DNA of 64,000 bases from assembly GCA_938034385.1 (NCBI GenBank), contig CALHLC010000031.1, positions 1 to 64,000 on the forward strand, in the 5' to 3' direction. The stretch's first letter is position 1, and each line of letters starts with the position of its first letter. The notes beneath the pieces are model-generated. The model did no database searches. It was not told where the DNA came from and was given only the letters and a program-made list of their open reading frames with translations. This stretch comes from an uncultured Bacteriovoracaceae bacterium (GTDB lineage Bacteria; Bdellovibrionota; Bacteriovoracia; Bacteriovoracales; Bacteriovoracaceae). This document shows positions 1-64,000 of the stretch, piece by piece. A program made the position numbers and the translations under genes.

Positions 1-101
1 GCTTGCCTAAAGTGGGCCTTAAGATATAAAGTTTTAGGTACTTACATTACTAACTGTAAATTTGGTTATGAAAAAGTTGATGAATCATCAATGATTACGA
101 A

Positions 102-629
102 TTGTTAGAGTTAGTTTCCACTACTAAGCGAGTATATTCAGATTTTAATAGATCGGAAATCACAATTAAACGACAACTCAATCGTGAAGGATTAAAAAAC
201 CATACCAAGAGCCATAAAATAAGAGTTATACCAATGACCAGTAAAGTTAAAGAGATGCTCTTGAATCGATTTGAAACTCGAAAAAATTTTGATTATGTTT
301 TTACAAAAGAAAATGGATCTCACATAGATTATGAGCATTTCTCAAGAAGACACTTTTATCCAGCTTTAGAAAAATCAAAAGTTAGGAAAATCAACTTTAA
401 GCACTTAAGGTCTACTTTTGCCTGTCACTACTGCATGAGAAAACAGGGGAGTATCTTTGAACTTTCAAAAATACTTGGTCATCACTCTGTAGTCATTACT
501 GAACGAAACTATGCGAGATTTCATCCCGATTATTTAAAAAAGGGAATGGAAACATTTTCAATAGATATTTTAGACGATAGCCCCATATTAGCACCAGTCT
601 TTAATAGAATATGTCCAGAAGAAGCTTAA
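102..629 (+). pseudogene. Tyrosine recombinase remnant, C-terminal catalytic part only
   Basis: The 175-residue frame resembles the C-terminal half of a phage-type integrase. It has a basic beta-hairpin (SHKIRVIPM), the HLR box (FKHLRSTFA), the GHH box (ILGHHS) and a candidate nucleophile tyrosine (ERNYARF). The N-terminal DNA-binding domain and the first catalytic arginine (normally in a G-x-R-x-G-E segment) are absent. The frame is closed by a TGA at 81-83, just before the only possible start, a TTG at 102. The text around residues 5-20 looks like a damaged version of the strand that normally follows the first arginine. I read it as a decayed gene whose N-terminal part was lost by frameshift or deletion. 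It ends 29 nt from the 3' end of a tRNA-Ser gene, a typical integration site. Confidence 0.7.
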
Positions 630-657
630 ATAGTAATTGGAAGTATTATAAAAAAAA

Positions 658-745
658 TGGCGGAGAACGAGGGATTCGAACCCCCGGAAGCGCAAACCTC
701 AACAGTTTTCAAAACTGCCGCCTTCGACCACTCGGCCAGTTCTCC
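658..745 (-). tRNA. tRNA-Ser (anticodon UGA)
   Basis: On the minus strand, acceptor strand GGAGAAC pairs with GTTCTCC, followed by discriminator G and an encoded CCA (658-660). The anticodon arm is GCAGT-TTTGAAA-ACTGT, giving anticodon TGA. A long variable arm, as expected for serine tRNA, precedes a T arm with the TTCGAAT loop. A run of seven T follows the CCA and may help termination. It lies 44 nt downstream of serS on the same strand, so both could share a transcript. Confidence 0.95.
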
Positions 746-789
746 GTTATTTGAATTTCAAATATAATTAATAGTATTAAATATGACAA

Positions 790-2061
790 TCAAGGTTTTG
801 AAATGACTTCTATTCCGCCCATATAATTCACTAATTTCTCAGGGATCTTGATAGATCCATCAGCTTGTTGATAGTTTTCCATAATAGCCACCACTGTTCT
901 GCCCACAGCTAAACCTGATCCATTTAGAGTATGTGCAAAGTGATTCTTTTTGTCTTTTTTATATCGAATCTTTGCTCTTCTAGCCTGGAAGTCCCAGCAA
1001 TTAGAAATACTAGAAATCTCTCTAAATTTATCCTGAGAAGGCAACCAAACTTCTAAGTCTATAGTTGATCTAGACCCAAAGCCTATATCTCCAGTACAAA
1101 GTTTTACTGCTCTATAAGGAAGGTCTAAAAGTTCCAGAATCTCACATGCACTACTTACCATTTCTTTATGAGCACTGACCGAGCTATCTGCATCAGTGAT
1201 TTGCACCATTTCAACCTTACTAAATTGATGCATCCTTATAAGACCTCTCGTATCTTTTCCATAAGATCCTGCTTCACTTCTAAAGCAAGGAGTAAAAGCG
1301 ACATATTTTTTTTGAAACGACTCTTCTTTAGTAATTGTATTATTCAAAAGGTTTGTCACAGGAACTTCTGCAGTTGGGATTAAATACCAATCCTTATCTT
1401 CCAATTTAAATAAATCTTCACCAAATTTAGGTAATTGTCCTGTTCCATACAAAGTCGAAGCCTGAACAATAAAAGGTGGAATAATTTCTTCATAACCTTT
1501 ATTCACATGATAATCGATCATGAAATTAGCAAGGGCCCGCTCTAGCCTTGCAAGCAAGCTTTTATAAACGACAAATCTAGCCCCAGTTAATTTTGCAGCT
1601 GTCTCAAAATCAAGCATCCCAAGCTCTTCACCCAGAGTTGCATGATCTTTAACTTCAAAATCAAAAGATCTAATTTTCCCAAACTTCTTAACTTCCACAT
1701 TAGAAGATTCATCCTGCCCAACAGGAGTATCATCTTCAATAAAATTAGGAACCCCACTAAGAATCTCTTCTATTTTTTTCTCTGAATCTTTAAGGTCCTC
1801 TTCTTTAGTCGCAATTGATGATTTCAGTTCAGAAACCTCTTTTTTAACATCATCAACACTTTCACCAGCTTTTATCTTTTGACCTATAGACTTAGAAAGA
1901 GAATTTATTTTCGAACGAATATCTTCAACTTCTGAAATGAGAGATTTTCTTTGTTTATTTAAATCTAATGCGACATTCAAGATACTCGTATCAAACTTTC
2001 TTAACGATAAATTCTTAATGGCCCAATCTAAATCAGTTTCTAAAATTTTTATATCAATCAT
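790..2061 (-). CDS. serS: Seryl-tRNA synthetase
   Basis: SerS charges tRNA-Ser with serine using ATP in the cytoplasm. The 423-residue product has the usual length. Residues about 28-100 form the long N-terminal coiled-coil arm that recognises the tRNA-Ser variable arm. The class II core follows, with motif 2 (FRSEAGSYGKDTRGL) and motif 3 (SGLAVGRTVVAIMENYQ), plus the serine-site TAEVPVTNL segment. The start MIDIKILETDLD matches the family N-terminus. The gene begins 3 nt after the stop of the upstream TPR gene, so the two are probably co-transcribed, with tRNA-Ser(UGA) just downstream. Confidence 0.97.
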   Translation of the reverse strand: MIDIKILETDLDWAIKNLSLRKFDTSILNVALDLNKQRKSLISEVEDIRSKINSLSKSIGQKIKAGESVDDVKKEVSELKSSIATKEEDLKDSEKKIEEILSGVPNFIEDDTPVGQDESSNVEVKKFGKIRSFDFEVKDHATLGEELGMLDFETAAKLTGARFVVYKSLLARLERALANFMIDYHVNKGYEEIIPPFIVQASTLYGTGQLPKFGEDLFKLEDKDWYLIPTAEVPVTNLLNNTITKEESFQKKYVAFTPCFRSEAGSYGKDTRGLIRMHQFSKVEMVQITDADSSVSAHKEMVSSACEILELLDLPYRAVKLCTGDIGFGSRSTIDLEVWLPSQDKFREISSISNCWDFQARRAKIRYKKDKKNHFAHTLNGSGLAVGRTVVAIMENYQQADGSIKIPEKLVNYMGGIEVISKP

Positions 2062-2064
2062 AAA

Positions 2065-4956
2065 TCACCTGTTTAACAAACTTAAATATTTTCTAATTTC
2101 ATCCCCTTCTGGAGCTTCAGGGTAAACATCAAGATAAGTCTTATAATAATTACTTGCCTCACTAATCTTTCCCATTTCTTTATACACTTGAGCTAATTGA
2201 AAGTATAGATAATGATCATCTCCATCTATCTCAATGGCCTTCAAGTAATAATCTACTGACTCTGAAAACTGACCAAATTCTCTCTTAAGCCCAGCCAAAA
2301 TTTTCAACATTTCAATTTCAGAAGGATCAATTCTTTGTGCTTTCTTAAGAAGAGTCATAGCCGGCTTTTTATCATCTTTTTTAATTAGTGCAATAGCTTT
2401 TTGAGTATAACCATATGAAAGTTCTGGGTTATTATCAATTTCATATTGTGAATACTCTAAGGCTCCATCAAGATCACCTTTCATTAGTTTTATTTTCGAT
2501 AATAAAGAGTTTACTTCAGGATAGGTCTCAATTCTGTTTCGTACTTTCCCTAACACCTTTGAAGCTTCATCAAAATTATTTGTCCTCATATAAGATTTTG
2601 CTAGCTCAAGACTAACCTGATGATCTGCAGGATTAACCAATAAATACTTTCTTGCATAATCTATAGCGAGGCTTTCATTGCCTTCTAAAGTCGCTGCATT
2701 CATCATAAATAAGAAAAACTCTGAGTTTTCTGTATTATCAATTTTGACCTTTTTTTCTAACTCTTGAAAATTAGAAATCTGACCACTTTGATAATAAAAA
2801 ATCGCAATTTGATTATTTATTTTTATTTTATTCACATACTTATCTTTAATATTTCTTAGGTAACCAATAGCAGTTTCTACACCTTCTTGTTGATGAAGAA
2901 TCCTAGAATACAAGATTTTATAATCCAGGTTAGAGGGTTCATACTTAATTGCATTTAAAATACTTTCCTTAGCTCGAGCCGGTCTACCGTTATCAAGATA
3001 AATCTTAGCCATTTTATAATGAGCACTATCATTTATCTTGTTTTCTTGAATAGATCTTTCTAACCAAAGAAGTGATTTTAAATACTTTTCCTTATTGTAA
3101 TAATACTTTGCAACAAGTTCTTTATACTTTGATCTATTTATCTCTTCTGTCGTATTTAGCTTGTTTATAAAAATATTTGCATTTTTTAATTGATAAGAAG
3201 AAATATAAGCATCAAGTAGTTTCAAATTTATCTTGCTAGACTCTCCATATCTAGATAATGATACTTTATAATTCTTTATCGCTTCTCCGTAGTAACCGAG
3301 TTCAACTTGTACATCTCCAAGGTTTACTAAAGACTCTCTAGATTCAAAATAATCAACCGCATTCAAAGCTTGCGACAAAGCTATTTCATACTTTTTAAGT
3401 AAAAGAAACTTATTAGACTTCAACATTGAATCAATAGACTTTGACTTATTTATTAGCACAGAGATTTCATCATACTTTTCATTCGCCTCTAAACTTGAAA
3501 GTATCGACACAACATCTGACCTAGGGTTTAATTCTAACGCTTCCTTAAAATATTTCTGAGCTTTATCAAATTCTCCTTCAACTGCTGTAATAACTCCCAT
3601 GGATTCTAAAAAAAATGAGCGATAGTTCTTATGTAGATGAATATGTTTATCCTTTATTACTTTTAAAACATCTAGTGCACTTGAATAGTCTTTATTTAAA
3701 AAATGAAATTTAACCCCATGCTTTAGAATATGAAAGTTTCCAGGAATATTATTTCTACCATCTTTAAACACATTCCCATAATCTTCGAATCTATTTTCTA
3801 GAAAAAAATAATTCAATAATGCATTATACATATATGGATCTTCTTTTCTCGCATCTAAAAAGACACTTTTCAAATTAGAAATCTCTTCAAAGTCACCAAT
3901 TTTTTGTAATGCAGAAAGGTAATGAGCAAGAGAAATAGAGGTGAGCTTATTGCTCATTTTCCTATAATTAGACATCAGATACTTAACAGATTGGTATTTT
4001 TCAACATTATGATAAAAAATAAGCCATACTTCTAAATATCTCGCATTTTTATTAATCTTCTCTTCACCTAAACTCTCTAATAAGTTTGCCAAAACAATAG
4101 AATCTCTCTCTTTCTTTTGGGAATACGGTAAAAGGAGAGCATAGGTCTTTGCTAAATCAATTAATGAATCTTTGTGATAATATTCACCTAAGGCTTTTTT
4201 TAATTCAACTGATTTATTAATTAAGTCTTCATAACTATTAAAGCTAATATTTTTTTGTTTTTCATAAATTACTATAGCTTTTTCTCTGTTTCCTCCAACA
4301 ATTTCATCTATTTGAGTTATTTCAGGATATAGATAACTTTTTTTCAAAACTTCCGTTTCTTCTGGAGAAAAGTCATCATAAAACAAAATAGCAAGAATAC
4401 ATGCTATAATTCCGTACATTAATATTTTATTAATTGGATCTTTAGCTATAGTCTTTATACTTTCAATATTTTTTTCTTTTCTCTCAAGGACTTGCTCTGT
4501 TTCTTTTGCTTCAACAAGAGCATCTTTAAATTCATCTATATCATAAAACTTTGTCTTATCTACTTTTTTTACATTATTGCTAAGTTGCTTAAAGGTTCCA
4601 TCAATATTTTCTTTTACTGCTTTTTCACTTTTTAATAAGTTTTTTTGAGTTACCTTTGTAAGAATTGTCTTATCTAGCTCCTCTTCATTTATTAATTCTT
4701 CTTCCATTTCTTTTTTGCTAAGTATGATTGTTTCATCATCTTTAACATTTAAAACTTCTAAAATTGAATTTGTGTTAGTCGAGTCTTTATTAATATTGAT
4801 AATTTTTGTGAATTCATTAAGCCCAAGCCAAGTGTCATTAAACTCTTCTCGAACTTTTATATAACTAGGAAGTATTCCTTTATGAACAAAACTCTCAATC
4901 TCATCAAGTAGATAAGGACCTTTTTCTTCATTATTATGTTTAACAAAATACTTCAT
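2065..4956 (-). CDS. GYF_2-like / transmembrane / TPR-repeat protein
   Basis: The 963-residue protein has no close family name that I recognise. Residues 1-50 match the GYF_2 (DUF4339) pattern: a GPYLLDEI segment, then a short linker and a W near residue 43. An acidic/charged linker (about 60-170) leads to one predicted membrane helix (about 176-194, ILMYGIIACILAILFY). Everything after about residue 240 is helical, with many TPR-like units, clearest at the C-terminus (A-x-x-Y-x-K-A-I-E-I-x patterns). The N-terminus should be cytoplasmic and the TPR superhelix periplasmic if the helix is a single signal anchor. Such proteins usually act as scaffolds; the partner is unknown. It precedes serS by 3 nt. 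Confidence 0.75.
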   Translation of the reverse strand: MKYFVKHNNEEKGPYLLDEIESFVHKGILPSYIKVREEFNDTWLGLNEFTKIININKDSTNTNSILEVLNVKDDETIILSKKEMEEELINEEELDKTILTKVTQKNLLKSEKAVKENIDGTFKQLSNNVKKVDKTKFYDIDEFKDALVEAKETEQVLERKEKNIESIKTIAKDPINKILMYGIIACILAILFYDDFSPEETEVLKKSYLYPEITQIDEIVGGNREKAIVIYEKQKNISFNSYEDLINKSVELKKALGEYYHKDSLIDLAKTYALLLPYSQKKERDSIVLANLLESLGEEKINKNARYLEVWLIFYHNVEKYQSVKYLMSNYRKMSNKLTSISLAHYLSALQKIGDFEEISNLKSVFLDARKEDPYMYNALLNYFFLENRFEDYGNVFKDGRNNIPGNFHILKHGVKFHFLNKDYSSALDVLKVIKDKHIHLHKNYRSFFLESMGVITAVEGEFDKAQKYFKEALELNPRSDVVSILSSLEANEKYDEISVLINKSKSIDSMLKSNKFLLLKKYEIALSQALNAVDYFESRESLVNLGDVQVELGYYGEAIKNYKVSLSRYGESSKINLKLLDAYISSYQLKNANIFINKLNTTEEINRSKYKELVAKYYYNKEKYLKSLLWLERSIQENKINDSAHYKMAKIYLDNGRPARAKESILNAIKYEPSNLDYKILYSRILHQQEGVETAIGYLRNIKDKYVNKIKINNQIAIFYYQSGQISNFQELEKKVKIDNTENSEFFLFMMNAATLEGNESLAIDYARKYLLVNPADHQVSLELAKSYMRTNNFDEASKVLGKVRNRIETYPEVNSLLSKIKLMKGDLDGALEYSQYEIDNNPELSYGYTQKAIALIKKDDKKPAMTLLKKAQRIDPSEIEMLKILAGLKREFGQFSESVDYYLKAIEIDGDDHYLYFQLAQVYKEMGKISEASNYYKTYLDVYPEAPEGDEIRKYLSLLNR

Positions 4957-5014
4957 TAATATAGTAAATTTAAATGCAGTCGCTAAATTCTAATTAATTC
5001 GCTAATACAATTTA

Positions 5015-6478
5015 TTAATTTAAGTATATTTTAGCAGATGAATAGAGGTTATAGATATTATTCCAGAAAAGACCAAGGAAAATGATAGGGATTACCATCG
5101 CAATAATATAGACTCTAGAAGTCAGACTATAAGAATCAATTTTTTGCTCACCGTCGGCATCTTCAAGAATCATTGTTCTAGCAAGCTTTAAGTAATAGAC
5201 AAGAGAGATAACAGAGTTTATCGCTGCAATTAGAGCAAGAGTTAATAGACCTTTATCAACAGCGGCCATAATTATATTAAACTTAGCAATAAAACCACCA
5301 AATGGAGGCATTCCTGCCAGTGAGAATAAAATAATAGTCATTGAAAATCCAAGAATTGGATGTGTTTTGGCTAAACCTTTAAAATACACAGCATCATCCG
5401 AACCTGTTCTATTAATAACCATAGTAGTTACAAAGAAAGCTCCAAGAGTCATGAAAGTATAAACGAGAGTGTAAAATAATATTGCTCCCATCCCCTGCTC
5501 ACCAAAAGTAATAACACCCATAAGTATTAATCCAACGTGACCAATAGAAGAAAATGCTAGCATTCTCTTAACACTCTTTTGATTTAAGGCTGATAAATTC
5601 CCAACAGTCATCGTTAGAGCTGCAATAATTTGAATAAGCCTCATCCACATTTCTGTATTTACATTTTCAGCACCAAAGAATTGATAAGTTACTCTAGCAA
5701 CAACTGCAATTCCTGCAATCTTTGGGACAATTGCAAAAAATGCTGTCACTGGTGCCGGTGATCCTTGATAGACATCTGGCGACCACATGTGAAATGGAAA
5801 ACAAGCAATCTTATAACCTATTCCAACAAAGAACATTAACATTGAAATAATTACTGCTATATTAAATTCCTGCATTGCTTTCATACCATTAACGATTTCT
5901 CCAAATTGGATACTTCCAAAAATTCCATATAAATGACTCATTCCAAAAAGCATTACCCCAGCTGTGATACCACCATAGAGTGCGTACTTAATTCCTGCTT
6001 CACTAGAATGACTATCTCTTCTTTTTAGTGAGGTCATCACGTAACTAAGAATCGATAAAGTCTCAACTCCTAAATATAATGTTAAAAGGTTATTTGATGA
6101 AGCCAATAGCATTCCACCAACTAAGACACCTACGGCCATAATTAAATATTCAGATTTAAACTCTTCATAAATATCAATAGATTTATGACTAATATAAAAA
6201 GTTCCTAAGGTTCCAATTACCATAGTGATTTTCATTAAAGTAGAAAAAGAGTCTACAACTACAGAACCAGCAAAAATTGAAATACTTTCAACTGGTATAT
6301 TTTTAAATAGTGAAAATAAACATAATGATAAACCAATAACCCCTGTTACATAAACAAATGTTCTTCTTCTTTCATGATCACCATAAGCTGATTCCATAAA
6401 TAAAAGTGCACACATCGTAATGATAGCGATCAATTCTGGAATATAAAATGCTAAATTTGATAATAAAGTTACTGTCAC
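5015..6478 (-). CDS. nuoN: NADH-quinone oxidoreductase subunit N
   Basis: This is one of three Mrp-antiporter-like proton-pumping subunits of complex I in the cytoplasmic membrane. The 487-residue product has about 14 membrane helices. It contains the conserved YKIACFPFHMWSPDVYQGSP segment with the key lysine and proline-bearing helix, and a later FIAKFNI motif typical of NuoN. It is the last gene of a seven-gene minus-strand operon and follows nuoM after 22 nt. The length agrees with NuoN (about 480). Confidence 0.95.
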   Translation of the reverse strand: MTVTLLSNLAFYIPELIAIITMCALLFMESAYGDHERRRTFVYVTGVIGLSLCLFSLFKNIPVESISIFAGSVVVDSFSTLMKITMVIGTLGTFYISHKSIDIYEEFKSEYLIMAVGVLVGGMLLASSNNLLTLYLGVETLSILSYVMTSLKRRDSHSSEAGIKYALYGGITAGVMLFGMSHLYGIFGSIQFGEIVNGMKAMQEFNIAVIISMLMFFVGIGYKIACFPFHMWSPDVYQGSPAPVTAFFAIVPKIAGIAVVARVTYQFFGAENVNTEMWMRLIQIIAALTMTVGNLSALNQKSVKRMLAFSSIGHVGLILMGVITFGEQGMGAILFYTLVYTFMTLGAFFVTTMVINRTGSDDAVYFKGLAKTHPILGFSMTIILFSLAGMPPFGGFIAKFNIIMAAVDKGLLTLALIAAINSVISLVYYLKLARTMILEDADGEQKIDSYSLTSRVYIIAMVIPIIFLGLFWNNIYNLYSSAKIYLN

Positions 6479-6500
6479 TTATTTTTCCTAGTTATTAATT

Positions 6501-8021
6501 TTACTGAAACCCGGCTAATAAAGTTACAAGCTTACCAACACTTGCTCTCATAATATTTAATATTGGTGTTGGATAAACCCCAAATACAATTACAGCTGCA
6601 CATAATGGAAGCATATAAGCTATTTCTCTATAGTTCATATCTGAATAACTTCTAACTTCTTCTGATGGTTCTCCAAAAAACATTCTTTTGTACATCCATA
6701 ATAAGTAAGCTGCACCAACTAATAATCCCATGACTGCAATTACAGTTATTGTTGTAAATCTCTCATAGATACCTAAAAAGATTAATGCTTCAGAAATAAA
6801 TCCTGAAAGTCCCGGAAGACCAAGGGAAGCGAACATACCAATAATAAAAATTACTGTATAAGTCGGCATATGCTTAGCGATACCACCATAACCTTTCGTT
6901 CCATCTGGTCTAACAATCCATCTATGGTGAGATCTTTCATAAATCACACCTATCATTAAGAACATCATTGCTGTTGATGTACCGTGATTAAACATTTGAA
7001 GTACTGCTCCATTCATCCCTTGAGTAGTCATGGCTGCCATTCCAAGCATAACAAAACCCATATGGGATACTGATGAATAAGCTACAAGTTTTTTTACATC
7101 ATTCTGGGCCATCGCACAGAAAGCTCCATATAAAACAGAGATTAATCCAAGGACTGCAATTATTTCAGCATATCCTACAGCCGCTTGAGGAAAGATTGGA
7201 AAAGCTATTCTTAGAAATCCATAAGTTCCCATCTTTAATAAAACACCGGCTAGAATTACTGATACTGCTGTTGGAGCTTGAACGTGAGCATGTGGTAGCC
7301 AGGTATGAAATGGAAATACTGGTACTTTAATTGCAAATCCTAAAAACATTGCCCAAAAGAATATTTTATTAAATTCCCAATCCATTCCAAAAATTGAAAC
7401 TGTTTTATCAATATATTGTCCACCATGGTGAGCAAGGATATTAAAGGCATCAGCCTCGTTTCCTGCAGAATAATACAGAGCAATGATACCAATTAACATG
7501 ATAATTGATCCAAAGAATGTATAAAGAAAGAATTTAACTGCTGCGTATTCTCTGTTTTCTCCACCCCAAATTCCAATAAGAAAGAACATAGGTAAAAGCA
7601 TCACTTCCCAGAAAACATAAAATAAAAAGAAATCTAATGAAAAGAAAACTCCAAAAACTGTTGCTTCAAGCATAAGCAATAAAGCGAAATATCCCTTTAA
7701 TGATTTCTCTACAGTCCAAGAACTCAGTATACATAAGAAAAATAGCAATCCTGTTAGGATTGTCATTGGTAATGAGATCCCATCAACTCCTAAAGAGTAA
7801 TTAATATGAAAATCTGGAATCCAAGGTACATTAACAACATATTGCATATCTGCAATTGAGTTATCAAACCCTGCCCATAACATTAAAGTTAAAACAAATG
7901 TTATCGCAGTTGTTATTAAGGCCGTATATCTTATAGCCGTCTTATTTGAACTTGGAATAAACAATATAGCCAACATCCCTATAGCCGGCATCCATAAAAT
8001 GTAATTTAATAATCCGCTCAC
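6501..8021 (-). CDS. nuoM: NADH-quinone oxidoreductase subunit M
   Basis: Antiporter-like membrane subunit of complex I (506 residues, about 14 helices). Diagnostic features are the FWEVMLLPMFFLIGIWGG segment with the conserved glutamate and the KVPVFPFHTWLPHAHVQAPT loop with the proton-path lysine. It lies 14 nt downstream of nuoL and 22 nt upstream of nuoN in a single transcription unit. Nothing is missing compared with the family. Confidence 0.96.
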   Translation of the reverse strand: MSGLLNYILWMPAIGMLAILFIPSSNKTAIRYTALITTAITFVLTLMLWAGFDNSIADMQYVVNVPWIPDFHINYSLGVDGISLPMTILTGLLFFLCILSSWTVEKSLKGYFALLLMLEATVFGVFFSLDFFLFYVFWEVMLLPMFFLIGIWGGENREYAAVKFFLYTFFGSIIMLIGIIALYYSAGNEADAFNILAHHGGQYIDKTVSIFGMDWEFNKIFFWAMFLGFAIKVPVFPFHTWLPHAHVQAPTAVSVILAGVLLKMGTYGFLRIAFPIFPQAAVGYAEIIAVLGLISVLYGAFCAMAQNDVKKLVAYSSVSHMGFVMLGMAAMTTQGMNGAVLQMFNHGTSTAMMFLMIGVIYERSHHRWIVRPDGTKGYGGIAKHMPTYTVIFIIGMFASLGLPGLSGFISEALIFLGIYERFTTITVIAVMGLLVGAAYLLWMYKRMFFGEPSEEVRSYSDMNYREIAYMLPLCAAVIVFGVYPTPILNIMRASVGKLVTLLAGFQ

Positions 8022-8035
8022 GAATTACTCCTTAA

Positions 8036-10228
8036 CTAAAAACCAAGAAACATAGAAATAACTACTATCGCTCCAACTAGAGCAATAATATATTTCTGGA
8101 TGTATCCAGATTGAATTGATTTTGTAACTAAACTAAAAATTTGTGTTCCAACAGCCGTTCCATCAACTGCAATGCTATCTACAACCACTCTATCAAACCA
8201 ATGACTGGCCTTAAAAATATATCTATTTATTGTTGCCCAACCATCAATGGCGTATCGATCGTAAATTCCTGAATCAAACCATGATAAAAATCGATTTAAT
8301 CTTAAAAGACCTTTTTTAATAACAATGTCTACATAAAACCAATCGAAGAAATATTTATTCTTAATCGCTTTAACCCAAAAACCTAATTTATTATAAAAGA
8401 AATTTGGATTCATCCATCCAAAAATATACATAGCAAAAGCTAATAAGATAGAAAAAATTACAATCACAACTGAAGCCACTGCACCTTCAACGTGAGCATG
8501 GTGTAGATCATGATGAGCTTGTTCATTTTTATGATCAAAACCTTCTCCTGCAAAGCCTGTATGATAATGAGAATCATACAATGAACTCTCCATCGCTGTA
8601 TTTTCTCTTGTATCAACGTTTGAGAAGCCTTGCTTTGTATAAGATTTAAATTTATTTAAACCATCACCAACTGGAGCTTCAACTAAAACTTTAAACCACT
8701 CTAACTTTTGATGAGCAACTTTTATAATTCCTTGCCCAGTCATTGATCCACAAAAGAAAACTCCTAATGTAAATACAGATAAAATTAAAAGAGGTACGTT
8801 TTGATTCCACTTTAAATGCTCTTTATGACAGTGATCATATTTTTCTTTATTTCTATTTTTCCCATGGAAAGTTAAAAACATCATTCTAAACATATAAAAA
8901 GGTGTTAAGAACGCTCCAATAAACCCTAAAATTGCTGGAATTGAATAAGCACCTATTCCAGAATAAACCATCATATACAGTGCATCTCCAAGAATTCTAT
9001 CCTTTGATACAAATCCAGAAAAGAATGGAACACCAGCAATAGCTAGAGTACAACACCACATCGCTATCCATGTATAAGGAAGTTTTTTTCTAAGTCCACC
9101 CATCTCAGTCATATACTTAGCGTGATATGAATGAATAACTGAACCAGCAGCTAAGAATAAACATGCTTTAAAAATTGCATGTGTTATTAAATGCATAAAA
9201 GCTGCATTATAAGATCCAACTCCAATTCCTAAAACCATATAACCAAGTTGAGAAATTGTTGAATAAGCTAGAACTGCTTTTAAATCTTTTTGAATAATTG
9301 CAATAGTGGCTGCACCAAAAGCTGTGATTCCACCAATATATGCGATAAAAAGATTTAACTCTCCAACGAAAATTAATGGATATGCTCTTAGAGATAGATA
9401 AACTCCAGCTGCCACCATAGTCGCTGCGTGGATAAGAGCTGAACATGGAGTCGGACCCATCATCGCATCTGGTAGCCAAACTTGAAGAGGGAATTGAGCT
9501 GACTTTCCTATCGTTCCACAAAAAATACAAAACGCTGAAAAAGTAGCAAGTGACATTCCAAAAACTGTCTTACCAGTAAAAGCACCATCAGCAATAGCAG
9601 CATAAATACTTGGAAAATCAACACTTCCAACAACTGACCATATTGCTAATATTCCTAATAAAAAGAAAACATCACCGACTCTAGTAGTCATGAAAGCTTT
9701 TAAAGAGGCATTACCAGCTTCTTCTTTTTCAAAATAAAAACCAATGAGTGAATATGAGCAAAACCCCATCACTTCCCAAAACATAAATACACTTAGTAGA
9801 TTGTCTGAAAGAACTAATCCAAGCATTGCTGATGTAAATAATGATAGATAAAGAAAAAATCTCTCCCATCGTACATCACCTTTCATATACCAAGATGAGA
9901 AAATATGGATAAGAGAAGCTACCCCTGTAACCATTAAAAGCATGACAGCAGTCATATTATCTATATAAACACCAAGGTCTATTTTAAATATATTCTCACC
10001 ATGGCTGATATCAATCCAGTTAAAAACTTTATGGATATAATAATCAGTATTATAGACACTAAAAAAGTCCATAAAAATTGCTGAGGCATAAAAGAAGGCC
10101 CCAACTATTCCAGCAATACTAATCCATGGAACAATTTTAGGAATTTTTTTAATAAATACACAATTAATAACAAATGCAAAAAATGGTAATAAGAAAATTG
10201 GAGCAATAGTAGCAATAGTATAATTCAT
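8036..10228 (-). CDS. nuoL: NADH-quinone oxidoreductase subunit L
   Basis: The largest antiporter-like subunit (730 residues), located at the distal end of the complex I membrane arm. It has the FWEVMGFCSYSLIGF helix with its conserved glutamate and the KSAQFPLQVWLPDAMMGPTP segment. A long C-terminal extension would supply the lateral helix characteristic of NuoL. A cytoplasmic/periplasmic loop near residues 560-590 is rich in histidine (HKNEQAHHDLHHAHVEG). Its first base overlaps the last base of nuoK (TAATG junction), implying translational coupling. Confidence 0.96.
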   Translation of the reverse strand: MNYTIATIAPIFLLPFFAFVINCVFIKKIPKIVPWISIAGIVGAFFYASAIFMDFFSVYNTDYYIHKVFNWIDISHGENIFKIDLGVYIDNMTAVMLLMVTGVASLIHIFSSWYMKGDVRWERFFLYLSLFTSAMLGLVLSDNLLSVFMFWEVMGFCSYSLIGFYFEKEEAGNASLKAFMTTRVGDVFFLLGILAIWSVVGSVDFPSIYAAIADGAFTGKTVFGMSLATFSAFCIFCGTIGKSAQFPLQVWLPDAMMGPTPCSALIHAATMVAAGVYLSLRAYPLIFVGELNLFIAYIGGITAFGAATIAIIQKDLKAVLAYSTISQLGYMVLGIGVGSYNAAFMHLITHAIFKACLFLAAGSVIHSYHAKYMTEMGGLRKKLPYTWIAMWCCTLAIAGVPFFSGFVSKDRILGDALYMMVYSGIGAYSIPAILGFIGAFLTPFYMFRMMFLTFHGKNRNKEKYDHCHKEHLKWNQNVPLLILSVFTLGVFFCGSMTGQGIIKVAHQKLEWFKVLVEAPVGDGLNKFKSYTKQGFSNVDTRENTAMESSLYDSHYHTGFAGEGFDHKNEQAHHDLHHAHVEGAVASVVIVIFSILLAFAMYIFGWMNPNFFYNKLGFWVKAIKNKYFFDWFYVDIVIKKGLLRLNRFLSWFDSGIYDRYAIDGWATINRYIFKASHWFDRVVVDSIAVDGTAVGTQIFSLVTKSIQSGYIQKYIIALVGAIVVISMFLGF

Positions 10229-10545
10229 TACCTTGTTAACTCCTCTCTTAAATCACTGGCTTCATCAATATGAACACTTTCTTTGACTTGAAAAAATCTA
10301 ATAACAATCGCTAGTCCAACCGCTGCTTCAGCTGCTGCAATAACAATAATAAAGAGTGCAAAGATATGACCATCAAGATTAGCTGCCGTATATTTTGAAT
10401 AAGCTACAAAGTTAAGTGCAGCTGCATTTAAAATAAGTTCTATACCTAAAAGAATTGCAATGATGTTTTTTCTAGAAAGCATCACTACAAGACCTGTTAC
10501 AAATAAAACTAAAGAAATAAATAAATACGCTTTGAGAGTAATCAT
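10228..10545 (-). CDS. nuoK: NADH-quinone oxidoreductase subunit K
   Basis: Small complex I membrane subunit with three helices (105 residues, the usual size). The IIAILLGIELILNAAALNFV segment contains the conserved glutamate of helix 2, and AAAEAAVGLAIVI carries the second conserved glutamate. It shares single-base stop/start overlaps with nuoJ upstream and nuoL downstream, as in other tightly coupled nuo operons. Confidence 0.97.
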   Translation of the reverse strand: MITLKAYLFISLVLFVTGLVVMLSRKNIIAILLGIELILNAAALNFVAYSKYTAANLDGHIFALFIIVIAAAEAAVGLAIVIRFFQVKESVHIDEASDLREELTR

Positions 10546-11144
10546 TAGTGGTGATCCTCCTCATGATCGTCATGATGATGATCATCTACTGGTTCTAAAA
10601 ACGCAGGTCTCTCTTTTCTAGGTCTAGCAATAATCGCTGCACCAACAAGAGCCCCCAATAGTAAAACTGATGAAATCTCAAAAGCTACAACGTGATCAGT
10701 TATTAATAATTCTCCAAGCTTTTCAACTGTTGGAGCATATTGATTTGAAGTTGTTTCATTCAACTCAAGAGAAGTAAATAAATGTCTAAAGAAGTAAATC
10801 TGGCAAAATCCAAAAACCATCGCAGTAGCTGTTCCCCACATGAATGTATATTTACTACCCATTAATGGAAGGAGCCCTAAAATTTTTTGAGTTTTACTTT
10901 GAAAGTCCTTTCCACCTGTAAGCATTATTGCAAAAAGCATAAGGATGACAACACCACCTACATAAACCATTACTTGAGTTGCTGCTACAAAGTCAGCCCC
11001 TAATGTTAGGTATAAACCTGCAACACCAATTAAAACTCCAAGAAGGTAAATACATGAATGCATTAAATTTTTTGTCCACATCATTAAAACACATGACCCA
11101 ATTATTAAAGCACTCGCACTAAGAAATAATATATCTGAAAACAT
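10545..11144 (-). CDS. nuoJ: NADH-quinone oxidoreductase subunit J
   Basis: Five-helix membrane subunit of complex I (199 residues). The MHSCIYLLGVLIGVAGLYL and VMVYVGGVVILMLFAIML segments, the latter with the pi-bulge helix, are typical. After the last helix the protein ends in a strongly acidic and histidine-rich tail, roughly the last 15 residues (DDHHHDDHEEDHH). That tail is not part of the core fold and could bind metal. It overlaps nuoH and nuoK by one base each. Confidence 0.95.
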   Translation of the reverse strand: MFSDILFLSASALIIGSCVLMMWTKNLMHSCIYLLGVLIGVAGLYLTLGADFVAATQVMVYVGGVVILMLFAIMLTGGKDFQSKTQKILGLLPLMGSKYTFMWGTATAMVFGFCQIYFFRHLFTSLELNETTSNQYAPTVEKLGELLITDHVVAFEISSVLLLGALVGAAIIARPRKERPAFLEPVDDHHHDDHEEDHH

Positions 11145-12298
11145 TAGTGACCGCCTCCAGAATGTGAGCTACCTGAAAATAAAAGATCAAACATTGATTG
11201 ACCATCAAAACAAACCATCCAAATGGCAACACCAACTAAATTAAATATTGCAATAGGTGTTAAATATTTCCAACAAAGACTCATTAAATGATCAACTCTT
11301 AATCTTGGAAAGGTCCATCTAATCCAGATAACTACATAGTAAAGAACACATGTTTTAATAAAAAATGTTCCAAACTGTAATAAATTTCCAGGAATAGTCC
11401 CTTCAAGAAAATCAAATGGTAAATGATAACCACCAAGAAAAAGACTTACTGCAATCCCATTAACAACAAAGATTTCTATATACTCAGCAAGAGCAAATAA
11501 GCCAAATCTAATTCCAGTATATTCAGTGTGATAACCAGAAACTAATTCCGACTCGGCCTCTGGTAAATCAAAAGGTGCTCTATTTGTTTCAGCTAAATTT
11601 GAAATAAAAAAGATGAAAAACCCAATAAAAGTAAATGGATTATGAAAGATATACCAATTCCAAGGCATACCTGCTTGTTGATCAATAATAGTTCCAAAAG
11701 ATATTCCACCAGCTAGGACTACAATCATCATAATACAAAGTGTAACTGGGATCTCATAACTAATAATTTGAGCCGCTCCTCTCATACCTCCAAGAAGTGA
11801 CCATTTTGAATTTGAAGCATATCCACCTAAAAATATTCCAACACCAACGATAGATGAAATTGCCAAAGCGTAAAACACTCCAACATTTAAATCTGCCATG
11901 ATGAAATCTCCAGAAAATGGAATAACGGCAATGGTACAAACAACTCCAAATAAACTTAAAAAAGGAGCAAGATAATATAAAAACTTATCTGCTGATCTTG
12001 GCATAATGTCTTCTTTTGAAAGCATTTTTATACCATCAGCAATTAATTGAAAGGCACCATAGGGACCAACTCTATTTGGACCAATTCTAGCTTGAAGGTC
12101 AGCTGAAATTTTTCTCTCTGCAATTGTTCCAAAACCGCCAACAGTTGCTAGAAATCCAAGAAAAACAATTCCAAAAATAAAAAAGATTAAAAAACCAATG
12201 AGTGCAGTTGTATCGAATCCAAAAAACGCACTTGAGTTTTGAACCAAATATTGTAGGGGTTCAAATTCTAAAAAATATCCTGCAATTGTATTTTCCAT
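11144..12298 (-). CDS. nuoH: NADH-quinone oxidoreductase subunit H
   Basis: NuoH forms the quinone-binding chamber where the membrane arm meets the peripheral arm. The 384-residue product contains the diagnostic ERKISADLQARIGPNRVGPYG loop region, the GGMRGAAQIISYEIP segment and the NRAPFDLPEAESELVSGYHTEY loop with the conserved acidic residues of the quinone site. The C-terminus is a short Gly/Ser/His tail (SGSSHSGGGH). It overlaps nuoA and nuoJ by a single base. Confidence 0.97.
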   Translation of the reverse strand: MENTIAGYFLEFEPLQYLVQNSSAFFGFDTTALIGFLIFFIFGIVFLGFLATVGGFGTIAERKISADLQARIGPNRVGPYGAFQLIADGIKMLSKEDIMPRSADKFLYYLAPFLSLFGVVCTIAVIPFSGDFIMADLNVGVFYALAISSIVGVGIFLGGYASNSKWSLLGGMRGAAQIISYEIPVTLCIMMIVVLAGGISFGTIIDQQAGMPWNWYIFHNPFTFIGFFIFFISNLAETNRAPFDLPEAESELVSGYHTEYTGIRFGLFALAEYIEIFVVNGIAVSLFLGGYHLPFDFLEGTIPGNLLQFGTFFIKTCVLYYVVIWIRWTFPRLRVDHLMSLCWKYLTPIAIFNLVGVAIWMVCFDGQSMFDLLFSGSSHSGGGH

Positions 12299-12708
12299 TA
12301 ACTATCAACGCTTCTTTTATAACTCTTAACCCAATCCAGATCACCTTTTTTCCAGCAATAAGCAATGCCTTCTAAAAGAACTGAAATAAAACTTAAAAAT
12401 ATAATTAAAATATAAGTTCCCTCTCCCATCTCATTCATTTTTTTAAAAATTGAAGCAACAGGAAACATTAAAACAGACTCAACATCAAAGATTATAAAAA
12501 TTAAACCAACAACATAAAACCTAACGTTAAACATTGACCATGCACTACCAACAGGTTCTTCACCACATTCATAAGGAAGATCTTTATTTCCACCAGGTTT
12601 ACTTGGACTTAAAAGGTGTGCAACTAATAAAGCGGCTCCGTATAAAGCAGCAGCAAGAACCATCATTACGATGATGGGCATGAACGCGTTAAGTGATTGA
12701 TTTGACAT
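12298..12708 (-). CDS. nuoA: NADH-quinone oxidoreductase subunit A
   Basis: Three-helix membrane subunit of complex I. The segment KDLPYECGEEPVGSAWSMFNVRFYVVGLIFIIFDVE is the NuoA signature loop and second helix (shown here by its key parts YECGEEP and IFDVE). An in-frame TTG lies directly before the ATG; I place the start at the ATG at 12708. The gene heads the seven-gene membrane-arm operon and is divergent from mfd. The next gene is nuoH, not nuoB, so nuoB, C, D, E, F, G and I must be encoded elsewhere if the complex is complete. Confidence 0.95.
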   Translation of the reverse strand: MSNQSLNAFMPIIVMMVLAAALYGAALLVAHLLSPSKPGGNKDLPYECGEEPVGSAWSMFNVRFYVVGLIFIIFDVESVLMFPVASIFKKMNEMGEGTYILIIFLSFISVLLEGIAYCWKKGDLDWVKSYKRSVDS

Positions 12709-12742
12709 CAATAAAAAATCTCCATAAAAGTGATAAATTGAT

Positions 12743-12770
12743 TTGTGTCAGATTACACTAAGTCTATAAT
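12743..12770 (+). promoter_or_regulatory. Candidate sigma-70-type promoter for mfd
   Basis: TTGTGT at 12743-12748, a 16-nt spacer and a perfect TATAAT at 12765-12770 lie about 80 nt before the mfd start in the 142-nt divergent gap between nuoA and mfd. This is read from the sequence only; no transcription data. Confidence 0.5.
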
Positions 12771-12850
12771 GTTTGAAAACTCTTCCTGAGTAGTTTAGGG
12801 AACTAGGCAATTAAGCTTAGGCCATACACTGGTGAAACGGATTTTTATTT

Positions 12851-15800
12851 ATGTCGGCTTATTTCACAAAATTTAATTCTTGGCTTGAAAATAAATCAAA
12901 TGAAAATTTTTGTTTTAATGGATTAGAATTTTCAGAATGGCTTATTACTCACGTTTTATCCGACGAGAATGCAGATCTCTCTTCAAGGAAAAAATTTTTA
13001 TTTATATTTAAAAATCAACAAAATGCATATAAGGCTCAACAATTACTTAAAAATAAATCTATTTTATTTTATACTCCTGAGTATTCTCCCTACGAACAAT
13101 TCATAGTAAGTGAGTCAGACTTTTCAATGTATTTAGATAAATTAAGTAAACTTGAAAGTTGCGAACATCAATTTGTGTTCACAACTTATAGATCAATCTT
13201 CCAATACTTGCCACCTCGGAGTTTTTTTAAGTCCCATGCCCTTGAAATTAAAAAAGGTGATTCTCTCCCGATTCAAGATTTAAAAGAACTTTTAAGTGCT
13301 ATTGGATTGAAAGAAAATTTTGATAGTTCACAAAATCAAACTTTTTGCCAAAAAGGTGAAATTTTCGATATTCGCTTAAATAGTAAAACAATTTATCGTA
13401 TTCAGTATTTTGATGATGAAGTTGAGTTTATCTATAATGTTAATCCTTTAACTTTTAAGTCTGACAGAGATAATCCTCTAAGCAAGATTGAAGTGGGAAC
13501 AAATGTTAATTCTATTTTTGAAGCTGAACTTATTCAAAATTTAAGAAGCTCTCTTCCTGTGCCCAAGACAACTTTTAGGACAAAGCTTCAAGCAAGAAAT
13601 GAAATTTTTAAAAAATTGAATGATCAAGAAATACCAGAAAACATTCACTATCTTCTTCCTATGTTTTTCAAACAAAAAGAAACTTTATTTGATTATTTAA
13701 ATGATTTTGAACTCGTTTTTGAAAACTTTGAAATGATGAAAGGTGATTTTTCTTATGAATATGACTCCTTATCTGAAGACTTCAAACTTACTCAAACTGA
13801 AATTGGAAATAATTCATTACTCCCTCATCCTGATTCATTATTTTTAAGCAAAGATTTCAATCCAGAAAGATCTGCATTTATTAATAGTTTAAAAATCCAA
13901 AATGATTTTGGTCCTAAGATGTCTCATATTATTAATGCAGAATCAAAGAGTTTAAAAAACTTTCTTGGACTAAAAGGCCAGTATAATAAAAGTGAGTTTT
14001 TTGAAACCTTTATAGAAAAAATTAAAAACAACCTTTCTTCTTTAAATTCAATCATTTTTTCTGGACCAAACTTTTCAGAATTTAAAGAGATTTTTGAAAA
14101 CCATCAAATTAGTCTTTCTAAACTTAAACACCTAGAAACTGAACTTCCAAAAAGTTTTATTACATCCTTAGATAATAATCTCTATTTAAGAAGTAGCGAT
14201 ATTTTTTATAGGAAAAAAGAAAGAAAAATTTCCAAGAAAAAAGGAAATGTTGATTTTTTTGCTGAACAGTTAAGCAGCTTAAAAGAAGGTGACTTTCTAG
14301 TACATAAACAATTTGGAGTAGGAAAATTTTTAAAAGTTACCACTTTATCAAGTAATCACGGACATGATGCAGACTATGTTGAAATAGAATACAAAGATAG
14401 AGATAAAGTATATGTCCCGGTTTATAACTTAGATCTAATTCAAAAATATGCTGATGCAAATTCAAATTGTTCAGTTTCAGATCTTAAATCAAAAAAATTC
14501 AATCAAAGTAAATCTAAAGCTAGGGCCTCAGTAAAAAAATTGGCCTTTGATATTATAAAGCTCCATGCAGAGAGAAAAGCTTTTAAGGGCTTTGTGTATT
14601 CTCAACCAGGTAGTGATTATATAGATTTTGAAAAAGCTTTTCCTTATGAACTTACTCCAGATCAAGCGAGTGCAGTAGATGAAATCTTATCTGATATGTG
14701 TTCTGAAAAACCTATGGATAGATTAATTTGTGGAGATGTTGGATTTGGAAAAACAGAAGTTGCTATGAGGGCAGCTTTTAAAGCCATAGAAGATGGAAAA
14801 CAGGTTACAGTCTTAGTTCCAACAACAATTTTATCGCTGCAGCACTATATGAATTTCAAGGAAAGATTTAAAGACTTTGCTGTCTCTGTTAATTTTATTT
14901 CAAGATTTAAAGGTGCTAAAGAATCAAATGCAATTTATGAAAACCTTGAAAGTGGAAAACTTGATTTAATTGTTGGTACTCATAAACTTCTTTCTGATAA
15001 AATTAAGTACAAGAATCTTGGCCTAGTTATTGTCGATGAAGAACATCGATTTGGTGTTGCTCAAAAAGAAAAACTAAAACTTCTAAAAGCTAATTCTGAT
15101 TTTTTAACTTTAACAGCAACACCTATTCCTAGAACGCTACAACTTGCGTTTCTTGGAATTAAAGATGTTTCACTAATACAAACTCCTCCTCCAAAAAGGC
15201 AATCAATAAGCACTTTTATGGTTAGAGAGGATGACCTCACTATCAAGAATGCTATTGAAAAAGAGTTAAGAAGAAACGGACAAGTCTTTGTTATTCACAA
15301 TAAAGTTCAAGACATTGAAATACTGGTTAGCAAAATTAGATCTCTGGCTCCTGGTGCAAAAATAGTTTATGCCCACGGACAACTTCCTGAAAAAGAATTA
15401 GAAAAAAGAATTCAGGATTTCTATGACAAGAAATTTGATATCTTAGTCGCTACAACTATTGTTGAATCAGGAATAGATATTCCAACCGCCAACACTATGA
15501 TTATTAATAATTCTCATATGTTTGGACTAGCACAACTCCATCAATTGCGTGGCAGAATAGGCCGATCAGACAGAAAAGCTTTTTGTTATTTTATCATCCC
15601 AAAACATAAAAAGTTATCTACTGGCTCTGAAAAGAGACTTGAAGCACTTCAAAGATATAGTGATGTTGGTTCAGGGTTTGCTCTAGCAAGCAGTGACCTT
15701 GAAATTCGAGGAGCTGGAGATATTCTTGGTGCAGAACAATCCGGTCATATTCAAAACATTGGGATGGAACTTTATAGCGAAATGCTTAATGAGGCCATTC

Positions 15801-16285
15801 AGGAAATTAAAGGTGAAACTAGCTCCATTCAGAAATTTAATCTTGATGTTACTCTTAGTTTCCCAAGTTATATTTCAAAAAATTATATTCAAGATCAAAA
15901 CACAAGACTTAAATATTATAAAAAAATTTCAAACTCTAATAATACAGAAAACCTAGACTTCCTTAAGGATGAACTAAAAGATATTTTTGGGAATATTCCA
16001 CAAGAAACTCTTAATCTATTCAACCTTATCCACATAAGAAATTTGTTCAATCATCTTGGGGTCACGAGTATCAAGGTTAATGAAAAAAATATAACAATGA
16101 AATTCGATGAAAATTATCTAAAAGAGAATCCAGGAAAACAAAGCAAGGTAGTCAAGTACTTCATGAGCAATTTAACTATGTTTAAGCTCTCTCCTAAATT
16201 TTCGGTTAAAATACATAAGCAACAAACTAACTCGGATATTGCTGTGAAAAATTTGCAGACAATTTCTTCTAAGCTCTTGGTTTAA
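12851..16285 (+). CDS. mfd: Transcription-repair coupling factor
   Basis: Mfd removes RNA polymerase stalled at DNA lesions and recruits UvrA. The 1144-residue length is normal. The N-terminal third is a divergent UvrB-homology region. Near residue 475 the CarD-like RNA-polymerase-interaction domain begins (KEGDFLVHKQFGVGKFL). The RecG-like translocase follows with Walker A (CGDVGFGKTE, about 628), DEEHRFGV (about 730), LTATPIPRTLQLA and ATTIVESGIDIPTANTMI with LHQLRGRIGRSDR. The C-terminal TRCF domain ends the protein. uvrA is encoded about 3.5 kb downstream on the same strand, which links two partners of the same repair pathway. Confidence 0.97.
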   Translation: MSAYFTKFNSWLENKSNENFCFNGLEFSEWLITHVLSDENADLSSRKKFLFIFKNQQNAYKAQQLLKNKSILFYTPEYSPYEQFIVSESDFSMYLDKLSKLESCEHQFVFTTYRSIFQYLPPRSFFKSHALEIKKGDSLPIQDLKELLSAIGLKENFDSSQNQTFCQKGEIFDIRLNSKTIYRIQYFDDEVEFIYNVNPLTFKSDRDNPLSKIEVGTNVNSIFEAELIQNLRSSLPVPKTTFRTKLQARNEIFKKLNDQEIPENIHYLLPMFFKQKETLFDYLNDFELVFENFEMMKGDFSYEYDSLSEDFKLTQTEIGNNSLLPHPDSLFLSKDFNPERSAFINSLKIQNDFGPKMSHIINAESKSLKNFLGLKGQYNKSEFFETFIEKIKNNLSSLNSIIFSGPNFSEFKEIFENHQISLSKLKHLETELPKSFITSLDNNLYLRSSDIFYRKKERKISKKKGNVDFFAEQLSSLKEGDFLVHKQFGVGKFLKVTTLSSNHGHDADYVEIEYKDRDKVYVPVYNLDLIQKYADANSNCSVSDLKSKKFNQSKSKARASVKKLAFDIIKLHAERKAFKGFVYSQPGSDYIDFEKAFPYELTPDQASAVDEILSDMCSEKPMDRLICGDVGFGKTEVAMRAAFKAIEDGKQVTVLVPTTILSLQHYMNFKERFKDFAVSVNFISRFKGAKESNAIYENLESGKLDLIVGTHKLLSDKIKYKNLGLVIVDEEHRFGVAQKEKLKLLKANSDFLTLTATPIPRTLQLAFLGIKDVSLIQTPPPKRQSISTFMVREDDLTIKNAIEKELRRNGQVFVIHNKVQDIEILVSKIRSLAPGAKIVYAHGQLPEKELEKRIQDFYDKKFDILVATTIVESGIDIPTANTMIINNSHMFGLAQLHQLRGRIGRSDRKAFCYFIIPKHKKLSTGSEKRLEALQRYSDVGSGFALASSDLEIRGAGDILGAEQSGHIQNIGMELYSEMLNEAIQEIKGETSSIQKFNLDVTLSFPSYISKNYIQDQNTRLKYYKKISNSNNTENLDFLKDELKDIFGNIPQETLNLFNLIHIRNLFNHLGVTSIKVNEKNITMKFDENYLKENPGKQSKVVKYFMSNLTMFKLSPKFSVKIHKQQTNSDIAVKNLQTISSKLLV

Positions 16286-16305
16286 AGGCGTTTTCTCATT
16301 ATAAT
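16277..16305 (+). promoter_or_regulatory. Candidate promoter for the PpiC/SurA-like pair
   Basis: TTGGTT at 16277-16282 and a perfect TATAAT at 16300-16305 are separated by 17 nt. The -10 box is 36 nt before the ATG of the PpiC-type gene and the -35 overlaps the end of mfd. Prediction from sequence only. Confidence 0.45.
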
Positions 16306-16340
16306 TAGTTTAGAGAATATAAGAACAAGGATGTACTTTA

Positions 16341-17138
16341 ATGAAATTTTTACTAACAACAATACTTTTTTTTCTTCCACTAATTTCTAACTCAAAAGTT
16401 GTAGCAGAAGTTAATGGTGAAAAAATAACACATGAAGAACTTGAAGCTGTTTATGCTGAAAGATTATTATATCCAAGTCATAAAAAAATTTCTAAAGAAA
16501 TTGTTTTAAAAGAAATAGTTCATAGAAGACTTGCTTCTAAAAAAGCAAAAGATGAAAAGATAAGTTCTACTGAATCTGTAAAAGCAAAGATAGACGGTAT
16601 TTTACATTCTGAATTATTAGGTAAGCACTTAAACGAAAAATTTGAAGCAATTAAAATAAGTGATGCTGAAATTAAAACTCATTATGCTTCTCATCCGGAA
16701 TATAGAACAAGTCATATTTTATACCGAGTAAAAGCTCTTCCTACAAAGAAAGACTTAGAACAAAGTTATGAAATGATGTATAAAATGTATAAAGAGTTAC
16801 AAAAAAAGCCTGATCAGTTTGCAAGTATTGCTAAAAAGTACTCTCAAGTTGCTACTAATAAAAGTGGTGGTGATATAGGTTTCCTTCCTCACACTTCAAT
16901 GGCTCCAGAATATTATGAAGCAATTAAAGGTAAAAACATTGGTTATATTTCGCAACCTGTTAGAACTCAATTTGGTTATCACATCGTAAAAGTTACAGGT
17001 GTAAAGAATTTCAAAGACATAGATAAAAATCTTTACAAAAAAATTGTTTTTGACATTAAGCGAGATAAGATAATTGATGGCTATTATGCATCATTAGAGA
17101 AATCTGCTAAAATCAAGCTCTATAAAGAAAACCTTTAA
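16341..17138 (+). CDS. PpiC/parvulin-type peptidyl-prolyl isomerase, secreted
   Basis: The 265-residue protein begins with a signal peptide (KFLLTTILFFLPLISNSK). A SurA/PpiD-like N-terminal region follows (VVAEVNGEKITHEELEAVY). A parvulin rotamase domain spans about residues 115-215, shown by RTSHILYRV, FASIAKKYSQ, SGGDIGFLP and VRTQFGYHIVKV. It should catalyse proline isomerisation and assist folding of envelope proteins in the periplasm. The next gene, 12 nt away, encodes a SurA-N-like chaperone without a rotamase domain, so the two may work together. Confidence 0.88.
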   Translation: MKFLLTTILFFLPLISNSKVVAEVNGEKITHEELEAVYAERLLYPSHKKISKEIVLKEIVHRRLASKKAKDEKISSTESVKAKIDGILHSELLGKHLNEKFEAIKISDAEIKTHYASHPEYRTSHILYRVKALPTKKDLEQSYEMMYKMYKELQKKPDQFASIAKKYSQVATNKSGGDIGFLPHTSMAPEYYEAIKGKNIGYISQPVRTQFGYHIVKVTGVKNFKDIDKNLYKKIVFDIKRDKIIDGYYASLEKSAKIKLYKENL

Positions 17139-17150
17139 GAGAGCAAAATT

Positions 17151-18056
17151 ATGAAAACATTCACCCTTATTCTTATCCTGCCTATTCTTGCAAGTGCTGC
17201 TTTGCTTGATAAAATTGCTGCAGTAATCGATAAGAAAACAGTTACCTTAACTGAGATAAATAGGATTCAAAAAAACTATAACGCTAGAACTATGATAGCT
17301 CCTCTTATTTATAAAAAAGGGAAAAACAATAAAGAAGATATTGTTAAGACCTTAATACAAACTCATATTGTTCGAAAAAAACTAAAAGAACTTGGCATGG
17401 TTATAGAAGACTCTCTAGTTAACCAAAGAATTGAAGACATAAGAAAATCTCAAGGAGTTACAAATCAGTTTCTTTATAATTATTTAGCCAAGCAAGGTAT
17501 TGATGAGAAAGAATATTTTACACTAATGAAAGAAATGATTGAAATCTCATATTTCAATCAAAAAATAATCGCTCCTAATATTTCAATTAAAGATAGTGAA
17601 GTGGATGAAAAGTATTCTGAGATAAAAGGAAAGATGCCAAGACATATGATCTATAATGTTACAACTTATACTTTTCCACCTGCTGTTCAACAAAAATATT
17701 CAAACACACAACTTCTTAAAATTTTAAAAGACTTTAGAAATAATCCAAGCTCTCTTCCTGCTGAATTGCAAGGCCTTGAAGGAACAGACTTGCCTCTAAG
17801 AAGTGCTGACATCAATAGAGATGTTTATAGCTTACTATCAAGAACTAGAGCTAAAAGATTTTCAAGACCAAAAGTTTTTGGTCAAAATTTAAATATATTC
17901 TACATGAGATCAAAAGAAGTTGATCCAAAAATGAAAGCTCCAAAAATTGATAAAAACCTTGTAAAGCAAGAGGTTGCGATGTCTAAATCTACTCAAGAAA
18001 TTTCAAAATGGATTGATGCTAACAAAGACGATACTTATATAAAAACATTTCTATAA
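17151..18056 (+). CDS. SurA N-terminal-like periplasmic chaperone
   Basis: The 301-residue product starts with a signal peptide (TFTLILILPILASAALL) followed directly by the SurA-type start (DKIAAVIDKKTVTLTEINRI). The helical N-terminal domain continues to about residue 150 with the VKTLIQTHIVRKKLKELG and IDEKEYFTLMKEMIEISYFNQK segments. No parvulin signature (GGDxGF, FGYHI) is present; the remaining half contains no domain I recognise. I infer a chaperone for outer-membrane proteins that has lost, or never had, isomerase domains. It is directly followed by pdxA with no gap, as surA-pdxA are neighbours in many proteobacteria. Confidence 0.75.
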   Translation: MKTFTLILILPILASAALLDKIAAVIDKKTVTLTEINRIQKNYNARTMIAPLIYKKGKNNKEDIVKTLIQTHIVRKKLKELGMVIEDSLVNQRIEDIRKSQGVTNQFLYNYLAKQGIDEKEYFTLMKEMIEISYFNQKIIAPNISIKDSEVDEKYSEIKGKMPRHMIYNVTTYTFPPAVQQKYSNTQLLKILKDFRNNPSSLPAELQGLEGTDLPLRSADINRDVYSLLSRTRAKRFSRPKVFGQNLNIFYMRSKEVDPKMKAPKIDKNLVKQEVAMSKSTQEISKWIDANKDDTYIKTFL

Positions 18057-18950
18057 ATGATTTATGTTACTCAAGGCCATGAAAGATCAATTTCTATAGA
18101 GGTATTTCTTAAGTCTTGTTTGCACCTTTCGAATAAATCTCTAGAAAAAATTACTTTTATTTGTAATAAGGCATCCATAGCTTCTAATCTTAAAGATTTA
18201 AATATTAAAAGTAGAATTAGTGAACAGACACTTTCAATATATTCAAAAACTATAAATTGCCATTTCGTAGAAGATTCTAAGTTTCAGTCTACAGCATGTC
18301 TTGAATATGCCCTCTCCATCATAAAGACATCAGATATTCTTTTAACGCTTCCCACATCTAAAGATCAGCTTGTTTTAAATAATGTAACTCAAAAAGGGCA
18401 TACAGAATATCTTCGCTCAAGGTTTGACAATAAATTTATCTCAATGAACTTTATTTCAGATTCAGAGAAAATCATCTTAATCACTGACCACATCCCTTTA
18501 AAAGAAGTTTCTGTCTCTATTACAAAAAATCTAATTCTAAAAAAAGTATCTCACTTTATTAGCAGGTTTCCTAATCAGTCGGAATATTATATCTCTGGAA
18601 TAAATCCACATGCTGGAGAAAATGGATTACTTGGAACTGAGGAAGATCTTATCAAAGAATCTATTAAAGAACTTAAGACTAAGTTTCCTAAAAAAAGTTT
18701 TTTGGGCCCAATTCCTGGGGACACAATATATCAATATAGTGAAAGAGGTATTTTGGTTTTCATGGCTCATGATCAAGCACTTAGCTATTTCAAATCTAAA
18801 AACCTATTTCGTGCTATTAACCTCTCTCTAGGTTTACCATTTATTAGAATTAGTCCTGATCACGGAACAGCATTTGATCTTTATGGAAAAAATAAAGCCA
18901 ATTATTTTGGATGCCTTTATTGTCTCAACTGGTCGTTAAAATATTTCTGA
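18057..18950 (+). CDS. pdxA: 4-hydroxythreonine-4-phosphate dehydrogenase
   Basis: PdxA oxidises 4-phosphohydroxy-L-threonine in the deoxyxylulose-dependent vitamin B6 pathway. The 297-residue product is somewhat shorter than the usual 330, with a reduced N-terminal half. The catalytic part is clear: KGHTEYLRSRF (metal-binding His), GINPHAGENGLLGTEE (second His), GPIPGDTIY, FMAHDQALSYFK (third metal ligand) and RISPDHGTAFDLYGKNKA. The ATG directly follows the stop of the SurA-like gene. Its last 34 nt overlap the convergent App1-like gene. Confidence 0.9.
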   Translation: MIYVTQGHERSISIEVFLKSCLHLSNKSLEKITFICNKASIASNLKDLNIKSRISEQTLSIYSKTINCHFVEDSKFQSTACLEYALSIIKTSDILLTLPTSKDQLVLNNVTQKGHTEYLRSRFDNKFISMNFISDSEKIILITDHIPLKEVSVSITKNLILKKVSHFISRFPNQSEYYISGINPHAGENGLLGTEEDLIKESIKELKTKFPKKSFLGPIPGDTIYQYSERGILVFMAHDQALSYFKSKNLFRAINLSLGLPFIRISPDHGTAFDLYGKNKANYFGCLYCLNWSLKYF

Positions 18951-19684
18951 ATCTTCTTTTTCATTCTTTTCTTAAATATTTTTTCACAAACATTCAAAAC
19001 TTCGAGTTTCGAACATTTTTTCTCAATATATTTTTTAATCATAAATTTTTCAATATATTTAGGAAGTAACTCATCTTTTTTTAAGTCTTTTATTCTTTCT
19101 TTTTCCTCTATGCTTAATTCTAAAACATCAGATCCTATCAATTCCAATTCAGTGATAAAGTATTTAATTCGACTCTCTATCTTCTTTGAAAGCGTTTCCC
19201 CTCTTATGTCCCTAATGAAAGAAAAAATATTCTTATTAAAGTTAGTCTTCATAACTTTTTCAAAAACTTCAGGATCTAGTGCAAGGTTATCACCAAAGAG
19301 TAAAACTATATCTCCATCTTCATAAACCTGACTTAATATTGATTCTAATTTCTTCGTTTTAAAATCAAATTTATTACTTGTTATTTTTCTTTGAATTGCA
19401 GCTTTATGAAAACCTAACCCGTTTTCATTCAACCATTGATCAGGGTCATATAAGAACCTATAAGATGCACTTACATAATAAAATTGTGAATTAGATTGTT
19501 CATGAATATATTGATAAATACCTTCAAGTCCTTTATATGGTTTCGCTTTTTTATAGACTATTTTCCATAAGGCCTGAGCATAATTCATAGCAGAGCTTTG
19601 CTTGATAGTTTCGTCTATATCCGAAATTATAATTGTTTTAGACAGTGCAATATTAAAAGTTATTAAAATCAATAAATATTTCAT
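18917..19684 (-). CDS. App1-like (DUF2183) HAD-type phosphatase family protein, secreted
   Basis: The 255-residue protein has a short signal peptide (KYLLILITFNIALS). It then shows the DUF2183/App1 catalytic pattern: a HAD-like IIISDIDETIKQS nucleophile motif, FYYVSASYRFLYDP (S-A-S motif), and a late VLLFGDNLALDPEVF acidic motif. Yeast App1 is a phosphatidate phosphatase; bacterial members are mostly uncharacterised. The signal peptide implies action in the periplasm, unlike the yeast enzyme. The C-terminal 80 residues are very rich in Lys and Glu. It overlaps the pdxA 3' end on the opposite strand by 34 nt. Confidence 0.72.
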   Translation of the reverse strand: MKYLLILITFNIALSKTIIISDIDETIKQSSAMNYAQALWKIVYKKAKPYKGLEGIYQYIHEQSNSQFYYVSASYRFLYDPDQWLNENGLGFHKAAIQRKITSNKFDFKTKKLESILSQVYEDGDIVLLFGDNLALDPEVFEKVMKTNFNKNIFSFIRDIRGETLSKKIESRIKYFITELELIGSDVLELSIEEKERIKDLKKDELLPKYIEKFMIKKYIEKKCSKLEVLNVCEKIFKKRMKKKIQKYFNDQLRQ

Positions 19685-19792
19685 AAATTTCTCCTAAGGC
19701 ATTTATAGAATCACTTTCTAATTTTTACAACACCCTTATGCATTTAATTCTTTACACTACCTCTTATCAAAGATAGATAAGTTATTGATATT

Positions 19793-22528
19793 ATGGAAAA
19801 AATTATCATTACTAATGCGACTTCAAATAACTTACAAAACGTTAGTGTAGAAATACCTAGAAATAAACTAACAGTAATCACAGGTCCTTCTGGATCTGGG
19901 AAATCATCTCTAGCATTTGATACTCTTTATAAAGAAGGTCAAAGGCGATTTTTGGAATCATTATCAAGTTATGGGAAAACTTTTCTCCAATCCATTCAAA
20001 CACCCAAGGTTGATTCTATTAGAGGGCTATCTCCTACAGTTGCAATTGATCAAAAAGTTACATCTATTAACCCAAGATCTACTGTTGGAACTTTAACAGA
20101 GATTTATACTTATTTAAGAATGCTCTACGCTAAGCTTGGAACGGCCCATAGTCCTTTTAGTGGAAAACCTATTCTTCCTCTAAGTAAAGAAAAAATTATT
20201 GAAAAAGTTTTAAAGAACAAAAGCGGATCCAAATTAGTTATTTTATCTCCAATCCTTTCACATAAAAAAGGTGAACATAGAGACATTTTAACTAAATATG
20301 AAGGACTAGGCTTTAGTAAGATTAGAGTTAATGGTGAAATTCAGTTTATAGATGAACCCTTAAAAGCTGATATCAAAAAATATAATGATATAGATTTAGT
20401 AGTAGATAGAATTATTTTGAAAAAAGAATCCAAACCTAGAGTTCAATCCTCAGTTTCAAAGGCCCTACAGTTTTCTAAAGGTTCTGTTATTGTTCTAAAT
20501 GGATCCAAGGAACAATATTTTTCTAAAAACTATTTCTGTCCAGATAGTAACACCTCTTTTCCTAAGTTAGATGAATCTCTTTTTTCATTTAACTCACCAA
20601 GAGGATATTGTGAATTCTGCCAAGGACTTGGTTCATTTAAAACTATTAAGGCAGAAAATATTTTCTTTGATAAATCTTCTTCACTTAAAGAAGGTCCTAT
20701 TGGACTCTTTATCGAAAAGGATAATCTCTTAAAAAGCATCGCTTTAAAAATGCTAGGAACAAAAGGACTGGAGACTCCTGTTGATGAACTGCCAAAAAGT
20801 AAGCTTGATAATTTTTTAAACGGTAAAGGTGCAAGTTATAAAGGCCTCATGTCTTATTTAAATTATTTTGTTCAAGATAAAGAAAGAATGACAGTTGAGA
20901 ACAATCTTTCACATCTGATCACTAACGAGCCTTGTACTGAATGTAATGGCTTGAAACTTAATGATTATGCTTTGGGTGTAAAAATATTAAATGAATCAAT
21001 AAGTGAAGTTTGTAATAAGTCTATTGAAGAATTTAATGTATTCATCAAAAAAGTAGAAAAAAAGTTTAAAAAAAATATCATTGGTGAAAAAATATTAAAG
21101 GAAATCATTGAAAGAACAGATTATCTTTTAAATATTGGCTTATATTATTTAACTATAAACCGAAAAGCATCAACACTCTCTGGGGGAGAATTTCAGAGAA
21201 TTCGATTGTCTGCTCAACTTGGCTCTGAAATGAGTGGATTAGTCTATGTATTAGATGAACCTAGTATAGGCCTTCATCAACGTGATAACTTTCGACTTAT
21301 TGATACCTTAATAGAGCTCAAAAAAAGAAATAACACTGTTATAGTTGTAGAGCACGATGAAGAAACAATGCTTAGAGCTGATCATATTATTGATATTGGA
21401 CCTGGATCTGGTGTTGATGGTGGAAAAGTTGTTGCTCAAGGAAGCTTGAAAAATATTTTAAAATCTAAAGACTCTATTACAGGTTTATACCTCTCAAAAA
21501 AATATCAAATTAAAGTCCCTGAAAAAAGAAAACAATCTAAGTTCATTGAACTCAAAGAAGCCAGTGAAAATAATTTAAAAAAAATAAATATTAAAATACC
21601 AATTAATAATTTTGTATGTGTTACAGGAGTAAGTGGTTCGGGAAAATCTAGTTTAATCCATAAAGTTTTAATCCCTGCAATACTAAATTCTATTACGAGA
21701 AGATATGCTAGAAAAAATAACTTCAAGTCTATTAAAGGTACCAAGGAAATAAACTCTTTAATTAAAATTGATCAAAGTCCAATTGGTAGAACACCTAAAT
21801 CAATTCCTTTAACTTATTGTGGTATCTTCACTCACATAAGAACAATTTTTGCTAATACCAACCAAGCAAAACTAGCCGGAATGAAACCTGGAGACTTCAG
21901 TTTCAATGTTAAGTCTGGCCAATGCAAAGGATGTGATGGACACGGACACGTAAAACTTGAAATGCCTTTCTTGAGCAATGTTTATAATAAGTGCAATATC
22001 TGTCAGTCCAAAAGATATAATGCTAAGGTTCTAGAAATTAAATATAGAGGACTTAGTATTCATGATGTCTTAGAAATGAGTGTAGATGAAGCTTTAGAAT
22101 TCTTTGCAAATCATAAAAAAATTAATTTTACATTAGAAACTCTCAAAAACGTTGGACTTGGTTATTTGAAATTAGGTCAGCCTTCTCCTACATTATCTGG
22201 AGGTGAGGCTCAAAGGATTAAACTATCAAGAGAGTTATCTAAAATTAAAAAAGGGCATTGCCTCTACATTTTAGACGAACCTACAACAGGTCTGCATTTT
22301 AAAGATATTAGCCTTTTAATCGACTCTTTGCAGCAATTAGTTGAAGCTGGTCATTCAGTTGTTGTTATAGAACATAACCTTGATGTCATTAAATGCTCAG
22401 ATTATATCATTGATTTAGGCCTAGAAGGCGGAAAACACGGAGGGGAGGTCTTATATCAAGGTCCATGTAATAAGATTGTAAAAAATAAAGTATCTCTTAC
22501 TGCCAAATTTCTAAAACCCTACCTATGA
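19793..22528 (+). CDS. uvrA: Excinuclease ABC subunit A (UvrA), slightly derived
   Basis: UvrA is the damage-sensing ATPase of nucleotide excision repair. Two ABC modules are present: Walker A GPSGSGKSS (about 31-39) and GVSGSGKSS (about 611-619), signatures LSGGEFQRIRLS and LSGGEAQRIKLS, and two LDEP Walker B motifs. The UvrB-interaction region (about 120-240) is present. The zinc module in the second half is intact (CKGCDG ... CNICQ). The first zinc module near residue 248 reads C-P-D-S instead of C-x-x-C, with a normal CEFC pair after it. At 911 residues it is about 30 shorter than typical. It is most likely the housekeeping UvrA; a UvrA-like paralogue cannot be excluded. Confidence 0.88.
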   Translation: MEKIIITNATSNNLQNVSVEIPRNKLTVITGPSGSGKSSLAFDTLYKEGQRRFLESLSSYGKTFLQSIQTPKVDSIRGLSPTVAIDQKVTSINPRSTVGTLTEIYTYLRMLYAKLGTAHSPFSGKPILPLSKEKIIEKVLKNKSGSKLVILSPILSHKKGEHRDILTKYEGLGFSKIRVNGEIQFIDEPLKADIKKYNDIDLVVDRIILKKESKPRVQSSVSKALQFSKGSVIVLNGSKEQYFSKNYFCPDSNTSFPKLDESLFSFNSPRGYCEFCQGLGSFKTIKAENIFFDKSSSLKEGPIGLFIEKDNLLKSIALKMLGTKGLETPVDELPKSKLDNFLNGKGASYKGLMSYLNYFVQDKERMTVENNLSHLITNEPCTECNGLKLNDYALGVKILNESISEVCNKSIEEFNVFIKKVEKKFKKNIIGEKILKEIIERTDYLLNIGLYYLTINRKASTLSGGEFQRIRLSAQLGSEMSGLVYVLDEPSIGLHQRDNFRLIDTLIELKKRNNTVIVVEHDEETMLRADHIIDIGPGSGVDGGKVVAQGSLKNILKSKDSITGLYLSKKYQIKVPEKRKQSKFIELKEASENNLKKINIKIPINNFVCVTGVSGSGKSSLIHKVLIPAILNSITRRYARKNNFKSIKGTKEINSLIKIDQSPIGRTPKSIPLTYCGIFTHIRTIFANTNQAKLAGMKPGDFSFNVKSGQCKGCDGHGHVKLEMPFLSNVYNKCNICQSKRYNAKVLEIKYRGLSIHDVLEMSVDEALEFFANHKKINFTLETLKNVGLGYLKLGQPSPTLSGGEAQRIKLSRELSKIKKGHCLYILDEPTTGLHFKDISLLIDSLQQLVEAGHSVVVIEHNLDVIKCSDYIIDLGLEGGKHGGEVLYQGPCNKIVKNKVSLTAKFLKPYL

Positions 22529-22559
22529 AGTATAATCTTCTTAAATTTAAGGAGATTTT

Positions 22560-23306
22560 ATGAAGTTATTAATATTACTTTTACCAATTTTGGCTTTTTC
22601 AAATAAAGGCTTAGATATTTCAAGAAAAGTTGAACAACAAAATAATGGATTTATTGGCGAAGAATCAACAATAACCATGCTTTTAATTAATGCTCAAGGC
22701 GATAAAATTACAAGAAAGTTAGTCTCTAAAGCTTTAGAAATTCCTAAAGATGGCGACAAATCTCTAATTACTTTTAAAGTACCTAAAGATGTTGCTGGAA
22801 CAAAAATGCTTACCTGGTCATATAAAAAAAATGATGATGATCAATGGCTTTTTCTTCCATCTTTAAAAAAGGTAAAACGTATCCATTCTAACAATAAAAC
22901 TAGCTCTTTTATGGGAAGTGAATTCTCTTATGAAGACCTTGGTAGTCAAGAACTTGAAAAATACACTTATAAATTTATTAGTGAAGACGACAAAAACTGG
23001 GTCATTGAAAGAAAGCCTGTGAATAAAAGTGGATATTCAAAGCAAGTCAGTACTATATCAAAAAAGTTAATGACCGCTACAAAAGTTGACTATTTTAATA
23101 AAAGAAACGAATTAATGAAAAGAGCAGTATCTAAAAACTTTAAGGCCTATAAGGTTAATAATAAAAAAATATTTAGAGCTGGTACAATTCATATGAAAAA
23201 CCTTCTTACAAAAAAAGAATCTATTCTAACTTGGTCAAACAGAAAGTTAGGTGTAAAACATAATAGTAATCTTTTTAAAAAAGAAGGCCTTAATGAGAAT
23301 TTTTAG
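22560..23306 (+). CDS. LolA-like outer-membrane lipoprotein-sorting family protein
   Basis: The 248-residue protein has a signal peptide (KLLILLLPILAFS). The body matches the LolA-like family that accompanies MMPL/RND transporters: GTKMLTWSYKKNDDDQWLFLPSLKKVKRI, then SSFMGSEFSYEDLG. It should be periplasmic and may bind lipid or another hydrophobic ligand in its half-barrel. The start lies 7 nt after an AAGGAG Shine-Dalgarno. It overlaps the next gene by 14 nt and forms a three-gene unit with a barrel protein and an RND-type transporter. Confidence 0.82.
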   Translation: MKLLILLLPILAFSNKGLDISRKVEQQNNGFIGEESTITMLLINAQGDKITRKLVSKALEIPKDGDKSLITFKVPKDVAGTKMLTWSYKKNDDDQWLFLPSLKKVKRIHSNNKTSSFMGSEFSYEDLGSQELEKYTYKFISEDDKNWVIERKPVNKSGYSKQVSTISKKLMTATKVDYFNKRNELMKRAVSKNFKAYKVNNKKIFRAGTIHMKNLLTKKESILTWSNRKLGVKHNSNLFKKEGLNENF

Positions 23307-24513
23307 TCTCGTTTTTTTTTTATCCTTAAATATATTACCATTTTCTCAATTTGATGTAGAAACAACTTTATCCCAAAGAGCTTATCAAGAAGATCAAAAC
23401 CCTATTACAAATACTTATAATACCTCACTTGGACTTAAACTTAGTGGAAAAGCCAAGTCTGAAGAAGATAACTACAGAGTAAAAGTTGTCATTGATTCTC
23501 TTTACGATTTTATGGATGAGGATAGGTTCTACGTTTATCCTGAGGAAGCATGGATAGGATATGATGACGGCTCACATATTTTAAAAGTTGGATTTCAACA
23601 TTTTAACTGGTCTTCTACTGAAGCATTCAGACCTTCTGATGTTGTGAATTCTAGAAACCTTGATACCCAGATCAAGAATGCAAGTAAAATAGGTGAACCA
23701 ATGATTTCTTATAAGAAGATTATTGGACAAGCAAGCTTAACAACTTTTGTTTCACCATTTTTTATGAAACCACTTTATCCAGGTCTTAAAAGTTCTTATG
23801 CTACTCCTTCCCTTCCTGTTGATAGTTATTTAATATTTCAAGGTGATTCAAGAACCGATAAAGACCCATCTAGTTTTCAAGGTGGAGTAATTTTTAATTT
23901 TTCAATTTCTAAATCAGACATTGCCCTCCATTACATTAATCATATTGATAGAGATTCTTTTATACCTCTCATTGATCCTGTAAAAAGAATAATTACACCC
24001 ATTTATTATCGAAAACAACAAGTAGGTCTTACATCTCAAAATGTAATTGGAGGTATGATTTTAAAAACTGAATTCGTATCAAGATTTTTTACTCAAGATG
24101 TAATAAACTTTTCTCAAAACAATTTAAAAAATTATCACGTTGGCACTATTGGTATTGAAAAAAACTTTCCAATCGGAGATGGCGAGCTAATCTTTCTAAC
24201 AGAATATATTAAAGCTTTTTCTCAAAACTCCTTTCAAGCAAACTCTGAAGTTTTTGATAATGATTTATTAGTTGGATTTAGGCATAGTTTTAACAATGTA
24301 AATGGTAGTGAGCTTAATCTTTCTCTAATTAGTGACATGAAAGAATATAATCAGTTTATTTTTAATTTTTCATACTCTCAAAGGTTAAAAAATAATTGGA
24401 AAGTAGAATTTGGTGTTAATTATGTTGATTCCGAAGTTACTCCAACATATACAGGTGCTGAAATTCTTGATTCAGCTGATTTCGCATACCTCAATATTAA
24501 AAAGTTTTTATAA
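23293..24513 (+). CDS. Outer-membrane beta-barrel protein of an RND triad
   Basis: The 406-residue product has a signal peptide (RIFSLVFFLSLNILPFS) and alternating hydrophobic/polar strands throughout. Segments such as EEAWIGYDDGSHILKVGFQ and WSSTEAFRPSDVVNSRN resemble DUF1302-type barrels that occur beside LolA-like and MMPL genes. It ends with an aromatic-rich terminal strand (FAYLNIKKFL). I infer an outer-membrane channel or receptor for the substrate moved by the downstream transporter. It overlaps both neighbours (14 nt and 1 nt). Confidence 0.75.
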   Translation: MRIFSLVFFLSLNILPFSQFDVETTLSQRAYQEDQNPITNTYNTSLGLKLSGKAKSEEDNYRVKVVIDSLYDFMDEDRFYVYPEEAWIGYDDGSHILKVGFQHFNWSSTEAFRPSDVVNSRNLDTQIKNASKIGEPMISYKKIIGQASLTTFVSPFFMKPLYPGLKSSYATPSLPVDSYLIFQGDSRTDKDPSSFQGGVIFNFSISKSDIALHYINHIDRDSFIPLIDPVKRIITPIYYRKQQVGLTSQNVIGGMILKTEFVSRFFTQDVINFSQNNLKNYHVGTIGIEKNFPIGDGELIFLTEYIKAFSQNSFQANSEVFDNDLLVGFRHSFNNVNGSELNLSLISDMKEYNQFIFNFSYSQRLKNNWKVEFGVNYVDSEVTPTYTGAEILDSADFAYLNIKKFL

Positions 24514-26804
24514 TGAAAAAATTTATTAGTTCTATTTCTCGTTTTTTAGTCAACAATCCAATAAAACTACTTATCGCTAGTTTAATTTTAGTTATAGCTC
24601 TGGCTCAAGGTCTTCAATACTTTGAAGCTGACTTTAGTTATAGAATTTGGTTTAGAACAACAGATCCTCTTATAAAAACATATGATAAGTTTGAGAGAAA
24701 ATTTGGTAATGACGATACTATTGTTGTTTTGATTCACAGTCCCTCAGGAATATTTGATGAAGATTCAATAAATGTCATAAGAGAACTTACTGACAATTTT
24801 TGGCAAGTTCCTGATATTATACGAGTTGATTCTATCACTAATTATCAATATACCCATTCAAAAGAAGATGATGTCATTATAGAAGATTTCATCCCTGAAG
24901 AATTTTCATATGATAAGCTAGTTCAAAAAAAAGAAATTGCACTTAAACATGAAGTCATTCCAGACTATCTTATTAATAAAGATGCAACTGTTGCTCTTTT
25001 ATATGCAAAGGTTAAGCCTTATCCAGGAGGAGCTCCAGATGATAAGCTACTAATTACTAAGTCCCAAGAGGCAATCAAGTCTATAGTCAATCAAGGAGAT
25101 CATCGCTTTTATATAAACGGTGCTACAGCTATCAATCATACATTTAGAGACGTTGCTGAAAGAGATACATCTACAATGCTTCCAATAGTGTTTTTAATGA
25201 TTATCTTTTTTCTTCTCTTATTTTTTAGAAAAGTATCTGGCGTGTTAATTCCATTTCTAATTATTTCGACTGCTCTTATTGCAACAGTTGGCTTTTCTGG
25301 ATTTATGGGAATCAAATTTAATAACATGATTACCATGTTACCTACAATTATTATTGCAATTGCCATTGCTGATACAGTCCATGTTCTAGTTACATATTTT
25401 CAATATAGAACCCAAGGTCATGATAATATTGAGGCTACTTATAAAGCATTTAGCAAAAATATTATACCTACTCTTTTAACTAGTATTTCAACTTCTATCG
25501 GTTTTTTAAGTTTTGCCCAAGCAGACCTTGTTCCTTTAGCTCACTTGGGAATTTTAGCCGCTTTTGGAACCATGCTAGCTTGGTTGCTTACACTGACCAT
25601 TGTGGCTCCAGTTTTGGTGTTATTTCCAATTAAAATTAAAGAATCTAAAATCAAAGAAAATAATCTAATTACTAATAAGTATTCTCCTGCTTTGTTTTCT
25701 TTCGTTAAAAAATTTAAATACCCTATTGTTATTAGTACATTAATTACTTTTGCCTTAAGTATTTATATTGCATTTCAAAATACAGTAAATTCTAATCCAT
25801 ATGCATATTTCAATAAAGATGTTCCTTTGAGAATTGCAAACGACTTTGGTCTTGAGGCCATGGGAGGAGTAACTGGTCCTGAAATTGTTATTTATTCTGG
25901 AAAAGAAGATGGAATCAAGAGTCTAGAGTTTTTAAGAAAAGTTGAAGCTTACGAGAACTGGCTTATAAAAAACGATGAGGTAACAAAGGTTATTTCAATA
26001 ATTGATATAATAAAAAATATGAATAAATCTTTCAACGGAGACAATCAAGAATTTTATAAGCTCCCTGATTCAGATAATGCAATTGCCGAGCTTTTATTTA
26101 TGTATACCATGAGTCTTCCTCAAGGGATGGACATTAATGATAGAATTAGTCTTGATTATGAATCAATGAGAATGACTCTTCTTTGGTCTTCCCAAGACTC
26201 TCTTTCATCTCTAGCTAATATTGAAAAATATAAAAAAGCTGCCAAGGACTTCGGATTAAATATGACCCTAACTGGAAAAATTCCTATTTACCAAGGAATG
26301 AATGACTTAGTTGTTGATACTTTTTTTACATCTATTTCTTATGCTATTATTGGTATTTCAATTCTACTCATATTTGCCTTTGGTTCTATAAAAGTTGGAT
26401 TAGCTTCAATGCTTCCCAACATTATTCCTCTTGGTTTCGGTGCTGCTCTTATGACTTTGCTATCTAAACCAATTGACATAGGAACTGCCTTAGTTACAAG
26501 TGTATGTCTTGGGATAGTTGTCGATGATACTATTCATTTTCTTTCAAATTATAATAAATATAGAAAGGAAGGTATGAGCATAGATGATGCTGTCTTAAGA
26601 GTTATTTCTTATACAGGACCTGCTCTTATCACTACTACAATGATATTAATTGGTGGCTTTGGTATAATGTCATTTTCAAGTTTTATACCAAATGTAAACT
26701 TTGGAATTCTCTCAGCTGTAGTTTTAGGGATGGCCGTCCTTGTTGATTTAGTTTTCCTACCAGCCTTTTTATTGTTAGAAAAACCATCTAAAGAAAAGAA
26801 TTAG
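24513..26804 (+). CDS. RND/MMPL-family transporter with sterol-sensing-like domains
   Basis: The 763-residue protein has twelve predicted helices in two halves (one helix, large periplasmic loop, five helices, repeated). The fourth helices carry the family acidic residues: IAIAIADTVHVLVTYF and LGIVVDDTIHFLSNYN. These fit the MMPL/HpnN/patched-like group that exports lipids or other hydrophobic compounds using the proton-motive force. It overlaps the upstream barrel gene by one base. The triad LolA-like + barrel + transporter argues for transport between inner and outer membrane; the substrate is not evident. Confidence 0.88.
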   Translation: MKKFISSISRFLVNNPIKLLIASLILVIALAQGLQYFEADFSYRIWFRTTDPLIKTYDKFERKFGNDDTIVVLIHSPSGIFDEDSINVIRELTDNFWQVPDIIRVDSITNYQYTHSKEDDVIIEDFIPEEFSYDKLVQKKEIALKHEVIPDYLINKDATVALLYAKVKPYPGGAPDDKLLITKSQEAIKSIVNQGDHRFYINGATAINHTFRDVAERDTSTMLPIVFLMIIFFLLLFFRKVSGVLIPFLIISTALIATVGFSGFMGIKFNNMITMLPTIIIAIAIADTVHVLVTYFQYRTQGHDNIEATYKAFSKNIIPTLLTSISTSIGFLSFAQADLVPLAHLGILAAFGTMLAWLLTLTIVAPVLVLFPIKIKESKIKENNLITNKYSPALFSFVKKFKYPIVISTLITFALSIYIAFQNTVNSNPYAYFNKDVPLRIANDFGLEAMGGVTGPEIVIYSGKEDGIKSLEFLRKVEAYENWLIKNDEVTKVISIIDIIKNMNKSFNGDNQEFYKLPDSDNAIAELLFMYTMSLPQGMDINDRISLDYESMRMTLLWSSQDSLSSLANIEKYKKAAKDFGLNMTLTGKIPIYQGMNDLVVDTFFTSISYAIIGISILLIFAFGSIKVGLASMLPNIIPLGFGAALMTLLSKPIDIGTALVTSVCLGIVVDDTIHFLSNYNKYRKEGMSIDDAVLRVISYTGPALITTTMILIGGFGIMSFSSFIPNVNFGILSAVVLGMAVLVDLVFLPAFLLLEKPSKEKN

Positions 26805-26807
26805 TTA

Positions 26808-29800
26808 TTATTGCTTATCCATATTTTCATATCTTATATTTTCAAAAGGCCTAAAAACATCACAGTCATTTACTGTTCTATTATTTTTAAATGCTTCTTC
26901 CCAAGTTCTAAAAATCCCCAAAACCCACTTTCTTATTCTAACTAAATCTATTCCACTCACAGATCCATCACCGTTAAAATCTAACTTTTTGCCCCCAAAT
27001 GTATTCTCTAAAAATGGTAAGTTAAATGGGTTAGGTGTAGGTTCACCAACTAATTTCAATCCAAGAATATGTCTTTGCAATACTACTAAATCCAACGTAC
27101 TTATTCCCTGACTTGAATTTATAGGTTGGCTAATATCGAAGTCACAAACTCTTAACGCGCGAGCATTAGTAAAAATTGTTCCTGAAGTATGATTAGGTAT
27201 ATTTCCATCTATAGTAGATTCAAGAGTTAAATTTGAATCTGATATTGAATGTCTTATCACTTTATTTCTTAATGATTCTTTAGTTTTACATTTATATTCT
27301 AAGAATTTTTTTTGTCCAATACCAAGGTTTAAAAGCTGCCACGTCCTTGAGTTTGCTCCTTGAAACACTCCTCCAGAATTAAATGTTTCTAATTCTGGAA
27401 TACCCATTGATCCTTCAGGGCACTCAAACTTATACATCACTCTTGGGGCAATCTCTGGTCCAAGATTTTCTAAATCTAGTCTATAATGTAAGTCCTCTCC
27501 TGATTTGATATTTAAATCACGCATCGATTTTAAAGTTACTTTAATATCTGATTGTTTTTGATCATTTATGACATTTATTGAAACCTTTTGAAATTCGTTT
27601 CTTACTTTATCTTCTTCATTTGAGGAGATATCTTCTGAATTAATAATAAAATCAATTACTGAACCTGCTAAACCAATATTTATTTTACACCTTAGATCAA
27701 TAGTTTCCTGAACACCTCTTGCCATTGTATCTATAGACCAGATGTCATTAGAATAAGACCCTTTAGTTGCTCCTGGTGCCCCCTCTACTGTTGTGCCACT
27801 TGGACATGTTAATCTAAACTTTACATTCGAAGCAGTATCTTTCCCAACATTAACTAATTGAACTTTATAACTTATCACTTCTCCTTCAACAAAATCCGTC
27901 TTAGTTTGATTAAGAACATTGGTTGTTAGGTCAATTTCTCTTATCTCTTCTTGCTGAACATTTATAGTTTCATTTATTTCATGATTTTCAATATTTTGAT
28001 CGATTTGATCTTCAGAAAAAATATATTGATTATTTCTTACAGAATAGCTTACTTCCTCTCCGACAAGAGATATACCTGCCTTACAAATGAAATTTATTCC
28101 AATAGATTCATTTGGAGCAATGCTCTTAGTACTAAACCAATCCTTTGATGATTCTATATTACTATTGAATGCAGTTAATAATCGTACAAAACTAAGAGGT
28201 GCAGGACAAAGAACATCATTAATTCGTAAAGAATTTATTGTATTAGCTCCTACATTTTTAGCTTCTAACCTTACATTTATCTCTTCATCTACATTTGGGT
28301 TTTTATTATCTATTGTTGCCTCTAATGATACATCTATTTCTTCTACTTCTTCTTTATGACAAGAGTTCACTGATAATTGAAATTCTAATTCATCCTCTCT
28401 ATGTAAAAGATCTTCTTTTAGAAATTCACTAAGAGGGAAATTTCTTCGAAAATGAGCAAAGTTTGTTACAGCCTCTCTTATATTGATGGTTTCAAATCCT
28501 CCATTTGCTAAAGGCCTATTTAGATTTTGAGTATTTTGTGAAAATGGTATATCTCCAAATCCAAGTGCACGACCAGCTTCAAGAAAACTTGGTTGAAATT
28601 CAGCAGAATCACTTGTAAACCCACTCATATGGCAAGATGAACAAGATGTATTCACAAGTCTATATTTCGCCATTGTTTTTTCATTATCACTAATTATTGA
28701 ATCATCTATATCATTAAATGCAACTGGACTTTCACTTCCTGATGGAATAAATGAAGCAACTCCTCTGTCTAATTCTTTTCCCCAGTTGGCTCTAAAACCA
28801 TATGTATTTTGCCAAGCCTCAAGCTTTGGAGGTAAGTGAAATCTTTGATTAAGATCACTAATCTCATTTTTATTATTAATTATGAATTCAACAATTTCTT
28901 TATTTCCTGTAGGACTAAATGGTTTATTTAGAAATTGTAAGTTTAACCCAACAGCACCCAAAGAAATTGTTGCATAACTGTCTTTAGGAGAATTCGGCAT
29001 TCTATGCCTAATTAAAAAATTTCCTTGAGACCCCATACTTTTATCAAGCCTCATTTCCATTAAAGACCATGGAGATTCATTAATAAAATCATTTACTCTC
29101 ACTTGGCCGATTGAACTTTGATTAGGCCATTTTGGATTGTTATAGTCTGCTATCGCAACTCTTTGAAGTACTTTCTCTAATTGATTAAGATAATCTTCAG
29201 TGCCTCTTGTTAAACAACTTAGCAATGCCCATTGTTCGTTCCAAGTTTTTCTATCCCACGGTTGAACCGATACTGCTTGATTACTTCCTAATTTCAAAGA
29301 GCCATTTTCCATAGCTAGCTTATACTCCAGGATAACAAAGTGCTCTTGTGTGCTTCCAGTTGATCCTACTTTTTGAAAAGTGAATCTTCCTTCTCCTGCG
29401 TGAATTAAGTCTCCACTTTCATTGTTTTCAATAAGGTCTGGCCTAAAAGCTATTGAAATTAAACTATAAGGAGATCGTTCTAAAAATCTTCTATTACCGT
29501 TTTCATCTGGCCCTGATTTTTCCCAATCGTTTACCAGTTTTTCTCTAGTTTTTACCAAAGGGATTAAATCATTTATTTCGTCAGTAACTTTCTCACCTGC
29601 TGGAATTTCAGAAAGAATAAGGTTATCTAAAAATTGATTTATAAATAATTGCAAGTGAGCATCATTACTTACGTTACTAGGCTCAATCATGTTTCTTAAT
29701 AAATTTGTAAATCCAAACCCTTTGTTCTCTATAGCGCTTAACACATTTGAATCTGTTATAAAGAGTGTATTATCATGCAAAATATCTCTTGCTTCATCTA

Positions 29801-29936
29801 CTCCAGAGCATAAACAGGAATCTAAAACAAAAGAATGCTTCTTCTTTACATCCGTTTTTTCAGCTTGATTCTCTCTTTTTTTTGATGAAAAACACGAACT
29901 TAACAATAATAGAACAAGAAGGGTTAATACTTTCAT
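26808..29936 (-). CDS. Large lipoprotein with CxxCH motif, DUF11-like repeats and terminal dockerin-like module
   Basis: The 1042-residue protein starts with a lipoprotein signal (LLLLSSCFSS, lipid Cys about 15). Residues 20-490 form a domain shared with the gene at 59911; it contains FRPDLIENNESGD, GEGRFTF, FVILEYKLAM and IGQVRVNDFIN segments seen in uncharacterised myxobacterial/deltaproteobacterial proteins, and a single c-type haem motif CSSCH near residue 430. Three DUF11/CARDB-like beta-sandwich repeats follow (about 540-650, 675-780, 800-910), each with a V/L-NxG and a Cys pair. The C-terminus (about 925-1015) has two dockerin-like loops: GISTLDLVVLQRHILG and DFNGDGSVSGIDLVRIRKWVLG. 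Function unknown; probably an outer-membrane surface protein. It converges with the transporter gene, 3 nt apart. Confidence 0.8.
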   Translation of the reverse strand: MKVLTLLVLLLLSSCFSSKKRENQAEKTDVKKKHSFVLDSCLCSGVDEARDILHDNTLFITDSNVLSAIENKGFGFTNLLRNMIEPSNVSNDAHLQLFINQFLDNLILSEIPAGEKVTDEINDLIPLVKTREKLVNDWEKSGPDENGNRRFLERSPYSLISIAFRPDLIENNESGDLIHAGEGRFTFQKVGSTGSTQEHFVILEYKLAMENGSLKLGSNQAVSVQPWDRKTWNEQWALLSCLTRGTEDYLNQLEKVLQRVAIADYNNPKWPNQSSIGQVRVNDFINESPWSLMEMRLDKSMGSQGNFLIRHRMPNSPKDSYATISLGAVGLNLQFLNKPFSPTGNKEIVEFIINNKNEISDLNQRFHLPPKLEAWQNTYGFRANWGKELDRGVASFIPSGSESPVAFNDIDDSIISDNEKTMAKYRLVNTSCSSCHMSGFTSDSAEFQPSFLEAGRALGFGDIPFSQNTQNLNRPLANGGFETINIREAVTNFAHFRRNFPLSEFLKEDLLHREDELEFQLSVNSCHKEEVEEIDVSLEATIDNKNPNVDEEINVRLEAKNVGANTINSLRINDVLCPAPLSFVRLLTAFNSNIESSKDWFSTKSIAPNESIGINFICKAGISLVGEEVSYSVRNNQYIFSEDQIDQNIENHEINETINVQQEEIREIDLTTNVLNQTKTDFVEGEVISYKVQLVNVGKDTASNVKFRLTCPSGTTVEGAPGATKGSYSNDIWSIDTMARGVQETIDLRCKINIGLAGSVIDFIINSEDISSNEEDKVRNEFQKVSINVINDQKQSDIKVTLKSMRDLNIKSGEDLHYRLDLENLGPEIAPRVMYKFECPEGSMGIPELETFNSGGVFQGANSRTWQLLNLGIGQKKFLEYKCKTKESLRNKVIRHSISDSNLTLESTIDGNIPNHTSGTIFTNARALRVCDFDISQPINSSQGISTLDLVVLQRHILGLKLVGEPTPNPFNLPFLENTFGGKKLDFNGDGSVSGIDLVRIRKWVLGIFRTWEEAFKNNRTVNDCDVFRPFENIRYENMDKQ

Positions 29937-30129
29937 ATGGGTTCTTATCGATCTAGATGAGAAAATCCTTAGCTTTGAAATATGTCCTTATTTAGTACTA
30001 AATTTGAGCTTCTAAAACTAATTAAAACAGCTCTATTCTTCTCCTAATACCCTCTATTGTCTTTCTATCTAAATCCTCTTCTAAATATATTGCAAGTTTA
30101 TTCACATTTAGTTATTTTCTCTCAAGCTT

Positions 30130-30528
30130 ATGAAGACTTTATTACTACTATTTTTATCTCTAAATTCACTTTCTGAATGTTTTGTTAAATCTACAATTTG
30201 TGTTGGAAAAAACGAAACATCCAATGACTACGAACTTATTGATAAAAGTTGTCTTTTTTCTTATATGGAAGAAGATTCGAGTAAGTTAGTAAAATATATA
30301 AAAAACTATCAATATTTTATTATTAAGAATAATTATAAAAATATTAAAAATTTTTATAATTTAACTAAAGAAGAATTTTATAAGGAAGATTACAGACCTT
30401 TTAGTATTAAATTTATTAGGAAATCTTTTATTTTAAAAAATTTAAAGAACAAGTCAAAATCAGTTATTCCATTAAGTGACTCTACTTGTTCTTTTATTAA
30501 CTACATTGAATCTATTCCTGGTCATTAA
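30130..30528 (+). CDS. Small secreted hypothetical protein with cysteines
   Basis: The 132-residue product begins with a signal-like segment (KTLLLLFLSLNSLSE). The mature part is rich in Lys, Asn, Tyr and Phe and has four or five cysteines that could form disulfides (ECFVKSTICVG, KSCLF, STCSF). I recognise no family. The codon use is extremely AT-rich even for this window. It stands alone on the plus strand and ends one base before the convergent gene's stop. Confidence 0.5.
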   Translation: MKTLLLLFLSLNSLSECFVKSTICVGKNETSNDYELIDKSCLFSYMEEDSSKLVKYIKNYQYFIIKNNYKNIKNFYNLTKEEFYKEDYRPFSIKFIRKSFILKNLKNKSKSVIPLSDSTCSFINYIESIPGH

Positions 30529-30529
30529 T

Positions 30530-31000
30530 TTAGAGGCAATCCTTCTTTGATCTTCTATCAGGAAGTTTCGAATTTCTTGAATGAGTAAATTTAAATTTTC
30601 CAATTTTCAATTCAACATCTTCATGTAACCACATTCTACAAACTTTATCTCTATCATTATAGACAAATGCTTTCTTTAGGGTAATTTTCATAATTGACTT
30701 TTTATTGATTGACCCATGTTCTTTAATAATCTTTAGAAACTCTTGTGATTCATCATTTAAGCAATCACCAGCAGCTAGACAAGGAGCAGACACTCCAATA
30801 TTTCTATGTTCCATCAATGAATGCTTTGCTAATTGAGGAACTAAAATTTTTAAAAAATCTCTTCCATAACCAGCACTTGAACAAATCACACTTTGCTCAT
30901 TTAATAATAGCTTTACAGGGATTTTTTTAACTGAAATAACTCTTTCACCAGATTGAGCATAGATACTAATTAACAATGTAAATAAACTTAAAAATTTCAT
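30530..31000 (-). CDS. Secreted hypothetical protein, 156 residues
   Basis: A signal peptide (KFLSLFTLLISIYAQS) precedes a mature part of about 140 residues with cysteines at VICSSAGYG, APCLAAGDCLND, KVCRMW and KKDCL. No known family is recognised. An AAGGAG-type ribosome site lies before the ATG (31004-31012 on the plus strand reads ttctccttt). It is convergent with the small gene at 30130 with a 1-nt gap. An envelope role is inferred only from the signal peptide. Confidence 0.55.
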   Translation of the reverse strand: MKFLSLFTLLISIYAQSGERVISVKKIPVKLLLNEQSVICSSAGYGRDFLKILVPQLAKHSLMEHRNIGVSAPCLAAGDCLNDESQEFLKIIKEHGSINKKSIMKITLKKAFVYNDRDKVCRMWLHEDVELKIGKFKFTHSRNSKLPDRRSKKDCL

Positions 31001-31105
31001 AAATTCTCCTTTTGTGAAATCCTAAAAAGAGAATAGATTCAAATTTATTATAAAAATAATTAATATTTAGAATGTTTATGATGCTTTTTTTGAATAATAG
31101 GTATT

Positions 31106-31130
31106 AAAAAGGCCCTTAATTCTAAGGGCC
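31106..31130 (-). terminator. Intrinsic terminator of the gyrA-atpI-atpB-atpE direction
   Basis: On the minus strand an 8-bp perfect stem GGCCCTTA / TAAGGGCC with a 4-nt loop (31111-31130) is followed by TTTTT. It lies 29 nt after the atpE stop. This is the clearest factor-independent terminator in the window. Confidence 0.85.
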
Positions 31131-31159
31131 GAACTTTTTAATTAACTAGATAAATTATT

Positions 31160-31471
31160 TTATCCAGCGATTGATGATACGCTCATACCATTAGCGATAA
31201 CAAATGCAAGAATTGCAAGTGCCTCTAAAAGTGCTAATGAAATAATAAGTGGTGTCTGAATCTTACCAGCAGCTGATGGGTTTCTTGCGATTCCATCAAG
31301 AGCTGTAGAAGCAGCTTTACCTTGTCCATATGCAGCTCCAATAACAGCTAAGGCCATACATAGACCTTTTGCCATTGCAACCCATGAAACATCTGTAATT
31401 TTAGATGCGTACTCTTGTGCAAAAGCTGGTGCTACGAATAATAAAACTAAAGCGGGAAGTAATTTTCTCAT
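31160..31471 (-). CDS. atpE: ATP synthase F0 subunit c
   Basis: The c-ring subunit carries the proton-binding carboxylate. The 103-residue protein is longer than the usual 75-85 because it begins with a signal-like segment (RKLLPALVLLFVAPAFAQ). Helix 1 has AVIGAAYGQGKAASTALDGIARNP and helix 2 has IISLALLEALAILAFVIA with the essential Glu. The residue after that Glu is Ala rather than Ser/Thr, which favours proton over sodium coupling. I chose the ATG at 31471, preceded by AAGGAG; the open frame extends further upstream only inside atpB. It is the last gene before the terminator. Confidence 0.93.
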   Translation of the reverse strand: MRKLLPALVLLFVAPAFAQEYASKITDVSWVAMAKGLCMALAVIGAAYGQGKAASTALDGIARNPSAAGKIQTPLIISLALLEALAILAFVIANGMSVSSIAG

Positions 31472-31490
31472 TTTTTTCTCCTTGTATTTT

Positions 31491-32339
31491 CTAAGCGTGT
31501 GCGTGCCCATGATCGTGTTCATGCCCATGCTCGTGTTCTTCATCATGTCCGTGTTCTTCATCATGTCCGTGTAAATCTGTTGCCATTTGCACATATACAA
31601 CACTTAAAATAGTAAAAACAAATGCCTGCATAAAACAAACAAATATTCCTAAAAAGATAAATGGAATAGGCACAACCTGTGGAATTAAATCATAGAAAGC
31701 TTCTAAGACTTTATGATCTCCAGTAATATTTCCTTTAAGTCTTAATGCTAAAGACAAAGGTCTAATTGTATTTGAAATAATCTCAATACAAAAAATTAAT
31801 AACGAAATTGGAACTAATAAGATTGGAAGTTTAGGTCCAAAGAAATGTCCCAGGTAATGCTTAATCCCCTGAGCTTTAATTCCTTTAAAATTGTAATATA
31901 GAAAAGAAAAAATCCCTAAAGCAAAAGTAGTATTAAAGTTTGTTGTAGCAGAACTAAACCCTGGTATTAATCCAAAAGCATTCGTTAAAAAAATAAATAC
32001 AAATAAAAAGCAAGCATATGGAAAAAATTGTTGTGCTCTTTTTTCATCCATTACTTCTTGGCAAAGATTATACATTCCTTGACCAATCTCTTCGATAATA
32101 TTTCTAATGCTAATTCCATTATCTGGAAGCACTAAATCTTTTTCTTCTTTTTTACTTGTTAAAACTCTATAGAGAAGACCAATAAGTATTACTATAATTC
32201 CAACTAAACCAAATTGAAGCATGTGCTCTTTTACATGAAACATACTTTCAATTTTTTTGAGCCATAAAAAGCCAGCAGCATAAGTATTGACTGAAAAGAA
32301 GAATAAAACGCTGGGCGTTAATTTTATTAGTTTATTCAT
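31491..32339 (-). CDS. atpB: ATP synthase F0 subunit a
   Basis: Subunit a forms the proton half-channels of F0. The 282-residue product has an N-terminal signal-like stretch and about six helices. The ISNTIRPLSLALRLKGNITG segment contains the essential arginine. The last 25 or so residues are an extreme His/Glu/Asp tail encoded by short imperfect DNA repeats (HGHDEEHGHDEEHEHG). It is 19 nt upstream of atpE and downstream of the atpI-like gene, separate by 20 kb from the rest of the ATP synthase operon. Confidence 0.95.
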   Translation of the reverse strand: MNKLIKLTPSVLFFFSVNTYAAGFLWLKKIESMFHVKEHMLQFGLVGIIVILIGLLYRVLTSKKEEKDLVLPDNGISIRNIIEEIGQGMYNLCQEVMDEKRAQQFFPYACFLFVFIFLTNAFGLIPGFSSATTNFNTTFALGIFSFLYYNFKGIKAQGIKHYLGHFFGPKLPILLVPISLLIFCIEIISNTIRPLSLALRLKGNITGDHKVLEAFYDLIPQVVPIPFIFLGIFVCFMQAFVFTILSVVYVQMATDLHGHDEEHGHDEEHEHGHEHDHGHAHA

Positions 32340-32389
32340 TAATCCTCTAAATTTTTTTTAATAATTTTTAATACTTACTTAGTGTGATT

Positions 32390-32734
32390 TCAAGCTTTTT
32401 TAAGAGAAACAATTAAGATTCCCATTTGTACAAAGAAAATCACTATCAAGCTTATTAGATATTCCGACTTTAGGTTCAAGAAATATAATAATAGCCCCAA
32501 AATAACTAATTTAAGGAGTAGATAGAAATAAAGCTTCTTGTGACCTAGCTCAGTTTCAAGGCCTGCTATACGCTCAACTATCCCAATTAAAGACAGATGA
32601 TTTGCTATGACCAAAATAAATAAAATAGCAACATCTGAAATATTCTTTAGATAATAGAGTGCTCCACCAAAGCAGATTAAGCTTAGAGGTATATAAAGAG
32701 AGAGATTAAGCTTCTTTATCATCGCTTGATTCAT
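32390..32734 (-). CDS. atpI: AtpI-like membrane protein (probable F0 assembly factor)
   Basis: The 114-residue protein has four predicted membrane helices and few charged residues, like the ATP synthase I-chain family. Sequence conservation in that family is low, so the call leans on size, topology and position directly before atpB. The start lies inside the gyrA 3' end (29-nt overlap), suggesting translational coupling with gyrA. AtpI/UncI helps assemble the c-ring or supply magnesium in some bacteria. Confidence 0.6.
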
Positions 32735-35201
32735 CGCCAGTTGGTTTATCTTCAGATTCCACTAACTTCTCAACTGCAACAACTTGCTCATCATCATTAA
32801 CTCTCATTACTCGGACACCTTGAGTATTTCGACCAACAATTGATATTCCATCAACTCCAGTTCTAATAACCTGACCTTTATCAGAAATAATCATAATGTC
32901 GTCATTATCTGAAACTGGTAAAACTTCAACTATGTCTCCATTCTTAGGAGTAAGCTTCATGGCAATAACACCTTTTCCACCTCTAGATTGAACTTTATAT
33001 TCACTAGCTTCAGTTCGTTTACCAAAACCTTTAGAAGTCATTGATAGAATTTTCATTGAATCATTTACAATAATCATTCCAACTAAGTGCTCAGCTGATG
33101 TTAAATTAATTCCTTTAACACCCTGACTAACTCTTCCCATATTTCTACATTGTGATTCTTCAAATCTAATTGCTTTTCCTGAACTAGCACATAGTAAAAT
33201 ATTGTCACCTTCAGATACTATCTTACAGCTTACTATCTCATCACCTTCATTAATCTTAATTGCTTTTTTACCATTTTGATTAATTCGAACATATTCTTCT
33301 AAAGAAGTTTTCTTGATAATCCCACGCTTAGTTGAAATAACTAATGATTTACCAGTGATATCAGAAGGCATAGAAAGAACTTGTTTTACTTTTTGTCCAT
33401 TTGGAATAGCAAGCAGGTTAACAATATTTCTACCTTTAGCAGTTCTACTTGCTTCTGGAATTTTATATACTTTAATGTTGAAAACGATACCTTTATCAGT
33501 GAAAAACATAATCGTATCATGAGTGTCAGCTGTAAAAATATTTGTAAAGAAATCTTCTTCATTGCCACTTCCCTTAACACCTTTTCCACCTCTTTTTTGA
33601 GACTTATAAGTATCAGTGGCCATTCTTTTCACATAACCTTTATGAGTAGTCGTAACAATTACCTCTTCATTTTTAACAGTATCAATAAAGCTAATTTCAT
33701 CTTCTTTAGCTAAAATATCTGTTTTTCTTTCATCACCATAATTTTCAAGAATAATTTCAAACTCTTCTTTGATAATTGATTTTACTTTTCCATCATCAGC
33801 TAAGATTCCTTCTAATCTTGAAATCTCTTCTTTAACTTCTTTATATTGAGCAAGAATCTTATCTCTTTCAAGACCAGTTAATCTTTGTAGTTTCATATCC
33901 AAAATACCTTGAGCTTGTATTTTAGATAATGAATAACTTGCTATTAAATTATTTCTAGCTTCTTCAGGACCTTTTGATTTTTTAATCATCTCAACAATTG
34001 CATCGATATTCTCAACTGCAATTTTTAATCCTTCAAGAATATGTGCCCTCGCTTTTGCTTTTCGAAGTTCAAATCTAGTTCTTCTTACAACAACTTCTTG
34101 TCTGTGATCAATGAAACATTTTAATTGTTCCTTAATATTCATAACTTTCGGTTGACCATTATGAATTGATAGGAAAATGATTCCAAAACTAACTTGAAGT
34201 TGCGTTTGTTTATAAAGTCTATTTAAGACAACATTAGCTGGTTGACCTCTTTTAATATCAATAACAATTCGAATACCTAATCTATTCGATTCATCTTTAA
34301 TATCAGAAATTCCCTCTAGTTCTTTTTGGTTAACTAAGTATGCAATCTTTTCAATAAGCCTAGATTTATTAACTTGATATGGAATTTCATTAATAATAAT
34401 TCTTTCTCTTTCATTTTTTCCATAAACTTCAATTTCGGCTTTAGCTCTAATTTGAAGAATACCTTTACCTGTATGATAAGCCTGCTTTATTCCAGCTGTT
34501 CCATGTATAGATCCACCAGTTGGAAAATCTGGTCCAGGAATTATTTCAAGTAACTCAGGTATGCTTATTGCAGGATTAGCTATTAGACCTAATAAACCTT
34601 TCATAATTTCACTTAAATTATGTGGCGGAATATTTGTCGCCATACCAACAGCAATACCTGTTGATCCATTTATTAATAAATTTGGGACTTTAGTTGGTAG
34701 TACAATTGGCTCTTTTAATGAATCATCATAGTTTGGTTGCCAATCAACTGTATCTTTATCGATATCTCTTAAAAGCTCTTCAGCAAGCTTTTGCATTCTA
34801 ATCTCTGTATATCTCATCGCGGCAGCGTTATCACCATCGATAGATCCAAAGTTTCCTTGCCCATCAACAATTTGATATCTCATAGAGAAATCTTGAGCAA
34901 GACGAACAATAGAATTATAAACAGCACTATCACCATGTGGGTGATACTTACCAATAACATCACCAACAACTCTTGCAGACTTTAGAAAAGGTCTATTGTG
35001 ATAGTTATTTAGCATATGCATTGCATATAAAATTCTTCTATGAACTGGTTTTAAACCATCTCGAACATCTGGAAGTGCTCTACCAATGATTACAGACATA
35101 GCGTAATCAAGATAGCATTCCTTCATCTCTTTTCTTATAGGAAGTATCTGAATATCCTTCCCAGAATTTTGATTATTTTCAGTATTGTCGTTATCGCTCA
35201 T
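32706..35201 (-). CDS. gyrA: DNA gyrase subunit A
   Basis: GyrA breaks and rejoins DNA in the A2B2 gyrase that introduces negative supercoils. The 831-residue protein has the winged-helix/tower core with the catalytic tyrosine in [11 protein letters not shown] and a C-terminal six-bladed beta-pinwheel including the GyrA box QRGGKGVKG. In the quinolone region the sequence is [13 protein letters not shown]: Ser is present at the E. coli 83 position, but the 87 position is Asn (residue 96 here) instead of the usual Asp. It lies 27 nt downstream of gyrB and overlaps the atpI-like gene. Confidence 0.98.
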
Positions 35202-35228
35202 ATTTTATCCTAATTATTTTTTCGATTT

Positions 35229-38812
<3,584 letters not shown>

Positions 38813-38819
38813 AGAATCA

Positions 38820-39941
38820 TCAGATCCTAAGAGGCATTATAATTCCTAAAAAATCTGGACTTGCTTGAGATTTAATTACTAATGGACTTAATGAATTATT
38901 AATCTCAAATGAAATATCTCCAGTTTCTAGAGCAGATAATGTATCTAATACATATCCTGCATTTAGATTCATATCTAACTCTTCTCCAGTATAATCAGCA
39001 TCTACTGTTTCATATGCTTCACCAAAAGCTTCGTTGTTTGCTCTTAATTCTATTTTATTATTTCTAAAACTAAATTTAATACCCTTTGTGTTCTCATTAG
39101 ATAAAATTTTAATTCTTTTAATAGCATCATAGAGATCTATTCTTTTAAAATTTGCAGAGAAATTTGTCTTAGCAGGTATAACAGATTCATATTTTGGATA
39201 TTCTCTTGATATTAATCTTATAGACAAAGATTTTCCATCATCATTAGTTGCAATTAAAAATGATTCATTGAAACTTATGGTTATATTTTGAAGTTCTCCA
39301 GAATCACTCATTTTTTTAAGTTCACTTATCCCCTTTCTTGGAATAATGATTCCTTTATTAAGTGAATCTGAACCTTTCATTGTTGCTATGCTTTTATCTA
39401 TTAAAGCTAACCTATGTCCATCAATTGCTACTGCTCTTATTTTATTATCAAATTCTTGGAAATATATTCCATTAAGAAACATTCTTGTTTCATCATTGCT
39501 CATTGCAAAAGATGTTTTAGAAATTATTTCTTTAAGTAATTCAGAATTTATTCCAATTTTTTGATCTTCATTGTGATTAAATGATGAGATAGGAAAGTCA
39601 CCTGTTGGAACAACTAATAATGAGTATTCAACATTTTTACATTTAAGATTTATTAAATTTTCATTTTCATTTATATTAATTTCTATTTCGTCATCTGGTA
39701 ATTCTCTAAGTATGTCATGTATGTTTTTTGTATTTAGACAAAACTTAGTATCAGATTCAGACTTAACTTCAATTATGGCTTTTGCTGATATATCTAAATC
39801 TGTGGCTACTATAGCAAGTTTGTTATTTTTAATTTCAAATAAGAGATTTGATAATATTGGTCTTGATGTTTTCTTTGCAACAACAGATGCTACTGAATTA
39901 ACAGAATCAAAAAGTTGTTTTGAATTTAGAGTAAACTTCAT
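38820..39941 (-). CDS. dnaN: DNA polymerase III beta subunit (sliding clamp)
   Basis: The clamp forms a dimeric ring that tethers the replicase to DNA. The product has the triplicated clamp fold over about 373 residues, with KFTLNSKQLFDSVNSV at the start, DGHRLALIDK in the middle and PDFLGIIMPLRI at the end (the C-terminal M-P-L-R forms part of the peptide-binding pocket). An ATG two codons earlier (39947) is only 2 nt from the AGG ribosome site; the ATG at 39941 has normal spacing, so I prefer it. dnaA, its usual upstream neighbour, lies 2.4 kb away in the opposite orientation. Confidence 0.95.
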   Translation of the reverse strand: MKFTLNSKQLFDSVNSVASVVAKKTSRPILSNLLFEIKNNKLAIVATDLDISAKAIIEVKSESDTKFCLNTKNIHDILRELPDDEIEININENENLINLKCKNVEYSLLVVPTGDFPISSFNHNEDQKIGINSELLKEIISKTSFAMSNDETRMFLNGIYFQEFDNKIRAVAIDGHRLALIDKSIATMKGSDSLNKGIIIPRKGISELKKMSDSGELQNITISFNESFLIATNDDGKSLSIRLISREYPKYESVIPAKTNFSANFKRIDLYDAIKRIKILSNENTKGIKFSFRNNKIELRANNEAFGEAYETVDADYTGEELDMNLNAGYVLDTLSALETGDISFEINNSLSPLVIKSQASPDFLGIIMPLRI

Positions 39942-40318
39942 ACACATTACCTATTTATTTAAAACTATATATATATAAATTAATAATTATACCTTGGAAA
40001 CTGTGTAGAATTTATATAATCTAACAATTTCAAGCACTTGATCTATATGAATTTTTTCTATTTATTTATAACTTCAAATTTTTTTTAGCATCTAATTCGG
40101 ATATGAATATTTAAGTTGCTAGAATCTTTTACTTTTGAAGTCTTTTTCACACTCAAGATTGAATATCTTAAATATTTCTCTAGAGATCAAAAAATTAAGA
40201 AAATTTAATAGATTTATCAACATCTTGTTAACAATGTTAATAAAATTGGCTCTTACAACTTGAAATTCTTATTAATCCCCGTGAGAAGTGTTAATAAGTA
40301 TGAATTTTAGTACTTATT
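39942..40318. other. Non-coding gap dnaN/yidC: candidate origin part with DnaA-box-like 9-mers
   Basis: A 377-nt gap without a convincing gene. It holds an alternating AT tract (39961-39991) that could unwind easily. Near the yidC side are three 9-mers resembling DnaA boxes: TTATCAACA at 40214-40222, and TTATTAACA on the minus strand at 40235-40243 and 40289-40297, plus the 10-bp palindrome TTGTTAACAA at 40225-40234. A perfect 8-bp inverted repeat (AATAAGTA / TACTTATT, 10-nt loop) occupies 40293-40318 right after the yidC stop. None of the boxes is exact, so origin function is inference. Confidence 0.45.
39986..39991 (-). promoter_or_regulatory. Candidate -10 box for the dnaN-recF-gyrB-gyrA unit
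   Basis: A TATAAT (ATTATA on the plus strand) lies 45 nt upstream of the dnaN ATG on the minus strand. No good -35 element is visible at 16-18 nt. The following long alternating AT stretch is unusual for a leader. Confidence 0.35.
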
Positions 40319-41782
40319 CTATACTTTAATTTTTTTGAGAACTAAAAATTGAATTCCTATTCCAAACAATGTTGAAATAAAAATATATAAGTTCAATCCA
40401 CTTGGAAGGTCTTTCATAATGAAAGCAAATATTAAGGGCAAGAACATCATTACTTTTTGTTGAGTTGGGTCAGCTGCTGTTGTAGGAGTTAGCTTTTGTT
40501 GAGCAAACATAGCTAGGCCCATTAAAACTGGGAGTAAATAATATGGATCTTTTGCACTTAAATCTTGAATCCAGCCTAGAAATGGAGCCTCAACTAATTC
40601 TACTGAGTTATAGAGGACTTTATAAAATGCAAAGAAAATAGGCATTTGAAGCAGCATAGGAAAGCATCCACTCATTGGGTTTGTTCCAGCTCTTTTAAAT
40701 AATGCCATTGTTTCTTTTTGAACCTTGGCAGGATCGTTTTTATATTTTTCTTTAATTTTAGTTAATTCGGGTTGGATGCTCTGCATCTTTTTCATATTTT
40801 TAGTTGATATGTATTGAAGAGGAAAGGTTAAGAATCTTATTAATAGAGTTAATAAAATTATTGCAATGCCCCAATTTGGTACCAATCCATAAAAAAACTG
40901 TAAGCCTCTGAGAACTGGAACAGCAATAATTGAGAAAAAGCCAAAATCTACTGCCATGTGGAGGTTGTTTCCTATCTTTATTAATTGATCATAGGTTTTC
41001 TTTACAAAGATAATTGAAAAGCCTTGATTAATTGGAGTGATAATATTTAATTTATTATCTATGCCTGTAGAAATTGTAGACTGATTATTTTCTCTACTTA
41101 GCACTGTAGTTAGTGTGTGGTAATAAAAATCAGAACCAAACCACTGAGCTCCACTTGTTGCCTTTTCTTCTGACCCTACTGTAATTGTTTCAAGGTTGTG
41201 TTTATTATCCAAGTAAGTAAATTGACTTATTTGAACACCATTTTTTTCTAAAACATTTGAATGAACAATATGTTTAATAGAGCTAAATCCATTATTTTTT
41301 GTAATATCAAATTTTAAAAGACCACTGTCTTGAATATTTAAATTAATATCAATTGTTTGGCTGCTTAATGTATAAGATTTTTCTGAGTTTTTATTAACAT
41401 TGAAATTAATTTTTTGAGCTTGATTATTACTTATAAAAAAAATCTCTTGCAACACTTTTGGTTGATTAAATAACTCATTAGCATTTTTATTTTTATAACT
41501 AGCTCCAACTATTTCTAAATTTGAACTAATTTTATAATTGAATTCTCCAGTACTTATTTCAAAAATCTCCCCACTTGGTTCTATAGGGGCAGGTGTTATA
41601 TCAGTATTAATAGGTGTTTGAGCTGTTGAGTTAGACTTGTTAGCATTTCCTGTTGCTTGGTTTGAAATAGTTTCTTCGGGTTTAGTAAGATCTTTTTTAG
41701 GTGCAAAGAAAAACTGCCATCCAAATAGAATTAATCCAGAAATTAATACTGCAAGCATTGCTCGAGTTTGATCGGTTTTCAT
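40319..41782 (-). CDS. yidC: Membrane protein insertase YidC/Oxa1
   Basis: YidC inserts proteins into the cytoplasmic membrane, including ATP synthase subunit c. The 487-residue Gram-negative type has an N-terminal anchor (AMLAVLISGLILFGWQFFF), a large periplasmic beta-domain and the conserved five-helix insertase core: WGIAIILLTLLIRFLTFPLQ, with its hydrophilic-groove arginine, and NPMSGCFPMLLQMPIFFAFY. A short Asn/Thr/Pro/Ser-rich linker (about 40-75) includes a copy of the PIEPS-coding motif found in mnmE. It is followed by rnpA and rpmH upstream on the same strand, the normal rpmH-rnpA-yidC unit. Confidence 0.96.
   Translation of the reverse strand: MKTDQTRAMLAVLISGLILFGWQFFFAPKKDLTKPEETISNQATGNANKSNSTAQTPINTDITPAPIEPSGEIFEISTGEFNYKISSNLEIVGASYKNKNANELFNQPKVLQEIFFISNNQAQKINFNVNKNSEKSYTLSSQTIDINLNIQDSGLLKFDITKNNGFSSIKHIVHSNVLEKNGVQISQFTYLDNKHNLETITVGSEEKATSGAQWFGSDFYYHTLTTVLSRENNQSTISTGIDNKLNIITPINQGFSIIFVKKTYDQLIKIGNNLHMAVDFGFFSIIAVPVLRGLQFFYGLVPNWGIAIILLTLLIRFLTFPLQYISTKNMKKMQSIQPELTKIKEKYKNDPAKVQKETMALFKRAGTNPMSGCFPMLLQMPIFFAFYKVLYNSVELVEAPFLGWIQDLSAKDPYYLLPVLMGLAMFAQQKLTPTTAADPTQQKVMMFLPLIFAFIMKDLPSGLNLYIFISTLFGIGIQFLVLKKIKV
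41577..41590 (-). repeat. Copy of the CYATAGAACCA motif inside yidC
   Basis: On the minus strand the sequence GCCCCTATAGAACCAAGT lies in the yidC linker. The 14-mer CTATAGAACCAAGT is identical to one in mnmE at 44139-44152. See the six-copy array at 45032. Confidence 0.55.
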
Positions 41783-42180
41783 TTTTTTCCTTCTAAGAAT
41801 TTACTAAGCTTTGCTTTGTATTCTTGGAGATTGTCTTTATTAATTGTTCTAGAATTTATAACAATTAGAGCGTCATGGCCCAATTTTTTATATGGAGAAA
41901 TTCTAAAAGACTCTTTGGTCATTCTCTTTACTTTATTTCTAAACACGGCATTCCCGCATTTTTTAGAAACACTTATTCCTATTCTGGATGTATCAGTATT
42001 ATTTTTTTTGAAATAAATTCTAAAAAATTTATTAGAATATGTTTTTGAATTATCTCTAAGATTTGAAAAATCTTTTTTTGATCTTAATCTGTTACTTTTT
42101 GGATAATTATTTTTTTCCAACACTAACAGTAAGTCTCTTTCTGCCTTTTCTTCTTCTTCTCTTGATAACATTTTGACCAT
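41779..42180 (-). CDS. rnpA: Ribonuclease P protein component
   Basis: RnpA is the protein cofactor of RNase P, which matures tRNA 5' ends. The family core is visible: [46 protein letters not shown] (the RNR-type motif as R-N-K-V-K-R) and [12 protein letters not shown]. The start is uncertain. ATG codons at 42180 and 42171 would give about 130 residues and overlap rpmH by 65-74 nt in another frame; a GTG at 42123 would give the usual 114 residues with a 17-nt overlap. No strong ribosome site decides between them. yidC begins 4 nt inside the 3' end. Confidence 0.85.
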
Positions 42181-42256
42181 CACCTGATGCCATTCTTTTT
42201 AAAAATCCGTGAGTCTTTAATCTTTTTGATCTCTTTGGCTGATATGTTCTTTTCAT
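42107..42256 (-). CDS. rpmH: 50S ribosomal protein L34
   Basis: This 49-residue frame is a complete L34: it starts [18 protein letters not shown], continues through [18 protein letters not shown] and ends [10 protein letters not shown]34 is a basic protein that binds 23S rRNA in the large subunit. The ATG at 42256 is preceded by GGAAG. Its 3' end runs into the rnpA coding region in a different frame. It is the first gene of rpmH-rnpA-yidC and faces away from dnaA. Confidence 0.95.
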
Positions 42257-42294
42257 AATTTTCTTCCTAACTAGTCATCATTTGTTGATGCAAA

Positions 42295-42323
42295 AAGTTA
42301 GCAAATTTAAGTTTTCGAGTCAA
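42295..42323 (-). promoter_or_regulatory. Candidate promoter of rpmH-rnpA-yidC
   Basis: On the minus strand TTGACT (42318-42323) and TAACTT (42295-42300) are separated by exactly 17 nt and lie 39 nt before the rpmH start. The -35 matches five of six consensus bases, the -10 three of six. Confidence 0.5.
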
Positions 42324-42342
42324 ACTGACGCTGCTAAGTTAG

Positions 42343-42351
42343 TTATCCACA
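42343..42351 (+). promoter_or_regulatory. DnaA box (TTATCCACA)
   Basis: Exact match to the consensus 9-mer, 45 nt before the dnaA start and 20 nt from the rpmH -35 element. It is well placed for dnaA autoregulation and for origin binding. Confidence 0.75.
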
Positions 42352-42395
42352 CAATATTAAACTGGTAAAACATTTTATAAAAGGGCCTATATATA

Positions 42396-43964
42396 ATGAC
42401 TAATGATAACTTCCCTATTGCCAACTTCCTAGATACTAACGCTCTGCAAGGCCTTGTTAGCCAAAAGAGTGATACTGGCTTTTTGCCAAGCATAGATAAT
42501 TCTCAGGATGGTTTTGGTGAAGCTGAGCTCAATGAAATTAACTCAGAAATTTTGAAGTCTTTAAGTATTAATGTTCCTAAACAAAAATTTGATGCTTTTT
42601 TTGCTAACTCTTTAAAATTACAAAAAATTAAAGGCAAAGAAATATTTTTATGCACAACGTCAAATTTTAATAAAAAAATGATTTCTGATTATTATATGGA
42701 GTTACTTACTACTTCTATAAATGAAACACTGGGATCTACTCACAAAATACACCTAAGTGTTATTGATAAAGAATTAGGCGTAGGGACTATTTCTGATCAA
42801 AAATTACCAGACAATTATATTGTTAATAAGGCTGCGACTGTTAAAAAAATGAGCTTTTCTATTAATGATTTAAGGCCAGCTGGAAATGAAGTTATGGACT
42901 CTATTAACTCAAGAGTTATGGAATCGACTAAGCCTGTAAAAACTTTTCATCATGTTATAGATAGAAAAAAGACTTTTGATACTTTTATTGTTGGACCATC
43001 AAATAATTTAGCTCATGCTTCAGCTACTGCTGTTTCAAATAATCCTGGAAAAGCTTATTCTGCTCTTTATGTCTATGGTGGATCTGGATTAGGTAAGACT
43101 CACCTTCTTCACGCTATAGCTAATAAGATATTAAGTTCAAGACCAAATTTAAAAATTGATATTACTTCTGCAACGGACTTTATGTCTGACATGATGGCAG
43201 CTTATTCTAATAACGATATTGTTAGTTTTCGAAAGAGATACTACGAAGATGTAGATGTATTGATGGTTGATGATATACATATGCTTAAAGATAAAAAAGG
43301 AACTCAAGAAGAGTTTTTTAATGTTTTTAATGAATTACAAAGAAGAAAGAAGCAATTAGTTTTCACTTCTGATAAAGAGCCTAGAGAAATTACAGGTTTA
43401 GAAGATAGAATTAAAACTCGTCTAAGCTCTTCGCTTGTGGTTGATATTTCTAGTCCAGACTATGAAACAAGAGTTTCTATCCTTAAGCAAAAAGCTATTG
43501 AAGAAAATATTTTTATTCCTGATGATGTTATTGAATTAATTGCTACTGGAGTTAAGAGTAATATTAGAGAACTTGAGGGATCTCTTATTAAGCTTGGTGC
43601 CTATGCATCTGTTTTTAATGTCGATATAGATCTAGAAACTGCTAAAGAGCAGTTAAAAATTAATCCTGATGATCATCAAAAAACTGTTAATATTGAAACT
43701 ATTTCAAAAACTGTATCGAAATACTTTAATGTACCTGTAGCTGATCTTAGATCTAAAGGAAGACAAAAAGATATAGTTAAAGCTAGACATATCGCTATGT
43801 ATTTTTGTTATTATATTGGACGCTTTACTCTTGTTCAGATTGGTGACTTTTTCGGTAAAAGAGATCATACCTCAGTTATGCATGGAGTGAATAAGGTAAA
43901 AGGTTTAATTAAAACTGATTCAGAATATTCAAAAGTTATCTACGAAATAGAATCTCAAATTTAG
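42396..43964 (+). CDS. dnaA: Chromosomal replication initiator protein DnaA
   Basis: DnaA binds origin boxes and unwinds oriC in an ATP-dependent way. The 522-residue product has domain I at about 46-125, preceded by a 45-residue polar extension not usual for DnaA. The AAA+ core follows, with Walker A YGGSGLGKTHLLHAIAN (about 225), Walker B VDVLMVDDIHML and sensor region LEDRIKTRLSSSLVV (usually R-F rather than R-L). Domain IV contains the DNA-recognition signature GDFFGKRDHTSVMHGVNK. It is transcribed with mnmE downstream (80-nt gap) rather than with dnaN. Confidence 0.97.
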   Translation: MTNDNFPIANFLDTNALQGLVSQKSDTGFLPSIDNSQDGFGEAELNEINSEILKSLSINVPKQKFDAFFANSLKLQKIKGKEIFLCTTSNFNKKMISDYYMELLTTSINETLGSTHKIHLSVIDKELGVGTISDQKLPDNYIVNKAATVKKMSFSINDLRPAGNEVMDSINSRVMESTKPVKTFHHVIDRKKTFDTFIVGPSNNLAHASATAVSNNPGKAYSALYVYGGSGLGKTHLLHAIANKILSSRPNLKIDITSATDFMSDMMAAYSNNDIVSFRKRYYEDVDVLMVDDIHMLKDKKGTQEEFFNVFNELQRRKKQLVFTSDKEPREITGLEDRIKTRLSSSLVVDISSPDYETRVSILKQKAIEENIFIPDDVIELIATGVKSNIRELEGSLIKLGAYASVFNVDIDLETAKEQLKINPDDHQKTVNIETISKTVSKYFNVPVADLRSKGRQKDIVKARHIAMYFCYYIGRFTLVQIGDFFGKRDHTSVMHGVNKVKGLIKTDSEYSKVIYEIESQI

Positions 43965-43998
43965 AGTTATTATTTTCAAACTTCTATTTTTAATTCCT

Positions 43999-44012
43999 GG
44001 TTCTATGGGGGC
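43999..44012 (-). repeat. Intergenic copy of the CYATAGAACCA motif
   Basis: The plus strand reads GGTTCTATGGGGGCAG in the 80-nt dnaA-mnmE gap, so the minus strand carries GCCCCCATAGAACCAGG. It resembles the yidC copy, but here no protein is encoded, which argues that the motif is not only a peptide-coding repeat. Confidence 0.45.
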
Positions 44013-44044
44013 AGCCATGCTATTAAATTGTTCTAATTTATATC

Positions 44045-45511
44045 ATGAAAGATTATTTCGACTCAACTGATTCAATTATTGCTTTAAGCTCAGGTTCCTT
44101 GGGTAAGAGTGCTATTTCTATTATTAGAGTGTCTGGTTCTATAGAACCAAGTAATATACTGGAATGCTTAAGTATTAGTGGTCCCATAGAACCAAGAAAA
44201 GCATATTTTTCCAAGTTGCTTGATGGTTCTAAGTTGCTTGATGAGATTGTTTTAACCTATTTTTGTGCTCCACATAGTTATACAGGTGAGAATGTTTTTG
44301 AATTTTGTGTTCATGGAAACCCTTTGAATATTAAGCGTATAATTAATTTTTTGAGTTCAAAGTTTAATTTAAGAAGTGCTGACAAAGGTGAATTTAGTTA
44401 TAGGGCCCTTAGGAATAATAAGCTTAGTTTAAATCAAATTGAAGGGTTGGATCTTGTTCTTAATTCCAATTCTAGTTTTGCAATAGATTCAGGACTAGAG
44501 CTTTTATCAGGTAATATCGATAAAGATTTTAGTCTTTTAAGGAAGTCATATTTAAAACTAGTGAGCCTTCTAGAGATAGTGATTAACTTTTCTGATGACG
44601 TTGGGGAAAAAGAATCTCTTGATATGTTTAAAGAAGAATTTGAATCTTTTAAATCTATTTGCAAACTACTCTCTGATAGATCGTCTATAGAAGGTGATTC
44701 GTTAATTAAGCCTAAGATTGTTTTATATGGTAAACCAAATTCTGGTAAGAGCACTTTCTTTAATCGATTGCTTAAAAGACAAAGAGCAATAGTCTCTGAA
44801 GTTGAGGGAACTACTCGAGATTATATTTCTGAATCTCTGATTATTAATGATATTAATTTTGAAATTATTGATACGGCTGGAATACGAGAAACAGAAAATA
44901 TTATAGAATCTCAAGGAATTAGCCTTTCTAATGATTTACTTAAAAGGTCGTTCTATAGAGTTTGTCTCTGTAAAGAAGTCCCTTTAGATACTTCACCTTT
45001 TGACTTGGTTATTGTTTCCCACTCTCGTTTTGGTCCCATAGAACCACTATCGACTGGTCCCATAGAACCACTATCGATTGGTCCCATAGAACCACTATCA
45101 TCTGGTCCCATAGAACCACTATCATGTGGTCCCATAGAACCACTATTATCTGGTCCCATAGAACCACTATTATCTGGTTCTATTGATCTTGAGAAATTTA
45201 ACTATATGATAAATGCCGATTTAACCGTAGATAACGATGAGTTTGATTCCATAGTTAAGAAGCTCATATTTGAAAAGTTTGAAAGAGCAATTAAAACTAA
45301 TCCTATAATGGTACCAAGACATACTGATATAATCGTTTCTTTAGGACAACTTGCTTCTGACTTTTCTACCTTAATCAGCACTGAAAACGATTTCGGAATT
45401 TTGTCTTCTGAAATTTCTTCTATGGGTGCATTAATAGAAGAGTTGATTGGTCAGGTAAGAAGTGATGATGTATTAGATAATATCTTTGCAAATTTCTGCA
45501 TAGGAAAGTAG
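44045..45511 (+). CDS. mnmE: tRNA modification GTPase MnmE with a repeat-filled G domain
   Basis: MnmE with MnmG modifies the wobble uridine (cmnm5U) of several tRNAs. The N-terminal folate-binding domain is clear (ALSSGSLGKSAISIIRVSG, CAPHSYTGENVFEFCVHG). G1 is GKPNSGKST (about 229), G2 EGTTRDY and G3 IIDTAGIRET. The expected G4 motif N-K-x-D is not found; at its place the sequence reads VIVSHSRFG and runs into six 8-residue GPIEPL(S/L)x repeats (about 330-377), after which G5 is also poorly matched. The C-terminal FCIGK with the essential Cys is intact. The frame is open throughout, so the gene is probably expressed, but nucleotide specificity may be altered. mnmG follows after a parS-like site. 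Confidence 0.9.
   Translation: MKDYFDSTDSIIALSSGSLGKSAISIIRVSGSIEPSNILECLSISGPIEPRKAYFSKLLDGSKLLDEIVLTYFCAPHSYTGENVFEFCVHGNPLNIKRIINFLSSKFNLRSADKGEFSYRALRNNKLSLNQIEGLDLVLNSNSSFAIDSGLELLSGNIDKDFSLLRKSYLKLVSLLEIVINFSDDVGEKESLDMFKEEFESFKSICKLLSDRSSIEGDSLIKPKIVLYGKPNSGKSTFFNRLLKRQRAIVSEVEGTTRDYISESLIINDINFEIIDTAGIRETENIIESQGISLSNDLLKRSFYRVCLCKEVPLDTSPFDLVIVSHSRFGPIEPLSTGPIEPLSIGPIEPLSSGPIEPLSCGPIEPLLSGPIEPLLSGSIDLEKFNYMINADLTVDNDEFDSIVKKLIFEKFERAIKTNPIMVPRHTDIIVSLGQLASDFSTLISTENDFGILSSEISSMGALIEELIGQVRSDDVLDNIFANFCIGK
44135..44193 (+). repeat. Two upstream copies of the mnmE palindromic motif
   Basis: GGTTCTATAGAACC at 44135-44148 is a perfect 14-bp palindrome; GGTCCCATAGAACC at 44180-44193 equals the first 14 bases of each unit in the six-copy array 840 nt downstream. 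They encode GSIEPS and GPIEPR in the N-terminal domain. Confidence 0.65.
45032..45175 (+). repeat. Six tandem copies of a 24-bp unit inside mnmE
   Basis: Units start at 45032, 45056, 45080, 45104, 45128 and 45152. Each begins with the identical 19 bases GGTCCCATAGAACCACTAT; only the last five vary (cgact, cgatt, catct, catgt, tatct, tatct counting from the final t of ACTAT). A degenerate seventh copy starts at 45176. The unit length keeps the reading frame (8 residues). Identity at synonymous positions shows recent amplification or selection on the DNA. No spacers of unrelated sequence are present, so this is not a CRISPR array. Confidence 0.95.
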
Positions 45512-45527
45512 TGTTCCACGTGGAACA
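45512..45527. promoter_or_regulatory. parS-like centromere site 1 (perfect palindrome)
   Basis: TGTTCCACGTGGAACA is a perfect 16-bp palindrome and differs from the widespread parS consensus TGTTTCACGTGAAACA by one symmetric pair of bases. It lies directly after the mnmE stop and before mnmG, 3.3 kb from parB. ParB should nucleate here. Confidence 0.9.
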
Positions 45528-45539
45528 ATTTTATGAATT

Positions 45540-47378
45540 ATGTTTGATATAATAGTAGTTGGCGGAGGGCATGCAGGGATAGAAGCTTGTCATATTGCCT
45601 CTAAATTTAATTTAAAAGTAGCTCTTATAACTTTAAGTTCAGTAAATATTGGATCAGCTCCGTGCAACCCTTCCATTGGTGGAGTTGGTAAAGGTCAAGT
45701 AGTTAGAGAGATTGATTGCCTTGGTGGCTTAATGGGCAAGATAGCTGACATGTCTGGAATACAGTACAGAACCCTAAATGATTCTAAAGGATATGCTGTC
45801 CAATCAACAAGAGTTCAAATTGATAAGGATCTATATTCTAGCAACGCTACTACCCTATTAGAATCTATTCACAATCTAGAAATTATAAAAGAAAAAGTTA
45901 TTTCTATAAGTAAAAATGAATCTTTCAAGATTGAGACTGTAAATGGGACTTATACATCCCAAAAGGTAATTATTACTGTAGGCACATTCTTAAATGGAAA
46001 GCTTCATTGTGGAGAAGAATCATTTGATGGCGGAAGGATTGATGCAGAGAAATCAGATGGATTAAAAAATATATTTTCAAATATTAAAATAAGAAATGTG
46101 AGGTTTAAGACTGGTACACCACCTAGAGTAAAAAAGGACTCTATAAGGTTCGATAAACTAATTGAGCAAAAATCTGATAAAAAGACCTTAAATTTTCATG
46201 TAATGCATGGATTATCTCGTTTAATTGAACAAAAGTCATGTTTCTTAACCCACACAAATAGAAATACAATTAGAATAATAAGTGAAAATAAAGAGAAATC
46301 TCCTATGTACAATGGTCAAATATCAGGAACTGGCGCTAGATACTGTCCATCTATAGAAGATAAAGTTTTTAGATATCCTGACAAAGATAACCATCATGTT
46401 TTTGTAGAGCCAGAAGGACTAAACTCCGATCTATACTACCCTAGCGGCATTTCTAGTTCTTTACCAAAAAACGTTCAACTTGAGTTTTTAAATACTATAA
46501 ATGGCTTGGAAGAAGCGGAAATTGCAAAATATGGCTATGCTGTAGAGTATGATGTAATTGATACAACAAGTTTAAACTCTGGGCTAGAGTACATTGATAT
46601 CAAAGGTCTTCACTTTGCAGGTCAAGTTAATGGAACTTCTGGTTATGAGGAAGCTGCTGGACAGGGATTAGTTGCTGGAATTCATGCTTCCATGGATATT
46701 ATAGGTAAAAAAGCTCCTGTTTTATCAAGAAATGACTCTTATATAGGCGTAATGATCCAAGATTTAATTACAAATAGAAGAGATGAGCCTTATAGGCTAT
46801 TTACATCAAGAAGTGAAAATAGATTATCCATTAGAGAGGACAATGCTCACTTAAGAATGATTAAATATAGAAGAGAACTACATATAAATGATAATTTTGA
46901 TGAATTTTTAGCTGATTTAGAGCTTGAGAGTAAAATTATCAGTAAATTTATTATCAGTAGCACCTTGGAATTATCTGATATTTTGAAATACTCTACTGAA
47001 ATCCATGAAATTCTAGTAAAGTTGGAGAAAAGAATATATATATCAGATGTTTTGAAGATCCCTTCTGTAGATCCTGTTGATTTTTTAAATTATATATTAA
47101 AAATGTCTCAGATTAAATGTAGTTTTTTAACTATTCGTACCTGTGCAATAACTTCAAAGTACTTAGGCTATATAGAGAAGAACTCAAATTACACCAAAAA
47201 AATATCAAGAATTGATAAGATGAAGCTAGACTTTGATAAATTACTTGAATCTAATAATATTTCCTTTGAATGTAAGCAAAGAATAAAGAAAGTAAGGCCA
47301 GAAACTTTTAATGATTTAAAAAATATTAATGGTATCAGGCAAGCCACTCTAGCATTTGTTGCTAGTGGGAGTTATTAA
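45540..47378 (+). CDS. mnmG: tRNA uridine-5-carboxymethylaminomethyl modification enzyme MnmG (GidA)
   Basis: The FAD-dependent partner of MnmE. The 612-residue product starts with the dinucleotide fold IIVVGGGHAGIEA, followed by CNPSIGGVGKGQVVREIDCLGG, the FDGGRIDAEK and KTGTPPRV segments, GARYCPSIEDKVFRYPD and the GYEEAAGQGLVAGIHA motif. The C-terminal helical domain that binds MnmE ends with KNINGIRQATLAFV. It is immediately downstream of mnmE and its stop overlaps the rsmG start by one base. Confidence 0.97.
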   Translation: MFDIIVVGGGHAGIEACHIASKFNLKVALITLSSVNIGSAPCNPSIGGVGKGQVVREIDCLGGLMGKIADMSGIQYRTLNDSKGYAVQSTRVQIDKDLYSSNATTLLESIHNLEIIKEKVISISKNESFKIETVNGTYTSQKVIITVGTFLNGKLHCGEESFDGGRIDAEKSDGLKNIFSNIKIRNVRFKTGTPPRVKKDSIRFDKLIEQKSDKKTLNFHVMHGLSRLIEQKSCFLTHTNRNTIRIISENKEKSPMYNGQISGTGARYCPSIEDKVFRYPDKDNHHVFVEPEGLNSDLYYPSGISSSLPKNVQLEFLNTINGLEEAEIAKYGYAVEYDVIDTTSLNSGLEYIDIKGLHFAGQVNGTSGYEEAAGQGLVAGIHASMDIIGKKAPVLSRNDSYIGVMIQDLITNRRDEPYRLFTSRSENRLSIREDNAHLRMIKYRRELHINDNFDEFLADLELESKIISKFIISSTLELSDILKYSTEIHEILVKLEKRIYISDVLKIPSVDPVDFLNYILKMSQIKCSFLTIRTCAITSKYLGYIEKNSNYTKKISRIDKMKLDFDKLLESNNISFECKQRIKKVRPETFNDLKNINGIRQATLAFVASGSY

Positions 47379-47980
47379 TGCTTCCTGAGGAATTCTGTAC
47401 TAGGTATCTTGAGCTTATAACTGGAAAGTATTCAGGAATAAACTTAACAAGAATTACAAATTTAAATGATTTCAGGGTTAAGCAATATGAAGACTCTATA
47501 TCTATTATAAATATCCTTGAGGATCATTTAGCTTTGGCAGATAAGGTTATTGATATTGGATTTGGAGGTGGGTTCCCAATTCTTCCTCTGGCTAATGAGT
47601 TGAGAGATAAAACCTTTCTTGGCCTAGAAGCTCGAAACAAGAAAGTTAAAACTGTTAAAGAGATATCCAAAGAACTTGGTATAGACAATACTGCTTTCAA
47701 TCATTGCAGATTTGAAGACTATGAATACTCTGATGGAGATCTTGTTATTACTAAGGCAATGGGCAGTGTTGCTAGCACACTTAACGCATTGAGTACGAAA
47801 AGACTAATTAAGGTAATATTTTACAAGGGCCCTAAATATTTTACAGAAGAAGAGCCAATGATGAAGACAATCAATAAAAAATGGAAGAAGATAATATTAG
47901 AAAAATACAGTCTATCCAATGGTGACGAACGAGTTATTGTTGGTTATAAAAATGTTCCACATGGAACAAAGGTAATATAA
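47378..47980 (+). CDS. rsmG: 16S rRNA m7G527 methyltransferase RsmG (GidB)
   Basis: RsmG methylates G527 of 16S rRNA using S-adenosylmethionine. The 200-residue product has YSGINLTRITNLNDF at the N-terminus and the SAM-binding loop VIDIGFGGGFPILPLA (usually D-x-G-S-G-A-G-F-P-G). LVITKAMGSVASTL corresponds to the R-A-x-x-x catalytic region, with Lys in place of Arg. The last codons contain the second parS-like site. parA begins 10 nt downstream. Confidence 0.9.
   Translation: MLPEEFCTRYLELITGKYSGINLTRITNLNDFRVKQYEDSISIINILEDHLALADKVIDIGFGGGFPILPLANELRDKTFLGLEARNKKVKTVKEISKELGIDNTAFNHCRFEDYEYSDGDLVITKAMGSVASTLNALSTKRLIKVIFYKGPKYFTEEEPMMKTINKKWKKIILEKYSLSNGDERVIVGYKNVPHGTKVI
47953..47968. promoter_or_regulatory. 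parS-like centromere site 2 (one mismatch)
   Basis: TGTTCCACATGGAACA differs from site 1 by a single central base and is otherwise palindromic. It lies inside the last codons of rsmG, 23 nt before parA. Confidence 0.75.
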
Positions 47981-47990
47981 AGTATAACGC

Positions 47991-48803
47991 ATGGCAAAAA
48001 TAATATCAATTACAAATCAAAAGGGTGGAGTAGGGAAAACTACTACATCAATCAATCTAGCTGCTTGTTTAGCTGCAGCAGAACGAAAAACGTTATTACT
48101 TGACTTAGACCCTCAAGGAAATGCTAGTGCCGGCCTAGGAGTTGATAAGCAAATATTTAATGAGAGCAATGTTTATCACACGCTTATAGGTAATAAAGAT
48201 ATCACTAAGACTATTTATAAAACTGAATTACCAATGCTTGATATTTGTCCATCTGATAATAATCTTATTGGAGCGGAAATTGAGTTAGTTGGAGTGATTG
48301 CAAGAGAGTCGAAATTAAAACTAGCTCTTGAGAAAATTAGATCAGAGTATGAATTTATTATTATAGATTGCCCTCCATCTCTTGGTCTATTAACTCTTAA
48401 TGCCTTGAATGCGAGTGATAGTTATATTGTTCCATTACAAACTGAATACTTTGCAATGGAAGGTTTATCACAATTATTAAATACTATAAGACTTGTTAAA
48501 AATTCTCTAAATCCTAAGATTGAATTAGAAGGGATTTTATTAACAATGTTTGATGCCAGGACAAGTCTATCAAAAGAAGTTGCCTCGCAAATTACTGAAC
48601 ACTTTGCTGGGAAAGTTTTTAAAACGATTATACCTAGAAATGTAAAATTAAGTGAATGTCCAAGTTTTGGAAAACCGATAATTTTATATGATATAAATTC
48701 AAAAGGTAGCGTTAGCTATTTATCACTTACAAAAGAAATATTAATAAAAAACATGAAAAGTCGAGAAGGTCAGAAAGACCTTTTAACGGAAATAGAACTT
48801 TAA
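47991..48803 (+). CDS. parA: Chromosome-partitioning ATPase ParA (Soj)
   Basis: ParA moves ParB-parS complexes by ATP-driven binding to the nucleoid. The 270-residue product has the deviant Walker A KGGVGKTTTSINLAACLA, LLLDLDPQGNASAGLG, and the Walker B-like FIIIDCPPSLGLLTLNAL. It lacks an N-terminal helix-turn-helix, as usual for chromosomal ParA. parB follows 16 nt downstream. Confidence 0.97.
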   Translation: MAKIISITNQKGGVGKTTTSINLAACLAAAERKTLLLDLDPQGNASAGLGVDKQIFNESNVYHTLIGNKDITKTIYKTELPMLDICPSDNNLIGAEIELVGVIARESKLKLALEKIRSEYEFIIIDCPPSLGLLTLNALNASDSYIVPLQTEYFAMEGLSQLLNTIRLVKNSLNPKIELEGILLTMFDARTSLSKEVASQITEHFAGKVFKTIIPRNVKLSECPSFGKPIILYDINSKGSVSYLSLTKEILIKNMKSREGQKDLLTEIEL

Positions 48804-48819
48804 TTTTGCAGGAGAGCAA

Positions 48820-49752
48820 ATGAGTAAAAAATCAGTATTGGGTAAAGGTATAGGAGCATTATTGAATAATAGTATAGCAACTCCAGATACAGTTAAAATG
48901 AGGGCCCCAATTGAGCGAGAAGAAAAAAAATCTGTAAAAGAAAATGATAGTCTGAAAAATTCTGAAATGACTATGCTTGATATGGATATGCTTAAGCCAA
49001 ATGTTGATCAGCCTAGAAGAGTTTTTAGAGATGAAGATATAAATGAATTATCTCAATCAATAAAAGAAAATGGAATAATTCAACCATTAATTGTCACTTT
49101 TGATGAGAAGAATAAAAATTTTGAAATCATTGCGGGAGAGAGAAGGTTTAGAGCAGCTAAAAAAGCGGGCTTAAATCAAGTTCCTGTTTTTATTAAAAGA
49201 GTTACTAAGAAAGAAAAATTGGCGATGGCCATTATTGAAAATGTTCAAAGAGCAGACTTAAATTGTGTAGAAGAAGCTTTGGCATACTTTCAATTAATAG
49301 ATGAATTTAACTTAACTCAAGAACAGGTTGCTAAAACAATTGGAAAAAGTAGATCAAGTATTGCCAATACATTGAGAATATTAAGGCTTCCTAAAGAGGT
49401 CTTAAAAATGCTTCAAAAAGAAGAGTTAAGCTTTGGACATGCAAAAGTATTAATTTCACTTAAAGATGATAAAGAGATTATTTCTATTGCTAACTTTGCT
49501 AAAACTGAAGGTTGGTCTGTTAAAGAATTATCAAATCAATTGCATGGTAATGACGAACTAATTAAGAAAAACAAACCTGGTAAGCCAAATAAGAAAAATG
49601 AAAAATTTAATCTTTTAAAAGATAAACTTGAGAGGCAAACTGGTTTTCATTTTGATATTAAAGCCAATCATAATAATAAAGGAAAGATATCGATTAAGTT
49701 TAACTCTTCTGATGAGTTTAATACGATTTATCAATTTTTATTAGATCTATAA
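48820..49752 (+). CDS. parB: Chromosome-partitioning protein ParB (CTPase)
   Basis: ParB loads at parS, binds CTP and spreads as a sliding clamp. The 310-residue product begins with KKSVLGKGIGALL (ParA-interacting), then has the CTP-binding motifs AGERRFRAAKKAG (about 105) and IENVQRADLN (about 145), followed by a helix-turn-helix (TQEQVAKTIGKSRSSIANTL) and a C-terminal dimerisation domain. Two parS-like sites lie in the preceding 3.3 kb. It is convergent with the oxygenase gene 1 nt away. Confidence 0.97.
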   Translation: MSKKSVLGKGIGALLNNSIATPDTVKMRAPIEREEKKSVKENDSLKNSEMTMLDMDMLKPNVDQPRRVFRDEDINELSQSIKENGIIQPLIVTFDEKNKNFEIIAGERRFRAAKKAGLNQVPVFIKRVTKKEKLAMAIIENVQRADLNCVEEALAYFQLIDEFNLTQEQVAKTIGKSRSSIANTLRILRLPKEVLKMLQKEELSFGHAKVLISLKDDKEIISIANFAKTEGWSVKELSNQLHGNDELIKKNKPGKPNKKNEKFNLLKDKLERQTGFHFDIKANHNNKGKISIKFNSSDEFNTIYQFLLDL

Positions 49753-49753
49753 A

Positions 49754-50986
49754 TTAGTCAATTGGAACATAGTGAAGGAAGAGAGTTCTATAAAATTCTC
49801 CCTTCAGGCGATCAAGTCTTCCATGCTCAAGTCGTGCACTTTCATAAATACACATCTCTCCAGGATTTAAAAAAACACTTTCCATTTTTCCTTGATGGTT
49901 TTTAATATTTAGTGCCCAGGGTTTTTCTACATTTTGATCTATGCAAATTGTTACACTTATAATATGTGTTTGTAGACGGTCTCTGTGAAGTGTAAAAACT
50001 GATCCATTCTTATATGATCTAAACCCATAGCAGAAAGTCGGCCTAAGTGCTGATTGTACTTCATCTTCTACAAATTCTTGAATTCCAGTTAATAAACTTA
50101 TTTGATCAGCCTCACTAAAGAATGAAATTTCTGTAGCTACTTTATATTGATTACTAGAAATATGATATCCTAGTCCAAGCTTATCTCCAGGTTCATATTC
50201 ATTTACAAAAGAATTTTTAACTTCATCGTAAACTTCCTTGATAGAGTTAAAATATAGGGGAGGTACCTCTAGTTTTAAAAAACCCTTTTTGAAAAATTTT
50301 TTGAGTTGTGAAAAGTGAGTTATGTCTGTTCTACCAAAACTAAACTCTGGTTTAGTTACTTTATTAGAAACTGCATTAGGATTAAAGTCGGAAGTAAAAG
50401 GAAGTTCTCTAAACCACTTAGTAATAATATATTTTTCACCCTCAATAATTGGAGTCCCAGCATGTAGAGTTGATGTATCTGGTCGACCATCATCATGAAG
50501 ATTATTCCATAGTACGGCCTTACCTCTTTTAGGTTGTATTGAAATACCCTTAGAAGGGAAGTCAGTAGAACCGCCCTTAACAACATCATTTAAATAAACC
50601 ATTAAAGTCCAAGTTCTATTACCACTTTCAGAGCAATATTGATCATAGGTATCAGCGTGAAAAAAATCATTATGTGCCTTAAATTCTTGTCCTACTTGGT
50701 AATATTGGCCTTGAAGAGGTTCACCAAACTCTTGATCTATTTCCAACTCTTTAGAAATTTTATTATTAATTTGATCAATTATTTTATCACCATCATCAAA
50801 ATAACAAGTTGAGCTAGTACGATGAGCTGTATATTGACTTCCAGTTGAAGAAGCAACAGCTGAAGGCGTCTTTTTCTTTTTTATAAGGTTAACTAAATGA
50901 GCACATTCAGATTCATCTAGAAAGTCCTCAATTTCGTAAACTCCAAAATCAATAACTTTATCTTTTTTCTTAAACCAACCAAACAT
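49754..50986 (-). CDS. Tandem 2-oxoglutarate/Fe(II) oxygenase (prolyl-hydroxylase-like)
   Basis: The first half of this 410-residue protein is a prolyl-4-hydroxylase-type domain (about 15-195): the His-x-Asp pair H105/D107 in FKAHNDFFHAD, the distal H175 in TSTLHAGTPI, and K185/K190 for the 2-oxoglutarate carboxylate in EGEKYIITKWFRE. The second half (about 230-408) looks like another double-stranded beta-helix: H334/D336 in FTLHRDRLQTH, H388 in RLEHGRLD and R400 in FYRTLFLHY. Both sets of iron ligands seem present. The target of hydroxylation is unknown. No signal peptide is visible, so it is cytoplasmic. It lies between parB and a barrel gene and is not part of either unit. Confidence 0.8.
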   Translation of the reverse strand: MFGWFKKKDKVIDFGVYEIEDFLDESECAHLVNLIKKKKTPSAVASSTGSQYTAHRTSSTCYFDDGDKIIDQINNKISKELEIDQEFGEPLQGQYYQVGQEFKAHNDFFHADTYDQYCSESGNRTWTLMVYLNDVVKGGSTDFPSKGISIQPKRGKAVLWNNLHDDGRPDTSTLHAGTPIIEGEKYIITKWFRELPFTSDFNPNAVSNKVTKPEFSFGRTDITHFSQLKKFFKKGFLKLEVPPLYFNSIKEVYDEVKNSFVNEYEPGDKLGLGYHISSNQYKVATEISFFSEADQISLLTGIQEFVEDEVQSALRPTFCYGFRSYKNGSVFTLHRDRLQTHIISVTICIDQNVEKPWALNIKNHQGKMESVFLNPGEMCIYESARLEHGRLDRLKGEFYRTLFLHYVPID

Positions 50987-51162
50987 AAATCGTCCTAAGT
51001 TAAAATAAATAATCTAATTAGTTGAGTACTATTAAGCATAATGAATATAAATAAAATTTCAATAGGTTAGTATCGCAAATAATAGAAATATATAAAAAAA
51101 GAAGATAAAGTAAATAAACACCTAAAGAGTGTAAAAAAAGTATATTTATAAAAAGAGTATTT

Positions 51163-52050
51163 ATGAAAATCTTCTTAGTTTTTTTATTAGTTTGTTCAAA
51201 TATTCTATTTTCTCAAAAAATTACTTCTATTAAGTTAGAAGAAAAATTGATCGTACTTACAAATATAAATCTAGAAAATATTGAGGTTTCAGATCAATTA
51301 GTAACAATTCGGGATGGAAAAAAACGATCTTACATAATAGTAAAGAAAATTGAAGACAGTATGATTACTGGGAAAATAATCAAGGGAACTCCAAAGTTTG
51401 ACGACAAAGTTGAAAAAGGAAACTTTTATATTTTTCAAGGCAATAAGAATAAAAAAAGAAAAATGGAGTTTAATGTAGGTTTAGGAGTAGAAACAATTAC
51501 TTCAATAAAAAGTAGAAACAGTGATGCTGAACGTATTAGTTTTTCACCAAACTTTAAAATAAACCTTGGGTTAGATATTCCTCTCAAAATTTTTAAAAAA
51601 GATTTTCTAGTATTATTAAACTTAAATTCGAATGTCTTTCAAACTAAAGCTGAACCAGTAGATGCTCCAAATAAAGAAGAGTGGTCATATTATTCTATGA
51701 ACTTTACAACAGACTTAGCATACTTGATTTCAAAAAATATTTATGCAAGAGCAGGAGTAGGTACTTCATACCTAAACTATAAAGGAAAAATAAATTCCCA
51801 CAATCAAAACCAGGATAGCATTGGTAGACCTAGGCCCTTTATTGGAACTTATAACGAAACATTTACAGGAATGAGCTTTGGCCCGGGGCTTGGGTATATT
51901 TTAAAAACTAAAAAAAATAAATCAATAAAATTTGATATAGGTTATAATTTTATAAAAAACTTCAAGGCTGAATCTGAAAATCCACTTAATAGAGAAATAA
52001 CAAAAGATTCATTTAACAAGATAAGAGTAGTAGTAAGCTTTGGTTTATAA
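51163..52050 (+). CDS. Secreted protein, probable outer-membrane beta-barrel
   Basis: The 295-residue protein has a signal peptide (KIFLVFLLVCSNILFSQ), a small N-terminal region of about 85 residues, and a C-terminal half with amphipathic strands (FNVGLGVETITSI, LVLLNLNSNVF, IYARAGVGTSYLNY, MSFGPGLGYILKT, IRVVVSFGL). That strand pattern is like small OmpA/OmpW-type barrels, but I cannot assign a family. The leader is AT-rich with no clear promoter. It converges with the cytochrome gene, with a 6-nt overlap. Confidence 0.6.
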   Translation: MKIFLVFLLVCSNILFSQKITSIKLEEKLIVLTNINLENIEVSDQLVTIRDGKKRSYIIVKKIEDSMITGKIIKGTPKFDDKVEKGNFYIFQGNKNKKRKMEFNVGLGVETITSIKSRNSDAERISFSPNFKINLGLDIPLKIFKKDFLVLLNLNSNVFQTKAEPVDAPNKEEWSYYSMNFTTDLAYLISKNIYARAGVGTSYLNYKGKINSHNQNQDSIGRPRPFIGTYNETFTGMSFGPGLGYILKTKKNKSIKFDIGYNFIKNFKAESENPLNREITKDSFNKIRVVVSFGL

Positions 52051-52413
52051 AAAAGAATCAAATATACTAGCGATATCTTCTATATCGTCTATAGATAAAA
52101 CTTCTGCTGGAAATGGTTGCATATCCCCATAACCCATTTCTACAGCATTTAAAATATCCGAATCATTAGAGCCTTGAATATTAGGACCATAAATTGAATC
52201 TCCAAGTTGCCCAATCCCTGAGCCATCAGAGTTGTGGCAAGAAGCACAATGCATAGAGTATAAAACTCCACCATTGGATGGATCTCCAATAGTCCTATCA
52301 ATTGAACTATTAGAAGCTACATGTTCACTGATATCTCCAACTAGTGAGGAATCAAAGCTTTTGCCGCAAGAACATAAAAATATAAAAAATATTATGTTCA
52401 AATACATTTTCAT
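52045..52413 (-). CDS. c-type cytochrome lipoprotein
   Basis: A lipoprotein signal (FIFLCSCGKS, lipid Cys about 16) is followed by a single class I cytochrome c domain in 122 residues. The haem attachment motif is C56-A-S-C59-H60, and M98 in GYGDMQPFPAE is the likely sixth ligand. It should be anchored in the periplasm or outer membrane and transfer single electrons. Neighbours give no specific partner. The 3' end overlaps the convergent barrel gene by 6 nt. Confidence 0.88.
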   Translation of the reverse strand: MKMYLNIIFFIFLCSCGKSFDSSLVGDISEHVASNSSIDRTIGDPSNGGVLYSMHCASCHNSDGSGIGQLGDSIYGPNIQGSNDSDILNAVEMGYGDMQPFPAEVLSIDDIEDIASIFDSFL

Positions 52414-52544
52414 TATCTAAATACCCTTTTATTAACCTTAAAAATTTATCGGCTCCTAAATTCTAAACTTTAGATAAAAAATAATATGATTCCAGGTAGT
52501 TAGGGGAGTATTAGGAGGTAAAAATACCAAAAAAAGGAGGCTAT

Positions 52545-52601
52545 TTGGGATTAATTAAAAAATTAAGAATTGTTAAAGGAGTTTTCTATAAAAAAACATA
52601 G
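52545..52601 (+). CDS. Possible 18-residue leader peptide
   Basis: A TTG codon lies 4 nt after GGAGG and opens a frame of 18 codons ending in TAG. The peptide would be short, basic and amphipathic (GLIKKLRIVKGVFYKKT after the start). The strong ribosome-binding string is the only positive evidence; it lies upstream of the candidate atp promoter, so it would be transcribed separately or from an earlier promoter. It may well be chance. Confidence 0.22.
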   Translation: MGLIKKLRIVKGVFYKKT

Positions 52602-52673
52602 AATTTAGTAAATATAGCCTGTCGCATCAAACAAAGAGAGAATACAAAAACTTTAGAATAAATAATGAATAAA

Positions 52674-52700
52674 TTGACTAACAAAACCCTAGAGTATAAA
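52674..52700 (+). promoter_or_regulatory. Candidate promoter of the atp operon
   Basis: TTGACT (52674-52679) and TATAAA (52695-52700) with a 15-nt spacer, 44 nt before the first atp start codon. Both boxes match five of six consensus bases; the spacer is short. Confidence 0.45.
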
Positions 52701-52744
52701 CATCAATAAAAATTAAATTAAGTATATGAATTTAAAGGAAAATC

Positions 52745-53188
52745 GTGGAAATCGTTACCTCTATTCTCACTCAATTAGGTATTAATAATACCTTCTATAT
52801 TCAGTTTGCAATTATCTGTGTTTTGTATTTTATCTCGTCTAGAGTGTTGTTTATTCCTCTTCAGAAAGTTTTAGATTTAAGAGCTGAAAAAACTACAAAA
52901 ACAGAAAAGCTAGCTGGTGAATTAAACGAAAAATATAAAAATTTAAAATACGAATATGATGAAAAGCTTGAAAGAACTCATAAAAGTGTTCAAGAAGATA
53001 AGACAAACAAGAAAAAAGAAATAGAAAGAGAATTAGAATATAGCTTTAAAGAAAAAGAAAGCGAGATCAATGATAAGTTAGATGCACAAAAAGAAGTTGT
53101 TGAAAAAGAATACTTATCTAAGAAAAATGATATTTTGAATGAAAGTACTAATCTGGCTAGTGAATTAATTAAGAGGGTACATGGATAA
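52745..53188 (+). CDS. atpF': ATP synthase F0 subunit b'
   Basis: First of two b-type peripheral-stalk subunits. It starts with GTG 6 nt after AAAGGA. The 147-residue product has one N-terminal membrane helix (FYIQFAIICVLYFISSRVLFIP) and then a long charged coiled coil rich in Lys and Glu. A pair of different b subunits is typical of several deltaproteobacterial-like lineages and photosynthetic bacteria. It overlaps the next gene by 8 nt. Confidence 0.85.
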   Translation: MEIVTSILTQLGINNTFYIQFAIICVLYFISSRVLFIPLQKVLDLRAEKTTKTEKLAGELNEKYKNLKYEYDEKLERTHKSVQEDKTNKKKEIERELEYSFKEKESEINDKLDAQKEVVEKEYLSKKNDILNESTNLASELIKRVHG

Positions 53189-53702
53189 GTTATTATTTTT
53201 TATAAGTTTTGGTGCTTATGCTGCTGGAGGTGGTGGACATCATGTTGATGCATCATCACTAATATATCCATTAATTAATACTTTGTTAGTAGGAGTGATT
53301 TTTTTCACGCAAAGAAAAAAAATAGGAGCTTATTTTACTGGCAAGTATGATCAGATTAAAGAGATTTCAGAAAGAGCAAAAACTCAAAAATTTGAAGCTC
53401 AAATGTTGTTAGAAAAACAGCAGAAAAAAAATGATAAACTTAGTGACACTCTTGCTGAAATTGAAATGAATGCTAAGAAAGAAGTAGCTAGTTTCAAAGA
53501 CATGAAAGAAAAAGAAAACATTAAAAGAGTTGCAAAACTTGAAGAAGATTTTGGTTCAAAACTGGAAATGAAAAAATTAGAAATGGTTAAGTCTATTAAC
53601 AAAGAATTAATCGATAGTGTTATTTCTAAAGCAAAAGAGCAGGTTAAGAATAACCCTGACCTTGTTACAAAACTAAATAAGAGTATAACTCAAGGCCTAT
53701 AA
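53181..53702 (+). CDS. atpF: ATP synthase F0 subunit b
   Basis: Second stalk subunit (173 residues). A signal-like start (LLFFISFGAYAAGGGGHH) precedes the membrane helix (IYPLINTLLVGVIFFT) and a long coiled coil ending in the delta-binding region. Its stop overlaps the atpH start by one base. The Gly/His-rich segment before the helix would lie on the periplasmic side. Confidence 0.88.
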   Translation: MDKLLFFISFGAYAAGGGGHHVDASSLIYPLINTLLVGVIFFTQRKKIGAYFTGKYDQIKEISERAKTQKFEAQMLLEKQQKKNDKLSDTLAEIEMNAKKEVASFKDMKEKENIKRVAKLEEDFGSKLEMKKLEMVKSINKELIDSVISKAKEQVKNNPDLVTKLNKSITQGL

Positions 53703-54238
53703 TGAAAGAACAAGTAATTGCTAAAACTTACGCTCAAGCTATTAGATCTATTTCTAAGGATGAGGCATTTGATGCAGTTAATGAATTAGTTAAATTTAAT
53801 AATGCGGTAAATATCTCTAGTGAGCTTGAGCAAGTATTATTTCTTGAAGCTTTTTCAGAAGAAGAAAAAATAGGTGTTCTTGAAGATATAACAAATAAAT
53901 TGGGTATCCATAAGACAGTTCAAAATTTCATGAAATACTTAATTAATGAAAAAAGAATGAATCTTATAAATATGATTTATAAAGAAGTTGTTATAATGGA
54001 TGATGATGAGAAAGGATTTTTAAAAGGGTCTATTCAGGGATCATCTGAATCAATAGATGATGAGACAAAGAAAAGAATTATTGAGCATTTAGAAAAAAAA
54101 TTAAATAAGAAAGTAAATTTAAGTTACGAGAAAAATGAAAAGATAACTGCAGGTTATAGAGTAAGTGCAGGAGATTATCTAATGGATGCGAGTCTTGATA
54201 ATCAATTTGATGAATTTAAAAAAACTATAATGTTTTAA
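53702..54238 (+). CDS. atpH: ATP synthase F1 subunit delta
   Basis: The delta subunit joins the stalk to the top of F1. The 178-residue length is typical. VIAKTYAQAIRSIS at the N-terminus and the C-terminal GYRVSAGDYLMDASLDNQFDEFKK match the family signature (G-x-x-x-x-x-x-D-x-x-x-D-x-S). It lies between atpF and atpA as in most operons. Confidence 0.93.
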   Translation: MKEQVIAKTYAQAIRSISKDEAFDAVNELVKFNNAVNISSELEQVLFLEAFSEEEKIGVLEDITNKLGIHKTVQNFMKYLINEKRMNLINMIYKEVVIMDDDEKGFLKGSIQGSSESIDDETKKRIIEHLEKKLNKKVNLSYEKNEKITAGYRVSAGDYLMDASLDNQFDEFKKTIMF

Positions 54239-54254
54239 ATATAAAGAGGTATAA

Positions 54255-55772
54255 ATGAGTACAGCTATTAGACCAGAAGAAATTACTTCGATCATTAAAG
54301 ATCGGATAGCTAATTTTCAGTCGCGATTAGATGTAAGTGAAATTGGAACAGTTTTAACTGTTGGAGATGGTGTTGCCAGAGTTTTTGGACTTAAAAATGT
54401 TCTTGCTGGTGAGTTAGTAGAATTTGAAGACGGTTCTAAAGGAATGGTTTTAAACCTTGAGAGTAATAACGTTGGTATTGCAGTTCTTGGTGATGATAAA
54501 GAAATTAAAGAAGGCTCTAAAGTTAAAAGAACTGAAAAAATTGTTGAAGTTCCTGTTGGGCCTGAGTTATTGGGAAGAGTTGTTAATCCATTGGGTGAGC
54601 CAATAGATGGTAAAGGACCTCTTAATGCTAAACATACATCAAGAGTTGAAACAAAAGCTCCTGGAATTATCGCTAGAAAGTCGGTTCACGAGCCACTTCA
54701 AACTGGGATTAAAGCAATTGATGCCATGATTCCAATTGGAAGGGGACAACGAGAGCTTATTATTGGAGATAGAAAAACAGGAAAGACAGCTGTTGCGATT
54801 GATACGATCATTAACCAAAAAGGTAAAGATGTTAAATGTATCTACGTTGCCATTGGTCAGAAGCAATCTACAGTTCGTCAGGTTTATCAAAAATTAGAAG
54901 AAACTGGAGCTTTAGAATATACAACAATTGTATCTGCAACAGCTTCACAGTCAGCTCCTCTTCAATTTATTGCACCATATTCAGGTTGTGCCATGGGTGA
55001 GTACTTTTTAAATAATGGTCAGCATTCATTAATTATTTATGATGATCTTACAAAGCAATCTCAAGCCTATAGACAATTATCATTATTACTTAGACGTCCA
55101 CCAGGACGAGAGGCATTCCCAGGGGATGTATTTTATATTCACTCAAGACTTTTAGAGAGAGCGTGTAAAGTAAATGATGATCTTGGAAATGGTTCAATGA
55201 CGGCACTTCCAATCATTGAAACTCAAGAGGGTGACGTTTCTGCTTATATTCCTACAAACGTTATTTCTATTACTGATGGTCAAATTTATCTTGAGTCGGA
55301 TCTTTTTAATTCTGGTATTCGTCCAGCGGTTAACGTTGGCCTTTCGGTATCAAGGGTTGGTGGTTCAGCACAAGTTAAAGCAATGAAAAAAGTTGCTGGT
55401 ACTCTTCGATTAGACCTTGCTCAATATAGAGAGCTTGCAGCATTTGCTGCATTTGGATCTGATCTAGATGAAACGACTCAAAATCAGCTAAACAGAGGTG
55501 AGAGACTGGTTGAGCTTTTAAAACAAGGTCAATACGCTCCTGTTGATGTTTACGATCAAGTTGCTTCAATCTTTGCTGGTACAAAAGGATTATTTGATAA
55601 AGTTCCAGTTTCAAAAATTAAAGATGCCGAGAAAGATCTTTTAGACTTTTTACATAATAGACATGCTGGTGTGATGAAAGAATTATCTAGCGGTGGAAAG
55701 ATGACTAATGAATTAGTTGCTAGTTTAACAGATGCGATTAAGAGTTTTAACGAAGTAAATAAATACGAATAA
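54255..55772 (+). CDS. atpA: ATP synthase F1 subunit alpha
   Basis: Regulatory nucleotide-binding subunit of F1. The 505-residue product has Walker [16 protein letters not shown] (about 169-176), the [29 protein letters not shown] stretch (key parts DDLTKQ and PPGREA), and [18 protein letters not shown] with the arginine finger. A ribosome site AAAGAGG precedes the ATG. Length and motifs are normal. Confidence 0.98.
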
Positions 55773-55775
55773 ATT

Positions 55776-56648
55776 ATGGCAAATATAAAAGACCTTAAAA
55801 AAAGAATTAAAAGTACCAAAGGTACATACAAGATAACTAGTGCAATGAAACTAGTGTCTGCTGCTAAGCTTGCAAGAGCTCAACAGAGAATTCTGAGTCT
55901 TAAACCTTATTCAAATGAATTGATGTCTACATTAAAAACTGTAGCAGCAGTTACTAGTGATTATGAACATGATTTTTTTAAAGATGATTCGGAAAATAAG
56001 CATGCACATTTATTAATTATTTCTTCAGATAAAGGTTTATGTGGTGGGTATAACGGCCAATTATATAAAGAAGCTAAAAAATTTTTAGCAGCTAACAATG
56101 ATAAAGAATTTAAAGTTCACTTCATTGGAAAAAAAGTTAAAGAATTAATTGCTGAAGAAGTTAATGTTGGAAATCATTATCAGTTTGAAAAAGTTGATCC
56201 TACTCATGATGAAATTTTAGACATTGCTGATGAGTTAAGTACTTCTTTTGAAACAGGTGAAGTAGGAAGTGTACATATACTTTATAATTCTTTTGAGTCT
56301 GCGATGAGTTGTTTTGCAACAGCTAGTCAGATTCTTCCATTTTCTATGCCAGAAGATGATAAAGAAAAGATTAAGGAAGATTTCCCATTTGATTTTAAAT
56401 ACGCACCTAGTGCGGAAGATATATTAGATACGATGATTCCAGAAGTTTACGCTAATAGTATTTATACAGCTGTATTAGATGCAATTGCGAGTGAACATGG
56501 GATGAGAATGGTTGCGATGGATAATGCTAGTAGTAACTGTAACGATGTAATTAAAAAATTAACATTAAAGATGAATAAATTAAGACAAGCTGCGATTACA
56601 ACTGAACTTATAGAAGTTGTATCGGGAGCAGAGTCATTAAACGGCTAA
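55776..56648 (+). CDS. atpG: ATP synthase F1 subunit gamma
   Basis: Central rotor shaft. The 290-residue product starts with IKDLKKRIKSTKGTYKITSAMKLVSA (key part KITSAMKLVSAAKL) and ends with the family signature ASEHGMRMVAMDNASSNCND, followed by the helical end where the usual R-Q-A-x-I-T-x-E-L-x-E-V is present. ISSDKGLCGGYN is the conserved mid-region. It begins 3 nt after atpA. Confidence 0.97.
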   Translation: MANIKDLKKRIKSTKGTYKITSAMKLVSAAKLARAQQRILSLKPYSNELMSTLKTVAAVTSDYEHDFFKDDSENKHAHLLIISSDKGLCGGYNGQLYKEAKKFLAANNDKEFKVHFIGKKVKELIAEEVNVGNHYQFEKVDPTHDEILDIADELSTSFETGEVGSVHILYNSFESAMSCFATASQILPFSMPEDDKEKIKEDFPFDFKYAPSAEDILDTMIPEVYANSIYTAVLDAIASEHGMRMVAMDNASSNCNDVIKKLTLKMNKLRQAAITTELIEVVSGAESLNG

Positions 56649-56652
56649 GTAA

Positions 56653-58095
<1,443 letters not shown>

Positions 58096-58097
58096 AG

Positions 58098-58508
58098 ATG
58101 TTTAAGTTAGATATTCTTACTCCCAGTGGTGTTGTTGTTAAAGACTTTGAATGTAGTGAAGTCTTAGTACCGACAGTTAGTGGAGAGATAGATATCTTAA
58201 AAGACCATACTCATGTGCTTACGAAATTATCTACAGGGATTGTTACAGCAATCGATTTAAATAGTAAGAAATGGAATTTTTCTGTTACTCATGGGACTTG
58301 TAAAATTCTTGGTGATAGAGTTTCTATTCTTGCAATGACATCTGAGTCATCTGAGAAAATTGATATTGATAGAGCAAAAGCTGCTCTAGAAAAAGCTGAA
58401 AAGAAACTGGCTCAAGCGATTGAAAATGACGTTGAACTTATAAAGTTTAGAAGAAAAAAAGAAAGAGCTGAGATGAGAATCAAACTTGCTTATACTCGTG
58501 GTGAATAA
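58098..58508 (+). CDS. atpC: ATP synthase F1 subunit epsilon
   Basis: The rotor subunit that can inhibit ATP hydrolysis. The 136-residue product has an N-terminal beta-sandwich (FKLDILTPSGVVVKDF, VPTVSGEIDILKDHTHVLTKL) and a C-terminal helical hairpin (IDRAKAALEKAEKKLAQA). It is the last gene of the seven-gene unit; no terminator is evident before yfbR, so transcription may continue. Confidence 0.95.
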   Translation: MFKLDILTPSGVVVKDFECSEVLVPTVSGEIDILKDHTHVLTKLSTGIVTAIDLNSKKWNFSVTHGTCKILGDRVSILAMTSESSEKIDIDRAKAALEKAEKKLAQAIENDVELIKFRRKKERAEMRIKLAYTRGE

Positions 58509-58540
58509 TAGAAATTAATCTTAAAATCAAGGTTTGAATA

Positions 58541-59125
58541 ATGAGTCATTTTTATGCATATGTTAGCAGAATGAAGCTAATTGAGCGTTGGTCTCTTATG
58601 CACAACCTTAGGCCTGAAAATGTCCAAGAACATAGTCTTCAAGTTGCAATTGTTGCCCATTCTTTAGCTACAATTGGAAATAAATATTTTGAGAAAAATT
58701 ATAATGCTGACAGAATTTGTACTCTAGCCATTTTTCATGATGCAACTGAAGTTCTAACAGGAGATCTACCTACTCCTGTAAAATACTTCAATCCAGATAT
58801 AAAAAACGCTTATAAAGAAATTGAAAAACTAGCAACGGATAAACTTTTATCTTATTTACCTAATGAGATGCTTGAAGAGTATTCTAAAATTTTTAAGAAA
58901 CAAGTTGAGGATACAGATTCTTGGAAGATAGTTAAGGCCGCTGATAGTTTATGTGCTTATATAAAATGTGTAGAAGAATCAGCAGCTGGAAATAAAGAGT
59001 TTAACAGAGCAAAAATCACCATAGAAAATTCTTTAAGAGAGATGAACATGGAAGAAGTTGGTTATTTTATTAAAAATTTTTTACATAGCTTTTCATTAAG
59101 CTTAGATGAGTTAAGTCTTCATTAG
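58541..59125 (+). CDS. yfbR: 5'-deoxynucleotidase YfbR (HD domain)
   Basis: YfbR removes phosphate from deoxyribonucleoside 5'-monophosphates. The 194-residue product shows the HD-type metal ligands: H-S in VQEHSLQVA, the FHDATEVLTGDLPTPVKY block, and D in VKAADSLCAYIKC. RMKLIERWSLMHN at the N-terminus is characteristic. It lies 32 nt after atpC and overlaps the convergent nucleosidase gene by 4 nt. Confidence 0.93.
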   Translation: MSHFYAYVSRMKLIERWSLMHNLRPENVQEHSLQVAIVAHSLATIGNKYFEKNYNADRICTLAIFHDATEVLTGDLPTPVKYFNPDIKNAYKEIEKLATDKLLSYLPNEMLEEYSKIFKKQVEDTDSWKIVKAADSLCAYIKCVEESAAGNKEFNRAKITIENSLREMNMEEVGYFIKNFLHSFSLSLDELSLH

Positions 59126-59829
59126 TCCTTTAGAGCAGTAACTATATCTCTTAAGCTTATAGATAGATTTTTACAAGCAAGGTTTAAGTTTTCAAAAAAT
59201 TGATCTGATGTAGGAGATTCATCTATATCAATAATATCAGTGATTGCTTTTATTCCAATCCAGGGTGTTTTATAAAAACTACAAACTTGAGCGATGGCAC
59301 AAAGTTCCATTTCCTTAACAGATGAATTTAAGCTTGAAATAGTCTCTTCGTCAGAAGGATTCATTTCAAAAGAGTTACCTGTTGAAATAGTAGAAGGAAT
59401 CAAGCTTTTTAAGTTTTTAATAGAACTAAAATATTTAGAAGTCGAAGAAAAATTTCCTTTAAAGTATTCATGATATCCAGGAATGGAAATTCTATGATCA
59501 TGATAATAAGAATTTTCACAAATAGTTACGTCTCCAATTTTTAAACCTTTAGATTGTTTTCCACCAGCAGTACCAGCATTAATCAAAAGATCTGGTTTTA
59601 ATAATCTTAAAGATGCTTCGGAGATTAAACTAGCCATCTCGGTGCCAAGATAAGAAACATGATCACTAACTCTTCCATTTACAATTAAGTGAATTATCTT
59701 TTCTTCAATATTAGTATGGTATAAATTATGAGGTATAGGAGTATTGAGTGGATTAATATTCTTAAAGTCTAAAAGTTCTATAAACGGCTTAGCTTCCTCA
59801 GCCATAGTGATCTGGATACAAATATTCAT
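59122..59829 (-). CDS. MTA/SAH nucleosidase-like protein (phosphorylase superfamily)
   Basis: The 235-residue product has the PNP/MTAN fold: an acidic residue near the N-terminus (ITMAEEAKPF), LLINAGTAGGKQSKGLKIGDV, an EMELCAIAQVC motif that matches the ribose-binding Met-Glu of MtnN, and IKAITDIID with the catalytic Asp. It should cleave the glycosidic bond of methylthioadenosine, S-adenosylhomocysteine or a related nucleoside. Divergence in the middle leaves substrate choice open. It is convergent with yfbR. Confidence 0.82.
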   Translation of the reverse strand: MNICIQITMAEEAKPFIELLDFKNINPLNTPIPHNLYHTNIEEKIIHLIVNGRVSDHVSYLGTEMASLISEASLRLLKPDLLINAGTAGGKQSKGLKIGDVTICENSYYHDHRISIPGYHEYFKGNFSSTSKYFSSIKNLKSLIPSTISTGNSFEMNPSDEETISSLNSSVKEMELCAIAQVCSFYKTPWIGIKAITDIIDIDESPTSDQFFENLNLACKNLSISLRDIVTALKD

Positions 59830-59910
59830 AAGAAAAGAATAGCAAAAAAAAGTATTACTGATAACTAAATTAAAAGTAAAGAATATCTATATAATACCGA
59901 TAAAATAATA

Positions 59911-62900
59911 ATGAATATTTTAAAAATATGTTTAGCGATTATAATGTTTGTCTCTTGTTTTAGTTCAAAAAAAATGAGTTCAAATAATGAAAAAGAAAAA
60001 CAGAATGAATCATTGAAATTCATGTCAACTCTTGATAATTGTTTATGTGAGAGTGATTCAAAAGCAAATGATATAGATCATACAAAATCTTTATTTATAA
60101 CGGACCAAGCACTTTTAAGTATTCTTGATTCAACTAAATATAGTTTTTCAAATTTATTAAAAAACATGAATGATCCTAATTTATTAGTTAGAGGAAATGG
60201 GATTGATCCTGATGAGCAATTTCATATATTTATTAAAAGATATTTAGATAATATGGTTCTAACTGAGATACCAGAAGATCAAAAAGTTGAAGGTGAGTTA
60301 AATGATATTCAACCTCTAACTAGAACTCATGATTTTATAGTATCTAGATGGGAAAAATCAGATCTTATAGAAGGGCAAGAACAGAAGTTTTTAGAAGATT
60401 CACCATATAAGCTAATAGGTATAGTTTTCAGACCAGACCTAATCGAAAACAACGAAAACGGAGACTTAGAGCATGGAGGAGAAGGTAGGTTTATCTACCA
60501 AATGACTGGAAATTTTGATGCGACAATTAGTCACTTTGTTATTTTAGAATATAAACTAGCCCTCGGTGATGGATCACTCAGAACAGGGGATGTAGTTACA
60601 AATACAGATGCTTGGAATAGAAAAAAGTGGAATGAAGAATGGGCCCGATTAAGTTGTTTAGACATAGAGTCAGAACAATTCCAAGTACAATTGGAAAAGG
60701 TTTTAGATAGAGTTGCTTTGGTTGATTACAATGATCCTAAATGGAGTAACAAGAGCCCTATAGGGCAAGTAAGGGTGAATGATTTTATTAATGGTTCTCC
60801 TTGGGCCTTATTTGAAAACAGACTGGAAAAAGGACCAGGTCCGAATTTATTAGTTCGACATAGAATGCCAAATTCTCCAAAAGATAACTTTGCAACATCT
60901 ACAAGTGGTGCCGTTGGACTCCCTATTAGTTCTTTAAATAAACCAATGAATCCAAATGGAAGTAAAGAAATAATTGATTTTGTACTTAGCGAGAAGGATA
61001 AAATAACAGATTTAAACGAAAGTTATAAACTGCCAGATATATTAACTGGTTGGCAAAATAACATATAGTCCAAATGCAAATTGGGGTAGGGAGTTTCATA
61101 GTGGAGTACCATCATTTATTCCAGAAGGTGAGTCTATAGCTATTCCTTTTAATAATATTGATGAATCAATAATCTCAAATACTGAAAAAACAATGGTGAA
61201 ATATAGGTTTGCTCTAAATTCATGTAGTTCATGTCATATGGATGGATTTACTTCAAGAAACGCTGATTATTCACCTTCGGTCTTAGAAGCAGGAAGAGCA
61301 TTGGGTTTTGGAGATATTCCATTTTCACAGAATATATTAGATGAAAATAGACCTCTCGCAAACGGTGGATTTGAGACAATAGATTTAAGAGGATCAAGGA
61401 CTTCATTTTTTCACTTTGCCTTCGGGAGCGGGTTCAGTGCATTTTTAAGAGAAGACCTTATTCATAGAGAAAACGAACTAGAATTTCAACTATCAGTTGC
61501 TTCTTGTGAAGAAGAAGAAGTTGAACAAGAGATAGTAGATGTAGATGTACAATTAGAAGTTAGTAATGATTCACCAGAAGTAAATGAGAGAGTTAATTTT
61601 ATTTATAAAGGTGAAAATGTAGGAAGTGGAAACATAATTAACTTAGAAGTTACTAATGTTAATTGTCCTGAGGGATTTTCTTTAAATTCTATTAATATGG
61701 AACATGAAAATGGAGATATGGATTGGTCTGGGGGCATATGGATTTTTAAAAATATTGCACCAGGAGTAAGTAGAAAATTAACGTTAACTTGTACTGCTCT
61801 TGAATCTAGTTCTAATACAACCATTATACATGAATTAAAGGAAAAAGATTTTAAATTCTCATCTCCACAAGTAGATACAAACTTAGATAATCATCTTGTG
61901 TTAAAAGAGCTATCTATTAAGGAGAAGTTAGTAGATGAAATTGTAGATATCGAATTAAATTTAGAAATAGATAAAAGTAATCCTGAAGTTGATGAAATAG
62001 TAAATTTTAAAGTTAAAGCAAAAAATGTTGGTGATAAAGAAATAAAGGCCTTTAAAATAAAGAAAATAATTTGTCCTGATGAATTTTCAGTAGTTAATAT
62101 AAGCCTTGAAAGTGGATCAAAAATTGAGGTGAGAGATTGGGCGATTGATTCAATTTTACCAGGTTCAGATATAAACCTTAGCTTTAATTGTAGAGTTTTA
62201 GAATCTACTAAAGGTAGAAGTATAGAATACTCAATAAATCATGATCAATTTGAATTTGCTAATAATCAAATGGATGAAAATTTAGAAAATCATGAAGTTG
62301 GTTCTATCATTGAAGTTAAAGATTCAAAAAATGTCGATATTGAAGCAAAGATAGTTCCATTTGGTTTTGATACTTTAAATGAATTACAAACTGTTAGTTA
62401 TAGAGTTGAGTTAAATAACTTAGGCCCAGACACAGCTAGTTCAGTTAGTCTCAATGTTTCTTGTCCTGATGGAACTGATCAGATAGGTAATGCTGCTATT
62501 ACAGCGGGAATATTTTCAAATGCTGACAAACTTTGGGTTATAGGTTCAATAGAGGCTAATAAAAAAGAAGGTATTAATTTAACTTGTAAGATAAAGAATA
62601 ATCAAGCAGGGAAGTTAATAGAGTTTAGAATTAAAAGTGAAAATATATCAACTGCTGAGAAAGACTTAAACAGAGATAATGAAGAGAGCCATGCAATTCT
62701 TAGAGTTTTAGAGAGAAAAAAAGAAAGTGATTTAGAGTTATTTTCAACTATAAATAATTTATCTCCTGTTGAAGGGGAAGAAATTACTTTCAGAGTTGGA
62801 GTTGTAAATAAAGGGCCTGATGAATCTGGAATTATTTCAATTATTGCAAGGTGTCCTGCAGATTCAGTTGAAATAAGAAGGTCAGTATCAGTATCAAGTT

Positions 62901-63868
62901 CCAAGTTATGGACTATAAATAACCTGTTAGTTGATAATGGAGATAGGATAAAGGCAAAAATTCAGGAATTAGTGTGTAAAGTTAATGAAGGAACAGAAGG
63001 AAAAAAATTAAAGTTTAGTATTCCTTCTTCAGATTTTTTCATGTCTTTACATGATGGTGATAAAACAAACAATACAACGTCAATTGAATTTGAAATAAAT
63101 GAAAAATTAGATGAGAAGAAGGTTAGTGATATAAAAGCGACTTTAGACGTTTTAACTCCTGAGGTAAAAGCTGGAGAATCTATTTTTCTTAAAATTGATC
63201 TTGAAAATATTGGGCCTGAAGTTGCCACTGAAATGAAATATGACGTGCTTTGCCCAGAGCAATTAAACACTGTACCCATTCAAATATCGATAAGTAAGGG
63301 TAGTTTTTCAAGTTCTGGAACAAAAGGTCAATGGAAAATAAGTAGTTTTGGAGTAAGAGAAAAAGCAGTGTTAAGTTATCGATGTGCAACTTCTGAGTCA
63401 ATAACTAATAAAGATGTACAGATAAAACTTAAGCAAGAGCAACTAACTTTAGATGATAAAAATGTAGATAATAATATAAATAATCATATATCTAACAATA
63501 AAAACATAAAAATTTCTGGACTTAGAGTCTGTGACTTAGACCTTAGTGAACCAAGAAATTCAAGCGTCGGAATAAGTACATTAGATATAGTTCAGTTGCA
63601 AAGACATATTCTTGGGATAGCTCTTATCGGTGAAAAAGAACCTAACCCAGGAAATGAAGCTCACTTAATGAATGTATTTGGTGGTAAAAAATTAGATAAT
63701 AATGGAGATGGTCGAGTTTCAGCAATAGATTTAATAAATATGAGAAAATGGATTTTGGGCCATTATTCTAGCTGGGAAGAGGCTTTTAAAAACTCAAGAA
63801 CTGTAGATGATTGTGATATTTATAGGCCGTTTGAAAATAATAGATTTGAAGCAATAAAGGGGAATTAG
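59911..63868 (+). pseudogene. Paralogue of the 26808 lipoprotein, interrupted by a 1-nt frameshift
   Basis: Two frames (59911-61068, and from about 61062 to 63868) together encode one protein of about 1,318 residues that aligns throughout with the lipoprotein at 26808-29936. The first part has a lipoprotein signal (IIMFVSCFSS, Cys about 16), FRPDLIENNENGD, GEGRFIY and IGQVRVNDFIN. It breaks at WQNNI, where the paralogue reads WQNTY; dropping one base at 61057-61062 restores the frame through PNANWGREF. The second part has the haem motif CSSCH, five DUF11-like repeats and the same dockerin-like end (GISTLDIVQLQRHILG, DNNGDGRVSAIDLINMRKWILG). The rest of the frame is undamaged, so a recent mutation, sequencing error or recoding are all possible. 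Confidence 0.8.
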
Positions 63869-64000
63869 ATGTATAGGTATATAATAGTTTTATTTTTTAT
63901 AAATATGTCTTACGCAATGAAGTTTAACCATTTTAAATATGGATGTAAGAGCGAAGTTGAAAAGATAAAAAAGAAAAATTGTTCTGTGGTGGAAATCAAA
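63869..64000 (+). CDS. Start of a secreted protein, cut by the window end
   Basis: An ATG directly after the stop of the lipoprotein paralogue opens a frame of 44 codons that continues past the window. It begins with a signal-like segment (YRYIIVLFFINMSYAM) followed by a Lys-rich stretch with two cysteines. No family can be assigned from this length. The zero-gap position suggests co-transcription with the large lipoprotein. Confidence 0.6.
   Translation, partial: MYRYIIVLFFINMSYAMKFNHFKYGCKSEVEKIKKKNCSVVEIK

Follow-up and report, generated by a model that had tools for sequence, protein, structure and literature searches.

The closest described systems to the locus analysed here are the c-type cytochromes, the type I dockerins (PF00404), the DUF11 repeats (PF01345, TIGR01451) and a set of CxxCH proteins encoded on rhizobial plasmids. 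The N-terminal domain of the lipoprotein that is our subject, copy A, shares with the c-type cytochromes (c555, c552 and CcP) a helix-then-CxxCH segment and a later conserved His, but the rest of this domain of ~490 residues matches none of them, and no Met ligand was identified. The end of copy A scores above the cut-off of the type I dockerin profile and has cellulosomal dockerins as its best PDB sequence matches, but no cohesin was found in the four genomes of the genus, its first loop is enlarged, two conserved Cys residues flank it, and it is not carried on an enzyme. The three DUF11 repeats likewise score over the cut-off of their family, and such repeats are commonplace in this setting: other proteins that the genome encodes match A in its DUF11 part alone. 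The rhizobial plasmid proteins share with the proteins of this genus the family signature, a single CxxCH and an R/K-x(1-3)-H placed at the C-terminal end or close to it; they differ in that the tail is in the same chain, there is no DUF11-dockerin build, and no small downstream partner was seen.

Copy A and its broken paralogue

Copy A lies in the window, by which we mean the whole stretch of 64,000 nucleotides that was analysed (G000:C31:1-64000, from a genome of 2.67 Mb). It is a single open frame with an ATG start (Table 1), for which the original prediction had proposed a lipid anchor, an uncharacterised domain with one haem-type motif, DUF11-like repeats, a dockerin-like end, and membership of an expanded family. 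All of these were borne out: we found a lipobox (L-S-S-C15), exactly one CxxCH (CSSCH) in the 1042-aa lipoprotein, no Pfam or NCBIfam family and no PDB match for residues 37-529, Pfam DUF11 with E 6.3e-24 (84.9 bits against a cut-off of 24.6, three stretches), Dockerin_1 with E 3.2e-6 (27.7 bits against a curated cut-off of 22.9), and at least 18 copies of the N-terminal domain (hereafter N-domain) in four genomes of the genus, which belongs to the Bacteriovoracaceae. Given that all segments of copy A recur in homologues, their combination is not a matter of chance.

Table 1. Positions in the window of copy A, paralogue B and the associated small genes
Feature	Coordinates	Strand	Remark
Copy A lipoprotein: N-domain, three DUF11 repeats, dockerin-type end	26808-29936	-
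Signal peptide; lipobox LSSC, its Cys15 followed by Phe	29892-29936	-	Read from translation
N-terminal CxxCH domain (residues 37-529) of a wide, unnamed family	28350-29828	-
C-S-S-C-H motif, residues 432-436	28629-28643	-
F-A-H, residues 493-495, candidate second haem ligand	28452-28460	-
Three DUF11 repeats, about residues 533-915	27192-28340	-	Pfam
Dockerin-type end, residues 931-1025	26862-27146	-	Pfam match itself 26928-27122
Divergent secreted-looking ORF, 132 aa, 4 Cys, ends IPGH	30130-30528	+	At most a candidate for the partner of A
Paralogue B, first part (N-domain, before frameshift)	59911-61068	+
Paralogue B, second part (CxxCH, five DUF11, dockerin)	61046-63868	+	Listed ORF starts at 61193, frame opens at 61046
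Small partner gene of B, 112 aa, ends PSRAH	63869-64000	+	Continues past the window to C31:64204

By the Lol rule, Asp at position +2 after the lipobox Cys bears on the membrane sorting of lipoproteins; in copy A this residue is Phe, not Asp, and the protein would thus be sorted to the outer membrane. Copy A is most likely an outer-membrane lipoprotein that we infer to carry a single haem and to bind the R-x-H tail of a partner. No plasmid homologues of full-length copy A were found. The end of the gene is 3 nt from a convergent MMPL gene (24513-26804), part of a row at 22560-26804 (+) comprising a LolA-like lipoprotein-sorting protein, a 406-aa protein and the MMPL transporter.

The original prediction counted two paralogues of A in the window. 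The two frames concerned, the second taken from 61193, align successively to about residues 6-378 and 378-1038 of A, and given this consecutive match they are, on their alignment, one gene, B, with its frame broken near 61046-61068, so that the reading as two separate paralogues was rejected. At the break site the frame is intact both in A and in a homologue of 1055 aa in a second genome of the genus (G003), which is closer to B (76% in the first part, 41-56% in the second) than to A (45%). The break may be a genuine frameshift or an error of the metagenome assembly. Both halves of B are well conserved despite the frameshift, and B has five DUF11 stretches where A has three. A giant-copy homologue in G001 (L126) is likewise split, into two overlapping frames.

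An unnamed domain and its CxxCH motif

The source genome holds the N-domain six times, in A, in B, and on C27 (593 aa), C21 (553 aa), C17 (506 aa) and C50 (2277 aa), and the copies in the four genomes of the genus are split 6, 3, 4 and 5; these counts are lower bounds, given that the best few candidates per genome were scored. Nine copies have neither DUF11 nor dockerin, and in some of these the lipobox is followed by a long Ser/Thr linker; five have DUF11 (A, B and three others), and four are in giant Cys-rich proteins. Lipobox-like sites were present in most copies whose N-terminus lies in the assembly, and C41, C43, C241, C432, C435, H436, H495 and C526 are invariant in 14 aligned members. 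Since the N-domain is the segment common to all 18 copies, it is this domain, rather than the DUF11 repeats or the dockerin-type end, that would be the working part of copy A.

The Ser/Thr low-complexity linkers after the lipobox are of very different lengths in L119 (C27), L120 (C21), L053 and L054, and the contigs of L052 and L054 stop inside Thr runs, so that the assemblies break there. In the giant copies (about 2.2 kaa; L122 1594-9150, L124 1033-8499, L126 6890-14804) many Cys-rich repeats precede the N-domain, and in three genomes a small gene resembling an outer-membrane beta-barrel lies upstream of the giant copy and a partner gene downstream.

Outside the genus, a profile of 14 rows had matches in 12 of the 368 genomes of the phylum, of which three (G047, G031 and G134) were merely ordinary cytochromes when read, and the profile extended with distant members matched in 27 of the 368 and in 19 of the 234 good genomes. 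A tblastn search found relatives on plasmids of Rhizobium and Sinorhizobium, and then of Pararhizobium, Rhizobium and Mesorhizobium (for example WSG98795.1 and WP_275791453.1), annotated, where annotated at all, as 'hypothetical protein'; no plasmid homologues of L062, L064 or L101 and no phage homologues of L066 were found. The 44 rows kept were reduced to 41 family members by dropping a multi-haem cytochrome (L068) and a protein lacking CxxCH (L109) and by counting the halves of B once. CxxCH is present in 41/41. A pattern match places F-x(0,1)-H after it in 37 members, and reading by eye in 39, the exceptions to the latter being L062 and L063, in which the domain is preceded by a TIG domain and a choice-of-anchor repeat, respectively. 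Residues R165, G181, W290, C432, C435, H436, F493 and R513 are identical in all of 23 sequences from two phyla, and in thirteen distant or rhizobial proteins the domain has no Pfam or NCBIfam name. By this signature, the N-domain belongs, as one branch, to an unnamed but widespread family of secreted proteins, which spans at least the Bdellovibrionota relatives and the Rhizobiaceae and, although outside the libraries used, can now be recognised.

The original prediction suggested that the protein might be redox-active, and offered cytochrome c profiles and structure prediction as checks. In its favour, the CxxCH is invariant in the family, and a CcsA-type protein (3.6e-33) and ResB (1.2e-9) are encoded side by side on C20, so that System II haem attachment exists in the genome; CcmF is absent from it. 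The profile and structural checks gave less. No cytochrome profile of Pfam or NCBIfam scored above cut-off on copy A, and the PDB sequence matches of the N-domain, although mostly to cytochromes (c555 the best, CcP, c552), are weak and cover about 35-60 residues, and the i-E of their single stretches lies between 0.21 and 3; one match at 1.2e-7 arises from three copies in one chain. An AF2 model of the N-domain had a mean pLDDT of 57.5, fair to about domain residue 250 and poor across the CxxCH. Foldseek found no usable relative for this model (best E 0.047, TM 0.08), nor did a VIA search with it find one (Z at most 4.0), its best rows being a DUF3836 protein and pea fructose-bisphosphatase at Z about 4; a row for cytochrome P460 (2je2) was rejected as noise (Z 2.7).

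This lack of a profile match and of a recognised fold, together with the further conserved residues C41, C43, C241 and C526, would suit a thiol or metal protein in which the CxxCH is a redox disulfide or a metal site. The His of the motif would be needless for a bare disulfide, however, and it is invariant in 41/41, while the encoded System II pair and the rank of c555 as best PDB sequence match also point away from that reading, which we regard as unlikely. The CxxCH domain thus probably carries haem, with His436 of copy A as the proximal ligand and His495 as the likely second one, and attachment of this single c-type haem would fall to CcsA and ResB.

A small partner and its C-terminal tail

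A small gene lies directly downstream of 17 of the 18 N-domain copies, at a spacing of -22 to +39 nt, copy A being the exception. The 17 products look secreted, are 102-145 aa long and 15-60% identical to the first of them, and have four invariant Cys residues. Each ends in His, and 16 end in R-x-H, the remaining one in KVGH. In a background of 232 other complete ORFs of at least 90 aa, drawn from the same loci rather than from the whole genome, seven have a C-terminal His, and an R-x-H end occurs in none (Fisher 4e-21 for the His end and 3e-24 for the R-x-H end, values to be read in the knowledge that the partners are homologous, so that their tails are not independent). The profile built on the partner matched exactly these 17 in the four genomes of the genus; the one match outside it (G172) is an unrelated secreted protein lacking the tail and was rejected. 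No family of Pfam or NCBIfam and no PDB entry fits the partners, for which we saw isolated weak matches of single members only, and no title or abstract among those listed by the literature searches mentions such a pairing. The divergent ORF near copy A (Table 1) was not reported by the partner profile. In three loci (L120 7136-7576, L053 9842-10267, L052 1793-2206) a small protein resembling cyclic-nucleotide-binding proteins follows the partner.

Within the genus, no CxxCH protein among the 18 itself ends in His. In several relatives the CxxCH protein bears the tail, as in L064 (STRVH), L066 (KSHH) and the Rhizobium and Sinorhizobium proteins L085 and L086 (RRTH), and no small partner was seen downstream of these. 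Nine proteins of the Bdellovibrio-type clade have R-[VIL]-D-G-H at a distance of 3-22 residues from the C-terminus, and one rhizobial sub-clade ends near K/R-x-D-x-H. Small downstream proteins do occur outside the genus, ending in RVH and RSH in G349 and G095 (L129 and L133); a similar partner-like protein adjoining L062 in G277 ends in KKKSN. Neither in cis nor just downstream was a His tail found for L065 (two copies), L143 or L096. A conserved C-terminal R-x-H tail thus travels with the CxxCH family, in cis or in trans, and chiefly on the strength of this Rosetta-stone pattern, tail and domain probably interact; that they bind each other directly we rate at even chances.

Tag systems, too, have a final residue that does not vary behind a linker that varies greatly, and the occurrence of the tail both in cis and in trans would fit such a role. 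On that reading, the machinery of export or of the surface would recognise R-x-H as a C-terminal tag for sorting or processing, and the CxxCH protein would not be a binding partner but would handle the tag or be the enzyme that processes it. A general tag should recur, however, whereas no other ORF at these loci ends in R-x-H, and no hydrophobic segment precedes the motif, unlike the MYXO-CTERM and GlyGly-CTERM tags, in which such a segment is present. We consider the tag improbable.

If tail and domain do bind each other, the domain would hold its partner by the R-x-H tail, near the conserved Arg165, Glu182, Arg184 and Trp290 or near the haem, and where a relative carries the tail on its own CxxCH chain, that tail would fold back. 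The partnerless copy A presumably either needs no partner or shares that of B. In the copies that have them, and these are only some, the DUF11 repeats would form a stalk and the calcium-loop dockerin end a cap, by which the reach of the protein or its contacts with other proteins are set. The function may be to sense redox conditions outside the cell, or to carry out chemistry there on the partner or together with it. Taken as a whole, this account of a haem N-domain with an R-x-H partner, a stalk and a cap is the best explanation we have, and the balance is even as to whether it is right. We advance more tentatively, as possible but doubtful, that the pair is a new two-part extracellular module, in which a CxxCH domain with one haem and its own distinct fold captures, ligates or chemically modifies the Arg-x-His tail that ends its cognate small secreted protein, in cis or in trans by lineage, and which in this genus has multiplied as paralogous, lipid-anchored pairs, some on DUF11/dockerin stalks.

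The DUF11 repeats and the dockerin-type end

The original prediction gave a surface-displayed, extended adhesin as one inference. In a reading of this kind the DUF11 stalk and dockerin end would be the business end and the N-domain no more than a base near the membrane. The DUF11 and dockerin profiles, the extended repeat build and the five DUF11 stretches of B speak for it. We found no direct support for it, however: the segment common to all 18 copies is the N-domain, nine copies lack both DUF11 and dockerin, the partner follows N-domain genes with or without DUF11, and five of the six copies in the source genome are in two-gene units with it. An adhesin is therefore a poor prospect in our view, and secondary to the strongest part of the findings, the CxxCH family and the R-x-H tail coupled to it.

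The second loop of the dockerin-type end, D-F-N-G-D-G-S-V-S-G-I-D, is a textbook dockerin calcium loop; in the enlarged first loop of A part of the Asp/Asn set is missing, but in G001 this loop is canonical. The flanking Cys residues are conserved in 5/5 and may clasp the module. Dockerin_1 scored 24.9 bits on B with its neighbours, and an AF2 model of the dockerin end (pLDDT 44.7) was too poor for a fold search. No cohesin was found in any of the four genomes of the genus (the control of this search rings in 1 of 14), and the cellulosomal reading was therefore rejected; here a dockerin module is used away from cohesins. Seven of the eight Dockerin_1 matches in the four genomes are in N-domain proteins. 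The eighth, the sole match outside the N-domain family in the genus, is a secreted-looking protein of 274 aa (L125 6817-7638, G002:C1).

What the first reader, a model, noticed from the sequence alone, without database searches (positions are those of the whole stretch)
45032..45175. Six-copy 24-bp minisatellite replaces the G4 region of MnmE
Seen: G1, G2 and G3 of MnmE are intact, but where N-K-x-D should stand the protein reads S-H-S-R-F-G and then six copies of GPIEPL(S/L)x. The C-terminal CIGK is intact and the frame is open. Known: N-K-x-D confers guanine specificity in TrmE/MnmE GTPases, and MnmE is near-universal. Inference: either this MnmE has altered nucleotide use, or the gene hosts a DNA element whose sequence, not its peptide, is selected. 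The first 19 bases of every unit are identical, including synonymous positions.
Basis: partly seen in the sequence, partly recalled or inferred. Interest (0 to 1): 0.75.

Follow-up and report, generated by a model that had tools for sequence, protein, structure and literature searches.

The report
Centromere-like DNA array inside mnmE
The repeats in this tRNA-modification gene are a family-wide cluster of 16-bp palindromic DNA sites beside the replication origin of Bacteriovoracaceae bacteria. They are most likely the docking sites of a second chromosome-partition protein pair (ParA2-ParB2) that this family carries besides the standard one.

Summary
The array is real (six 24-bp units, 45032-45175), and it is a DNA element, not a peptide repeat. 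Its core is a near-palindrome, T-GGTCCTATAGGACC-A (16 bp with flanks), which also occurs at 41577, 43999, 44135 and 44180. In 94 of 97 sampled Bacteriovoracaceae genomes the site is present, clustered around mnmE, dnaA and parAB. It usually lies in the G4-G5 loop of mnmE. It also lies between genes, out of frame, in mnmG, and in one genus in the ParB linker. Codons are fixed for the DNA (Gly 122/122 GGT; Ile 94/102 ATA, background 22%). RNA pairing is not kept. Canonical parS sites stand beside it.

The family, and no other sampled Bdellovibrionota (0 of 194), carries a second chromosomal parA-parB operon (ParB2, 92 of 97). ParB2 differs from both ParB and Noc at the known specificity residues. 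Two ParB proteins and exactly two recurrent origin palindromes make ParB2 the most likely ligand, but binding was not tested.

The changed G4 of MnmE ([S/T]HxD) is family-wide, also in array-less relatives, so it is a separate matter. No literature on this site or second pair was found in the library searched.

The parts
45032..45175 (+). array of six 24-bp units, each with one palindromic site GGTCCCATAGAACC (sites at 45032, 45056, 45080, 45104, 45128, 45152)
44045..45511 (+). mnmE, host gene; array encodes a disordered GPIEPxxx loop between G4 strand and next strand (AF2 pLDDT about 33 at residues 337-382)
45017..45028 (+). degenerate G4 position (SHSR instead of NKxD), residues 325-328
44135..44148 (.). 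perfect palindromic site GGTTCTATAGAACC in mnmE 5' part
44180..44193 (.). site GGTCCCATAGAACC in mnmE 5' part
43999..44012 (.). site GGTTCTATGGGGGC (one GCCCC half) in the non-coding dnaA-mnmE gap
   Evidence: a site of this GCCCC-half type at the same place in three congeners (L048, L049, L050)
41577..41590 (.). site GGTTCTATAGGGGC inside yidC; present in the same gene in L048 and L049
45176..45189 (.). decayed copy GGTTCTATTGATCT at array end
45512..45527 (.). canonical parS TGTTCCACGTGGAACA directly after mnmE
47953..47968 (.). near-canonical parS TGTTCCACATGGAACA at rsmG 3' end
47991..48803 (+). parA (standard chromosomal)
   Evidence: homologues placed
48820..49752 (+). parB (standard; residues R, T, R, G at specificity positions 173/179/184/201)

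Best explanation
The array is a cluster of 16-bp palindromic DNA-binding sites (consensus TGGTCCTATAGGACCA), conserved across Bacteriovoracaceae within a few kb of dnaA and parS. mnmE hosts it in frame, in a disordered loop of its G domain between G4 and the following strand. The most likely ligand is ParB2, the second ParB-family protein of these bacteria, encoded with its own ParA (parA2-parB2) elsewhere on the same chromosome. By analogy with ParB and Noc, ParB2 dimers would load on these sites, close as CTP-bound clamps and spread over the origin, giving ParA2 a second partition complex beside the parS complex of ParB1. Shown: the array, DNA-level selection, origin clustering, the family-wide second parAB pair, and its altered specificity residues. 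Inferred: that ParB2 is the binder, the CTP clamp, and a role in origin segregation or positioning.
For: DNA, not peptide: peptides picked by protein pattern use Gly GGT 122/122 (background 0.33), Ser TCT 32/32 (0.32), Ile ATA 94/102 (0.22), last Pro CCA or CCG 101/101. Sites occur between genes with spacings not divisible by 3 (L054 after parB: 23, 23, 34, 31), out of frame in mnmE (L066 5872, L079 6102), in mnmG frames 1 and 2, and in the parB linker of G016. Origin only: the strict sites listed for the near-complete genomes G005, G010, G013, G015 and G017 all lie on the mnmE contig within about 6 kb of mnmE. Family-wide: strict sites in 94/97 family genomes (up to 21); 16/194 other Bdellovibrionota have one each, none more. 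De novo scan of the origin region: only two 14-bp palindrome families recur across genera, parS (25 loci) and this one (13 and 10 loci for the two symmetric forms); none recurs around parA2-parB2. A flanking T not in the search pattern is 91% conserved, giving 16 bp in the register of this family's parS (TGTTCCACGTGGAACA), 5 of 8 half-site bases shared. ParB2: 92/97 family genomes, 0/194 others; parA2 directly upstream in 35/35; ParB_N and HTH_ParB domains; best PDB matches Noc and Spo0J, E about 1e-15, fold agrees; GERRxRA and ENxxR motifs kept. Residues at 173/179/184/201 read mostly K, C/S, K, Y (some variation at 179 and 184), unlike RTAG (ParB) and QKKR (Noc) of PMC7383237.
Against: No binding data. 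ParB2 and the site coincide in one clade, so co-occurrence is a single evolutionary event and cannot single ParB2 out from other family-specific DNA-binding proteins. parA2-parB2 lies far from the array (about 380 kb in G005), whereas parS usually lies near its parAB. ParB2 lacks the LGKGL-type ParA-binding motif. Five family genomes lack a full ParB2: G029 is cut in parA2 by a contig end, G255 has a C-terminal fragment, three genomes 82-85% complete are unresolved. Similarity of the site to parS (5/8 half-site bases) is only modestly beyond chance.
Confidence: 0.65

Rival explanations
1. The palindromes are bound by another family-specific protein, for example a replication-control or transcription factor, and ParB2 acts elsewhere.
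For: Sites lie within a few kb of dnaA, some next to or inside it; co-occurrence cannot single out ParB2.
Against: No other recurrent palindrome exists for ParB2 either at the origin or around parA2-parB2; site length and symmetry match ParB-family targets.
Confidence: 0.25
2. The standard ParB (ParB1) binds both canonical parS and these sites as auxiliary parS.
For: Sites stand next to parS and parAB in nearly all genomes.
Against: ParB1 keeps R173 and G201, which read parS, and canonical parS is still conserved; the sites differ from parS at three of eight half-site positions, including both centre bases.
Confidence: 0.08
3. Ordinary minisatellite: slippage expanded a harmless peptide repeat in a loop of MnmE; no DNA function.
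For: Copy number and spacers vary between relatives; units in one genome are near-identical; the loop is disordered in the AF2 model.
Against: Synonymous positions fixed across some 30 genera, sites between genes and out of frame, sites in other genes, restriction to the origin.
Confidence: 0.02
4. RNA hairpin element (processing or terminator) in the mnmE transcript.
For: A 5-bp stem with a 4-nt loop is possible for perfect copies.
Against: Only 97 of 226 sites keep a fully pairable stem; the commonest form GGTCCTATAGAACC has a C-A mismatch; half-sites vary separately.
Confidence: 0.01

Closest known systems
Chromosomal ParABS with parS (ParB CTPase; Bdellovibrio bacteriovorus, Caulobacter)
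   Same: parA-parB operon, ParB_N and HTH_ParB domains, GERRxRA and ENxxR motifs, 16-bp palindrome near the origin, several sites
   Different: Second pair on the same chromosome as a complete standard ParABS; site centre CTATAG instead of CACGTG; other specificity residues; sites in arrays inside coding sequence, far from their presumed parAB
Noc and NBS of Firmicutes
   Same: ParB-family relative with changed DNA specificity; 16-bp palindrome; Noc is among the best structural matches
   Different: Here with a parA partner; K, C/S, K, Y instead of QKKR; NBS reads ATTTCCCGGGAAAT and is spread over the chromosome (from memory), whereas these sites are at the origin only
Plasmid-type ParAB with clustered centromere sites
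   Same: ParB2 is about 30% identical to plasmid ParBs, e.g. Turneriella pTURPA.01; clustered short-period sites recall plasmid centromeres
   Different: Chromosomal, single copy, syntenic (gdhA, nadA, cysteine desulfurase) in the two loci read; sites lie at the chromosomal origin
Rickettsia palindromic elements
   Same: Palindromic DNA carried in frame inside protein genes
   Different: Those are dispersed genome-wide and longer (from memory); these are 14-16 bp and confined to the origin

Membership tests
ParABS partition system | ParA-type ATPase gene next to a ParB-family gene | tested here: met
   35/35 loci have parA2 directly upstream on the same strand; KGGVGKT motif
ParABS partition system | ParB N-terminal CTP-binding domain and HTH domain | tested here: met
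   PF02195 7.8e-14, PF17762 5.6e-05; GERRFRAM and ENSSRE
ParABS partition system | Palindromic centromere sites near the origin | tested here: met
ParABS partition system | ParA-binding motif (L/F/I)G(K/R)G(L/F/I) in ParB N-terminus | tested here: not met
   ParB2 starts MAKxFxxRVSKxxRK; motif definition from PMC12704722
ParABS partition system | ParB binds the site and loads with CTP | not testable with these tools
   needs binding and CTPase assays
canonical parS | TGTTNCACGTGNAACA | tested here: not met
   consensus TGGTCCTATAGGACCA; canonical parS present separately
Noc / NBS | specificity residues QKKR at 173/179/184/201 | tested here: not met
   mostly K, C/S, K, Y
Noc / NBS | sites spread over the chromosome outside the terminus | tested here: not met
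   origin region only
MnmE GTPase | TrmE_N domain, G1-G3, helical domain, C-terminal CIGK | tested here: met
MnmE GTPase | G4 NKxD | tested here: not met
   SHSR in the window; [S/T]HxD typical in the family; NKSD only in L075

The most novel reading that the evidence does not exclude
A whole bacterial family runs two ParABS systems on one chromosome origin: the standard one on parS, and a second ParA2-ParB2 with a new specificity, whose centromere is written mostly inside the coding sequence of a tRNA-modification GTPase.
Probability: 0.6. Interest if true: 0.85.

Novelty: new variant of a known kind. Interest (0 to 1): 0.75.

Why it matters
One bacterial chromosome normally has one ParABS. 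A second pair with its own origin-proximal sites would ask what a second origin-handling complex does in a family that includes predators, and how its relatives outside the family do without it. It would add a third naturally evolved specificity to the ParB/Noc family, where the specificity code has been dissected (PMC7383237). It also shows a centromere-like array carried in frame by a near-universal gene, with codons and peptide bent to the DNA need.

Tried and rejected
Peptide-level repeat: rejected by codon test, out-of-frame and non-coding sites. RNA hairpin: rejected by pairing count. Genome-wide dispersed element: rejected, own-genome copies of GGTCCCATAGAACC (up to one mismatch) lie only in mnmE and relatives' sites lie at the origin. 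ParB2 site next to parA2-parB2: no sites and no recurrent palindrome there. G029 as counter-example (sites, no ParB2): parA2 is cut at a contig end. Link between half-site variants (GCCCC, GGTTC, GGTCC) and ParB2 HTH residues: looked at, no clear pattern, no statistic made. Turneriella plasmid: carries its own 16-bp palindrome TGTCGGATATCCGACA twice, suggestive only. Papers: no hit for the site sequences or for a second ParABS, and nothing on ParB in Bacteriovorax; the library holds open-licence papers only.

Full report
Observation. The array is present as described: six 24-bp units at 45032-45175 inside an open mnmE frame, the first 19 bases identical. The protein is an MnmE by domain matches. 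The G4 position reads SHSR just before the array.

What the unit is. The core GGTCCCATAGAACC is a near-palindrome. Related copies lie in mnmE at 44135 (perfect, GGTTCTATAGAACC) and 44180, in the dnaA-mnmE gap at 43999 and in yidC at 41577. In the own genome, matches to GGTCCCATAGAACC with up to one mismatch occur only in mnmE. Relatives in the family, identified as Bacteriovoracaceae from the record titles of two congeners, carry the same site in mnmE with other spacers and copy numbers.

Placement. Origin regions of 35 relatives were mapped. Sites lie mostly in the mnmE loop between G4 and the next strand (131 of 226 by position), but also between genes, in mnmG (frames 1 and 2), yidC, rnpA, dnaA and parB. 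In G013 (L054) five sites follow parB with spacings 23, 23, 34 and 31. In G031 (L076) three sites lie between mnmE and mnmG beside parS, with no array in mnmE. In G016 (L075) seven sites lie in frame in the linker of ParB1 between its LGKGI motif and its ParB_N domain, while mnmE there keeps NKSD and has no array. In the near-complete genomes G005, G010, G013, G015 and G017 every strict site listed lies within about 6 kb of mnmE.

Selection acts on DNA. Peptides of the repeat type, found by protein pattern, use codons that spell the palindrome: Gly GGT 122/122, Ser TCT 32/32, Ile ATA 94/102 against 22% in the rest, last Pro CCA or CCG 101/101. Tandem copies are not independent, but the bias holds across some 30 genera. 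RNA stems are not kept (97 of 226 pairable), and the commonest form has a C-A mismatch. Weak GCCCC half-sites almost never pair with each other (1 of 226), as expected for a dimer needing one good half.

Relation to parS. A T before the core, outside the search pattern, is 91% conserved, so the site is TGGTCCTATAGGACCA, 16 bp, in register with this family's parS TGTTCCACGTGGAACA, differing at half-site positions 3, 7 and 8. Canonical parS (or a copy within two mismatches) is present as well in most genomes, typically between mnmE and mnmG and at the 3' end of rsmG. A pattern-free scan for recurrent perfect 14-bp palindromes in the origin regions returned only parS (25 loci) and this site (13 and 10 loci) above the level of one or two loci.

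A second ParAB. Nearly all family genomes searched carry a further ParB_N-domain protein of about 270-300 aa, besides the standard ParB. Call it ParB2. With a profile it is found in 92 of 97 family genomes and in none of 194 other Bdellovibrionota. Strict sites are in 94 of the same 97; 16 of the 194 have exactly one each. The five without ParB2 include one cut by a contig end and one with a fragment. ParB2 stands directly behind a ParA gene in 35 of 35 loci. The neighbourhood (gdhA, nadA, cysteine desulfurase; named from the sequences, not searched) is shared by the window's genome and G005, and in G005 the pair lies on the same contig as the origin. Best PDB sequence and fold matches are Noc and ParB/Spo0J (the ParB2 model has mean pLDDT 80 and pTM 0.49). 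At the four positions that set ParB versus Noc specificity (PMC7383237), my alignment by eye gives mostly K, C/S, K, Y, with some variation at 179 and 184; ParB1 of the window has R, T, R, G. ParB2 lacks the usual ParA-binding motif. It is about 30% identical to plasmid ParBs, so a plasmid origin is possible.

Inference. Two ParB proteins, two recurrent origin palindromes, one of them canonical parS: the other most likely belongs to ParB2. Binding is not shown, and since both traits mark the same clade, another family-specific protein remains possible.

The host gene. The array encodes a disordered loop (AF2 pLDDT about 33, residues 337-382) between the G4 strand and the next strand. The G4 motif is [S/T]HxD or more degenerate in most of the family, also without an array. 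The array therefore sits in a part of MnmE that had already changed; whether the loop was free because G4 had decayed is a guess.

Known or new. B. bacteriovorus has two orphan ParAs without ParB neighbours (PMC7186360) and one ParABS with two parS (PMC10547168). No paper in the library mentions this site or a second ParABS in Bacteriovoracaceae. I rate it a new variant of a known kind.

Noticed in passing
window 45017-45028 and family MnmE alignment: G4 of MnmE is [S/T]HxD across most Bacteriovoracaceae instead of NKxD; SKLD in L060 and NKSD in L075 are exceptions. Effect on nucleotide use unknown.
   Followed up: partly
window 31496-31572: 18-bp tandem repeat (CGTGTTCTTCATCATGTC and variants), not examined further.
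   Followed up: no
L070 end and L071 start (G012): mnmE is split between two contigs exactly at a long array (at least 16 sites over both ends), an assembly break probably caused by the repeat.
   Followed up: partly
L054 7360, L062 7061, L083 6803 (mnmG, frame 1): Three genera have a site about 406-409 bases into mnmG, apparently over the QYRTL-coding stretch; a site built on a conserved protein motif.
   Followed up: partly
about 15 family genomes, e.g. G005:C1:1424151-1424372: A third, weaker ParB_N-domain protein of about 300-360 aa occurs in part of the family.
   Followed up: no
L140 (Turneriella plasmid pTURPA.01): The plasmid with the nearest plasmid ParB holds two copies of the 16-bp palindrome TGTCGGATATCCGACA, perhaps its own centromere site.
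   Followed up: no
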